Shown here: piece by piece, positions 1-37,942 of the stretch
Layout of the letters: the number at the start of each line of letters is the position of its first letter
Numbering within the stretch: position 1 is the stretch's first letter
IMG/VR virus record: IMGVR_UViG_3300018481_000004
Span: 64,001 to 101,942 of that record
Source of the DNA: a virus
Strand: one strand, 5' to 3'
DNA: 37,942 bases
Program-made: the position numbers and the translations under genes
Notes under the pieces: model-generated
What the model was told of the DNA's origin: nothing
Databases searched by the model: none
What the model saw: only the letters and a program-made list of their open reading frames with translations

Positions 1-352
1 AACGTTTGCGGCGAGGCTGAGGTTGAGGTGGAAGTTCGAAGCCGCGTTCCTTGAGGATGAGGGCATAACGGGAGCGCCCGTCCACGACACCAACGATGCC
101 CACCTTCTTTGTTACTTTGTCGACAACGTAGAACACGAGGTGGAAGTCGGGGGCATTCGTGACGCGCAGGGTGAGATCCTTGAGCACCGTGCGCCCGACC
201 GCAAGCGGGCTGTGCTTGAGGCGCTCACAGTTATCATCGATAGAGGTCAGCGCTTTGTCCGCGATTCGTTCGGCTGATGCGAGAGCGAACTCGCCGATCG
301 CGCGAATGTCGGCGATCGCGGCGCCGCTGAAGAGAGTTTTGAAACGCGTCAT
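1..352 (-). CDS. ParE/RelE-family toxin (partial, 3' end outside window)
   Basis: 117 codons are visible and the frame is still open at the left edge. The N-terminal half is helical (an AIADIRAIGEFAL stretch), the middle has a conserved-looking LKHSPLAVGR turn, and the C-terminal part is a set of beta strands (FHLVFYVV, KVGIVGVVDGRSRY). This order of two helices followed by a sheet ending in V-D-G-R-x-R-Y is that of the ParE/RelE ribonuclease or gyrase-poisoning toxins. The start overlaps the stop of the upstream gene as ATGA, so the two are translationally coupled, as in antitoxin-toxin operons. Family assignment is by pattern; which target (gyrase or ribosome-bound mRNA) cannot be told. Confidence 0.7.
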   Translation of the reverse strand, partial: MTRFKTLFSGAAIADIRAIGEFALASAERIADKALTSIDDNCERLKHSPLAVGRTVLKDLTLRVTNAPDFHLVFYVVDKVTKKVGIVGVVDGRSRYALILKERGFELPPQPQPRRKR

Positions 353-588
353 GGACGCGATTTTATACCCAGTTCCCGTTTCAGTTTCGAAATCGAAAAG
401 TCTGGGTCGATGCCACTGGCTCGTGCGCGCTTGACCATGCTCCGGAGCGCGCGTTCGACCGCCTTCGTGGCCGGACTTCCGTCGGCGTTCAGCACCGGAC
501 CATCGCCGATACCCTCGAGGTCACCTAACTCGTCGGAATCATTGTCCGCAATCGCTGGCGCACCCTCGAGCTGTCGATCTCGACCCAT
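349..588 (-). CDS. Probable antitoxin of the ParE-like toxin
   Basis: 79 residues. The N-terminal half is acidic and probably disordered (Asp/Glu/Gly-rich), and the C-terminal half is basic and helical (RALRSMVKRARASG, ISKLKRELGIKSRP). It lies directly upstream of the ParE-like gene with an ATGA overlap, and a perfect inverted repeat sits 8 bases before its start codon, as expected for an autoregulated antitoxin. I do not recognise the antitoxin family. Usually the DNA-binding part of a ParD-type antitoxin is N-terminal; here the ordered part is C-terminal, so the arrangement is unusual or the gene could be another small regulator. Confidence 0.6.
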   Translation of the reverse strand: MGRDRQLEGAPAIADNDSDELGDLEGIGDGPVLNADGSPATKAVERALRSMVKRARASGIDPDFSISKLKRELGIKSRP

Positions 589-595
589 GGTAGAA

Positions 596-615
596 CGTTA
601 GCACGGGTGCTAACG
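596..615. promoter_or_regulatory. Perfect 9-bp inverted repeat, probable operator
   Basis: CGTTAGCAC-GG-GTGCTAACG, nine bases each side with a 2-base centre. It ends 8 bases upstream of the antitoxin start (588, minus strand) and also overlaps the last codons of the gene at 610-804. Position and symmetry fit an operator bound by an antitoxin or toxin-antitoxin dimer. Binding is inferred. Confidence 0.6.
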
Positions 616-804
616 CGCCGTCCGTGCTGTTGCCAACTGCTCGGCCAAAGCCTCGGCTTTTTTGCGAGCTTGGGCGTCGTCTTGCCACGGTCCCGTGAGC
701 AGTGGCGGCTCGTTCGGGTTGCCGTCGAACAGGTACAGGAAGCCCCATCGCCCGCCTGGGCCGGGCCGGGTCTCGATGCGGATTCTGAAGGGTTCGAGCT
801 TCAT
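610..804 (-). CDS. Small hypothetical protein
   Basis: 64 residues. The N-terminal half has alternating hydrophobic and charged residues with a GGRWGFLYLFDGNP turn, suggesting a small beta sheet, followed by a Lys/Arg/Ala-rich helix (DDAQARKKAEALAEQLATA). The start overlaps the stop of the upstream gene (801-980) as ATGA, so the pair is coupled. No family recognised. Confidence 0.6.
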   Translation of the reverse strand: MKLEPFRIRIETRPGPGGRWGFLYLFDGNPNEPPLLTGPWQDDAQARKKAEALAEQLATARTAR

Positions 805-980
805 GAGGGCTTGTCCTTGCAGTAGACCTGCGCCATCGCGCAGAGGCTAATCAACGCCCCGGTGAGCGCGCAGGCGAAGGTCATAACCGTGTTGTCCTTC
901 GACAGCGTGTAGAGGTACCAGAGCCAGCCTGTGGTTGCGCCGAATACGGCAATGGCGACGTTGAATGCTCGGTAGGTCAC
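801..980 (-). CDS. Small two-segment membrane protein
   Basis: 59 residues from a GTG start at 980, preceded 4 bases upstream by a G-rich Shine-Dalgarno-like run. Two hydrophobic stretches are visible: AFNVAIAVFGATTGWLWYLY near the N-terminus and VMTFACALTGALISLCAMAQ near the C-terminus, separated by a short polar loop (TLSKDN); a basic tail (CKDKPS) follows. Small size and two-helix hairpin resemble phage holin-like or superinfection-exclusion proteins, but nothing specific supports either. The open frame extends further upstream to 1439, but that part overlaps plus-strand genes and is not convincing. Confidence 0.5.
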   Translation of the reverse strand: MTYRAFNVAIAVFGATTGWLWYLYTLSKDNTVMTFACALTGALISLCAMAQVYCKDKPS

Positions 981-1068
981 GACGCCCCCGATGAGTTTGA
1001 GCTGTTGCTTTTTCGCACGTCGAGACCTCAAAGCCCAGACAGATTCAGACGGCGACCTGGATCGCGCG

Positions 1069-1077
1069 TGATAGGGT
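1069..1077 (+). promoter_or_regulatory. Candidate extended -10 promoter
   Basis: TGATAGGGT lies 21 bases upstream of the ATG at 1099, in the gap between divergent genes (981-1098). A nearly identical TGATAGGCT occurs at 26468-26476 before another isolated plus-strand gene. No good -35 box is visible. The same gap holds GAGTTTGAG (993-1001), a version of a motif found at several other intergenic sites. Confidence 0.35.
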
Positions 1078-1098
1078 CCGCCCGATGAGGTTGAAAAA

Positions 1099-1344
1099 AT
1101 GGACGACGAAACGTATATCGCCAAATGCCCGCACCTGACGGCGTATGAGACTGAAGGGATGGGAACTGCCCAGTTCAAGACCGGCGGCGTGCTCAGGTCC
1201 CAGCGTGTCGGGATTTCGACGCTCGCGGTGGAAGCGAACACCCGCCGCGGGGCCATTCGGTATGAGGTCGAGGTCTGCGTGATCTGCGCAGCCTGGCTGT
1301 CTACGCGGCTCGAGGCCGTGATCAAGGGGACCATCGCATCATGA
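1099..1344 (+). CDS. Small hypothetical protein
   Basis: 81 residues. It contains scattered cysteines (Cys-Pro-His near residue 10; Cys-x2-Cys near residue 60: VCVICAAWLS) and short beta-like segments. Two paired cysteine or Cys/His sites would suit a small metal-binding fold, but spacing is not a standard zinc ribbon. First gene of a coupled trio; its stop overlaps the next start (ATGA). Confidence 0.6.
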   Translation: MDDETYIAKCPHLTAYETEGMGTAQFKTGGVLRSQRVGISTLAVEANTRRGAIRYEVEVCVICAAWLSTRLEAVIKGTIAS

Positions 1345-1544
1345 CGCAGCGATCCAAAGAGTGCGCTCGCAAGCTGCAGCAGGCCACAGGCGTGAACTAC
1401 ACCTTGGCACTGTCCGCAGTTAGGAACTTCGTGCGCCACTGCGTGGAGGAAGGAATGTCGCGGAAGGACGCCTACGAGGCAGCCAAGAAGGCGATCGCTG
1501 AGAACCCCAAAGGCGCCTTCTATCTCAAGGACTCGCTCGTATGA
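1341..1544 (+). CDS. Small helical hypothetical protein
   Basis: 67 residues, basic and predicted helical (KECARKLQQATGVNYTLAL, RKDAYEAAKKAIAENP). The Lys/Arg-rich helices with a Gly-Val-Asn turn could be a small nucleic-acid-binding or protein-binding bundle. Overlaps both neighbours by 4 bases, so it is translated as part of a trio. No family recognised. Confidence 0.6.
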   Translation: MTQRSKECARKLQQATGVNYTLALSAVRNFVRHCVEEGMSRKDAYEAAKKAIAENPKGAFYLKDSLV

Positions 1545-1777
1545 GCGCCGAAGAAGCGGATCTGGCGGCCTTCCGCGAGCGATTGCAGAGCTGGTGTAAG
1601 CAGCACGATGCCGAAATCATCAGGTGCTCGCGTCAGTACCAGGCACCTTGTGAGGGGTTGGCCTTTGCGGGCGGCGTGCGGTTCAAAAACGGGCGGAGCT
1701 ACACCGCACACGCTTTGACGACAGACCTCGTCATCGACGACCTCACCCGGCTGGGGCTTTTCTTTCGCGGCGCTTGA
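1541..1777 (+). CDS. Small hypothetical protein
   Basis: 78 residues. Starts with an acidic helix (EEADLAAFRERLQSW) and ends with a mixed sheet (GVRFKNGRSYTAHALT). It is the last gene of the coupled trio and is followed by a 70-base gap before the Ro60-like gene. No family recognised. Confidence 0.6.
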   Translation: MSAEEADLAAFRERLQSWCKQHDAEIIRCSRQYQAPCEGLAFAGGVRFKNGRSYTAHALTTDLVIDDLTRLGLFFRGA

Positions 1778-1847
1778 AAACTGCAGCTTGCGTGCCCGCG
1801 TCCGAATATGAGATGGCTAGCGGCTTCAAACCTACCGGGGAGGGGCC

Positions 1848-3611
1848 ATGGGTGCGAAGTATTCAGATCATCTGAAGCCACAGAACACGCCGCAGTCGGA
1901 GAAGGTCGATCCTCGCCAAGTTCAGAACAGCGCGGGCGGGTACACCTTCCAGGTCGAGCCGCTGCAGAGACTCGAGCGGTTTCTAATTTTGGGCGCCGAG
2001 GGCGGCACGTATTACGCCTCCGAGCGCAAGCTCGTGATTGAGAATGCCGGCTGCGTTCGGAAGTGTCTCGACACGGATCCGGTGCGCGCTGTGCACCTCA
2101 TCAGAGACATCAGCATGCAAGGGCGCGCGCCCAAGAACGACGCCGCGATCTTCGCGTTGGCGCTGGCCGCCGCGCACCCCAGCCCCGCGGTTCGCGAGCT
2201 CGCGCTCAATGTGCTGCCGGTGGTTTGCCGAATCGGCACGCACCTCTTCCAGTTCGTCGAGGCAGTCGACGGCCTGCGCGGCTGGGGCCGCGGCCTCCGG
2301 CGCGGCCTCGGCAGGTGGTACGAGGGCAAGTCGCCCGAGCAGCTTGCCTATCAGGTGCTCAAGTACCAGGCGCGGAACAAGTGGTCACACCGTGATGTGC
2401 TGCGCCTGGCACACCTGACGCCGCGAACGCAGGAGCCCGTTGTCGTGCAAAGTCTCGAGCTTGCCGACACGATGCCGGCCGTCGCGGATCGTGACCTCAA
2501 GCCGGACAACCAGTCGATCTACCGCTGGGTCATCGGCGCCGAGCTCGGCGAGCGCCACGTCGTGCGCAAGAGCCGGGGCGTGACCGTGCAGTATCCCGTC
2601 GTCAAGGAGCTGCCGCCGCTGCTCGCGGCCTACGATGCGCTCAAGACCGAGACCGAGCTCCCGAAGGTGCTCGCGGCCATTCGCACGCACAAGCTCACGC
2701 ACGAGATGATTCCAGGCACGTGGAAGAGCCGCGCCGAGGTCTGGGAGGCGCTTTCGGAGCATATGCCCATGCACGCGCTTGTCCGCAACCTGGCCAACCT
2801 CACCGCGAGAGGTGTCATCGCGCCTTTGGGCGACAACACGAGGCGCATCGCAGCCCAGCTGCTCAAGCACGACGCGATCACGAAGTCGCGCCTGCACCCG
2901 ATCGCGCTCTTGAGTGCGCTACGCGTCTACGAGTTAGGCCATGGTTTGAAGGGGTCCCTTTCGTGGGTCCCCGATCAAACCATCTGCGCCGCGCTCGGCG
3001 AGGCGTTCTACCTGGCGTTTCAGAACGTCACCTCAACCGGGAAGAAGCACCTGCTCGCGCTCGACGTGTCCGGTTCCATGGGCGACGGCGAGATCGCAGG
3101 CGTGCCAGGGCTGTCGCCGCGCGAAGCGAGCGCAGCCATGGCCTTGGTCACGATGCGAACGGAGCCCGAACATCACGTGGTGGCCTTCACGGGCGGCGAC
3201 AGACCCCCGTCATGGTTTCCCGGCTTCAGCGGGCGCCACCCCATGACCGAGGCGTGCTCGCCTCTTCCGCTTCGGCCGGAGATGACCTTGAAGCAGGTCA
3301 TCGACAAGATCAGCGGACTGCCATTCGGCCCGACCGACATCGCACAGCCGATGCTGTACGCGCTCAAGAATGACATCCCGGTCGAGGCCATCGTGATCTA
3401 CACGGACAGCGAGACCTGGTGCGGTGAGCCTCACCCGCACGTGGCGTTACACATGCTTCGCATGAAGAGGGGGCTGCCCGTGAAACTCGCCGTGTGCGCG
3501 ATGACGGCCACCGAGTTCACCGTGGCCGACCCGAACGATCCAAACTCGCTCGACATCGTGGGATTCGACACGGCGACGCCTTCCATACTTGCCGACTTCG
3601 TGCGCGGCTGA
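1848..3611 (+). CDS. rsr: Ro60-family Y RNA-binding protein (TROVE + vWA)
   Basis: 587 residues, close to the 500-600 usual for bacterial Ro (Rsr). The first ~380 residues are helical HEAT-like repeats typical of the TROVE module: the N-terminal segment with the motif NSAGGYTFQV, then RFLILGAEGGTYYASE, an IRDISMQGRAPKNDAAIFAL helix pair and the KSPEQLAYQVLKYQARNKWSHRDVLRLAH region (split here for description). The C-terminal ~180 residues are a von Willebrand A fold with a MIDAS: DVSGSM at 406-411, Thr496 and Asp520 (YTDSETW). In this family the ring of repeats binds misfolded RNA 3' ends in its cavity and Y RNA on its outer surface, and bacterial members guide exoribonucleases such as PNPase. 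Three Y RNA genes follow immediately. A strong GGGGAGGGG ribosome site precedes the ATG. Phage-borne Ro proteins are uncommon. Confidence 0.95.
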   Translation: MGAKYSDHLKPQNTPQSEKVDPRQVQNSAGGYTFQVEPLQRLERFLILGAEGGTYYASERKLVIENAGCVRKCLDTDPVRAVHLIRDISMQGRAPKNDAAIFALALAAAHPSPAVRELALNVLPVVCRIGTHLFQFVEAVDGLRGWGRGLRRGLGRWYEGKSPEQLAYQVLKYQARNKWSHRDVLRLAHLTPRTQEPVVVQSLELADTMPAVADRDLKPDNQSIYRWVIGAELGERHVVRKSRGVTVQYPVVKELPPLLAAYDALKTETELPKVLAAIRTHKLTHEMIPGTWKSRAEVWEALSEHMPMHALVRNLANLTARGVIAPLGDNTRRIAAQLLKHDAITKSRLHPIALLSALRVYELGHGLKGSLSWVPDQTICAALGEAFYLAFQNVTSTGKKHLLALDVSGSMGDGEIAGVPGLSPREASAAMALVTMRTEPEHHVVAFTGGDRPPSWFPGFSGRHPMTEACSPLPLRPEMTLKQVIDKISGLPFGPTDIAQPMLYALKNDIPVEAIVIYTDSETWCGEPHPHVALHMLRMKRGLPVKLAVCAMTATEFTVADPNDPNSLDIVGFDTATPSILADFVRG

Positions 3612-3621
3612 TACTGAGATC

Positions 3622-3762
3622 ACGTCGAGCCGATGATCGGGGGTTATCAATCGGGTCCGGGGGTCGCTGGTTCAAATCCAGCCCACGCTGTCGAAAGATG
3701 AAGTGGTAGCTCAGCCTGGCAGAGCACCGGAGTTTGCCCCCTGTCGCTTCCTTGTTCGACGT
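3622..3762 (+). ncRNA. Y RNA 1, YrlA-type with permuted tRNA-like module
   Basis: Outer stem ACGTCGA (3622-3628) pairs perfectly with TCGACGT (3756-3762); inner Y stem GGGGG (3639-3643) pairs with CCCCC (3737-3741). Between the two stems lie the strands shared by all three RNAs here: GAGCCG after the outer 5' strand and a TTGTTCGA block at the 3' strand. Above the Y stem is a tRNA in permuted order: anticodon-stem equivalent TCCGG (3656-3660) with CCGGA (3727-3731), five-base variable loop (3661-3665), T arm GCTGG-TTCAAAT-CCAGC (3666-3682), an acceptor stem CCAC/GTGG (3683-3686, 3703-3706) closed by a C-GAAA-G tetraloop (3692-3697), then T8-A9 and a D arm GCTC-AGCCTGGCA-GAGC (3709-3725) with the conserved GG. 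This is the architecture known for Salmonella YrlA. It starts 10 bases after the Ro stop codon. Confidence 0.93.
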
Positions 3763-3831
3763 TGAGGCCGAGGCATCGAAGAAAATGAAAAGGCTAGTTG
3801 GCAGAGAGGTCGACGCCTGATAAGGAAGTTT

Positions 3832-3910
3832 GAGTCGAGCCGTTGATCTGAGGTTATCGCTTTTACCGAGTCCACCTCAGGTCGTCCCTTTGTTCGACTT
3901 TTTGATTTTT
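3832..3910 (+). ncRNA. Y RNA 2, minimal type
   Basis: A ~70-nt RNA: outer stem AGTCGA (3833-3838) with TCGACT (3894-3899), an asymmetric internal region (GCCGTTGAT on the 5' side, GTCGTCCCTTTG on the 3' side), inner stem CTGAGG (3848-3853) with CCTCAG (3875-3880), and a 21-base loop beginning TTATC. The unpaired strands are nearly the same as in the other two copies, which marks the Ro-binding region. A U-rich tail (3899-3910) follows and could terminate transcription. No tRNA-like module is present, so it resembles the short Y RNAs that accompany YrlA. Confidence 0.9.
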
Positions 3911-3985
3911 CTCCCGAGCCGTCGTGCTGAGGTTCTCATAGGGTTTGAACTCCTCGGTGCATCTCCTTGTTCGGGAGGTTTTTTT
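3911..3985 (+). ncRNA. Y RNA 3, minimal type
   Basis: Outer stem CTCCCGA (3911-3917) pairs with TCGGGAG (3971-3977); inner stem CTGAGG (3927-3932) pairs with CCTCGG (3952-3957, one G-U); the loop begins TTCTC and holds GGTTTGAAC, like a T-loop sequence. The 5' GAGCCGTCG and 3' CTCCTTGTTCG strands match the other Y RNAs, while both stems differ in sequence but keep pairing. Seven T residues (3979-3985) directly after the stem make its 3' end look like an intrinsic terminator. It begins immediately after the T tail of Y RNA 2 and ends 14 bases before the helicase start. Confidence 0.88.
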
Positions 3986-3999
3986 CTAATGCCACGCAA

Positions 4000-5679
4000 A
4001 TGCGAGATGGATACTTGATCTTGCGTGACTACCAGCGTCGCGCCCTCGCGCAGGTTGCGCGTAGCAAGTGCCGCGCGTCGTTGGTGGTGGCGCCGACGGG
4101 GGCGGGTAAGGGCACGATGGCGGTCGCTCTGCTCGAGAGGGCCAGCCGGAGGGGCGAGCGGGCGTTGTTTCTGGTGCATCGCCGTGAGATCGTGCGCGAC
4201 GTGCGCGATCGGCTCGCAGAGCGCGGTATTGATGCCGGACTCATCCTTTCAGAAGAGCCCAATACTCCGGCGCGGGTGCAGGTGGCCAGCGTGCAAACTC
4301 TTCTGCAATCGTCTGCACGCGGCTTTCGCCTCGTCGTGGTCGACGAGGCGCACCACTACTTAGCCGACGAGTGGCACGCGACGCTACGCCGCGTGGGCAA
4401 GGGTGCCCGCTTGGTCGGTTTCACAGCGACGCCGCAACGCCAAGACGGCAAGCCTTTGGGCGATGTATTCGACGAGCTGATCGACGTGGTGAGCTACTCG
4501 GAGCTCGTGCGCGACGGGCACCTTGTGCCGTGTCGTGTGCTGCGCGCGCCCGCACCACTGGGCGCCGATCTGGCCATGTCGCCCGCGGCGGCCTACTTGC
4601 AGCACGCGCGTGGTTCGTCGGCGTTCGTGTTCGAGTCGACTGCGCTGCGCGGTCGTGCAACTGCCGCCGAGCTTCGCGCCGCGGGAGTCCGCGCCGAGTT
4701 TGTCATGTGGACCATGCGCCGCGACGAGCGCGACGCGATCGTGCGACGACTGCAAAGTGGCGAGCTGCAAGTCGTCGTCAATCTTTACACGATGACAGAG
4801 GGCGTCGACGTGCCGCGCGTCAACACGATCGTGCTCGCGCGTCCGTGTCGCTTCGCGGGCGCCTACATCCAGATCGTGGGGCGTGCGCTTCGCGCGCACC
4901 GTGGCAAGCGAGAGGCTTTGCTGCTCGATCTTACCGGGGCGAGTTACCTCCACGGCTTGCCGATCACTGATCGCGCGTACGCCCTGCACGGCAAGCGGCC
5001 GATCGCGTTTTCGGGCGACGACGTGAGCGAGTATCGCGCCGCACCGAAGGAGCGCGGCGCCTCGACCGTGCTCGCTCTCGGCCTGGTCGAAGCAGATGAA
5101 GCCTCACAACGTGCGCACGGTCGTCGCGTGGTCGACTGGAGTAAACAGCCGCTCGGGAAGGCCACCGATCGCGAGATCGCGACAGCGGTAGGCGTGTCAT
5201 CGGCGCAGGTGCGCCTCGAACGTCTAGCGCGCGGGATACCGCCCTACGGTGGCGAGAGAAAGAAGCCGATCGATTGGGACGCGTGCAAACAGCTCGGCAA
5301 GATTCCCGATCGTGAGCTCGCCGAACAGCTCGGCGTCGATGTCAATGTGGTGGGAGCGGCGCGAAAGCGGCGCGCAATCCCGCTGTTTCACGCATGGATT
5401 CCCGAGGCGTTCTGGGACGACAAGCCGCTCGGGAAAGTGGCAGACGCCGAGCTTGCTGCACAGCTCGGCGTCGATAAGCGCGCCGTCGCCCGTGCGCGTC
5501 GCCGCCGCGGGCTTGCTGCGGTAGAGCCGTGGGTGGACTGGGATGCGGAACCACAACTTGGGCGCGTGCCCGATCGTGAGCTCGCCGAAAAGTACGGAGT
5601 GTCTCGCAACACTGTCGCGAGCGCGCGCGTTCGGCGCCTTGGAAGCTCTCGCGCGCGCTCGTGCACCGGTTTAGATTGA
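4000..5679 (+). CDS. DEAD/DEAH-box helicase with four C-terminal HTH repeats
   Basis: 559 residues from ATG 4000, chosen because earlier in-frame starts lie inside the Y RNA 3 terminator. Superfamily 2 motifs: Walker A APTGAGKGT (31-39), DEAH (115-118), TATP (142-145), and motif VI QIVGRALR (291-298). This is the RecQ/UvrB-like two-domain layout of type III restriction/DEAD enzymes that act on DNA or RNA. After about residue 375 come four repeats of ~42 residues (starting near 378, 424, 471, 512), each with D-W, LGK/R, D-R/A-E-L/I-A, GV and a basic R-x-x-R end: a tandem helix-turn-helix array. Such HTH repeats probably bind nucleic acid in a sequence-dependent way. No clear ribosome site precedes the start. 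A 9-codon frame (3989-4018) with GGGAGG upstream overlaps it. Confidence 0.88.
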   Translation: MRDGYLILRDYQRRALAQVARSKCRASLVVAPTGAGKGTMAVALLERASRRGERALFLVHRREIVRDVRDRLAERGIDAGLILSEEPNTPARVQVASVQTLLQSSARGFRLVVVDEAHHYLADEWHATLRRVGKGARLVGFTATPQRQDGKPLGDVFDELIDVVSYSELVRDGHLVPCRVLRAPAPLGADLAMSPAAAYLQHARGSSAFVFESTALRGRATAAELRAAGVRAEFVMWTMRRDERDAIVRRLQSGELQVVVNLYTMTEGVDVPRVNTIVLARPCRFAGAYIQIVGRALRAHRGKREALLLDLTGASYLHGLPITDRAYALHGKRPIAFSGDDVSEYRAAPKERGASTVLALGLVEADEASQRAHGRRVVDWSKQPLGKATDREIATAVGVSSAQVRLERLARGIPPYGGERKKPIDWDACKQLGKIPDRELAEQLGVDVNVVGAARKRRAIPLFHAWIPEAFWDDKPLGKVADAELAAQLGVDKRAVARARRRRGLAAVEPWVDWDAEPQLGRVPDRELAEKYGVSRNTVASARVRRLGSSRARSCTGLD

Positions 5680-5689
5680 GAGGCGAATG

Positions 5690-6346
5690 ATGTCGAGTGA
5701 GTACATTGAGCTTGACCCGAATCAAATCCGCGATCTTCGGCCGCTCGTACTGGGTCTCGATGGTCGCATGCAGGTGCTCCCGGCTTCGTTCTGGGCGAGC
5801 ACGACCACGCACGAGCGCGCGGCGTTTGGCAATCGGACCGGCATCTACGGCTTCCCGACGGTCGAGCTCGTCGAGCGTCTACGAGAGCTCATCAAAGGAC
5901 GCTCCGCGATCGAGATCGGCGCAGGCAACGGTGTGCTCGCGGAGGCTCTCGGCATACCAGGGACTGACAGCTTCCAGCAGCTGATGCCGCTGTACCGGCG
6001 GATCTATGAGCGCGGGAACTTCACGATCGTCCCCTACGGTCCCAAAGTCGTCGAGATGCATGCGAGCCGCGCTGTGAGGCACTTCAAACCCGACGTCGTG
6101 ATCGGCTGCTGGGTCACGCACAAGTATGACCGGAAGCAGCATGCACGAGGCGGCAACGAGGTCGGCATCGATGAGCCCGACATTCTTCGGCACTGCTCGA
6201 CGTACGTGTTCGTCGGTAACGAGAAGGTCCACAGAGACACGCCACTCTGGGATCGTGAACACGTGATCGAATATCCGCCCTACGTGTTTTCGCGCGCCCA
6301 CAACGGGAGCCGGGACTTCATCGCCACGTTCCGGGGGTACAGGTGA
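5690..6346 (+). CDS. SAM-dependent methyltransferase-like protein
   Basis: 218 residues from the second of two adjacent ATGs (5687, 5690); the GAGAGG site fits 5690 better. A Rossmann motif I is visible as AIEIGAGNGVLAEAL, followed by a shortened strand-2 region (IPGTDS), and a probable motif IV strand PDVVIGCWVTHKYD. The segment between them (YERGNFTIVPYGPKVVEMHA) fits the Asp-less second strand seen in divergent enzymes. The classic D/N-PP-Y/F motif of DNA-adenine enzymes is absent, so substrate is unknown; RNA, protein or small molecule are open. It follows the helicase by 10 bases and may be in the same transcript. Confidence 0.6.
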   Translation: MSSEYIELDPNQIRDLRPLVLGLDGRMQVLPASFWASTTTHERAAFGNRTGIYGFPTVELVERLRELIKGRSAIEIGAGNGVLAEALGIPGTDSFQQLMPLYRRIYERGNFTIVPYGPKVVEMHASRAVRHFKPDVVIGCWVTHKYDRKQHARGGNEVGIDEPDILRHCSTYVFVGNEKVHRDTPLWDREHVIEYPPYVFSRAHNGSRDFIATFRGYR

Positions 6347-6388
6347 CGGACGAGAGCGCTAGCCTGTAGCCACCCAGCGGAGCGAGCC

Positions 6389-6592
6389 ATGAGCTTCTGG
6401 AGCCGACACTACTTCTACCTCACGCCCCTGGAGTGGGCATTTGTTCTCGCCTTGATCGTGCTGTTCGCCTCGTTCGAGGACTGCGCACGCGGGCCGAGAA
6501 GGCAGCCCCGCGCTGCTCCAGTCGAGCAGCCGAAGAGCACGGACCACCGGCTGCTCGAGGTTCTCCTCGCCAAGCTGCGGAGGGACGAATGA
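6389..6592 (+). CDS. Small single-pass membrane protein
   Basis: 67 residues. One hydrophobic segment (LTPLEWAFVLALIVLFASF) follows a short N-terminus; after it come a basic stretch (RGPRRQPR), a Pro-rich linker and a charged amphipathic helix (HRLLEVLLAKLRRDE). Topology is probably N-out/C-in because of the positive residues after the segment. GGAGCGAG precedes the ATG. Function unknown. Confidence 0.55.
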   Translation: MSFWSRHYFYLTPLEWAFVLALIVLFASFEDCARGPRRQPRAAPVEQPKSTDHRLLEVLLAKLRRDE

Positions 6593-6611
6593 GAGGAAAA
6601 GGAAAAGCACA

Positions 6612-6923
6612 ATGACAGCACCCATCTACATGCAGCCCAACAGCGTCAAGCTCAACGGCGCCACGCACCCGTGTCCGCGCTGTGGCAAGCTCAACGGCGC
6701 CACGATCTCGCACGGCGACGCGGTCAAGGATGGTGATGCCAGCCTCTGCGCGTCCTGCGGCGCGCTAAGCCGGTTGCAGAGCGGCAAGCTCGTCCCCATG
6801 ACCACCGTCGACGTGATGAAGATGAGCGACCAGGAGCGCGAGACGATCGCCCTGGCAGGCCTCGAGATCGGCGTGAACACACAGGGTCTGTTCCCCATGA
6901 AGATGGGGACGAAGCCAGCGTGA
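6612..6923 (+). CDS. Small zinc-ribbon protein
   Basis: 103 residues. Two Cys-x2-Cys knuckles, CPRC (near 22-25) and CASC (near 47-50), about 21 residues apart, give a four-cysteine zinc ribbon. A tandem duplication KLNGAT occurs on both sides of the first knuckle. The C-terminal half is helical (DVMKMSDQERETIALAGLE). Zinc ribbons of this kind bind nucleic acid or protein; a partner is unknown. Its stop overlaps the next start (TGATG). Confidence 0.65.
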   Translation: MTAPIYMQPNSVKLNGATHPCPRCGKLNGATISHGDAVKDGDASLCASCGALSRLQSGKLVPMTTVDVMKMSDQERETIALAGLEIGVNTQGLFPMKMGTKPA

Positions 6924-7159
6924 TGCCACATGCCTCTCTTCGCTTACGGCCTGGTGTGAACACCGAGGTGAACGTCCTGGGGCAAAAGCGATTTCAAGCC
7001 TTCGTGCGCGTCGATCGCGACGAAGGCGGCGTGGTCACCACGCAGTTCTACGAAGGCGCGTGGACGACCGATGAAAACGCAGCAGACAAGCAAGCTCGTG
7101 ATATCGGCGCGACGGTGCGTCAACGTTTCGGCCTACCGCCCAAGGGCTCAGGCGCCTAA
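6923..7159 (+). CDS. Small hypothetical protein
   Basis: 78 residues from ATG 6923 (a GTG three bases earlier is possible). N-terminal beta-like segments (FQAFVRVDRDEGGVVTTQFYE) followed by a helix (DKQARDIGATVRQRF). The last codons lie inside the first copy of the GGGCTCAGGCGCC repeat, so the gene end and the repeat cluster share sequence. No family recognised. Confidence 0.55.
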   Translation: MPHASLRLRPGVNTEVNVLGQKRFQAFVRVDRDEGGVVTTQFYEGAWTTDENAADKQARDIGATVRQRFGLPPKGSGA

Positions 7160-7296
7160 AAACCCGAGGGCTCAGGCGCCTGAGCGCGGCTACGTGCGCA
7201 TCTACTGCGCCTGAGCCCGCACTGACAGCGGCCTGAGCCCGTACACAGCGGCCAGAGCCCCGCTGCAAGGTGCGCCTGAGCCCGCGGGCTCAGGCT
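7144..7296. repeat. Cluster of GCGCCTGAGCCC inverted repeats
   Basis: Six copies of a 10- to 12-base unit in both orientations: GGGCTCAGGCGCC at 7144 and 7168, GCGCCTGAGCCC at 7207 and 7273, near-copies at 7230 and 7250, and GGGCTCAGGC at 7287-7296. Two are palindromic pairs (7168-7185 and 7273-7296). No convincing gene lies in 7160-7867. The cluster could be a protein-binding array, a terminator region or part of a replication origin. Confidence 0.7.
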
Positions 7297-7304
7297 GACA
7301 CTCG

Positions 7305-7332
7305 CCGGAAATATCCTACACGGAACTTCCGG
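7305..7332. other. Inverted repeat within the gene-free stretch
   Basis: CCGGAA (7305-7310) and TTCCGG (7327-7332) flank ATATCCTACACGGAAC. It sits between the two repeat clusters. The following 60 bases are locally AT-richer (7337-7380) and the most likely place for a promoter in this stretch, but no clear -35/-10 pair is seen. Confidence 0.3.
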
Positions 7333-7417
7333 GCCTAAAGTCGGCTAACTATGCGAAATCATTGAGGAAAACGGGATTTTGCCAGGGGTGCCGTAAAGCT
7401 CCGTTTCCGGCGATCAA

Positions 7418-7730
7418 GGCTCTGGGCTCGCCAAGAATCCGCACGATTGCGTGCGCTTGCGAGGCGCTAGCAAGGCTCTGGGCTCGCACTCTGGGCTCTG
7501 GTAGCGGCACGGCATACCAGAGCCCGCAGAGTCAAGCCCAGAGCCTGCAATTTGAGTTTGAATATGAGTCCAGAGCCCAGCGTCCGAACATGCGAGCCCG
7601 CGGTATTGCGGGCTCTGGGCTCGCACAGTGCGGGCTCTGGGCTCGGAGAAAAAGCGGGCTCACTTTGAATATGAGTCCAGAGCCCAGCGTCCGAACATGC
7701 GAGCCCGCGGTATTGCGGGCTCTGGGCTCG
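7418..7730. repeat. GGCTCTGGGCTCG repeat cluster with a 67-bp direct repeat
   Basis: About ten copies of GGCTCTGGGCTCG or its reverse complement CCAGAGCCC. Two 67-base units, 7557-7623 and 7664-7730, are the same as far as I can read; each starts TTTGAATATGAGTCC and contains a hairpin GAGCCCGC-GGTATT-GCGGGCTC (7594-7615 in the first). Pieces of the downstream leader hairpin (GCGAGGCGCTAG at 7459, GAGGCGCTAGGG at 7759) also occur here, so the stretch may be decayed or alternative leader material, or a binding array. Confidence 0.75.
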
Positions 7731-7787
7731 GAGAAAAACGGATCGGTTGTTTGAATGTGAGGCGCTAGGGTAGCGTCCGAAACTAGC

Positions 7788-7867
7788 GAGCCCAGCAAGC
7801 GGGCTCTGGCATTCGGAAACGTTTCGATGGTTGCGCGAGCTTTCTCGCGTCACGATCGGAGGGTTTC
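7788..7867 (+). promoter_or_regulatory. Structured leader 1
   Basis: Divergent member of the leader family. Hairpin 1 is GAGCCC/GGGCTC (7788-7793, 7801-7806), then a linker with TTTCGA, hairpin 2 GCGCGAG-CTTT-CTCGCGT (7833-7850) and GGAGGG (7858-7863) 5 bases before the ATG. The linker TTTCGA can pair with TCGGAG. Confidence 0.6.
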
Positions 7868-8095
7868 ATGCCAAGCGGATATGTTCATTGTGCGTGTCGC
7901 GATTGCTTTGAAATTGCAATCGCTGGCAAAAGTGGCGTCGCTTTCTGTTCGGACTGCAAAGAGTCCGGATGCGACGGATCGGGCGAGTGCCAGCGTTCGG
8001 ACGCGTACGGGTGTGACGATCTTTGTCCTGCCTGTACAGAGTCCGGCTGCGCTGGCGATTGCGAGATGGCTCGTGAGGCGCTAGTCGGAGTCTGA
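7868..8095 (+). CDS. Small cysteine-rich protein
   Basis: 75 residues with 12 cysteines (8, 10, 13, 27, 30, 35, 41, 49, 53, 56, 61, 65). The core is duplicated: Cys-x2-Cys-x-E-S-G-C at 27-35 and again at 53-61, each followed by a further Cys. This looks like two small metal-binding modules, most likely zinc. The N-terminal HCACRDCFEIAIAG is a pattern I associate with small proteins of phages and plasmids, without a known function. First gene of the leader array. Confidence 0.7.
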   Translation: MPSGYVHCACRDCFEIAIAGKSGVAFCSDCKESGCDGSGECQRSDAYGCDDLCPACTESGCAGDCEMAREALVGV

Positions 8096-8104
8096 CACTG
8101 CATT

Positions 8105-8174
8105 GCGAGGCGCTAGCCTCGCACTCTGCGACACGCAAGCGAGCCTTCTCGCGTGCGGCTCGGAGGGTACAACC
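8105..8174 (+). promoter_or_regulatory. Structured leader 2
   Basis: Type copy. Hairpin 1 GCGAGGC-GCTA-GCCTCGC (8105-8122); linker ACTCTGCGA (8123-8131); hairpin 2 CGCA-A-GCGAG-CCTT-CTCGC-G-TGCG (8134-8157); GGAGGG (8162-8167) 7 bases before the ATG. Confidence 0.8.
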
Positions 8175-8456
8175 ATGCAACTTACGGAAGCGGAGTGCGC
8201 AGCACTCGCGATCATGATCGGACTCAAGTCTTTTGCGCGCGCGGAAGCTTTCGAGCGAGAAGGCTTAGGCGCCTACAGCGCGGACTGCGCGCTAATCGCT
8301 GGGCTTGTGTCCAAGCGACTCGTGAAAGTCAATCGTGCCGGTGCCATCGCAGTCGAGCGCGAATTCGCACTCGCAACGCTTGCGACGCATACGCGTCCGA
8401 CTGCTTACAGGCTGGGCATGATCAATGCTCACGGCTACTTCGCAAAAGTGGCGTGA
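8175..8456 (+). CDS. Hypothetical protein
   Basis: 93 residues. Helical N-terminal half (EAECAALAIMIGLKSFARAE) and a compact remainder with a YSADCALIAGLVSKRLVKV segment that could be a winged-helix-like helix pair. The start is fixed by the leader Shine-Dalgarno; upstream in-frame codons lie within the leader hairpins. No family recognised. Confidence 0.65.
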   Translation: MQLTEAECAALAIMIGLKSFARAEAFEREGLGAYSADCALIAGLVSKRLVKVNRAGAIAVEREFALATLATHTRPTAYRLGMINAHGYFAKVA

Positions 8457-8464
8457 ACTGATAC

Positions 8465-8533
8465 GCGAGGCGCTAGCCTCGCACTCTGCGACACGCAAGC
8501 GAGCCTTCTCGCGTGCGGCTCGGAGGGTGTTCT
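8465..8533 (+). promoter_or_regulatory. Structured leader 3
   Basis: Almost identical to leader 2: hairpin 1 8465-8482, linker with TGCGA, hairpin 2 8494-8517, GGAGGG 8522-8527, then GTTCT and the ATG. Confidence 0.8.
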
Positions 8534-8716
8534 ATGACCACGAAAAGGGAAGTTCTCGCGGAATTCCGCGAGCATGTTTTGCCGCTTGTCGTCGCCAAGT
8601 ATGGGCGACACGATCGCATCGCGATTAGCGAAGCGTGGTGCGACTATACGGACGCATTGTGCAAGGATCGGCGGATTACTGCCTATCAAGATCGCACATG
8701 GGTCAATCCGTTCTGA
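8534..8716 (+). CDS. Small hypothetical protein
   Basis: 60 residues: an N-terminal amphipathic helix (KREVLAEFREHVLPLVVAKY) followed by a second helical part (AISEAWCDYTDALCKDRR). Charge is mixed. No family recognised. The start is set by the leader. Confidence 0.6.
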   Translation: MTTKREVLAEFREHVLPLVVAKYGRHDRIAISEAWCDYTDALCKDRRITAYQDRTWVNPF

Positions 8717-8730
8717 CATGACGCTCGGAA

Positions 8731-8801
8731 GCGAGGCGCAAGCCTCGCACTCTGCGACACGCAAGCGAGCCTTCTCGCGTGCGGCTCGGAGGGTTGTAAT
8801 C
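8731..8801 (+). promoter_or_regulatory. Structured leader 4
   Basis: Hairpin 1 GCGAGGC-GCAA-GCCTCGC (8731-8748), linker CTCTGCGA, hairpin 2 8760-8783, GGAGGG 8788-8793. Only the loop of hairpin 1 differs from leader 2. Confidence 0.8.
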
Positions 8802-9104
8802 ATGAGTATCAGTTTGCAAGTGGCGATCGCGAAGCTCGAGTCCGAGCAAGCGCTGTCTCGCGTCCAAGTGTTACAGGGCAACGAAGCGGCTTACGCCGCT
8901 TACACGACTTACGCGCACGTTCTAGCGGTACTACTCCAAGTGGTGCCAGCGAACGATACGGCGGGTGCGCCCACGGCGGCTGCGCCCACGGCGGCTGCGC
9001 CCACGGCGGCTGCGCCCACGGCGGCTGCGCCTCGCAAGCGCAAGCCCACGGCGGCTGCGCCCACGGCGGCTGCGCCTCGCAAACGCAAGCCCAGCAAGCG
9101 CTGA
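8802..9104 (+). CDS. Small protein with PTAAA/RKRKP repeat tail
   Basis: 100 residues. The first ~55 residues form helices (LQVAIAKLESEQALSRVQVL, then AYAAYTTYAHVLAVLLQVV). The tail is low-complexity: Pro-Thr-Ala-Ala-Ala repeated six times and two RKRKP blocks. The DNA shows the repeat as a 15-base unit at 8968-9070, a likely slippage hot spot. An Ala/Pro-rich basic tail resembles histone-H1-like tails and would bind DNA non-specifically; this is inference. Confidence 0.65.
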   Translation: MSISLQVAIAKLESEQALSRVQVLQGNEAAYAAYTTYAHVLAVLLQVVPANDTAGAPTAAAPTAAAPTAAAPTAAAPRKRKPTAAAPTAAAPRKRKPSKR

Positions 9105-9111
9105 AACGGAC

Positions 9112-9184
9112 GCGAGGCGCTAGGGTCCTCGCACTCTGCGAAGCGCGCGCGAGACAAGTCTCGCGTTCGGCTCGGAGGGTTTGT
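9112..9184 (+). promoter_or_regulatory. Structured leader 5 (compensatory changes)
   Basis: Hairpin 1 GCGAGG/CCTCGC (9112-9117, 9127-9132), linker ACTCTGCGA, hairpin 2 CGCGAGA-CAAG-TCTCGCG (9148-9165), GGAGGG 9174-9179. Hairpin 2 has a different sequence from leader 2 but is fully paired. Confidence 0.8.
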
Positions 9185-9772
9185 ATGAGCAAGAATTTCG
9201 GATCCTTTAAGTTCCTCACGGGCGACGTGAATTTCGCGGACTATGGTGGCAAGTGGTGCCGCAAGGTAGGCGAACGTCGCTACCACGTGATTGAGCTCCT
9301 CAATTGGGAGGAAACCGTGGGCGAACGAGAAGCGAGCGAGATCGGGGCCACGTACAACGTGAGCCTCAGCGAGATCGATCTAGACCAGATCGACACGTCC
9401 GACGCTCTCAAGTCGTGCGGATGGTACCTCGATTCGGATGGCTTGCTTTTCAGCGAAGCGGGAGATCAGATCGCAGACCTTGAAACACAAGATCTGGCCA
9501 TCGTCGACGCATGCCACGGGTATGGCTGCAAAGCACCATTGTCGGATGAGTCGGGCAATAGCTACCGCGCTTTGATCGCCAACGCGCGCAAGCTTTCGCG
9601 CTCGCTTGACGCTCCCGAGAAGCGTGCCGTAGCGCTTGCGAAGCCGGTCAACGCCCTCGGCTCGACTGCGCTCGAATACATGCGAGGCGACATTGATAGC
9701 GCGATCGATCGTGGCATGTCCGCGGGAGACCCGAAAGCGCTACTCATGGGTCGGCTTTACGGCAAGATCTGA
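9185..9772 (+). CDS. Hypothetical protein
   Basis: 195 residues, acidic. The N-terminal half reads like a mixed alpha/beta domain (YHVIELLNWEETVGEREASE; LSEIDLDQIDTSDALKSCGW), and the C-terminal half is helical (SYRALIANARKLSRSLDAPE). No motif that I recognise. It is one of the longer genes of the leader array and, with its neighbours, resembles the small accessory proteins of phages and large plasmids. Confidence 0.65.
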   Translation: MSKNFGSFKFLTGDVNFADYGGKWCRKVGERRYHVIELLNWEETVGEREASEIGATYNVSLSEIDLDQIDTSDALKSCGWYLDSDGLLFSEAGDQIADLETQDLAIVDACHGYGCKAPLSDESGNSYRALIANARKLSRSLDAPEKRAVALAKPVNALGSTALEYMRGDIDSAIDRGMSAGDPKALLMGRLYGKI

Positions 9773-9817
9773 AACGGAGTTTGAATGCGCCTCGCGAGGC
9801 GCACGTCGAAGTTGAAA

Positions 9818-9889
9818 GCGAGGCAAGCCTCGCAACCTTGCGAACCGCGCGCGAGTCCATGACTCGCATTCGGCTCGGAGGGTTTGAAC
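9818..9889 (+). promoter_or_regulatory. Structured leader 6 (compensatory changes)
   Basis: Hairpin 1 GCGAGGC-AA-GCCTCGC (9818-9833), linker ACCTTGCGA, hairpin 2 GCGAGTC-CAT-GACTCGC (9851-9867), GGAGGG 9877-9882. A separate perfect palindrome GCGCCTCGCGAGGCGC (9787-9802) precedes it, just after AGTTTGAATGC. Confidence 0.8.
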
Positions 9890-10189
9890 ATGACAGCTCT
9901 AGATCGTGATCTTGATCGTGCGGACACGCGCACGCTCGTGCAGCTGGCGCGCGAAGCGCTCGACGTGCAGAACGCTTGCAATCCGCTGGGGATTTCGCGC
10001 TCGTTCGCGAAAGCGATGCTGCGCTTGAGTGCCTTGCTGGAAGCGGAAGGCAAAGGCGGCACGCGCGCACTGTGCGAGCACCCGATCGCGGTAGCGTGGG
10101 CTCACAAGATCATGGATCTTCACTATGCGAACTTCGGCTTGACGGCCAGCGAAGCATTCGAAGATCTAGAGAAGCTCGTGCAGCCGTAA
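9890..10189 (+). CDS. Small helical hypothetical protein
   Basis: 99 residues, mainly helical (TRTLVQLAREALDVQNACNP; SRSFAKAMLRLSALLEAEGK; AFEDLEKLVQP). Start fixed by the leader ribosome site. No family recognised. Confidence 0.65.
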   Translation: MTALDRDLDRADTRTLVQLAREALDVQNACNPLGISRSFAKAMLRLSALLEAEGKGGTRALCEHPIAVAWAHKIMDLHYANFGLTASEAFEDLEKLVQP

Positions 10190-10203
10190 GCCGTAAGCCG
10201 GAA

Positions 10204-10271
10204 GCGAGGCAAGCCTCGCACTCTGCGACACGCAAGCGAGCCTTCTCGCGTGCGGCTCGGAGGGTTTTACA
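10204..10271 (+). promoter_or_regulatory. Structured leader 7
   Basis: Hairpin 1 GCGAGGC-AA-GCCTCGC (10204-10219), linker CTCTGCGA, hairpin 2 10231-10254 as in leader 2, GGAGGG 10259-10264. Confidence 0.8.
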
Positions 10272-10886
10272 ATGCAGCTCTATAGCGAGTATCGGCCTAC
10301 AGGCTTTGATCCTAGCGGACTAGGACTTGACGATCGTCAAACGTGGCTCGTGCTGCCCGTGATCCGCACGCGCGACAGTGGTCCGCTTGAGGAGTCTAAC
10401 TTTGACGCGGCCGTCAAGTCGCTTGGTGGCGAGTCCGAAACCTTGGAGATCCATCGTTTCGGACACTGGGGTCCGGGTTGGTTCGAAATTGCAATCATTG
10501 ATCCGAGCCGCGCAGCCGAGGGCGAGCAGATCGAGTCCGCGCTCGCCGATTATCCGGTACTCGACGACTCCGATCTATCCGAGCGCGAATACGAAGCCGC
10601 TCAAGAGTCGTGGGATTGCTGGGGAGCACGCGAGTTTGTGAGCGCACTTTCCGCGGCGTTCGCGCTCGCGGACGATACCGTCACCTGGCTCGGAGAGCAC
10701 CACTCCGAGCTATGGCGCCTGCACATGGATCACTCGCCTTACGGCTACGAGTCGGCCGACGACGGCGCGAGTTTCAACTTCAGGTACGTGGCCGACGCCG
10801 GGCACGAGCCGAGCCGCGCCACGCTGGCACGTTTCATCCGTGAGACACGCGCGGCAGATCGCGCACCCAAGTCAAACTCAGTTTGA
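10272..10886 (+). CDS. Conserved hypothetical protein (HWGPGWFE motif)
   Basis: 204 residues, acidic. A central GHWGPGWFEIAIIDP segment is followed by LADYPVLDDSDLSEREYEAA, a combination I associate with phage and plasmid proteins of unknown function. No catalytic site is evident. Trp/His/Gly pattern suggests a compact beta core. The last codons and stop lie in the AACTCAGTTTGAA motif (10875-10887) that recurs after other genes. Confidence 0.7.
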   Translation: MQLYSEYRPTGFDPSGLGLDDRQTWLVLPVIRTRDSGPLEESNFDAAVKSLGGESETLEIHRFGHWGPGWFEIAIIDPSRAAEGEQIESALADYPVLDDSDLSEREYEAAQESWDCWGAREFVSALSAAFALADDTVTWLGEHHSELWRLHMDHSPYGYESADDGASFNFRYVADAGHEPSRATLARFIRETRAADRAPKSNSV

Positions 10887-10893
10887 ATAGGTC

Positions 10894-10906
10894 GCGCCGA
10901 CGGCGC
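10894..10906 (+). other. Short hairpin after gene end
   Basis: GCGCC-GAC-GGCGC, 8 bases after the preceding stop and 14 bases before the next leader. Similar hairpins follow AGTTTGAAT at 9787 and 13349; together they mark gene ends or leader starts. Confidence 0.5.
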
Positions 10907-10920
10907 GTCAAGACTCGTGA

Positions 10921-10991
10921 GACGCTAAGCGCGTCGCACCCTGCGATGGCCAGCTGAGAAGTTTTCAGCTTGCAATCGGAGAGTGAAGTGT
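10921..10991 (+). promoter_or_regulatory. Structured leader 8 (most diverged of the array)
   Basis: Hairpin 1 GACGC-TAAGC-GCGTC (10921-10935), linker CCCTGCGA, hairpin 2 AGCTGA/TCAGCT (10952-10957, 10965-10970), GGAGAG 10978-10983. Both hairpins differ from leader 2 in sequence yet pair perfectly. Confidence 0.75.
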
Positions 10992-11294
10992 ATGCAGTCT
11001 GTACACGTGAATGAGATCGCGGTCGTCCACTTTGACGCTGGCCGCGATCGCAACGGCAACCCGAGGCGGTTTTATGCCGTGGTCCATCCTGCGATCGGGA
11101 CGTTGCTTGCCATCGATGAAGCCTATGAGGGCGAGTCGGCGATTGAGACACACCCTGCTGTCAAGGCATTGCCAGGGCTCGGCAAGCGCCTGCTTACCAA
11201 GATCGTCGGCCGTTGGCCCACGACTGCGAACGCTCGCCGCAACGCCTTGCGCGACCACGCGACGTTTCCGGAAGGTGTCACGATCGAGCTGTAA
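10992..11294 (+). CDS. Small hypothetical protein
   Basis: 100 residues from ATG 10992 (a GTG at 10983 overlaps the Shine-Dalgarno and is less likely). N-terminal strands (EIAVVHFDAG; PRRFYAVVHPAIGTLLAID) and a C-terminal helical part (LPGLGKRLLTKIVGRWP; ANARRNALRDHATF). No family recognised. Confidence 0.65.
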   Translation: MQSVHVNEIAVVHFDAGRDRNGNPRRFYAVVHPAIGTLLAIDEAYEGESAIETHPAVKALPGLGKRLLTKIVGRWPTTANARRNALRDHATFPEGVTIEL

Positions 11295-11302
11295 CTCGGG
11301 AA

Positions 11303-11376
11303 GCGAGGCGCAATCCTCGCACTCTGCGAACTGCACGTGAGAGCTTCTCTCGCGTCGGGGTTCGGAGGGTTTGAAC
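11303..11376 (+). promoter_or_regulatory. Structured leader 9 (compensatory changes)
   Basis: Hairpin 1 GCGAGG-CGCAAT-CCTCGC (11303-11320), linker ACTCTGCGA, hairpin 2 ACGTGAGAG-CTT-CTCTCGCGT (11335-11355; one G-U), GGAGGG 11365-11370. Confidence 0.8.
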
Positions 11377-11769
11377 ATGGACCTAGATCAGAAGACACGG
11401 CGCGATTACGCGCGACTGCGCGCGATGCACTGGTCTGCTCGCGAGGCGTTGCGCGCGGCGAAGATCCGCACGCGCTTTGAAGCGCTTGAGTACGAGGGTC
11501 GCGTGCGGCTCGATATCGAAGCCGACGATATGCCGTACCAGTACGGCGACTATGAAAACGAAAAGGAGACGAACCTCAAGATCGAGCGTGAAGGCTTGTG
11601 GGGCGTGGTTACGTTCGTGAGCTGTCCGTGTTGCGGCGCGTGGACCCACGTGGATTCGTGCTGGGGCTTCATCGGCGAAGACTGGCGAGATAGCGGTTAC
11701 GATACCGATCTGATGGACTCGGCGATCGATGCTGCTGAAAAGCAGTCCGAACAGAAGCGTGCAGGCTGA
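11377..11769 (+). CDS. Conserved hypothetical protein with CPCCG knuckle
   Basis: 130 residues. Basic helical N-terminus (TRRDYARLRAMHWSAREALR), acidic middle (DDMPYQYGDYENEKETNLK), then GLWGVVTFVSCPCCGAWTHV with a Cys-x-Cys-Cys knuckle and a DSCWGFIGEDW segment. The last two segments recur in small phage/plasmid proteins of unknown role. Three to four cysteines plus His could bind one metal ion. Confidence 0.7.
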   Translation: MDLDQKTRRDYARLRAMHWSAREALRAAKIRTRFEALEYEGRVRLDIEADDMPYQYGDYENEKETNLKIEREGLWGVVTFVSCPCCGAWTHVDSCWGFIGEDWRDSGYDTDLMDSAIDAAEKQSEQKRAG

Positions 11770-11776
11770 GTGTCGA

Positions 11777-11846
11777 GCGAGGCCACGCCTCGCACTCTGC
11801 GACACGCAAGCGAGCCTTCTCGCGTGCGGCTCGGAGGGTTAGAACC
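11777..11846 (+). promoter_or_regulatory. Structured leader 10
   Basis: Hairpin 1 GCGAGGC-CAC-GCCTCGC (11777-11793), linker ACTCTGCGA, hairpin 2 11805-11828 as in leader 2, GGAGGG 11833-11838. Confidence 0.8.
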
Positions 11847-12275
11847 ATGCTGAAGATCACGAATGACGAACACTTCGCCAAGGTCGCGGCTTTCGCCGAG
11901 TCCAAGGGTGAGACCACGTGGCGCCACTTCTGGCGCAACGTCTTTCGAGCCTACCGCTACGCGGATTACGATCAGGACGTGTGCGAGCACGAGGCGCTTT
12001 CCTTCGTGCAGCCTGGCCAGCGGACGGTGCCCGAGGAGTGGAGCCGCTACGTGCTGGGGAACAAGATCTTCACGCTCTATTCGGACTCGGCACCGGCTAG
12101 TTTCGGGTTCTCGGCGCAAACCGTGTTCGGCGGTATCGGCGGCGCGATCGTCTACCACGGCGATCAAAGCGGATGGGTCTTGCCGAACGGCGAGACGATT
12201 CCGGAAGGCTACGGCGTGAACACCTACTCTGTTCGGATCGATTCATCCCCCGATCCTTGGAGCTGGCACACCTGA
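11847..12275 (+). CDS. Hypothetical protein
   Basis: 142 residues. Helical, aromatic-rich N-terminus (TTWRHFWRNVFRAYRYADYD) and a Gly/Ser-rich C-terminal half (GFSAQTVFGGIGGAIVYHGD) likely to be beta. No motif recognised. The start follows leader 10. Confidence 0.65.
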   Translation: MLKITNDEHFAKVAAFAESKGETTWRHFWRNVFRAYRYADYDQDVCEHEALSFVQPGQRTVPEEWSRYVLGNKIFTLYSDSAPASFGFSAQTVFGGIGGAIVYHGDQSGWVLPNGETIPEGYGVNTYSVRIDSSPDPWSWHT

Positions 12276-12287
12276 AGTGACTTGCGG

Positions 12288-12393
12288 CGGCGCGCCTACG
12301 CGTCGAGCCTTGCGATATTGCGCCAGTCCGGGCAGGGGCCACTAACCCTCCCGGTTCCGGTTCGGACTGGCGCGATCTCGGAGGGTTTGACCC
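12288..12393 (+). promoter_or_regulatory. Structured leader 11 (extended hairpin 2)
   Basis: Hairpin 1 CGGCGCG-CCTA-CGCGTCG (12288-12305), linker GCCTTGCGA, a long hairpin 2 with an 11-bp perfect stem GCGCCAGTCCG/CGGACTGGCGC (12320-12330, 12363-12373) and a 32-base G/C-rich loop, then CTCGGAGGG (GGAGGG 12380-12385). Sequence is unlike the other leaders except for TGCGA and the Shine-Dalgarno block; the architecture is the same. Confidence 0.78.
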
Positions 12394-13041
12394 ATGAAAA
12401 CCGTAGTGATTCCGTTTTCTGGCTTTTACGGCACGTGTCACGAGGCCGCAATTGACTGCGCCGTCGAGCAAATGCTGAGCGACGATTCCGGCACTGTCTA
12501 TGAAGGGCTGATGAATCGCACGGGCGACGTCAACTATGGCCCTGCGTTCCAGTGCTACGCGCAAGCGTATGCGGAGGCGTTCCTCGCGCAGTTTGAGCTG
12601 ATGGGCGCGTTTGAAGCCTTGGAATCGCCTCGTGAGTACAACTTCACGACTGACCGGATCTTCTGCCTTGTCGAGGAAGCGGACCTAGCTCGCATGCTCG
12701 ACGAAACACCTCCGCTCACGTTGCAGAGACACGCGGCGGAGAGCTTTACATCTCGTAGCGGGTTCTGTTCGTTCTATTCGCCCGACACGGCCGAGTGGGG
12801 GCCGCTCGACGAATGGGATCACAATCAACTCGGTTGCTTGCTCGCGGCGTACGTCGAGCACTATCAAGGCGAACCATTCGGACAAGAGACCGAATTTGAT
12901 CTCTTGGAGTCTTGGCGCTGCAACGGCGGCGAGGACGATGCGCTTTGTGCATGCGAGGGCATGGCCAGGCTGGCAAAGGTTGCCGCGTACTTGCGCGATC
13001 GCGCGGCGCGTCCTCGCAAGCGAAAGTCGGCACGCACATGA
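12394..13041 (+). CDS. Hypothetical protein
   Basis: 215 residues, acidic with a basic tail (RPRKRKSART). N-terminus IPFSGFYGTCHEAAIDCA and a Tyr-rich segment (YGPAFQCYAQAYAEAF), then SWRCNGGEDDALCACEGMA with three cysteines. I recall similar N-termini in phage proteins of unknown function. Its stop overlaps the next start (ATGA), making the next gene the first in the array without its own leader. Confidence 0.65.
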   Translation: MKTVVIPFSGFYGTCHEAAIDCAVEQMLSDDSGTVYEGLMNRTGDVNYGPAFQCYAQAYAEAFLAQFELMGAFEALESPREYNFTTDRIFCLVEEADLARMLDETPPLTLQRHAAESFTSRSGFCSFYSPDTAEWGPLDEWDHNQLGCLLAAYVEHYQGEPFGQETEFDLLESWRCNGGEDDALCACEGMARLAKVAAYLRDRAARPRKRKSART

Positions 13042-13334
13042 ACTACACAGACGGCAAACCCTCGATCCACGGATTGCGTAACAGCATGTCGCAAGGGATG
13101 TTCGCAGACCTGCACGCCTTTGCCCTCGGTTTGTGCAAGGGTGATGCCTTGGAAGTTGAGCGCGTTGCGCTCGACGCGGGAGGCTACGCAAAGGGCAGCG
13201 GGAGATACTTCGACGTCCAACCGGGGGAACGGATCTACCGGATCAGTCACTATCGAGGGGCGTTGTACCTCTGCTGCAAAGCGACGGCACCCCAGATCAA
13301 AAGGGCGCTCGGGTGCACAGCGCCTGCAATCTGA
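13038..13334 (+). CDS. Small hypothetical protein
   Basis: 98 residues; translationally coupled to the preceding gene. Mixed composition with FADLHAFALGLCKGDALEVE and ERIYRISHYRGALYLCCK segments. A basic C-terminal end. No family recognised. Confidence 0.6.
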   Translation: MNYTDGKPSIHGLRNSMSQGMFADLHAFALGLCKGDALEVERVALDAGGYAKGSGRYFDVQPGERIYRISHYRGALYLCCKATAPQIKRALGCTAPAI

Positions 13335-13348
13335 AACTGAGTTTGAAT

Positions 13349-13380
13349 GCGCCTGAAGTGGCGCGCGTCGAAAGGGTGTC
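13349..13380 (+). promoter_or_regulatory. Hairpin leader, second type
   Basis: GCGCC-TGAAGT-GGCGC (13349-13364) followed by GCGTCGAAAGGGTGTC and the ATG at 13381. The GTCGAAAGG ribosome-site block after a hairpin recurs at 17675-17714. It follows the AAACTGAGTTTGAA motif (13335-13347). Confidence 0.55.
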
Positions 13381-13761
13381 ATGAAAAAAGCTGACGATAC
13401 GGCGATCGAGATACGGGTCACGGTCTCCGAGCAAGACCTCGCGGATACGCTTGTCACTGCGGGCGAGTCCGGGAGCGGCTACTGGGCTCGCACAGAGCTG
13501 AGCTTCGTCGAGGCGCTTACCCACAAAGCGGGCGTCGAGGTCTTCGACGCGGAGAATCCCAAGGTAAGTTTCGGCACGCTCACGCGCGAGAAGCTTCTCA
13601 AGGCGCCTGCTCGCATGGTGGAGCTGTGCCGGGCCTCCCGCGGCGAGTTCAAGGGGCTACAGGAAGCGCTCGGCGAGCTGCTCTGCGGCGATACACTCGA
13701 CGGCCCGCAGGCCGATCTAGTCGTGCAGGTTGCGCTTTTTGGAGAAGTGAAGTTCGGCTAG
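13381..13761 (+). CDS. Hypothetical protein
   Basis: 126 residues. N-terminal strand IEIRVTVSEQDLADTLVTAG, a central ARTELSFVEALTHKAGVEVF segment and a helical C-terminal half. No motif recognised. Preceded by the second-type hairpin leader; its end runs into a 30-bp tandem repeat. Confidence 0.6.
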   Translation: MKKADDTAIEIRVTVSEQDLADTLVTAGESGSGYWARTELSFVEALTHKAGVEVFDAENPKVSFGTLTREKLLKAPARMVELCRASRGEFKGLQEALGELLCGDTLDGPQADLVVQVALFGEVKFG

Positions 13762-13817
13762 TGTCAGAAGGGACGGGCCTCGCTCGTCTAGTGTCAGAAG
13801 GGACGGGCCTCGCCCGT
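13758..13817. repeat. Two tandem copies of a 30-bp unit
   Basis: CTAGTGTCAGAAGGGACGGG starts each unit (13758-13787 and 13788-13817); they differ at one position near the end (GCTCGT against GCCCGT). The first copy begins in the last codon of the preceding gene. Probably a recent slippage duplication of an intergenic spacer. Confidence 0.8.
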
Positions 13818-13880
13818 CCAGCCTATTCGAAAGCGCGCACAGTGCCCTCGGCTGAGCGCTCTTTCGGGAGGGCTGCAGTA

Positions 13881-14540
13881 ATGGCCAAGTCGAAGTACGA
13901 GGATATGAGTTCCGCCGATAAATCGGCGTTCCTGCACGCGCGCGTGCGTGAGATCGCCGCGGCGATCGGGGACAGTGCGCTGCTCAAGGGCTTTGTCTAT
14001 GACACGGTCAAGGGTCGTCGCGAGGACGGGCGTATCGACACGTGGGCGTATCTCACGCACACGGACGGGCGCTCGCTGTGCTTCCAGCTTGACGTGTACA
14101 GGTCCCGGCTTGTGATCGACGACTCGATCCGCTGGTACGACTCCAAGCGCAATGAATCGATCACGCCGCGGCGTGACCTCCCGAAGACGGTGATCACGGT
14201 CGACCCTGAGCGAGCCGCAGACAAGATCGTGCGCGAGATCGAGCGCCGGGTGATGCCCGCGTTCGCGGTGCGCTGGGCGTACTTGCAAGAACAACTGCAG
14301 AGCGGCGAAGACGAGACCTCGGCGCAGAACCACGCGCTAAGCGTGCTCAAGGCTGCCGGCTTCGACGTGCGTTCGCAGAATACGCAGCGCGGCCACTACG
14401 GCTACTTTCACAGCCACGGCGGTCAGTTTGAGATCGCCTACGGCGGCAAGGTGCGGATCAAGCTCGACATCTCCCTTGCGCCGGACAAAGCGGCGGCGCT
14501 GATGCGCGCGATCGCGCCCCTGCTCAAGGGTGAGGAGTAA
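13881..14540 (+). CDS. Hypothetical protein
   Basis: 219 residues. N-terminal half basic and alpha/beta (RVREIAAAIGDSALLKGFVY; RSLCFQLDVYRSRLVIDD), the C-terminal half has GYFHSHGGQFEIAYGGKVRI and a helical end. Upstream, AGCGC/GCGCT (13832-13860) encloses a structured region with TTCGA before it, and TCGGGAGGG precedes the ATG, so it may have a leader of the array type. A longer open frame upstream is repeat sequence and not used. Confidence 0.6.
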   Translation: MAKSKYEDMSSADKSAFLHARVREIAAAIGDSALLKGFVYDTVKGRREDGRIDTWAYLTHTDGRSLCFQLDVYRSRLVIDDSIRWYDSKRNESITPRRDLPKTVITVDPERAADKIVREIERRVMPAFAVRWAYLQEQLQSGEDETSAQNHALSVLKAAGFDVRSQNTQRGHYGYFHSHGGQFEIAYGGKVRIKLDISLAPDKAAALMRAIAPLLKGEE

Positions 14541-14543
14541 CCC

Positions 14544-14777
14544 GTGGATCGCCAACAGACGATCGACGAGATCGCGGCACAACTGCGCGAAGCTTTAGCG
14601 TGGAGTTGTCGCTCACGAAGGAGTGCCTTTTACGCCGGCCGAGCTGTAGGACTTGCGACGCAGTTGGCGCAGACGCAGCTGACAGGCCCGACTATGCTCC
14701 GCGCCTGCACGCTCTGCACGGCAGTCAACCGCGAAGTAGAGCGACGTATCGTCGCTGCACCCGAGAGTGAGGAGTAA
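14544..14777 (+). CDS. Small helical hypothetical protein
   Basis: 77 residues from a GTG start 3 bases after the previous stop, with GTGAGGAGTAA as ribosome site inside the upstream coding end. Helical (TIDEIAAQLREALAWSCRSR; AVGLATQLAQTQLTGP), with Cys-x2-Cys (ACTLCTAVNREVERRIV). No family recognised. Confidence 0.55.
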   Translation: MDRQQTIDEIAAQLREALAWSCRSRRSAFYAGRAVGLATQLAQTQLTGPTMLRACTLCTAVNREVERRIVAAPESEE

Positions 14778-14780
14778 GTC

Positions 14781-15335
14781 ATGACCACGTTTGCAAACTT
14801 CGCTGATGGTTTCGCGGGCACCTTCGAGTGCACGCTTGAGGGGCTTCGTGTGGAGGCGCCGAAGCGTCGCGCGCCCGATGCCAAGCCCTGGCACCACTTC
14901 CTCTGGACCGTGACGCTCACCTACCGGGGGCGGACCTTCATGACGGCCTACCGCACGGGTTTGGGCAACGGCACGCGCCGGGGCCGCCCCATGGAAGCGC
15001 CGAGAGAGGGCGAGCAACGGGTCCCGATGACTCTCGAGCTGGCGCGCGCGCTCAAGCCCTACGGAAGGCTCACCGTGAGCGATACGGAAGGCTTCGTGCT
15101 GCTCTCTCGCCCACCGTTGGGCGACGTGCTCATGTCGCTGGGGCTCGACGCACACAGCGGGGAGCACATGCTGTTCGAAGACTTCGCGAACGAGTTTGGA
15201 CTCGACACGGATAGCCGGGAGGCTGAGCGCACCTGGCGCGTCTGCCAAGAGACGCGCGGGCAGCTTCGGAAGCTGTTCGGCGCCGACTTCGATACGTTCG
15301 ACACGCTTGTCGAAGAAGAGGACGACCATGGCTAA
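14781..15335 (+). CDS. Hypothetical protein
   Basis: 184 residues. N-terminal beta-type half (GTFECTLEGLRVEAPKRRAP; FLWTVTLTYRGRTFMTAYRT), C-terminal acidic helical half (EHMLFEDFANEFGLDTDSRE; QLRKLFGADFDTF). The layout resembles phage proteins that regulate or accompany replication, but without a motif this stays a guess. Ends with an 8-base overlap with the next gene. Confidence 0.6.
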   Translation: MTTFANFADGFAGTFECTLEGLRVEAPKRRAPDAKPWHHFLWTVTLTYRGRTFMTAYRTGLGNGTRRGRPMEAPREGEQRVPMTLELARALKPYGRLTVSDTEGFVLLSRPPLGDVLMSLGLDAHSGEHMLFEDFANEFGLDTDSREAERTWRVCQETRGQLRKLFGADFDTFDTLVEEEDDHG

Positions 15336-15594
15336 AAAACCTAAAGGCGCACTGACCGAGAGTCAACGCGCTGAAATTCTCGAAACGGCATTCAGCGAAG
15401 CAGAGGACATCGCCGACATCGTTCGGGATGCTCTGAGCGACGTCGAGTGTGCCGGCACGGTTGAGACCACGTCTGACTGGACTGACAACCTTGCCGAAGC
15501 CGAGGACAAGCTCAAGCGCGCACTAAGGGCTATCGCGGATGCACGAGACACTGTGCGTGCGCAGATCCTAGAGCTAGGTCGCAGCGATGACTAA
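15328..15594 (+). CDS. Small acidic coiled-coil protein
   Basis: 88 residues. Long helix-forming region from residue 10 (ESQRAEILETAFSEAEDIAD; NLAEAEDKLKRALRAIADAR) with a basic N-terminus (AKKPKG). Probable helical bundle or coiled coil. Overlaps both neighbours by 8 bases. Confidence 0.6.
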   Translation: MAKKPKGALTESQRAEILETAFSEAEDIADIVRDALSDVECAGTVETTSDWTDNLAEAEDKLKRALRAIADARDTVRAQILELGRSDD

Positions 15595-15778
15595 GCCAGT
15601 GTGCGGCGCGCGCTTCAAGCGCTTCGTGCTGGACGGCGACTGGATTCCCGGTCCCGGCACCTTGATCGAACACGTACACGCCTACCCGCGCGCCTGTCGC
15701 GCGTGTCGCGAGGTGTACTGGGCGAGCAAGTATCTCCCGATGCACCTGAACTGCAAGGGCAGAGCTAAGGATTTTTAG
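15587..15778 (+). CDS. Small zinc-binding-like protein
   Basis: 63 residues with Cys-x2-Cys (ACRACREVYW), a His pair (EHVHAYPR) before it and His/Cys (MHLNCKG) near the end. The order H-x-H, C-x2-C, H-x2-C could hold a single zinc. Overlaps the previous gene; followed directly by the next. No family recognised. Confidence 0.6.
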   Translation: MTKPVCGARFKRFVLDGDWIPGPGTLIEHVHAYPRACRACREVYWASKYLPMHLNCKGRAKDF

Positions 15779-15780
15779 CC

Positions 15781-16065
15781 ATGTTGCCGAACGTCGAACA
15801 ATACCTCCGCAAAGTGACGACAGACCTAGCCGAGCGCGTAGGCGTCAATCCCGATCGTGTCCGACTGAGCTACGAGCTTTTGGGAGGGGAGTGGGGTTGG
15901 CACGTGTCCATCAACTACCTGTGCAAGCCCAAACGCGTACGCAAGCCTTTCAACTACGCGGCACGCGGATACGCTCCGACTTTGCCCGAGGCAATCGTAG
16001 ACGCGATCGAGGTCTACGAGAGCGCGGACGATCGAGTGGTAACGGCGGAGGTTTCCGGTGACTGA
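15781..16065 (+). CDS. Small hypothetical protein
   Basis: 94 residues, N-terminal helix (NVEQYLRKVTTDLAERVGVN) then strands (DRVRLSYELLGGEWGWHVSI) and a basic segment (CKPKRVRKPFNYAARG). It ends with the same codons (EVSGD) as the following gene because the two genes share a 19-base junction sequence. Function unknown. Confidence 0.6.
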   Translation: MLPNVEQYLRKVTTDLAERVGVNPDRVRLSYELLGGEWGWHVSINYLCKPKRVRKPFNYAARGYAPTLPEAIVDAIEVYESADDRVVTAEVSGD

Positions 16066-16498
16066 CGAACGCGTAATCCTGTTTGCGTGGCGCGGCTTCT
16101 GGATGCCTGACGGGCCGGACAACGGTCGCGCCTGCGTGTTCTCGAGCGAAGAGAGCGCACTCGCGTGGGCACGAGAGGCGTACGTTCCGGAGTGCTTCGA
16201 TCCGAAGAACTTCCGATATTTGCCCATACCCTCGTGGGGCGATCCGACCGAACAAGAGCCGCTCGCGCCTCTGAACCTGCGCGAAGCGCTCACTTATCGG
16301 TTTGACCTCTACGAATGCGCAGGCGGCCCTTGCGAAGACAGCTTCCAGGTTCGCGGACGCCAGCAGGCACGAGACTATTTCCACAACCTTGACGCGTTCC
16401 ACGAGCCCGGCAAGATGCGCATCTTTGTCGTGGAATCGCACGATTCCTGGCGCGAGATCGAACACGCTGAACTGCTGCAAGAGGTTTCCGGTGACTGA
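16058..16498 (+). CDS. Hypothetical protein
   Basis: 146 residues from GTG 16058, overlapping the previous stop. Alpha/beta appearance: ERVILFAWRGFWMPDGPD, ESALAWAREAYVPECF, KMRIFVVESHDSWREIE. No motif recognised. The junctions at both its ends carry the same 19-base sequence (16048-16066, 16481-16499). Confidence 0.6.
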   Translation: MTDERVILFAWRGFWMPDGPDNGRACVFSSEESALAWAREAYVPECFDPKNFRYLPIPSWGDPTEQEPLAPLNLREALTYRFDLYECAGGPCEDSFQVRGRQQARDYFHNLDAFHEPGKMRIFVVESHDSWREIEHAELLQEVSGD

Positions 16499-16991
16499 CC
16501 TACTGTACACGAGCGACGCGACGCTTGACTGGCTCGTAGAGGGCGTGATCGAGCGCAACCACCACTATGCCGAGACCGGCGAAGACATCGACAAGGCAGA
16601 GCTCGTAGAGCGCGGCGACGGCAAGGCCAACGCTGAGCTCCGGGTGCTCTGGATCAAGTTCGAGACCGCGCTCCGGAGCGCACTCTATGACTGGGCGTCG
16701 GCGCACGCCCGGTATCGCCCGGAGGGCTACGCCTCGGCGGAGGCGTGGGTCGAGGCCATGGTGGGCGAGGATGCGGCCTATGCCGTGTTCATGACCCTCA
16801 ACGGAGAGGGCGTCGGGATTTGGGACGGCCGTTGGGAGCACCTGTTCGACGAGCGCAACGGCTCGGTTGCCGTCGACACGTTGGGTGACTATCTCGAGGA
16901 ACGTCTCGGCGAGTACGCGGACAACTCCGGAGGCGGATCGCTCAATGAAGCGATGGAAAACTGCACGTACCTGGCGAATCAGGATGAGTGA
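16491..16991 (+). CDS. Acidic hypothetical protein
   Basis: 166 residues from GTG 16491 inside the repeated junction. Strongly acidic and largely helical (LDWLVEGVIERNHHYAETGE; VDTLGDYLEERLGEYADNSG). Acidic phage proteins of this size can be DNA mimics, but nothing specific supports that here. Another large open frame on the opposite strand (17555-16500) covers it and is not used. Confidence 0.6.
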   Translation: MTDLLYTSDATLDWLVEGVIERNHHYAETGEDIDKAELVERGDGKANAELRVLWIKFETALRSALYDWASAHARYRPEGYASAEAWVEAMVGEDAAYAVFMTLNGEGVGIWDGRWEHLFDERNGSVAVDTLGDYLEERLGEYADNSGGGSLNEAMENCTYLANQDE

Positions 16992-17018
16992 GCGGCGCAG
17001 TGCCGCAGAGGAGAGACC

Positions 17019-17222
17019 ATGATTAGAATGACAGTAGGCCAGAAGCCGCCCGTGGACGCGACGGTGTACCTGTTTCAAGGTGTGGGAGACGGGAGGCGGA
17101 CAGTCGAGTTCTTCGCAGCCAAGGACAACCCTGACTGGGTCTGCGAACAGACAGCCAACGGGTTTTGGTACGGATACAAGACCGAAGCTGAGCTCGACGC
17201 TGCGATCGCTGAGCACGACTAG
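17019..17222 (+). CDS. Small hypothetical protein
   Basis: 67 residues. Beta-rich: DATVYLFQGVGDGRRTVEFF, GFWYGYKTEAELDAAIAE. GGAGAG lies before the ATG. No family recognised. Confidence 0.6.
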   Translation: MIRMTVGQKPPVDATVYLFQGVGDGRRTVEFFAAKDNPDWVCEQTANGFWYGYKTEAELDAAIAEHD

Positions 17223-17284
17223 CGCCGACAGGGATTCCGATTCGATGCCTTCGGGCGATACAGGCCGGCAACGCTGCCAAGAGC

Positions 17285-17355
17285 CCTCGGAACGGACGGG
17301 CGCGCAAGCGCTCGCAATGAAGTTTCCGTTCGAGGTCTCTCGGGAGGGTTGCAGT
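17285..17355 (+). promoter_or_regulatory. Structured leader upstream of 17356
   Basis: Stem CCTC plus GAACGGA (17285-17288, 17290-17296; one bulged G) with TCCGTTC plus GAGG (17325-17335), then TCTCTCGGGAGGG and TTGCAGT before the ATG. The TCGGGAGGG-x-TGCAGTA block is shared with the leader at 13861-13880. Confidence 0.6.
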
Positions 17356-17604
17356 ATGACCACCAAGAACAAGCCCAGTGTAGTGACCGGCGTCGGCGAC
17401 AAACACGCGCGCCCCGGTGAGCGCATCGTCGAGGTCTCCTTTCCCAACGGCCTCGGCGGGCTCATCTCGCTTTCGCAGGATGCGGACGGCCAGTGCAAGG
17501 TCGAGCTGTACCGCTTCGACGCGGCCGTGAAGATCACCGTGCCTGAACTGGACACCTGCGACCGATGCGGGGCATGGCCGCACGGCGAGGGCAGTTGCGG
17601 CTAG
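17356..17604 (+). CDS. Small hypothetical protein with CDRC knuckle
   Basis: 82 residues. Beta-type N-terminal part (GERIVEVSFPNGLGGLISLS; GQCKVELYRFDAAVKITVPE) and a C-terminal LDTCDRCGAWPHGEGSCG that looks like half a zinc ribbon (Cys-x2-Cys ... His ... Cys). Start fixed by GGGAGGG. Confidence 0.6.
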   Translation: MTTKNKPSVVTGVGDKHARPGERIVEVSFPNGLGGLISLSQDADGQCKVELYRFDAAVKITVPELDTCDRCGAWPHGEGSCG

Positions 17605-17674
17605 GTTTTCGCGCCCGAGCTGAAGTCAAAACTCGGCGATATCACATCTCATTTTCAGTGTTGGCGTACAGGGG

Positions 17675-17714
17675 GATGCCTGAAGAGTATCAGGCATCGT
17701 CGAAAGGCCGAGCC
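17675..17714 (+). promoter_or_regulatory. Hairpin leader, second type
   Basis: GATGCCTGA-AGAGTA-TCAGGCATC (17675-17698), a perfect 9-bp stem, followed by GTCGAAAGGCCGAGCC and the ATG at 17715. Same order as the leader at 13349-13380 with a different stem sequence. Confidence 0.65.
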
Positions 17715-18041
17715 ATGCTCAGAATCCTGCAGGTCGAGGTCGCCAGACTTCGGCTGGAAAACGCCGCATTGAGGGCAGAGAAGGCAGAACTCGAGGCAGA
17801 AAACCTCGAGCTGCAACGCCGGAACGAAAAGCTGGAGGGCGCAGCGGCCGACCCGACGCCCCTTCAGAAGTACATCGCACGGCTCGTCGAGGCCATCGAG
17901 CATTCGCTTGGCGCAGAGCGCGCAGACGAACCGCTCGGGACCTACGCGATCCGTCGCGCGCTCGATGACGTGCATGACGCGATGGTCATGCCGAAGAAGG
18001 TACGCGCGCAGAAACAGCGCGCAGCAGGGAGTCACACGTGA
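17715..18041 (+). CDS. Leucine-zipper-like coiled-coil protein
   Basis: 108 residues from ATG 17715, chosen because the earlier ATG (17676) is inside the leader hairpin. Residues ~3-45 form a heptad coiled coil (LRLENAALRAEKAELEAENL, ELQRRNEKLEG), then a second helical region (LQKYIARLVEAIEHSLGAER) and a basic tail (KKVRAQKQRAAGSHT). Probably a dimer. The stop overlaps the next start. Confidence 0.7.
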   Translation: MLRILQVEVARLRLENAALRAEKAELEAENLELQRRNEKLEGAAADPTPLQKYIARLVEAIEHSLGAERADEPLGTYAIRRALDDVHDAMVMPKKVRAQKQRAAGSHT

Positions 18042-18493
18042 AAAAAGTCAATCGCCCACGCACCAAGCACAAGAGTTTCGCCACGATGATGTTCCGCGCC
18101 GCGGGGGACGACTGGTTCATCTGCGCGCACAACCCCAACAACAAGCAAGCGGCCTATTTTCTGGCGGAACCCACCTACGGCACGGGCGCCGACAAAGAAA
18201 AGATGATCGGCTACTTCGTGAGCGGGCTCGAACGCGCGGGCGAGAGCGAGTTCCGGATGCGCGGGTTGCCGCGCAAGTTCAAGGACGTCGAGACCGCCGC
18301 CGAATGGCTCGAGGAAGCGCTCGAGGACTACGCGGGCGACGAGTTCAAGGGCGGGGAGGGTGTCTCCGAGCTCAAGGCCGTCACGCCGCCCGAGGCGTTC
18401 GTCGAGGCCGTCAAGCCCAGCGCGAAGCGTCCGCGTGCGAAGGAAGGCAGAAACCCGCTCGAGGACATCCTTGACGGGGCGGGCGTCGCATGA
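18038..18493 (+). CDS. Hypothetical protein
   Basis: 151 residues from GTG 18038 (overlapping TGA). Alpha/beta N-terminal part (FATMMFRAAGDDWFICAHNP; AAYFLAEPTYGTGADKEKMI), then an acidic helix (VETAAEWLEEALEDYAGDEF) and a basic Pro-rich tail (KPSAKRPRAKEGRNP). Coupled to both neighbours. Function unknown. Confidence 0.6.
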   Translation: MKKVNRPRTKHKSFATMMFRAAGDDWFICAHNPNNKQAAYFLAEPTYGTGADKEKMIGYFVSGLERAGESEFRMRGLPRKFKDVETAAEWLEEALEDYAGDEFKGGEGVSELKAVTPPEAFVEAVKPSAKRPRAKEGRNPLEDILDGAGVA

Positions 18494-18987
18494 CCCGCCG
18501 CTGGCTCTTGTACCTGCTCTCGCTGCCTCCAAGCCTGCCCGGCTTTGTCGTCTTGGGGGTGCTCGTGCTCTGCCGCTTAGCCCGCGTGCGGCGCACACGG
18601 GGGGTCGACGTCCGGGGCAAGTTCTGCGTGTCGGGCGTGCCGGGGGGCTGGCTCGAACGACACTGGCACTACTCGACGACGTTCGGGCCGCACGCGCTTC
18701 TGTTGCACCCGAGGGCGAGCGAGGCGGTGCTCGTGCACGAGCTTGTGCACACGCGCCAGGCAGAGGGCGTCAGCATCGCCTGGGGCCTCGCCGCGCTTGC
18801 AAGCTGGTCTTGGCGGATGGCCGCGCTCTGGCCCGCGTGCTGGGCGTGTGCGTACGCCGGCTGCTCGATCGCGGCCTGGCTTGCCGGCCGCCCCGGCTAC
18901 CTCGGCAACACGTTCGAGGACCACGCCTACGCGGTCGAGCGTGAGCGCCGTCAACAGTCGGACGCAAGCCGAGGCGTCTATGGATGA
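18490..18987 (+). CDS. Membrane protein with HExxH zinc-peptidase motif
   Basis: 165 residues. Transmembrane segment near 5-27 and a second hydrophobic region near 97-130 (WGLAALASWSWRMAALWPAC, ACAYAGCSIAAWLA). HELVH at 83-87 followed by TRQAE gives the zinc-binding HExxH-x-x-Q pattern seen in small bacterial membrane gluzincin-like proteins (HE-x-VH-x-RQ), and NTFEDHAYAVER near the C-terminus has the spacing and Asn-x-Phe-Glu of the usual third-ligand region. Activity is not assured: such domains can be non-catalytic. Its stop overlaps the next start. Confidence 0.7.
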   Translation: MTRRWLLYLLSLPPSLPGFVVLGVLVLCRLARVRRTRGVDVRGKFCVSGVPGGWLERHWHYSTTFGPHALLLHPRASEAVLVHELVHTRQAEGVSIAWGLAALASWSWRMAALWPACWACAYAGCSIAAWLAGRPGYLGNTFEDHAYAVERERRQQSDASRGVYG

Positions 18988-19663
18988 GGTTGACCGGAGG
19001 CGCCTCAGAGCACTGGCCAAGAGCTTCACGTTCTCGGTGTGGCGGCATTTCACGGAGGAGGGGGACGTGACCGACAAGATTGCAGAAGCGCGCCAGTTTG
19101 CCGAGCGCATGACCGATGAAGACGACGAAGCGATGCATCACTTGCGCGCCGTGTTGCACGTGCTCGACGGGGCACTCGCAGACAATCTCGCGTGGGGAGC
19201 CCGCGCCGAGCGCGATGAATCCGAGACGGTCAACGAGCGCATCCGGCAGCTCGGCGACCGCACACGCACCCAGGTCATGGTCGAAGAGCTCCGCACCGAG
19301 CTGATCCGCGAGAAGGCGAATGTCGGCCGCTGGATCGCTTCCTCGGCGCGAGCGCACGCCACCATCCGGGCGCTCGAGACGATGTTCGAGGGGCTGCTCG
19401 AGGCCAAAAAGATCGACTTGAGCCTACATCGCGCGCTCATCACCATCGCGCAGCGCCCCCTGGCGGACGACGAGACGATGACCCACGAGCGCGCCGCCGC
19501 ATACGCGCTCGTCGAGCGTGACCTGAAGGTGCGCAAGATCAGGCGCGTGAACATCAGCGAGCACGTCTGCACGGCGGAGCGCCTGCATGACGGCATGGTC
19601 GAGCGCACGCCCTCCACGTCGCTCTTGGCGACCGTCGATGTCATGGGGATGCCCGATGTCTAG
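18980..19663 (+). CDS. Helical hypothetical protein
   Basis: 227 residues, almost wholly helical (DRRRLRALAKSFTFSVWRHF; QVMVEELRTELIREKANVGR; HATIRALETMFEGLLEAKKI). The N-terminal 90 residues are acidic. The heptad spacing near 100-170 suggests a coiled coil. Its stop overlaps the cupin start. No family recognised. Confidence 0.6.
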   Translation: MDEVDRRRLRALAKSFTFSVWRHFTEEGDVTDKIAEARQFAERMTDEDDEAMHHLRAVLHVLDGALADNLAWGARAERDESETVNERIRQLGDRTRTQVMVEELRTELIREKANVGRWIASSARAHATIRALETMFEGLLEAKKIDLSLHRALITIAQRPLADDETMTHERAAAYALVERDLKVRKIRRVNISEHVCTAERLHDGMVERTPSTSLLATVDVMGMPDV

Positions 19664-20216
19664 CTCTGGGCAAGAGCACATCGATCGCTCTGTGATCGAG
19701 AGGCACTACGCCTTTCTGAAGCGCCTGAGTGAGCAGCCGCTATCGTGGTTGGAGCGCGTGTGTTGGAAAGCTGCGCGCAGCGCTCGCTTCGACGTCCGCA
19801 TCATCTGGGGCCACGACGGCACGCCGTACCTGTTGCGCGTGTACCTTCTCGGCCGGCGCGGCGATGAAACCGCCAAACGCACCTTCAAGCCGCACGCGTT
19901 CCTGCACTACTTTTTTCGATCGGATGCAGACTCCGCGCTGCACAACCACCCGTGGGACGACGCACTGAGCTTCGTGTTGACGAAGGGCTACCTCGATCAC
20001 CGCCTCAATCCGCGCACGGAAAAAGTCGAACAGCGCTACGTGCGGCCGGGGCGCTTCAACCGCATCGGCCAGAGCGACTTTCATCGCGTGCAGTTGATCG
20101 ACGGCCCTTGCTGGACCTTGTTTTTGCCAGGCAAGCGCACGCAGCCCTCCAATGGCTACGACTGGGGCTTTCTCGAGGGCGGCAAGTACACAGCGTGGAA
20201 GGAGTTTCGGCCATGA
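19656..20216 (+). CDS. Cupin-fold protein
   Basis: 186 residues. Helical N-terminus (SVIERHYAFLKRLSEQPLSW) and then a double-stranded beta-helix: HNHPW at 96-100 with ALSFVLTKGYLDHRLNP after it (metal-binding cupin motif 1), and FHRVQL with His143 (motif 2), ending with WTLFLPGKRTQPSNGYDWGF. This H-x-H-PW ... HRV ... WTL ... WGF pattern matches a cupin family that I know from phage genomes, whose substrate is unknown. Metal binding by the three histidines is likely. Overlaps both neighbours. Confidence 0.75.
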   Translation: MSSSGQEHIDRSVIERHYAFLKRLSEQPLSWLERVCWKAARSARFDVRIIWGHDGTPYLLRVYLLGRRGDETAKRTFKPHAFLHYFFRSDADSALHNHPWDDALSFVLTKGYLDHRLNPRTEKVEQRYVRPGRFNRIGQSDFHRVQLIDGPCWTLFLPGKRTQPSNGYDWGFLEGGKYTAWKEFRP

Positions 20217-20386
20217 AGGTTCGTCGGCTGTTCGACGGGACCAATGATCCACTCGATTCAGTGGTGCTTGCAGTGCTGATGTTGATCGTGATGGCTGCTC
20301 TCGCCTGGCTTGTGCACTGGCTCTTTGTCGTCGAGCCAGGGCATCCAGAGCTAGCTCCACATCCAGCCGTTGTAGGGAGCCTATGA
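20213..20386 (+). CDS. Small single-pass membrane protein
   Basis: 57 residues: short basic N-terminus (KVRRLFDG), one hydrophobic segment (SVVLAVLMLIVMAALAWLVH) and a Pro-rich end. Start and stop overlap neighbouring genes (ATGA). Function unknown. Confidence 0.6.
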   Translation: MKVRRLFDGTNDPLDSVVLAVLMLIVMAALAWLVHWLFVVEPGHPELAPHPAVVGSL

Positions 20387-20640
20387 ACATGCAGAAGATG
20401 CGTTCGACCCACACGGTCTGGATCCTCGGCGCTTTCGACCATCGCTGGCATCGCATCGTGCGCCTCGAGACCGAGCCGATTGCAAAGGGCTGGCTCGCAT
20501 GCATCCGCGGCTCCGTGATGGAGGTCGACGCGGTGCTCTTGGTTCGGGATGCCCGACACGTGCTGAAGGATCTCATTCAGACAGACATTTGCCCCAAGTG
20601 CGCCAAGGAAGGGGGACTCGATGCCAAGTTCTTTATGTGA
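20383..20640 (+). CDS. Small hypothetical protein with CPKC motif
   Basis: 85 residues. Beta-type N-terminal portion (HTVWILGAFDHRWHRIVRLE), then VLLVRDARHVLKDLIQTD and a CPKC knuckle (TDICPKCAKEGGL) near the end; only one cysteine pair is present, so any zinc site would need His residues or a dimer. Confidence 0.6.
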   Translation: MNMQKMRSTHTVWILGAFDHRWHRIVRLETEPIAKGWLACIRGSVMEVDAVLLVRDARHVLKDLIQTDICPKCAKEGGLDAKFFM

Positions 20641-20646
20641 TCACCC

Positions 20647-20886
20647 GTGCTGACAGACGAGGAAGAGGAGGGCCTGGTCGGGGTCCAAGAGAGCCTGATG
20701 GAACGGGGAGACCGAGAGGCCGCGGAGCTCGTCAAGCAGGCAACGGGCCGTCTCAAGCGCGCCGAGGAGCGGCTGCACGTCATCGAGCTGGCCTGCACCT
20801 ACCAGAACCTGCTGGAGAAAACCAAGCGCACGCCGCGCATCCACCTGCGCGGTGATGAAATCCTCGCCCTGCTCACGGAGGACTGA
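20647..20886 (+). CDS. Small acidic helical protein
   Basis: 79 residues from GTG 20647. Charged coiled-coil-like helix (EEEEGLVGVQESLMERGDRE; VKQATGRLKRAEERLHVIEL) and a basic strand (KRTPRIHLRGDEILALL). No family recognised. Confidence 0.55.
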   Translation: MLTDEEEEGLVGVQESLMERGDREAAELVKQATGRLKRAEERLHVIELACTYQNLLEKTKRTPRIHLRGDEILALLTED

Positions 20887-20887
20887 G

Positions 20888-21262
20888 ATGGAAGAGCAAC
20901 ACGACGAACGAATGAACCGGCTGCTGGTGCTCTGCCAAAAAGCGTGGCCACAGCATGCTGGCTTTCGCATCCGCGTTGCCGGCGTCGACGGCTGGGTGTT
21001 CTGCGTCGACGAAAACGGCTTCGATGACAAGGAGTGCTTCGCGGTCTACTACGTGCCCGACCCTTGGCAGGCTCTCGAGACCGCGTTGCTGGCTCTTTCC
21101 GGCACGCGCGCACCGTGGGCGCAGCAGCTCGCCGAGAAGTTTCTGGCGGATGCCGTCCAGCTCGACGTCTTGCGCTCTGTGTCGGCCACCGAGCGCGCTC
21201 GGGTGTACCGCGATTGCGCAAGTCGCCTCATGCGTGCGAGCGCCTGGCCGGGGATGACATGA
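20888..21262 (+). CDS. Hypothetical protein
   Basis: 124 residues. N-terminal helix (ERMNRLLVLCQKAWPQH), strands (GFRIRVAGVDGWVFCVDENG) and a helical C-terminal half (PWQALETALLALSGTRAPWA). It follows the previous stop by 1 base and overlaps the next start (ATGA). Unknown family. Confidence 0.6.
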   Translation: MEEQHDERMNRLLVLCQKAWPQHAGFRIRVAGVDGWVFCVDENGFDDKECFAVYYVPDPWQALETALLALSGTRAPWAQQLAEKFLADAVQLDVLRSVSATERARVYRDCASRLMRASAWPGMT

Positions 21263-21630
21263 AGTCGCGGGGCAAGGCGTCCAAGGCGCGCGCGAGGGGG
21301 TCACCGTGTAAGACCCAGTTTCGCGTGCGCCTTGACTTCGTGCTCGAGGTCGACGGCGCCGAGCACATGCCTGAGTGGCTCGCCGAGAGGTACCGCCTGT
21401 TCCTCGTGTGCGCGTTGATCGGGTTGAATCTCGACGTGCCCATTCGCCTCCTTTCCGGGAGCAAGATCAGCTCGCACATCGTCAACGTTCGGCAGCTCAA
21501 GGGGTTGTTCCGCAAGCCGATCGTCTTCGCAGGCGGGGTCTGGAGCGACAAGGGCAGCACGGACATCGCGCAAGTCTACGGCGGCAAGGTTCAGATTCTC
21601 GATCGCGAGGGAAGGCTCAAAACGGGGTGA
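21259..21630 (+). CDS. Small basic hypothetical protein
   Basis: 123 residues with a basic leader (KSRGKASKARARGSPCK) followed by strands (FRVRLDFVLEVDGAEHMPEW), a hydrophobic helix (RLFLVCALIGLNLDVPIRL) and mixed C-terminal strands. The hydrophobic helix is too short and charged at the ends for a clear membrane segment. Unknown function. Confidence 0.6.
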   Translation: MKSRGKASKARARGSPCKTQFRVRLDFVLEVDGAEHMPEWLAERYRLFLVCALIGLNLDVPIRLLSGSKISSHIVNVRQLKGLFRKPIVFAGGVWSDKGSTDIAQVYGGKVQILDREGRLKTG

Positions 21631-21632
21631 CC

Positions 21633-21935
21633 ATGAACTACACATTCAAACCGCAGTTCCCGATGGAGGAACTGGACCTGATGGACAAGGGTTGGACCCC
21701 TGAGCAGGTACGCCGCCTGATCAGGGACTACCGAGAGGTCGTAAAGCACGCTCACGCCCTCGAGAGCACGCGCTGCCAGCATTGCGTGACGTTCAGCGCC
21801 GCGATGCTGCTCGCGAACGCATGGCAACAAGAGCAAGACGCCGCCACCCAGGTGCGGGGCAAAGAGCTCGAGGAGCGCCTACGCGACGCCCAGACGCAGG
21901 TACTGGTCTGGAACGAGGCGCACCCAGGGGAGTGA
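21633..21935 (+). CDS. Small helical hypothetical protein
   Basis: 100 residues. N-terminal segment MNYTFKPQFPMEELDLMDKG and two long helices (EQVRRLIRDYREVVKHAHAL; KELEERLRDAQTQVLVWNEA) with a Cys-x2-Cys (RCQHCVTF) between them. Coiled-coil tendency. Followed by a 58-base gap. Confidence 0.6.
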   Translation: MNYTFKPQFPMEELDLMDKGWTPEQVRRLIRDYREVVKHAHALESTRCQHCVTFSAAMLLANAWQQEQDAATQVRGKELEERLRDAQTQVLVWNEAHPGE

Positions 21936-21993
21936 CCTCTAGCCCTCTCATTTTTCGGAAAAAGCAACGTGCCAAAATAGGAGATACGAGCTC

Positions 21994-22449
21994 ATGAATG
22001 ACCTTCAAAGCGCAACCGCCGCTCTCGATCACCTCGAAAATCCGTACGCCATGGCGGTACGGGGGCTGCTCGAGGAGATCGTGCCGGCCAATCAGAACGC
22101 CGACTGCGGCGGTGACCGCCAGATGTCGGTGACGGAGTGGCAACTGCTCTCCGACGCCCTTGACGCTCTTCGCACGCTCTCGGAGATCACGGAGGCCCTG
22201 CTTGCTCCACGCGATCCAGACGACGTGATGTTGGATGGTGTCAGCGAGCCAGTAGAACAGCCGCGTGTGATCAGTGCGTCCGCGGAAGGTTGCCACGTTT
22301 TCGCTTTGCTTTCCGATAACCGGATCTTGCAGAGCCGGGAGCTGGGCAACCCAAACTGCGCGGAAGTGCATGCCGACCAGGTGATGCGGCTTCAACTCAG
22401 TGCGAAGTTCTTGACGGGCGTTCTAAAATGGAGTGAAAGCGAGGTTTGA
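21994..22449 (+). CDS. Hypothetical protein
   Basis: 151 residues, acidic. N-terminal helices (DLQSATAALDHLENPYAMAV; LSDALDALRTLSEITEALLA), C-terminal beta-like segments. AATAGGAGATA precedes the ATG, a good ribosome site after a 58-base gap, so transcription may restart here. No family recognised. Confidence 0.6.
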   Translation: MNDLQSATAALDHLENPYAMAVRGLLEEIVPANQNADCGGDRQMSVTEWQLLSDALDALRTLSEITEALLAPRDPDDVMLDGVSEPVEQPRVISASAEGCHVFALLSDNRILQSRELGNPNCAEVHADQVMRLQLSAKFLTGVLKWSESEV

Positions 22450-22506
22450 AACTGTTTCGTGCCGGCAGTGCGGGCTGCCCACGCCAGTTTCAGGGGGTGC
22501 ACAACA

Positions 22507-22935
22507 ATGATTCACAGCCATGCCAGTGGTCAGTCGGTTTCAGAGCTCCCGATCAACGTGCAGGCTTACGTCCGCGGTGTGCGCGTGTTCGAGGGACAGG
22601 GGCTGCATGTCCCGCTGGAGGATCTGGAAGCTGTTCTGAGCCGCATGAAGAGCAACGGGATGCGCTTTGATGCGATCCAGGTGATCCGGCCATACGTGTG
22701 TGAGTCGCTCGAAGAGGGCGTCGAGGTCTACGAGCTACGCCACATCACCTATGCCCGCGACGGATTGAGCTGGGTCACGCTCGATGAGCGCAGCCTGATC
22801 TCGGAACTCGGCCTGGACGCGGAGCGCCGAAAGGCCATCGCGGAAGCCACCACGCGGCTTGAGAGGCAGTACGAAGCGTTCAAAGCCTTGTGCTCGTGTA
22901 GTCAGTGCGGCAAGGGCAAGGAGCAGCTCTCGTGA
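22507..22935 (+). CDS. Hypothetical protein with CSCSQC motif
   Basis: 142 residues from ATG 22507, where a GGGGG run is about 9 bases upstream; a TTG-type start further upstream is less likely. The body is alpha/beta (NVQAYVRGVRVFEGQGLHVP; GVEVYELRHITYARDGLSWV), a coiled-coil segment follows (RRKAIAEATTRLERQYEAFK), and the tail has CSCSQCGKG. Function unknown. Its stop overlaps the next GTG. Confidence 0.6.
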   Translation: MIHSHASGQSVSELPINVQAYVRGVRVFEGQGLHVPLEDLEAVLSRMKSNGMRFDAIQVIRPYVCESLEEGVEVYELRHITYARDGLSWVTLDERSLISELGLDAERRKAIAEATTRLERQYEAFKALCSCSQCGKGKEQLS

Positions 22936-23189
22936 CCCCGGTCAACGACAACCCCGTGCACTCGGTTGTGGACGCTGTCGAGTGCGCGGCATTTGGCCAT
23001 GACATCGACGATTACGAGGTGTCCATGGACAGCGAAGGCGTGGTCTGCCTTGCCGTACACGTGCCCTGGTATCGTGCGCCGTTCCTGCACGACTGGATGA
23101 TCCTCCAGACCGCGCTCGCCTATCTGGAGATCGTCGACCACGGATACCAGGGGCCTCTGCAAGTTCGTGTGGCGAGACTCGTCGCGTGA
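22932..23189 (+). CDS. Small hypothetical protein
   Basis: 85 residues from GTG 22932. Acidic N-terminal half (VNDNPVHSVVDAVECAAFGH; IDDYEVSMDSEGVVCLAVHV) and hydrophobic C-terminal half (HDWMILQTALAYLEIVDHGY). Coupled with neighbours. Unknown family. Confidence 0.55.
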   Translation: MTPVNDNPVHSVVDAVECAAFGHDIDDYEVSMDSEGVVCLAVHVPWYRAPFLHDWMILQTALAYLEIVDHGYQGPLQVRVARLVA

Positions 23190-23281
23190 GCCTGGATGGT
23201 TGGCTTGGGCTCTGTTGGGCGCTTGCGGTGACCTCGCTGCTCACGTGGCATGCCCGCAAAAAGCGAGAGCCGCGCATATAA
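23186..23281 (+). CDS. Very small membrane protein (31 aa)
   Basis: A 31-residue frame from GTG 23186 (overlapping the previous TGA as GTGA) to TAA 23279-23281. It has one hydrophobic stretch (WLGLCWALAVTSLLTW) and a basic end (HARKKREPRI), the normal layout of a short single-pass membrane peptide. The overlap pattern matches the neighbouring genes and supports a real gene. Confidence 0.5.
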   Translation: MSLDGWLGLCWALAVTSLLTWHARKKREPRI

Positions 23282-23303
23282 CTCCGCGCGCTTGCTGAGC
23301 AAA

Positions 23304-23399
23304 ACTCAGTTTGAGAGGCCGGGGGATGCAAGTCCTATAGGAGGGCGCGAACGCCGTGCAACAGCTGCACGTGTTTCGGGTCTTTTTAAGGGGCCTTGG
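23304..23399 (+). promoter_or_regulatory. Intergenic motif and hairpin before 23402
   Basis: ACTCAGTTTGAG (23304-23315), a TATAGG (23336-23341) and a hairpin CGTGCA/TGCACG (23355-23371), then AAGGGG before the ATG. The motif is one of several near-copies in the window; the spacing to a -10 box (20 bases) is longer than at 29686 and 30992, so a promoter role is less sure here. Confidence 0.35.
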
Positions 23400-23401
23400 C
23401 C

Positions 23402-23635
23402 ATGGACCAACTCGATACGCTGTTCGATCGGATGAGGGTGAACACCCGGACGGTGATCAGCACCATGCCGGCGGACGACCAAGGGGACGTCGTCCTCTCC
23501 CCAGCGGAGATGGGCCTCGTCCTGATCGCTGTCTCCTACGGCCTCGCCATCAGCATGGGCGCATCTCGCGACCAGCTGGAGCGCGTCGCCGCGCGATGCC
23601 TGCAGGAACACGACAGCACCAAAATCATCTGCTGA
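23402..23635 (+). CDS. Small hypothetical protein
   Basis: 77 residues from ATG 23402. Helical N-terminus (QLDTLFDRMRVNTRTVISTM), a segment DVVLSPAEMGLVLIAVSYGL and a helical C-terminus (SRDQLERVAARCLQEHDSTK). No family recognised. Confidence 0.6.
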   Translation: MDQLDTLFDRMRVNTRTVISTMPADDQGDVVLSPAEMGLVLIAVSYGLAISMGASRDQLERVAARCLQEHDSTKIIC

Positions 23636-23648
23636 AAGGGGCAGGCCC

Positions 23649-23924
23649 ATGAAGCTTATCCGGCCTCTTCCCGACATCTCACCCACTGAGCGGCTCCAGG
23701 CTGCGCAGCTGGTCGAGACCTTGCAGCACCAGCGCTTCTACCTGCCAGAGATGTTTCGGCGCGCCATCGAAGACGAGGCGGCGTTGATGCTCGCGCTGCA
23801 CCGCGACCGTGTGTGCCTTGCATTCGAGCGCTTTCGCGCCGACTCGCATCTGCACGGTACGGCGGACGAACGCTTTTTAACCACGTGGCGAGACGTGCGC
23901 CGGGGCCTGCTCCCCCACGAATGA
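23649..23924 (+). CDS. Small helical hypothetical protein
   Basis: 91 residues, basic and helical (SPTERLQAAQLVETLQHQRF; EMFRRAIEDEAALMLALHRD). GGGGCAGGCCC precedes the ATG. Followed by a run of short genes at 7-base spacing. No family recognised. Confidence 0.6.
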   Translation: MKLIRPLPDISPTERLQAAQLVETLQHQRFYLPEMFRRAIEDEAALMLALHRDRVCLAFERFRADSHLHGTADERFLTTWRDVRRGLLPHE

Positions 23925-23931
23925 GGACGAT

Positions 23932-24138
23932 ATGAAACCCCGTAGAGTCGTCGAGCTTGCCACCTGCCCTGACTGCGGCGCGCACCTCTTGTGGGTCGAC
24001 ACCCCGAGCGGCGCGCGTATCGCGCTCGATCACGCTCCGCGGCGCGGGTTCGTGCTCGACGTCGGCACGCTGCCCATGGCCGCGGCGCAGTACCTTGTTT
24101 ACACGAATCACGCGGACACGTGCACGAAGGAGCCATGA
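23932..24138 (+). CDS. Small zinc-finger-like protein
   Basis: 68 residues. CPDCG knuckle at ~12-16 and a distal His-x4-Cys (NHADTC) about 45 residues on, with GARIALDHAPRRGFVLDVGT between; this C-x2-C ... H-x4-C set would bind one zinc. Its stop overlaps the next start. Confidence 0.6.
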   Translation: MKPRRVVELATCPDCGAHLLWVDTPSGARIALDHAPRRGFVLDVGTLPMAAAQYLVYTNHADTCTKEP

Positions 24139-24341
24139 CCGTGCCCGACGATCTACCCGAAAACGCCCTGCCGCTCACGCTTGCCGAGGTCGAGATCTTG
24201 CTCTTGGCGCTCGACCTGCACGGGGAATACATCCTGCGCGCCCACGACGTTGCAGACGTAGCAGCGTTGACGGAGCGCCTAGAATGGCTGCGCAACGCAT
24301 GGCTCGCGCAGGAGAAAAAGAGACGTGGGCTTGGGCCATGA
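24135..24341 (+). CDS. Small acidic helical protein
   Basis: 68 residues, mainly two helices (TLAEVEILLLALDLHGEYIL; LTERLEWLRNAWLAQEKKRR). Coupled by ATGA to the zinc-finger-like gene. No family recognised. Confidence 0.6.
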   Translation: MTVPDDLPENALPLTLAEVEILLLALDLHGEYILRAHDVADVAALTERLEWLRNAWLAQEKKRRGLGP

Positions 24342-24353
24342 AATGAGGACGGT

Positions 24354-24749
24354 ATGAACATCACAGACGAAATGGTGGACGCTGCCGTGGACTACTGGGT
24401 GTCTCGCAATCAAGTCGGCGAGACCTTCCTTGCGCACTTCGGCATGCGTCAGGTGCTTCAAGCGGCGCTTGCTCACGTGCCTGATCCCCTTCCGCCACTG
24501 GACGAGGACGTCGACGACGCCATCGAGACGATCCTGTGCGGCATCAACGACGGCGATCCCGACAATCCCTATCCCAGTCATGAGGCCGTGCTCGTCGCCG
24601 AAGAGTTGCGACGTCGCTGCCCTCGCGCAGACCCGGACCGATGCCGGATCCCCCCATCCGGTTGGCGGTGCACTCGGCGTGCAGGACACGAGGGGCCGTG
24701 TGCAGGCGTCCGCTGGTTCCGATCTGACAAGGAGAAGGCCGATGGCTGA
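24354..24749 (+). CDS. Hypothetical protein with C-terminal Cys/His cluster
   Basis: 131 residues. N-terminal helical region (DEMVDAAVDYWVSRNQVGET), a very acidic middle (PLDEDVDDAIETILCGINDG), and a C-terminal RCRIPPSGWRCTRRAGHEGP with Cys/Cys/His/Cys spacing typical of the small C-terminal zinc-binding motif found on many actinobacterial and phage proteins. The stop overlaps the next start by 8 bases. Confidence 0.6.
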   Translation: MNITDEMVDAAVDYWVSRNQVGETFLAHFGMRQVLQAALAHVPDPLPPLDEDVDDAIETILCGINDGDPDNPYPSHEAVLVAEELRRRCPRADPDRCRIPPSGWRCTRRAGHEGPCAGVRWFRSDKEKADG

Positions 24750-25224
24750 TGCACAACCACGCAAGTACGCCGAAGGCACCGAGGTCTCTGCGGAGAAGTC
24801 ACGCGCGGAGCTCGAGGCCCTCCTTCGCCGCCACGGCGCTACCGAGTTCGGCATCTACACCGGCACAGAGCAGACGATGTTTCTGTATCGGATTCACGGC
24901 CGGATGGTTCGACACAAGGTGCTCGTGCCGCCGTTGCCCAAACTCACGAGCGTGCGCAGAGTGCACGGGCGCGCGCTGCAGGACGTTGCCCAGCGCGCGC
25001 AGGATGCCGAGTGGCGTAGGCGCTGGCGCGCGCTCGTGCTCGTGGTGAAGGCGAAGCTCGAGATCATCGCCTCCGGCGGGTCCACCTTCGAGGGCGAGTT
25101 CCTCGCGGACATCTTGCTCGCCGACAACCAGACGGTGGGCGAAGCCATCATGCCGCGTATCGCGGAAGTCTATTCGACCGGCAGCATGGATGGTTTTCTA
25201 CTCGGCCCAGGAGGATCCAAGTGA
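24742..25224 (+). CDS. Conserved phage hypothetical protein
   Basis: 160 residues. KYAEGTEVSAEKSRAELEAL at the start, then RHGATEFGIYTG, an RIHGRMVRHKVLVPPLP strand, and EWRRRWRALVLVVKAKLEII followed by ESG-like SGGSTFEGEFLADILL. This order of motifs belongs to a small protein common in phages of many hosts; its function is not known to me. The gene overlaps its downstream exonuclease neighbour (stop/start GTGA), hinting at a shared role in nucleic-acid metabolism. Confidence 0.75.
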   Translation: MADAQPRKYAEGTEVSAEKSRAELEALLRRHGATEFGIYTGTEQTMFLYRIHGRMVRHKVLVPPLPKLTSVRRVHGRALQDVAQRAQDAEWRRRWRALVLVVKAKLEIIASGGSTFEGEFLADILLADNQTVGEAIMPRIAEVYSTGSMDGFLLGPGGSK

Positions 25225-25847
25225 GCGCACCTCGATACCTGTTCTGTGACCTCGAGACCAACGGTTTGCACAGGCGCAAGAACCTCGTGCTCGAGATCGG
25301 CCTCATCGCGATCGACGACGACTGGAACACGCTCGCAGAGGCCGACATCCTCGTCCACATTCCGCCGAGTCTGGCAATGGAAGGTGTGCATCCAACCGTT
25401 CGCGAGATGCACACGAAGAACGGCCTCTTTGACGAGCTCGACGCTGCGTATCGGGCGGCCCAAGCAGAAGGAGGCGCGCGACACACCGAGCCTGCGCATG
25501 CCTATCTGCAGGCGTCACACACGGTGCGGGAGTTTTTGTCCGATACAGGCTACGACGTTGGCGAAGTAATTCTGTGCGGCCACTCGATCCACTTCGATCG
25601 CGGCTTCATTCAGGAGCAGTTGCCGGCGTTCGAAACGTGGCTGAGCCATCGGATGATGGACTTCGGCGCGATCGGACGCTTTCTTCGGGAACAAGCAAAA
25701 GAGTGGGACATCCCGTTCATCGAGCCAGCGCCGATGCCCCATCGAGGTCTCGCTGACGCGCGCATCGAGCTCACGGAGGCCCGCAATCTGCGCGCCACGC
25801 TGCGCGCGGTCTTCGACGCGTACACGCGCAACTACTTCGGACCGTGA
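25221..25847 (+). CDS. Oligoribonuclease-like DEDDh 3'-5' exonuclease
   Basis: 208 residues, near the ~180 typical of oligoribonuclease (Orn) plus an insert. All DEDDh residues are present: D10 and E12 (CDLETNGL), D126 within HSIHFDR (121-127), and H174/D179 in HRGLADARIEL. This two-metal fold removes nucleotides from the 3' end of short RNA (or DNA) oligomers. An insert near residues 78-96 (QAEGGARHTEPAHAY) is not standard. GTG start overlapping the previous stop. A proofreading- or RNase-T-like use is possible; Orn-like is my best reading. Confidence 0.85.
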   Translation: MSAPRYLFCDLETNGLHRRKNLVLEIGLIAIDDDWNTLAEADILVHIPPSLAMEGVHPTVREMHTKNGLFDELDAAYRAAQAEGGARHTEPAHAYLQASHTVREFLSDTGYDVGEVILCGHSIHFDRGFIQEQLPAFETWLSHRMMDFGAIGRFLREQAKEWDIPFIEPAPMPHRGLADARIELTEARNLRATLRAVFDAYTRNYFGP

Positions 25848-25913
25848 GCCGAGATTTCCGGCGAGAGCGATCGTAAACTCGGCGCTTCCCTACGATTTGA
25901 AAGGGGAGCCACG
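25848..25913 (+). promoter_or_regulatory. Possible promoter and ribosome site for 25914
   Basis: TAAACT (25874-25879) lies about 35 bases upstream of the ATG, in the first larger gap after a long coupled series; TTTGAAAGGGGAG just before the start is a strong ribosome site. A -35 box is not clear. Confidence 0.35.
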
Positions 25914-26453
25914 ATGTTTGATTCTCATCTCACCTACGGTCCGAACCGGTTGACCTTGGAACAGTGCCTGGAGCCCGAACGGCCGCAGATCGTGCAGGAT
26001 CTTGCGCGGCGCGCGGCATCCCTGCAGAGCGCGTTGACCGCGGCACAGAGCACCGCCGCGACACGCCCCGCGCCTGCCCAGCGTCCGGCTGCAGCGCCCC
26101 CAGCAGGGGGTGCGCCACGCCCGGCTGCGGCGCCCGCAGCGGCACCACGCCCCGCTGCCGCGCCCGCAGCGGCACCACGCCCCGCTGCCGCGCCGGCCGC
26201 CGCAACGAAGGGGCCAGCTGCTGGCGCTTTCGCTCGGCCGCCCACGCAGGGGGGACAGCCTCCATCTGGTGGCCAAGGCGCGCCGCGGCCTGCCGCCGCC
26301 CCGCGGCCTGCCGCCGCCCTGCCACCTGGCGCCGCCCCGCCGCAGCGGATGCGACCCCCATCCGGTGGCCAAGGTGCTCCGCCGCCGGCCGGCGCACCGC
26401 CCGCAGAGCCTCCAGCCGCGGGGGGCGCGCCGCCCGCGCCCCAGAGCACCTGA
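25914..26453 (+). CDS. Pro/Ala-rich protein
   Basis: 179 residues. The first ~45 residues look folded (LTLEQCLEPERPQIVQDLAR); the rest is Pro/Ala/Gly/Gln-rich with repeats (APRPAAAPAA three times; PPSGGQGAP three times). The repeats are also visible at DNA level (26107-26200, 26262-26380), so length is likely variable. A Pro/Ala-rich extension is typical of a spacer, a decoration protein or a scaffold-like tail. The opposite strand holds long open frames here because of the repeat composition; they are not genes. Confidence 0.65.
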   Translation: MFDSHLTYGPNRLTLEQCLEPERPQIVQDLARRAASLQSALTAAQSTAATRPAPAQRPAAAPPAGGAPRPAAAPAAAPRPAAAPAAAPRPAAAPAAATKGPAAGAFARPPTQGGQPPSGGQGAPRPAAAPRPAAALPPGAAPPQRMRPPSGGQGAPPPAGAPPAEPPAAGGAPPAPQST

Positions 26454-26467
26454 AACTCAAACTGGCA

Positions 26468-26476
26468 TGATAGGCT
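26468..26476 (+). promoter_or_regulatory. Candidate -10 promoter, TGATAGGCT
   Basis: Matches the TGATAGGGT before 1099 at eight of nine positions and lies 9 bases before the ATG at 26485. The reverse version of the intergenic motif, CTCAAACTG (26456-26464), lies just upstream. If used, the transcript would be nearly leaderless, in keeping with the missing ribosome site. Confidence 0.4.
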
Positions 26477-26484
26477 CTCGCCTC

Positions 26485-27039
26485 ATGGGGGAACCTCGAA
26501 GGCGGCATCGCCGCGTGCGCGCGAACTGGGCGGGGTGTGGGTGCCCTGACGGCACGCGCTACGTCTCGACCCGCGGACGCACGCGCGGCTGGAGCTGCGT
26601 CAAGAACACCGCGAAGGGGTCGCGTTTCGTCAAGGCCGTGTGCCGGGTCGCGGGCGCGGGCGCGCACCTGCTCCCTTCGAGCGCGCGGGAAGACAAACCG
26701 CCGATCATCGTGCGCCCGCGCGCGCGCCCGAAGCTGCTCTCGTCAGGGGAAGATGGCCCCGCCAAGAACGCGATCGTGGTCCGCCAACGTGACGCGTTGG
26801 CACGTCGGCGCGCGGTCGAGGCCGAGACGCTGCTGTCACCGCGCGACGTGCTGATCGTCGACTCGGGGCCGCTCGCGCCGCCGCGCAAGCGGACGCGGCT
26901 GGGTCAGCAGAAAAAGGCCAGCAAGGGCAAGGTGGATTGGTCCCGCTGCAAGTGCCCGTCCGGCGCGACGCTCCACAAAACCAAGACCGGGCAGGTCTGC
27001 AAGCAAAAGAACAAGTTCGTCAAGGCCGTCTGCTCATGA
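26485..27039 (+). CDS. Basic protein with duplicated cysteine motif
   Basis: 184 residues from ATG 26485; ATG 26467 is also in frame but overlaps the -10-like box. The motif C-x-C-P-x-G ... G-x-x-C ... F-V-K-A-V-C occurs at both ends: N-terminal (CGCPDGTRY, then WSCVKNTAKGSRFVKAVC) and C-terminal (CKCPSGATL, then QVCKQKNKFVKAVC). The linker is rich in Arg/Pro and includes GPAKNAIVVRQRDALARRRA. Very basic. It shares the cysteine plus lysine style with the small proteins at 31081-33094, suggesting a family. Disulfide or metal pairs and DNA or virion binding are possible; no function known. Confidence 0.65.
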   Translation: MGEPRRRHRRVRANWAGCGCPDGTRYVSTRGRTRGWSCVKNTAKGSRFVKAVCRVAGAGAHLLPSSAREDKPPIIVRPRARPKLLSSGEDGPAKNAIVVRQRDALARRRAVEAETLLSPRDVLIVDSGPLAPPRKRTRLGQQKKASKGKVDWSRCKCPSGATLHKTKTGQVCKQKNKFVKAVCS

Positions 27040-27782
27040 GCACGCTGCTGCTCGCCAACGGGTGCGACGCGACGCACGAGCAGCACGCCCTCGCGCTTGA
27101 GACCGTGGTCCGGTACTTCAAAAACCGTCTGGGGCTCAACCAGCTCGTGCACGTCGCCGGCCGCTACAAGTTCGTGCTCGACCGCGTGCGAGAGCAACAA
27201 GGGCGTTGGCTGTCCATCCGGTACCAGATACGCCCGCTCGTCGACGGCAAGGACGACGTCGAGAACAGGATCACTCACTACAAGCATCCGAAGGGTGCGA
27301 TCGCCGAGATCAAACCTGACCCCGGCCTCGTTTATCGCGGCATGAGCTGGGAGGAGTGGGTGCAGACGCGCAAGCGCTGCGAGATTCGATCGATGGGGCA
27401 CTACAACATCAGCCAGAAGAACTACACCTTCTTCGGCGAAGCTGGCAGCGCCGTCTACTACACCTGCGGCTTCACGCCGTGGGTGTACAAGCCCGCGATG
27501 GGACGGCCAGGCGTCGTCATCGGCGTCGAAAAGGAAGACGTCCTGCACCACAAGGATCGGCCCGACATCATTCCCGAGGGCGAGTACGCCATTCACTACG
27601 GGCTGTCGGCGCGACGCATCCAGGAGGTCTACATCATGGTCGTCAAAGAAGTCCGCTGGGGTTTCCTCGAACTTCAGCTGGACCGCACGACACAGCGCAT
27701 CACCGAGGGAAGTACGACGGGCGTGAGTGTGTGGCCGGACATCGTGCAGATCGACGCCTATCAGGCACGCGCGGGGTGCTGA
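27036..27782 (+). CDS. Possible ADP-ribosyltransferase-fold protein
   Basis: 248 residues. The core reads VYRGMSWEEWVQTRKRCEIR, then GHYNISQKNYTFFGEAGSAV, TCGFTPWVYKPAMGRPGVVI. An Arg (R101) in YRG, a Ser-containing YNIS strand and later glutamates (EVYIMVVKEV) are placed as in the R-S-E class of mono-ADP-ribosyltransferases, which several phages carry to modify host proteins. The exact E-x-E or Q-x-E motif is not clear, so this is a tentative fold assignment. The ATG overlaps the previous stop. Confidence 0.5.
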   Translation: MSTLLLANGCDATHEQHALALETVVRYFKNRLGLNQLVHVAGRYKFVLDRVREQQGRWLSIRYQIRPLVDGKDDVENRITHYKHPKGAIAEIKPDPGLVYRGMSWEEWVQTRKRCEIRSMGHYNISQKNYTFFGEAGSAVYYTCGFTPWVYKPAMGRPGVVIGVEKEDVLHHKDRPDIIPEGEYAIHYGLSARRIQEVYIMVVKEVRWGFLELQLDRTTQRITEGSTTGVSVWPDIVQIDAYQARAGC

Positions 27783-27784
27783 AC

Positions 27785-28138
27785 ATGATCCCCCTGGCCA
27801 CCATCTGGAACCGCCTGAAGACGACGCCCGAGTGGTTGTGGGGCGCCGTCGCGGGCGCGGGCACGCTCACGTTTTTCTGGCTCAAGATGAAAAAAGCGGA
27901 CGAGCAAGTGGCCTCTGCCGAACGCGAAGCGACAGAGGCCAAGCTCGACCGCGACGCGGCGCAAGATGATGCGACCATCGAGCTCACGCGCCAGGACGTT
28001 GCCGAGCTCGACGAAGAACGCGCGGCCATCCGCGAGCGCGCTGCCGACGAGCACGAAGAAGCGCTCGAGATGACTGACAAGGAGACCGCGCGCTGGCTCC
28101 AGCGTGATGCCGAAACGCGCCTCAAGGACAAGCCATGA
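27785..28138 (+). CDS. Membrane-anchored coiled-coil protein (possible i-spanin)
   Basis: 117 residues: hydrophobic segment near 15-33 (PEWLWGAVAGAGTLTFFWLK), then a long charged coiled coil (KKADEQVASAEREATEAKLD; LDEERAAIRERAADEHEEAL). N-terminal anchor plus periplasmic coiled coil is the layout of inner-membrane spanins. Next gene overlaps as ATGA. There is no lysis enzyme adjacent, so a structural role is possible. Confidence 0.5.
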   Translation: MIPLATIWNRLKTTPEWLWGAVAGAGTLTFFWLKMKKADEQVASAEREATEAKLDRDAAQDDATIELTRQDVAELDEERAAIRERAADEHEEALEMTDKETARWLQRDAETRLKDKP

Positions 28139-28575
28139 TCCGCTGGCTCTTCGCGCTGCTGCTCGTGCTTCTCATGACGCTCGCGACGTCCGGCGCACGC
28201 GCCGCCGAGCCGAGCCGTCCGTTCGAGCTCAAATGCCCGGACGTGCTCAAGTGCCAGAAGAACGAGCAGGGGCAGTGGGTGCCCAACTGGCAAGTGCGCT
28301 CACTCGCCGCCGAGCTGGCCGAGCTACACGGCAAGGCGGAACAGCTCCAGCGCGCGGACGAGCAGCGCACGGCGCTCGAAAAATCCATCCGTGCCTACGA
28401 CAACCAAATCGAAACTCTTCATCTTCGGATTCTCGAGTGCGACGCAGCGCGGCGTGCGCAGCAGGCGCTCGAAAACAAGGTCACTCGTCGAACACGCTGG
28501 GCGATCGCCAGTACGGTGATCGCAGTGGTCGCAATCGGCGCATTATCAGCCGGCATCTACGTCGCCGGGCATTGA
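28135..28575 (+). CDS. Secreted/membrane coiled-coil protein
   Basis: 146 residues. A signal-peptide-like N-terminus (IRWLFALLLVLLMTLATSGA, then RAAE as a probable cleavage site), Cys-containing ELKCPDVLKCQK, a coiled coil (ELAELHGKAEQLQRADEQRT; EKSIRAYDNQIETLHLRILE) and a C-terminal hydrophobic segment (WAIASTVIAVVAIGALSAGI). No lipobox, so it is not a standard outer-membrane spanin. It forms a pair with the preceding gene (4-base overlap). Confidence 0.5.
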   Translation: MIRWLFALLLVLLMTLATSGARAAEPSRPFELKCPDVLKCQKNEQGQWVPNWQVRSLAAELAELHGKAEQLQRADEQRTALEKSIRAYDNQIETLHLRILECDAARRAQQALENKVTRRTRWAIASTVIAVVAIGALSAGIYVAGH

Positions 28576-28585
28576 AGGAGGAGAC

Positions 28586-29035
28586 ATGGGCCAGGTCGTA
28601 TTCATCGGTTTCGGCGGCGGAGGCAGCGGCGACAACTCGAGTCCGCTCGTGTACTCGGTCTTCGGCAGAGACGGGACCGTCGGCTCCCTGTTCGGCGACT
28701 ACAGCGCGAGCTTGATCGCCAACGACTCCATCGTCGACGGCGCATCCGTCGCGGCAGCACTCGATACCCTTGCCGCGCCGCGTGCGTACACGACCAACAT
28801 CTCGGCTGGCGAGATCACCGCGGGTGCGGGCACCGTGGCCGTCTACCACGACTTGAACACCGACTATCCGATCGTGCAGGTCTACGGCGACGACGGCTTT
28901 TTACTTGGCGACAACGACGTGATCATCGAGCTGAAGAGCGCCATTGCACTCCACGTGAAGTTCCTTGGCGGCTCGCCCCAAAACTTCGCGTCGAGCGCCT
29001 CCGTGCGCGTCGTGGTGATGAAGCCCTACGCGTGA
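28586..29035 (+). CDS. Probable virion structural protein
   Basis: 149 residues, beta-rich and almost without lysine-rich helices: GQVVFIGFGGGGSGDNSSPL, then GEITAGAGTVAVYHDLNTDY, PIVQVYGDDGFLLGDNDVII, and HVKFLGGSPQNFASSASVRV. Repeated strands separated by Gly/Asp turns are common in tail, baseplate or decoration proteins. AAGGAGGAG ribosome site is among the strongest in the window, compatible with a highly expressed protein. Confidence 0.55.
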   Translation: MGQVVFIGFGGGGSGDNSSPLVYSVFGRDGTVGSLFGDYSASLIANDSIVDGASVAAALDTLAAPRAYTTNISAGEITAGAGTVAVYHDLNTDYPIVQVYGDDGFLLGDNDVIIELKSAIALHVKFLGGSPQNFASSASVRVVVMKPYA

Positions 29036-29427
29036 AGGTGGCGCTTTTGTGCGTAGTAGGGCGCGCGATCGCTTGGCTCGACGATTCGACACACGACGCC
29101 TGACGCGCCGCGCAGCACCGCCGCCGTGATGCGGTGGTGCCCGTCCTGCACCGCCCAGCGGCCTTCCCACGGCATGAGCAGCGGGGGCGAGTTCCACGGC
29201 TCGCGCAACATGCGGCGCACGAGCTCGCGATCGACCGAGAGCTGATTCGTGTACATCCCCGAAATGGGGATCAGCTTCGTCGGCGCGCTGGTTTTGCTCG
29301 CCTGCGTGAAGCTGTAGAAGGGCACATTTCTGGCGACGGTCGGTCCCTGCACAGGTACATCACCGGGCCAGCCTTCGACCTCGGCAAGCTGGTCGAGCAG
29401 CGCCTCTGCTTGCTCAAGAGACCTCAT
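29026..29427 (-). CDS. ParB-like / sulfiredoxin-fold nuclease-domain protein
   Basis: 133 residues on the minus strand. The motif VQDGHHRITAAVLRGA is the D-G-x-H-R signature of ParB-like nuclease/sulfiredoxin folds, preceded by a LVRRMLREPWNSPPLLMPWE segment. A helix-turn-helix part is absent, so it is not a partition ParB; small phage proteins with this fold may bind nucleotides or act on DNA ends. Start overlaps the end of the upstream gene (29414-29680). Confidence 0.7.
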   Translation of the reverse strand: MRSLEQAEALLDQLAEVEGWPGDVPVQGPTVARNVPFYSFTQASKTSAPTKLIPISGMYTNQLSVDRELVRRMLREPWNSPPLLMPWEGRWAVQDGHHRITAAVLRGASGVVCRIVEPSDRAPYYAQKRHLHA

Positions 29428-29680
29428 CGTCGCTCTTCCTGGTCAGGGGAATCTCGTCGAGCGACAGGTGCCCAAGATCTGGCGACTGCTTACGCAGCGC
29501 GAACGCTGTCACCTCCATCAGGTGTGCCGCTTCGTGGGCCTTGAGGTTCGAGGCGAGACGGGGGTTTTGCCCGTGCTCCTTGTAGATGATCACGACAGGA
29601 ACGTGCTCGCCTAACACCTTCGACGCGAGGGCGGCAAGCTGTTTCTGTTTCTCGTCGGCCGGCCCGTGCATGCCGCCCAT
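29414..29680 (-). CDS. Small hypothetical protein
   Basis: 88 residues from ATG 29680; the frame could start at 29740 but this would overlap the divergent plus-strand gene at 29721. Helical basic N-terminal part (DEKQKQLAALASKVLGEHVP), strands (VVIIYKEHGQNPRLAS) and a helix with His-x-x-x-His (KAHEAAHLMEVTAF). The HEAAH pattern is a formal HExxH motif, so a small metallopeptidase is conceivable, but the context does not prove it. Coupled to the ParB-like gene. Confidence 0.55.
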   Translation of the reverse strand: MGGMHGPADEKQKQLAALASKVLGEHVPVVIIYKEHGQNPRLASNLKAHEAAHLMEVTAFALRKQSPDLGHLSLDEIPLTRKSDDEVS

Positions 29681-29685
29681 CTTAG

Positions 29686-29711
29686 TTTCAGTTTGAGTTG
29701 CGTGGTAGAGT
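29686..29711 (+). promoter_or_regulatory. Candidate promoter with TTTCAGTTTGAG box
   Basis: TTTCAGTTTGAG (29686-29697), 8 bases, then TAGAGT (29706-29711), 9 bases before the ATG at 29721. The same order (box, 7 bases, TAGAAT) occurs at 30992-31016. The box is partly symmetrical and lies between divergent genes, so it could serve both. A box at about -30 plus a -10 but no -35 resembles activator-dependent phage promoters such as T4 middle promoters. Confidence 0.5.
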
Positions 29712-29720
29712 CGTCGCGCC

Positions 29721-30539
29721 ATGGCGGAGCTGGGCGACACACCTTGGGTCGATCGCGCTTGGCGCTCGTCATTTGAGCGTGTGGCCGAGCGCGTCCCCGC
29801 GAGCTGGATGCCCCGGCGGCGACAAGGTCGACCCGTGCGCTTTGAGGAGTACGGCTGCGGTCACTACGGGTGCGTGATGCCGACCGATGAAGCGGGGCTC
29901 GTCGTCAAGGTGACCAGCGATCCCGCAGAGGCACTCTTCGTGTCGTGGGCGCTCAGCGTCGACAAGCCCGAGTACGGCATCGTCGACTACAAGCGGATCC
30001 TGACCATCGATGGCGGCTCGCGGCGAGGTCGCCCTCTGTTCATTCTGTGGCGCAGCGAAGCCTTCGACGTGGGCGTGCTCATGAAGATGAGCGGGATGTT
30101 CCATCCGGACGTGTACGAACGCCGAAAAGCGAACGAGGGGCTGCGCAGCCTCGAGCACGTGAAGATCGAGGCCGGCAAGGTCCGCGACACGCTCAAGCGC
30201 TGGCGCAACAAGGCCGACGACGAGACGTACAATCGTTTCCTCGGGCAGGTCTGGAAGGCCTTCGAGAACGGAAGCGGCCCCAATCGCTGGGCGAACGAAC
30301 TGGCCGAGCGCATCGGCATCGTGCGCGGCGAGATGCAAAGTCTCGAGAACACGTACCTGGTCGACGGCGTAGGCCACGCGATGCTGCACTACCTCGACAT
30401 GGGTGTCTTGTTGGCCGACGTTCACGGCCAGAACATCGGGCGCGCGGCCCCAGACGAGGCCCAGCTCCTGATCACCGACCCAGGGCACGCTGTGGTGCTC
30501 GATCCCACGGTCGAGATTCCCGAGATCGAGCTCATCTAA
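29721..30539 (+). CDS. Protein kinase-like fold protein
   Basis: 272 residues. Glycine-rich loop Y-G-C-G-H-Y-G-C-V (44-52), a VVK lysine (K63), a helical middle (EHVKIEAGKVRDTLKRWRNK), and an active-site block LADVHGQNIG (D233 to N238) followed by LLITDPGHAVVLD with D253-P-G. D-x4-N and D-P-G match the catalytic Asp/Asn and DFG of protein kinases or aminoglycoside-type kinases. The length fits a minimal kinase. Substrate unknown; phage kinases usually modify host proteins. No ribosome site is visible, consistent with a near-leaderless transcript. Confidence 0.75.
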   Translation: MAELGDTPWVDRAWRSSFERVAERVPASWMPRRRQGRPVRFEEYGCGHYGCVMPTDEAGLVVKVTSDPAEALFVSWALSVDKPEYGIVDYKRILTIDGGSRRGRPLFILWRSEAFDVGVLMKMSGMFHPDVYERRKANEGLRSLEHVKIEAGKVRDTLKRWRNKADDETYNRFLGQVWKAFENGSGPNRWANELAERIGIVRGEMQSLENTYLVDGVGHAMLHYLDMGVLLADVHGQNIGRAAPDEAQLLITDPGHAVVLDPTVEIPEIELI

Positions 30540-30540
30540 A

Positions 30541-31002
30541 GTGGGGGAGCTCGTGGCGGACTTCGGCGAGATCATCCCCGTGGCCGCTAGCCAGCTCTTC
30601 GCGGTGCCAAGCAACGAGGTCTGGATCATCTCGCACCGGTTCCTCGTGCTCGAAACCCCTGCCCACCCGCTTGCAGGCATGCGCTTGGTGGACCGGGAGG
30701 GCCTCGAGCTCACCAGCTGGTGCCCGCTGCTAGGGATTGCGCTCCTGCGCAGCGAGAGTGCGTTGCTCCGCCGCCTGGAGCGGCTCGAAGTTGCAGTCGC
30801 GTACGACCTCGCGGTCCCGGCTTTTGGTGCCCTCCGGCAAACCTTTGTGACCCGACGGGCCTTCTGGCCCGAGTTCCGCAGCGTGGCGCCATGGGGGCAT
30901 GCCGATGCGCTCCGGGGCTGGCTCTACGTCACGGGCGTGAAGCACGTCGAGGTCGAAAATGAGGTGGGGGCGCAACTAAAATCGTCGCCGATTTCAGTTT
31001 GA
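30541..31002 (+). CDS. Hypothetical protein
   Basis: 153 residues from GTG 30541, 1 base after the kinase-like stop. Beta/alpha appearance (GEIIPVAASQLFAVPSNEVW; LIGIALL-type strand, ALLRRLERLEVAVAYDLAVP). No family recognised. The last codons lie in the TTTCAGTTTGAG box of the next candidate promoter. Confidence 0.6.
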   Translation: MGELVADFGEIIPVAASQLFAVPSNEVWIISHRFLVLETPAHPLAGMRLVDREGLELTSWCPLLGIALLRSESALLRRLERLEVAVAYDLAVPAFGALRQTFVTRRAFWPEFRSVAPWGHADALRGWLYVTGVKHVEVENEVGAQLKSSPISV

Positions 31003-31016
31003 GATCGGGCTAGAAT
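30992..31016 (+). promoter_or_regulatory. Candidate promoter with TTTCAGTTTGAG box
   Basis: Identical 12-base box (30992-31003), 7-base gap, TAGAAT (31011-31016). It precedes the array of small basic proteins by 65 bases. A hairpin CTACC-ACGTC-GGTAG (31035-31049) and AGAGGAGAG lie in the leader. Confidence 0.55.
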
Positions 31017-31080
31017 CGCTCCCTGGGGCGGGTGACTACCACGTCGGTAGGCCATCCCATTCATCCCAGAGGAGAGATCC

Positions 31081-31221
31081 ATGGCTACTCGTCGTTGCCG
31101 AAACGCCAAGGGGCGTTTCAAGAAGTGCGGCTCGGGAGGGTCGTCGTCTTCGCGTAAGCGCAAGAGCTGCAAGAAGGTCCGGATCAAGGGACATCTGCGC
31201 TGCAAGCCCAAGCGTCGCTAG
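31081..31221 (+). CDS. Small basic Cys protein 1 (46 aa)
   Basis: 46 residues, about half Lys/Arg. Four cysteines: RRCRNAKGRFKKC, then SRKRKSCKK and HLRCKPKRR, with a Gly/Ser linker between. The pattern C-x-n-G-R-x-x-K-C is the theme of all proteins in this array. AGAGGAGAG precedes the ATG. Likely nucleic-acid-binding, protamine-like; inferred only. Confidence 0.7.
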   Translation: MATRRCRNAKGRFKKCGSGGSSSSRKRKSCKKVRIKGHLRCKPKRR

Positions 31222-31238
31222 ACACCACGGAGGTCGCC

Positions 31239-31394
31239 GTGAGCGACAAAAAGGTGTGCCTCCGATTCAAGCGGACGTCGGCGGGTCGGCGGTGCGCGAA
31301 GTTCGACTTCGCGGGGCAGAAGCGCTCCAACAAGACGTGCAAGCGCTACAAGCAAACCAAAGCCGGTCGTCGCTGCGCCAAGTTCGAAGACTGA
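31239..31394 (+). CDS. Small basic Cys protein 2 (51 aa)
   Basis: 51 residues from GTG 31239 with GGAGG 9 bases upstream. It is an internal duplication: VCLRFKRTSAGRRCAKFDF and TCKRYKQTKAGRRCAKFED, each C-(L/K)-R-(F/Y)-K-x-T-x-A-G-R-R-C-A-K-F. Four cysteines, each pair 11 residues apart. Function as in the neighbour is unknown. Confidence 0.72.
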   Translation: MSDKKVCLRFKRTSAGRRCAKFDFAGQKRSNKTCKRYKQTKAGRRCAKFED

Positions 31395-31426
31395 ACCTGT
31401 AAACCGAATCGCGAAGCGAGGTAGTC

Positions 31427-31540
31427 ATGGCAAAGCGTCGTTGCAAAAAGGGTCGTCGTGCGGACGGCAAGTGCCGCAAGACCACGTGCAAGTTTGGGCG
31501 TAAGAAGAATGGTCGCTGCCGCAAGACGCGTCGTCGTTGA
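31427..31540 (+). CDS. Small basic Cys protein 3 (37 aa)
   Basis: 37 residues, also duplicated: RRCKKGRRADGKCRK and TCKFGRKKNGRCRK, each C-K-x-G-R-x3-G-(K/R)-C-R-K. More than half Lys/Arg. The shortest member and the clearest form of the motif. Confidence 0.72.
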   Translation: MAKRRCKKGRRADGKCRKTTCKFGRKKNGRCRKTRRR

Positions 31541-31579
31541 GCTCCCTCCGGCACTTCACCAGGAGAGGAGATCTCATCG

Positions 31580-31975
31580 ATGGCAAAACGGCGATGCAAA
31601 AATGGACGTCGCAAGGACGGCAAGTGCCGCAAGACTGCGGCGCGCCGAACTTCGACCAAAGGCTCGCGTCTGTACACAGACGTGAGCAAGTTCATCCGTG
31701 TGACCAAGAAGAAGAGCTGCGCTTCGCCTGAGAGAACTGCCCGCATCGCGCGCGCGGTCAGCTACCTCAAGCAAGCTGCAGCGGTCGAAGCTGGCGACGG
31801 TCTGAACAAGACCACGGCGCGTACCCGGATCTCGGGCCTGCGCCGCGTGGCTCGCCAGGTCATGACGACGGTGCACGACTGCCAAAAGCAGGCGGCGCGG
31901 GCAGCAAAAAAGACGGCTCGCAAGGGCGGCGCTCGTACGTCGTCACCAGGCACTGCGATCGCGCGCTGGAGCTGA
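31580..31975 (+). CDS. Basic Cys protein 4 (131 aa)
   Basis: 131 residues. It begins with the same motif as protein 3 (MAKRRCKNGRRKDGKCRK) and continues with a helical, basic domain (ARIARAVSYLKQAAAVEAGD; RISGLRRVARQVMTTVHDCQ; KQAARAAKKTARKGGARTS) resembling histone-H1-like or HU-like Lys/Ala-rich tails. Seven cysteines or fewer; two in the motif, others at KKKSC and VHDC. Probable DNA-compaction or virion-core protein; inferred. Confidence 0.7.
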   Translation: MAKRRCKNGRRKDGKCRKTAARRTSTKGSRLYTDVSKFIRVTKKKSCASPERTARIARAVSYLKQAAAVEAGDGLNKTTARTRISGLRRVARQVMTTVHDCQKQAARAAKKTARKGGARTSSPGTAIARWS

Positions 31976-31990
31976 CCTGCAACAGAAAAG

Positions 31991-32060
31991 CGCAGGTCGA
32001 CGTAACGGCAACTTGCATCTCTCGGGATGGAGTCCGTAACGTCGACCTGCGAGATCTTTT
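31991..32060 (+). terminator. Strong hairpin, terminator-like or small RNA
   Basis: CGCAGGTCGACGT (31991-32003) and ACGTCGACCTGCG (32039-32051) form a perfect 13-bp stem, extended by CGG/CCG (32006-32008, 32034-32036); the loop contains a smaller hairpin (CATC/GATG). TTTT follows at 32057-32060 after GAGATC. It lies between the stop of protein 4 and the start of protein 5. The gap between stem and T run is larger than usual, so a structured leader is an alternative. Confidence 0.5.
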
Positions 32061-32101
32061 AACCGGCTGCGATGCACGCCGTTGAGACAGAGGGATAGAC
32101 C

Positions 32102-32236
32102 ATGGCAAAGAAGCCGGCGAACAAGGGCAAGAAGTGCATCCGCAAGAAGAGGGTCAACGGGAAGCTGAAGTGCGCGAGCTTCGGCGTGCCGAAGGCGGCC
32201 AGCGCGCCCAAGCGCAGGCGCAAGAGAGCTGCCTGA
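32102..32236 (+). CDS. Small basic Cys protein 5 (44 aa)
   Basis: 44 residues. KGKKCIRKKRVNGKLKCAS carries the C-x-n-G-K-L-K-C form of the motif; the C-terminus KAASAPKRRRKRAA is a basic tail. AGAGGGATAG precedes the ATG. It ends 1 base before the convergent minus-strand peptidase stop (32238). Confidence 0.7.
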   Translation: MAKKPANKGKKCIRKKRVNGKLKCASFGVPKAASAPKRRRKRAA

Positions 32237-32237
32237 T

Positions 32238-32744
32238 TTAGGCGAGCCGAGCGCGCACGAACGCGTCACGCTGGGCCGTCGGCGTTGCGACCAGCTTCGC
32301 CTCGTCGTTCGTCTTCACGGCCTGCACATGGTTCAGGTCCGCATCGCTGAAGCGTCCGCCCCAGGTCAGGCCGATGGCCTCGGCCTCTTGTCCGAGCGCG
32401 ACGAAGAACGCTGGATTGGACCACAGCTTGCTCGCGCTCACGATGTCCGCGCCGGCCCCAAAGGTGTGCGTGCTGATCGCCTTGCCGGTGCCCTTCGCGG
32501 CCAACGCCGCGGCACGTGCTGGCGAGCGCCAGCCCTCGTGCAACATCGGGTCAAAGCCCCGCGCACGCATGCGCCGGAACAGCTCTGCAAGCTTGGTTGC
32601 GAACGCCGGCAGGAGCAGTTTTGGATCGCGGGAGATCTCGCCCTGGTCCGGGCCGCCGAAGACTGCTGCCCCACCGCTGGCGAGCACCAGGAACAGGGCG
32701 CCACCGCCTGCCCACCATGCCCACGCCGGTACCGCCCTTTTCAC
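32238..32744 (-). CDS. M15-family D-Ala/L-Ala peptidoglycan peptidase (endolysin)
   Basis: 168 residues. N-terminal membrane segment near 9-27 (AWWAGGGALFLVLASGGAA), possibly a signal-anchor-release type, then the VanY/M15 catalytic fold: HEGWRSPARAAALAAKGTGK, STHTFGAGADI with His93 and Asp100, WGGRFSDADLNHV with His139. These three residues are the zinc ligands of L-alanyl-D-glutamate or D-Ala-D-Ala carboxypeptidases. Length equals typical phage endolysins of this group plus the anchor. Divergent from the gene at 32804. Confidence 0.9.
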   Translation of the reverse strand: MKRAVPAWAWWAGGGALFLVLASGGAAVFGGPDQGEISRDPKLLLPAFATKLAELFRRMRARGFDPMLHEGWRSPARAAALAAKGTGKAISTHTFGAGADIVSASKLWSNPAFFVALGQEAEAIGLTWGGRFSDADLNHVQAVKTNDEAKLVATPTAQRDAFVRARLA

Positions 32745-32803
32745 CTCAAAATGATACCATGGCGCCTATTGCTGGCGCCTCACGCGCTTTGAAAGGCAAC
32801 CCA
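32745..32803. promoter_or_regulatory. Divergent intergenic region with hairpin
   Basis: TGATACCAT (32751-32759) could be an extended -10 for the plus strand; GGCGCC-TATTGCT-GGCGCC (32761-32779) forms a hairpin in the leader of 32804 and is followed by CGCTTTGAAAGG, the same order as the second-type leaders at 13349 and 17675. Confidence 0.4.
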
Positions 32804-33094
32804 ATGCCCGGACGCAAAAGCAAAAAGTGCAAGATTCTGATCTACGCTGGAAGGCGTTTCTTGCACTTCGATAAAGCTAAAACCTGGGCCGGTGCCTTGA
32901 AGCGAGCGCGCGCAGAAGCGAAAAAGCTACGTCGTGGTGTCGTGGTCATGCGCGAGTGCGGCCGAAAAGTTACGCAGACTGTCCGATGTGAAAAGGACGG
33001 CGTCTGCAACAACACTCGCAAGCCGTACCGCCCTCCCAGCAGCACATATGCACGAAATCATAAGTACCTTGCTTCACGAGCGTCCGGAGACTGA
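32804..33094 (+). CDS. Small basic protein with Cys motif (6)
   Basis: 96 residues from ATG 32804, preceded by GAAAGG. Basic (KSKKCKILIYAGRRFLHFDK; ALKRARAEAKKLRRGVVVMR) with cysteines at KCK, RECGRK, RCEKDGVCNN. The RCEKDGVC segment has the C-x5-C spacing seen in the array. A DPBB- or ferredoxin-like strand pattern (RGVVVMRECGRKV) might be present. Part of the same family by composition; not proven. Confidence 0.6.
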   Translation: MPGRKSKKCKILIYAGRRFLHFDKAKTWAGALKRARAEAKKLRRGVVVMRECGRKVTQTVRCEKDGVCNNTRKPYRPPSSTYARNHKYLASRASGD

Positions 33095-33096
33095 CC

Positions 33097-33609
33097 ATGC
33101 AGCCCTACTACTGGCTACTGCCCGTCGGTGCGCTCGGTTTATGGTGGGCCATGTCAAACTCAAACGGTGCGTCGGCAGGCGGCGGAGACCCTGCCAGCGG
33201 GCTTGACGCGAGCCAGCTGGCGATCCTCGAGAAGGTGCGTGCCGCGGCGCGCGCCATCGGGGTGCCCGAGGCCCTCGCGCTCGCGACCTGCGAGCTCGAG
33301 AGCAACTTCAAGGACGTCAAAGCTCTGAAGGGCGCCTCGTACGGACCGATGCAGGTTCACACGTCGACGCTGGCGGCGGGAGAGACCTTGGCGCAGCTCC
33401 AGAACATCGACTGGAGCATTGCGCGGGGCTGCCTGATCCTCAAGCAGCGGTTGAAGCTGGCCAAGGGTGACAGCGAGCTGTGCCGCATCATGTACTTCTG
33501 CGGCCCTGGGTGGCAGAAGTCCTGCACCGAAGAGTCGCTCGTCCGCGTCCGCGCGCGCTGGCGTCCCGCTGCCGCGAAGTGGGGCGTCCAGACACGCTAC
33601 CCGGTCTGA
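33097..33609 (+). CDS. Lytic transglycosylase (SLT/lysozyme-like)
   Basis: 170 residues. N-terminal hydrophobic segment (YYWLLPVGALGLWWAM), a Gly/Ala linker, then a lysozyme-like SLT domain: ALALATCELESNF with the catalytic Glu68, the SYGPMQVHTS (G-x-M-Q-V) motif, and a GCLILKQRLKLA helix. These enzymes cleave peptidoglycan strands non-hydrolytically. A virion-associated or lysis role is possible. It follows the basic protein by 2 bases. Confidence 0.82.
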   Translation: MQPYYWLLPVGALGLWWAMSNSNGASAGGGDPASGLDASQLAILEKVRAAARAIGVPEALALATCELESNFKDVKALKGASYGPMQVHTSTLAAGETLAQLQNIDWSIARGCLILKQRLKLAKGDSELCRIMYFCGPGWQKSCTEESLVRVRARWRPAAAKWGVQTRYPV

Positions 33610-34334
33610 TGATGCGGCCGATGGTTTATCACGCGGTCACCAGCGCTCCCGAGGGCGCTGACGCGGCGTTCGTGAAGGGCCTGTTGGAGCGCGACGCGAC
33701 CATGGTGCCCGCCGACCTCCGAGATGCTTCGGCCACCCAGTTCACTGGCATGCGCGACCGCATGGCAGGGGATGGTTTGTACATCTTCCTCGCGCCTGCG
33801 CGTCCCCAGCGCAGCCTCGTGGTCTGGGGCAAGCCCACGTTCGCGTTCGACGCTGCGAAGCTGTGGAGTCGCCACCGAGGGGCGCTGCGGATCAAGGATC
33901 TTTCCGGCGAGTTCAGCCAGGTGAGCGAATACAGCCTGCTCGGCAAGCTCATCCGCGCCTGGCAGGACGACGAGCTAGGTCCAGCTGCGCTTCCGCGGCG
34001 CGCGCCGGAGTTTGAGATGGTGGCCTCGATGGGCACGCAGCGCGACGCCGCCAAGGCTTGGCAGTGTTTCCTCGCCGTCGTCCAAGGCCGTTTTGACCGA
34101 TCCCTGATCCCGCCGCGTCCGAGCGCTGCCGAGGTCGAAGCACTCGTGGACGCATGCGCACGGCCCAAAAAGCGCGACGAGTTCCGCGCCAACGTGAACG
34201 CCGTACTCGATCGTCTGCAAGCCCTGTGGTCGCGCGGCCCGTCGGGCGACTCCGAGGTGCTTGTCCCAGACCGTGTTCCTCTGCGCGAAGCAGCGGCCTG
34301 GTCTCTGGACTGCGAGACGTGGGTCGAGATCTAG
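33609..34334 (+). CDS. Hypothetical protein
   Basis: 241 residues starting at one of two adjacent ATGs (33609, 33612), overlapping the transglycosylase stop. Alpha/beta sequence with LYIFLAPARPQRSLVVWGKP and a helical C-terminal half (RDEFRANVNAVLDRLQALWS). No family recognised. It converges with the minus-strand gene at 34345. Confidence 0.6.
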   Translation: MMRPMVYHAVTSAPEGADAAFVKGLLERDATMVPADLRDASATQFTGMRDRMAGDGLYIFLAPARPQRSLVVWGKPTFAFDAAKLWSRHRGALRIKDLSGEFSQVSEYSLLGKLIRAWQDDELGPAALPRRAPEFEMVASMGTQRDAAKAWQCFLAVVQGRFDRSLIPPRPSAAEVEALVDACARPKKRDEFRANVNAVLDRLQALWSRGPSGDSEVLVPDRVPLREAAAWSLDCETWVEI

Positions 34335-34344
34335 AACGCGCGCT

Positions 34345-34521
34345 TCAAACCGGGTCGTCGCCGGAGTTCGGCAGCGCGCGTTCGCCCCCAGGAAGCCATA
34401 ACCGGCACGACTTGCAGGTGACTTCCTCGTTCACATCGGTAAGGCGCGTGGTCGGCATGCCGCACAGCGCCTTTTCGTAGCGACTATGGCGCTTGTGGGT
34501 TTTGGGCGGGTCGCGTTTCAT
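34345..34521 (-). CDS. Small zinc-finger-like protein
   Basis: 58 residues from ATG 34521. H-x2-H (THKRHSRYEKALCGM) followed by VTCKSCRLWLP gives His/Cys and Cys-x2-Cys clusters of a small zinc-binding protein. This H ... LCG ... VTC-x2-C pattern recurs in small phage and bacterial proteins without known function. Confidence 0.65.
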   Translation of the reverse strand: MKRDPPKTHKRHSRYEKALCGMPTTRLTDVNEEVTCKSCRLWLPGGERALPNSGDDPV

Positions 34522-34531
34522 GCGGGCACCA

Positions 34532-35230
34532 TCAGAGCACGTACCTGCGCTTGAGCATCTCGAGCTCTTCACGCAGACTCACAATCTCTGCGTTTTTTAG
34601 CCTCATCGCGCGGTTGTTGTCGTCGACGAGGCCTTGCACGGCTTCCGCCACGCTGACGTCCAGTAAACCCGCCTCCACGGCTTCCTGCACGTGCACTGCT
34701 CGCGCACTTCCGAGGACGAAACCATCCTCGATGATGTCGTAGCTACGCCGGTCGTAGAAGCCGATGCTCTCTGCGAGGAGGAGGTACAGCGCCACTCTCT
34801 CCGCGAGCGCGAGCTCGGGCGCGAACTCCGAGACCATCTGCGGGGCATGACATTCGCCTTCGAGTACGTCGATTCCTTTCTTGATCCAGTCGTTTTGCCG
34901 CGCTGAATAGCCGTCTGGCCCCCAGAGGCACTCTGCGGCAAGAATCCGGTGCGCATGCTCGGCCGGACTTTTCTTGTCGTCTTCGATGCGCTCGGCTTGA
35001 TCGCGCAAGTCTTCAACGTCGAGCTCTTTGTGCCGCTCTTCGTCGAAAGCCTGCGGGTGCGTCGCAGCCACTTCCAAGAGGGCGGATAGCTTCACGCACT
35101 GTGCGAGCTTGTCGTCGACCACTTCGGGCAGTTGTGCGCGCTCGACCCACGCGAGGGTGGCATCGACGAAGCGCTCCTCACCGAAGACAAACCGCGCCGC
35201 AACGTCGCGATACTTTTGCCGGCTGATCAT
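34532..35230 (-). CDS. Hypothetical protein with C-terminal coiled coil
   Basis: 232 residues, helical. N-terminal domain rich in Arg/Tyr/Phe (YRDVAARFVFGEERFVDATL), a middle with the segment HAHRILAAECLWGPDGYSAR, and a C-terminal coiled coil (NNRAMRLKNAEIVSLREELE). No family recognised. Minus-strand gene in a series with tail genes. Confidence 0.6.
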   Translation of the reverse strand: MISRQKYRDVAARFVFGEERFVDATLAWVERAQLPEVVDDKLAQCVKLSALLEVAATHPQAFDEERHKELDVEDLRDQAERIEDDKKSPAEHAHRILAAECLWGPDGYSARQNDWIKKGIDVLEGECHAPQMVSEFAPELALAERVALYLLLAESIGFYDRRSYDIIEDGFVLGSARAVHVQEAVEAGLLDVSVAEAVQGLVDDNNRAMRLKNAEIVSLREELEMLKRRYVL

Positions 35231-35362
35231 GGGCCGCTCTCCTGATTCGAAAGGGGTGCCTGCCGCATCCGAGCCTTGCCCCCATACCCGCGGCCCACGG
35301 TTGAATCGCCGGCTGGGTTGCCACTCGAACGCGACAGGCCTGAACAGCCTACAACCTCGGCG
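35231..35362. other. Intergenic stretch, nothing clear
   Basis: 132 bases between two minus-strand genes. Only short inverted repeats such as AGGCCTGAACAGCCT-like half-sites (35336-35350) are seen; no promoter or gene could be supported. Confidence 0.3.
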
Positions 35363-35890
35363 CTACCGGTCGAAGGTTTCGATCCTGAGCTTTTCCAAGC
35401 TCGCGAGTTGCGCGGGGGAGGGCGCGAGCGCCCCTGCGGGAACCGAGCGATACACCGTCCCCGGCGGGATGGAGGCCCGGATCTCCTGCTGCAGCGCCGG
35501 TGGGATGATCGAGCGCTGCTTCTGCAACGTTGCCTCAATCGCCACCTTTGCCTGCGCGTCAGAGAACTGCGCCTTGGGCGCCAAGGTGCGCATCGCTTCG
35601 ACTGCGATCTGCTGCTTGTTTTCCGACGTCAGCTTCTCATTCGCGATGACGGGGAGGGGCTTTCCCTCCCCTTGTAGGGACTTGATCCACTTTTCCGCTC
35701 GCTCCTCCGCGCACGCGATCCCCAGCTGGGCCAGGCTCTCGAGCGCGGTGATCGTCTCGGGCGAAAGGTCGATCCCCATCGATTTCAGACCTTCCTTGCC
35801 ACGCGTGAGGAGACGGGGGAGGAATTGGCCCGCGACGATGGCCAGGGCTGCCACGATCGCGCACAGCTGGTAGGTGATCTCCGGCGACAT
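35363..35890 (-). CDS. Membrane protein, possible holin
   Basis: 175 residues. Hydrophobic N-terminal segment (TYQLCAIVAALAIVAGQFLP), then LESLAQLGIACAEERAEKWI and an AVEAMRTLAPK helix. One N-terminal membrane helix followed by an AVxxAEE-type charged helix and a Lys-rich region is the layout of LLH-type phage holins; this is the nearest match I know but the score is not checked. A strong AAGGAGAG site precedes the ATG. Its start region is contained in the upstream gene's C-terminal part. Confidence 0.5.
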   Translation of the reverse strand: MSPEITYQLCAIVAALAIVAGQFLPRLLTRGKEGLKSMGIDLSPETITALESLAQLGIACAEERAEKWIKSLQGEGKPLPVIANEKLTSENKQQIAVEAMRTLAPKAQFSDAQAKVAIEATLQKQRSIIPPALQQEIRASIPPGTVYRSVPAGALAPSPAQLASLEKLRIETFDR

Positions 35891-36461
35891 GGGACTCTCC
35901 TTGTCTGCGCACCTCGACGTACTCGCTCATCAGCTTGGTCGTGGCCTGCTTGGTGGTCTCGTGCGCGCCCTGTTCCGCCGCGAGGTCTGCGCGCGCTTGC
36001 ATGGTCTCCGCACGAGATGCGTCCAGAAGCGCGCGGACCTTGTGTGTGTTCCCATGTGCCTCCACAAGCTCGTCGCGCGTGGCCCCGTGCGCTGCCCTCT
36101 CCATCGCCAGCTCGTGCCGCGCGCGCTCTAGCCGCGAGCGCAAAGACTCCAGAGCATCCTGCGCCTCAGAAAGCTCGGAATCGAGCAGGACCTTGCGCAC
36201 CTGCACCCGCCGCCGGCTGACCGAGGTGGCCTCCTCGAGCGGGAAGGGCACCAAGCTGGGGGGCGCTGGAGGCTGCGGCGCCGATGGTGCCGGCGGGAAG
36301 GCTTGCACCCCTGGTGCCCCGTGAGGAGACTCCCCGGCCGCCTCATAGAGCTTGCGCACCTTGCGCTCGTCGAGTTTTTTCGACGCCCACACACCGACGC
36401 GCCGAGCCACGAAGGTGCCCACCGCCGTCAGAATCGTCCCAGTGAGGTAGGTGATGCCCAT
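35637..36461 (-). CDS. Membrane-anchored coiled-coil protein with long overlapping end
   Basis: 274 residues. N-terminal membrane segment (ITYLTGTILTAVGTFVARRV), Pro-rich linker, then a coiled coil (SEAQDALESLRSRLERARHE; SRAETMQARADLAAEQGAHE). From about residue 190 the frame runs 254 bases inside the following gene (35363-35890), and this part (SHVAGDHLPAVRDRGSPGHR) is Pro/Arg/Gly-rich and unlike the first part. Either a true overlap or a frameshift has removed the original stop; the convincing protein ends near 35895. Role unknown; tail- or spanin-associated possible. Confidence 0.55.
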   Translation of the reverse strand: MGITYLTGTILTAVGTFVARRVGVWASKKLDERKVRKLYEAAGESPHGAPGVQAFPPAPSAPQPPAPPSLVPFPLEEATSVSRRRVQVRKVLLDSELSEAQDALESLRSRLERARHELAMERAAHGATRDELVEAHGNTHKVRALLDASRAETMQARADLAAEQGAHETTKQATTKLMSEYVEVRRQGESHVAGDHLPAVRDRGSPGHRRGPIPPPSPHAWQGRSEIDGDRPFARDDHRAREPGPAGDRVRGGASGKVDQVPTRGGKAPPRHRE

Positions 36462-36521
36462 GCGCGCGAGGCCCTGCCTCCCAGGGTCGCGCCAAACTGG
36501 GAGCAGCTCAAGCGCAGGCTG

Positions 36522-37052
36522 TCAGCGCGGGTCCTGGTACGCGACCAGCTCGGCAACGTCGGTCATCTCGCGCACGAGCGCCTTTTGCACACTGCCGGAG
36601 TCGACGACGCCTTTGACGTGGCCAAGCGCGGTCATGCAAAACGCGCGTGTATGGTCGCCCGACTGCAGCTCGACCGCACTGCGGTCGTCGAGCGAGTTGA
36701 TCGCAAGCGGGTAGGGCAGCGCATCCGCGAGCATCAGCATCGTCGTGTAGCGGACCTGGGCCTCGACGGAGAGCGAGAAGACAGAACCCTCGAACGCGAA
36801 GCCCGCTTTGATCAGCTCGTCGCTGCGGGCGTCGATGCGGAGGAATGCTTCGTCTCGCAGGTCAGAAATATCATACTCCAACGAGTATGTGTCTGGATAC
36901 AGGCCGTCTATGGCCTCGAACAACGATACACGAATCGCGTCATAGGGAACCGTGCCATCGTCCGCATAATAGGCCTTATCGCCGAGGCCTGGAAAATCCG
37001 GCACCCACCGATTCAGCTCAACAATCTTCCTGATGCGGAACGGCGTCGGCAT
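36522..37052 (-). CDS. Tail-fibre-associated protein (DUF4376-like)
   Basis: 176 residues. N-terminal part acidic with Tyr-rich strands (DDGTVPYDAIRVSLFEAIDG), then the segment FLRIDARSDELIKAGFAFEG and VFSLSVEAQVRYTTM, and a C-terminal MTALGHVKGVVDSGSVQKAL. This resembles DUF4376 proteins next to tail-fibre genes, which act as fibre chaperones or caps. The gene lies downstream of the fibre-like gene in the same direction, which fits. Assignment is by pattern. Confidence 0.55.
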   Translation of the reverse strand: MPTPFRIRKIVELNRWVPDFPGLGDKAYYADDGTVPYDAIRVSLFEAIDGLYPDTYSLEYDISDLRDEAFLRIDARSDELIKAGFAFEGSVFSLSVEAQVRYTTMLMLADALPYPLAINSLDDRSAVELQSGDHTRAFCMTALGHVKGVVDSGSVQKALVREMTDVAELVAYQDPR

Positions 37053-37064
37053 AGGTTCACCCCC

Positions 37065-37942
37065 CTAATCACTCTCTACAATCATATGAGCAACATCGAT
37101 GGTCGACGAACCCGCCCAAACTATAGGGTAGTGTAAATAGTCATCATACAACCAACTCGTATCTGGGATGGGTACGGATTGGGATTTCCAAGCACCATCT
37201 GGCCACTTCCGCCAAGCGATTCCCATGTTTGCTGGAGGTAGCAACCCGGTCGTGCGCCCCCTCGAGATCACGAAGTCGTAGACAACATCAGACATATTCG
37301 CGCCGGTACCTGTAAAAACAAGCGGCTCAGACAGCGTTACCACAGCGCCAGCAAGAAACCGTACCTGAGTCTCCCCCCGTCCCCAAACAAACCCAAACAG
37401 TCCACTCGTCGGATATGTTGTGTTTAGAAATGCTGTACTACCAAATCCCGCAGCCTGCGAAAAACCAACAAAGAACCTATCCCTTGCCACGGCTGGGAAC
37501 CCAACCCGAAACGCAGAAAACATCTGCTGAAAGAACTTTGCCGTAGACGTGCCTCGCTTCTGGCAAAACCCAAACCCGCCGCAACTAACTGATGCTGACG
37601 CGCCGCTAATCTTCACCCTACACAGTTGTGCTTCAATACTCGACGGAAACCCCGACGGTTGCGCACATGCCGCCACGGTCCCGGACGTCACTGAGTCAAA
37701 ACCATCTAACAGCGGCGTGACCGTACCCCACTGCGCCTGCCACCTACGCGTTCTAACCGTCCACTCTCGAGGTGCCAAAAGCTCCGCTGCAAACGCTCCA
37801 TATGCAGAACCCTGCTGCGCAATTTCGATCACAGACCTGCCTGCAACACTTGCCAAGCCAATACCCGACGACGGTGGCAGACAAGACGCAGCAACACGCC
37901 CGTCCACACCCAGCAAAGGAACCTTCCCAGCATCCACAGCGC
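37065..37942 (-). CDS. Tail fibre-like protein (partial, 5' end outside window)
   Basis: At least 290 residues; the frame is open to the right edge, so the N-terminus may be missing (first possible start here is GTG 37937). Gly/Ser/Thr-rich beta sequence with little helix: SVTSGTVAACAQPSGFPSSI, GFPAVARDRFFVGFSQAAGF, TTYPTSGLFGFVWGRGETQV, the usual look of phage receptor-binding fibre tips. Base composition is visibly lower in GC than the rest of the window, and codon use differs, suggesting recent exchange of the host-range module. Cysteines are few (about five). Confidence 0.65.
   Translation of the reverse strand, partial: AVDAGKVPLLGVDGRVAASCLPPSSGIGLASVAGRSVIEIAQQGSAYGAFAAELLAPREWTVRTRRWQAQWGTVTPLLDGFDSVTSGTVAACAQPSGFPSSIEAQLCRVKISGASASVSCGGFGFCQKRGTSTAKFFQQMFSAFRVGFPAVARDRFFVGFSQAAGFGSTAFLNTTYPTSGLFGFVWGRGETQVRFLAGAVVTLSEPLVFTGTGANMSDVVYDFVISRGRTTGLLPPANMGIAWRKWPDGAWKSQSVPIPDTSWLYDDYLHYPIVWAGSSTIDVAHMIVESD

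Follow-up and report, generated by a model that had tools for sequence, protein, structure and literature searches.

In Deinococcus radiodurans, Y RNAs gate the Ro60 orthologue Rsr and tether it to PNPase (PMC4726728, PMC8058203), and the tRNA-like domain of the Y RNA is said to bind PNPase (PMC8394870); within the cited papers, PNPase tethering is demonstrated in D. radiodurans only. Ro60 or TROVE proteins have also been noted in phages (PMC7765460, PMC7824862, PMC8504454, PMC12363180, PMC8375218), a Ro60/TROVE gene is carried by Borgs as well (PMC11208441), and a passage of PMC7765460 that cites a review credits several phages with YrlA. Ro-like genes are present in 340 phage records, mostly annotated as such, and in no fewer than 373 viral contigs. 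Phage Ro60 is not new, nor is phage Y RNA, and the view of an earlier, sequence-only reading of this DNA that known Ro-Y RNA systems are cellular is contradicted by those 340 records, by the structure of the phiLo protein (9l5y) and by the Y RNAs found beside most of the viral Ro genes examined.

The locus described here lies in a stretch of 37,942 nucleotides (the window), which corresponds to positions 64001-101942 of a 101,942-base IMG/VR virus record. The contig encodes head-decoration and structural proteins, an endolysin, two integrases, a primase/helicase, a Dda-like helicase, DNA polymerase A and ThyX; the head-decoration, endolysin, integrase, primase/helicase and PolA genes bear out the description of the genome as phage-like, and the two integrases suggest a temperate phage. 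The 102-kb record may be incomplete, a fragment of the genome. The locus itself is real and complete, and is confirmed as a Ro60 gene with three Y RNAs. Its features, in window coordinates, are the following:

1848-3611, plus strand: Ro60/Rsr protein, 587 aa, complete (Pfam, phmmer, AlphaFold2, Foldseek)
Residues 25-357 of this protein: TROVE HEAT-repeat ring
Residues 406-411 (DVSGSM; D406-S408-S410) with T496 and D520: intact MIDAS of the vWA domain
Residues 194-214: low-confidence insert
3622-3762, plus strand: Y RNA 1 (RNA1), 141 nt, long form (R2 78.5 bits, E 1.7e-16; Rfam YrlA 34.1 bits; fold)
3832-3900, plus strand: Y RNA 2 (RNA2), 69 nt, short form (R1 33.4 bits, E 3.7e-5; fold z -3.75)
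3911-3977, plus strand: Y RNA 3 (RNA3), 67 nt, short form (R1 33.6 bits, E 3.3e-5; fold z -3.2)
3978-3986, plus strand: U-tract (T7), intrinsic-terminator-like, directly 3' of the outer stem of RNA3

Both Pfam domains of the protein score above their curated cut-offs, TROVE with 7e-41 and 141 bits (cut-off 23) and vWA_Ro60 with 1.4e-51 and 175 bits (cut-off 27.7). Among PDB sequences searched with phmmer, D. radiodurans Rsr (2nvo) is the closest (2e-106), human Ro60 follows at 7e-106, and vertebrate Ro60 entries also match at E <1e-100; the protein belongs to PHROG 850, “RNA-binding protein”. An AlphaFold2 model computed from 50 related sequences has a pLDDT of 89.6, and Foldseek aligns it with the solved Ro60 structures 2i91 and 9nep at a TMq of 0.83 (TMt 0.93 to 2i91). 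The TROVE ring is present in this model, and the claim of a full-length TROVE/vWA protein stands on the domains, the model and the conserved key residues. In the PDB phmmer alignment, K172, R176 and H189 stand opposite K170, R174 and H187 of human Ro60, which are RNA-contact residues.

Rfam alone recovers little of the RNA part of the locus. The YrlA model (RF02553) matches RNA1 only (3626-3753, E 7e-4), with 34.1 bits against a gathering score of 69, so new covariance models were needed. The material fetched for them comprised 80 viral Ro loci plus one from a single-sequence scan, 80 cellular loci and seven annotated phages; because that scan of viral contigs yielded one locus, an alignment was used instead. 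The 7-mer GGTTATC occurs upstream of viral Ro genes at 34 of 84 loci, compared with 2 of 84 in the background, and a scan for this motif brought out a uniform element with an outer stem, a CG bulge, GGUUAUC and a 3' strand of the CUUGYCC type. Alignment A2, of 47 short Y RNAs, gave the model R1, and alignment A3, of 32 long ones, gave R2; no sequence of the window is among their members. For the acceptor-like helix in A3, most pairs change on both sides with pairing kept, as do several pairs of the T-arm and D-arm, and these pairs had no role in selecting its members; the outer-stem pairs were used for selection, and their covariation is therefore not independent evidence.

R1 and R2, independent of the window, match all three RNAs directly downstream of the Ro60 gene and nothing else, either in the rest of the window or in the remaining 64 kb, which upholds a count of exactly three. 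The sequence-only reading had looked to bacterial Y RNA models for recognition of these RNAs; the newly built models provide it for all three, and Rfam YrlA for RNA1 only and below threshold. The same Rfam model, at its gathering score, finds no Y RNA at eight other phage Ro loci (L002-L009), which points to a narrow model, and several Y RNAs missed there score more than 80 bits with R2. Our covariance models indicate that the Rfam YrlA model misses most of the Y RNAs beside viral Ro60 genes. Elsewhere in the window, imperfect inverted repeats at 7473-7546 and 21029-21137 give sub-threshold Rfam matches to mir-934 and a trypanosome snoRNA, which are probably chance names on hairpins.

T runs follow both RNA2 and RNA3, as they would if the hairpins were ordinary terminators or chance repeats and not Y RNAs. 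The outer stem of RNA3 enters seven Ts, so that RNA3 may double as a terminator, and shuffles give sites like the terminator-like one at 3961-3979 plus its T run equally often. As a chance control, we used a descriptor made of the outer stem, the CG bulge, a GTTATC-type motif and the 3' motif, which at a score of at least 17 found 79 sites beside the Ro genes of the viral collection but none on the opposite strand or in shuffles; the three RNAs of the window score 19.7-20.3. These controls, the independent R1/R2 matches, the shared Ro-binding motif and the tRNA-like domain of RNA1 lead us to reject a terminator or chance origin, which we regard as exceedingly improbable. A sigma-70-like promoter was searched for near the Ro-Y locus and none was found. 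The Y RNAs are adjoined at 3967-5679 by a DEAD/ResIII helicase with C-terminal HTH-like motifs, whose listed frame, starting at 3967, overlaps RNA3; its true start is probably a TTG at about 4015-4021, beyond the array.

All three RNAs share the Ro-binding strands that had been described for them, namely GAGCCG after the outer stem, GGTTATC or GGTTCTC, and CTTGTTCG or TTTGTTCG. The further claim that the stems vary yet keep pairing is borne out by a comparison of RNA1 with RNA3, in which four outer-stem pairs differ on both strands and still pair. RNA2 and RNA3 consist of a Ro-binding stem, an inner stem and a loop only, with no tRNA-like domain. In RNA1, the full R2 model and the fold agree on a Ro-binding stem joined to a permuted tRNA-like domain in the YrlA order, which the sequence-only reading had missed: a T-arm of 5 bp with a 7-base UUCAAAU loop (GCUGG-UUCAAAU-CCAGC), an acceptor-like helix with a GNRA cap (GAAA) and a D-arm (GCUC...GAGC). 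RNA1 is YrlA-like and, being under the gathering score, not a member of RF02553.

From what is directly observed (the genes, the RNA families, the protein fold, the clade, the arrangement, the single orientation and the close spacing), we read the locus, with a probability of about 0.55, as a phage-borne Ro60/Y RNA ribonucleoprotein in which the short RNAs would gate the protein and RNA1 could tether host PNPase. Ro60, the tRNA-mimicking Y RNA, the two minimal Y RNAs and a terminator at the third would probably form a single transcription unit, whose primary transcript would be processed into the Y RNAs. By comparison with Deinococcus and Salmonella, each Y RNA would use its conserved bulged stem to bind the exterior of the Ro60 ring, RNA2 and RNA3 would act chiefly as gates, stabilising Ro60 and regulating entry to its cavity, and the tRNA-like domain of RNA1 could dock on host PNPase in a RYPER-like particle, so that structured or damaged RNA would be fed to host decay during infection. 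On this analogy, the locus likely functions as an RNA-surveillance or decay particle, and the role in RNA decay or surveillance held by the sequence-only reading is plausible. The 102-kb contig, possibly incomplete, contains no gene for PNPase, RtcB or an RNA ligase, and such a partner would thus have to be supplied by the host, unless the phage encodes it on a part of its genome that the contig lacks.

The tRNA mimic of RNA1 would also fit the main rival, a decoy and repair model in which RNA1 would lure host anticodon nucleases as a decoy while Ro60 would retain damaged tRNAs or other RNAs for repair, with phage translation protected as a result. It has been suggested that YrlA may competitively inhibit a nuclease that cleaves tRNAs, and RNA-repair operons, including those of Salmonella, contain rsr-yrl genes (PMC7790460); TROVE genes of jumbo phages have been classed with RNA repair (PMC7824862), and that of crAss001 is early, being expressed within 10 min (PMC8375218). 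However, RNA1 lacks an anticodon arm because the Ro-binding stem occupies its place, two of the three Y RNAs have no tRNA-like part, and RtcB and RNA ligase are missing from the contig, itself possibly incomplete, so that we reject the locus as an RNA-repair operon, with rtcB next to rsr or Y RNA genes. We consider the decoy and repair model somewhat unlikely.

The wider occurrence of Y RNAs was surveyed at 88 Ro loci of the viral collection, some of them near-duplicates. At least one Y RNA is present at 65 of these loci, at least two at 51, at least three at 34, and 13 at a single one; they lie only upstream of Ro60 at 47 loci and only downstream at 15, and every R1/R2 match is on the Ro strand. 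Most of the viral Ro60 genes examined therefore travel with their own Y RNAs, so phages carry the whole ribonucleoprotein. Cellular Ro loci show the same picture, and tandem Y RNAs are common there too; the ideas that three copies are special or that such arrays are unique to phages were accordingly rejected. Successive Y RNAs at viral loci are most commonly separated by 9-10 nt, which suggests that they are transcribed together and processed with a spacer of fixed length; RNA2 and RNA3 are separated by 10 nt.

Long and short forms are mixed at 38 of the 88 viral loci. Short and tRNA-mimicking Y RNAs stand together in large tandem arrays of 13 (L031), 9 (L088), 7 (L033) and 6 (L052) members, of which we found no description in a literature search that did not extend to the key primary papers on bacterial Y RNAs. 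Four Y RNAs appear to carry an unpermuted tRNA-like element in their loop (L033:1795-1918, L033:1928-2069, L052:5982-6122 and L105:4980-5111), and ARAGORN calls tRNA-Cys and tRNA-Ile inside two of them. Such loops appear to be a second way to graft a tRNA onto the Ro-binding stem. As a tentative and rather doubtful suggestion, arrays with interchangeable loop modules (none, a permuted tRNA or an unpermuted one) could provide phages and bacteria with swappable adapters, through which each Ro60 ring would meet several partners during infection; the trio of the window would be a small version with one tRNA-mimic adapter and two plain gates.

Y RNAs that seem to hold an unpermuted tRNA-like element are also in keeping with a role in the quality control or storage of phage RNA, whereby Ro60 and its Y RNAs would protect or mature structured phage RNAs and host decay would not be redirected. 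The Ro loci of several phages (Sparky, Sixama, Big4, L010) are embedded in tRNA arrays or border on them, but ARAGORN detects just one tRNA in the 64 kb left of the window and none within it, and we hold this role to be distinctly unlikely here.

In the Ro tree, viruses and cells interleave, with 20 changes between them, at least 8 of which are forced by well-supported branches, indicating repeated gene movement between viruses and cells. The Ro60 of the window falls in a 16-row group (support 98) of 7 viral members and 9 cellular ones from Polyangiaceae and other Myxococcota, and a myxobacterial host is, from this grouping, a reasonable guess. Its relatives in the clade carry Y RNAs downstream of Ro60, as the window does, and some add one upstream. 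The grouping with cellular loci that have downstream Y RNAs would suit a locus picked up as cargo from a bacterium, perhaps a myxobacterium, with no benefit to the phage; this we find very improbable, since the Ro60 frame is open with all key residues, the three RNAs have compensated stems, the long end branch (1.06) disfavours a recent copy, and the Ro-Y locus recurs in related viral contigs.

With the whole ribonucleoprotein on board, cultivated phages, Bixzunavirus and Sparky among them, offer a way to test what a phage gains from Ro60. Viral Y RNAs often number several per Ro60 gene and differ in their loop modules, and this wider pattern of arrays is the part most worth pursuing.

Among the systems compared, the viral loci L010, L011 and L034 belong to the same clade as the window and have three downstream Y RNAs each, long and short forms mixed; the Myxococcota loci of Sorangium, Polyangium and Minicystis share the clade, the downstream position and the mixture. 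The Ro60 proteins of both sets are nevertheless only about 50% identical to that of the window, and the cellular loci often add an upstream Y RNA. The Rsr-Y RNA-PNPase machine of D. radiodurans (RYPER) has an orthologous Ro60 (2nvo) and a Y RNA that, according to the literature, is bound by its lower stem, whereas the locus of the window is phage-borne, counts two minimal Y RNAs among its three, and comes with no PNPase gene. The rsr-yrlBA-rtcBA operon of Salmonella likewise has a Ro60 gene and multiple Y RNAs within a single operon, and its YrlA has a permuted tRNA-like domain as RNA1 does; in contrast, the contig of the window has no rtcB, and RNA1 scores 34.1 against the RF02553 gathering score of 69. 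In the actinobacteriophages Sparky, Tonenili/Bixzunavirus, Sixama, Big4 and Cashline, Ro60 is about 39-43% identical to that of the window and accompanied by Y RNAs detected with R1/R2, but it belongs to another clade and its Y RNAs are mostly upstream. The Ro60 of Thermus phage phiLo (PDB 9l5y), for which our literature search found no paper, is a phage TROVE protein too, although it shares 18% identity and a TM of 0.52 with that of the window and is deposited as a dimer. With these resemblances and differences, the locus of the window joins a recognised class of Ro60-plus-Y-RNA clusters present in many phages and bacteria.
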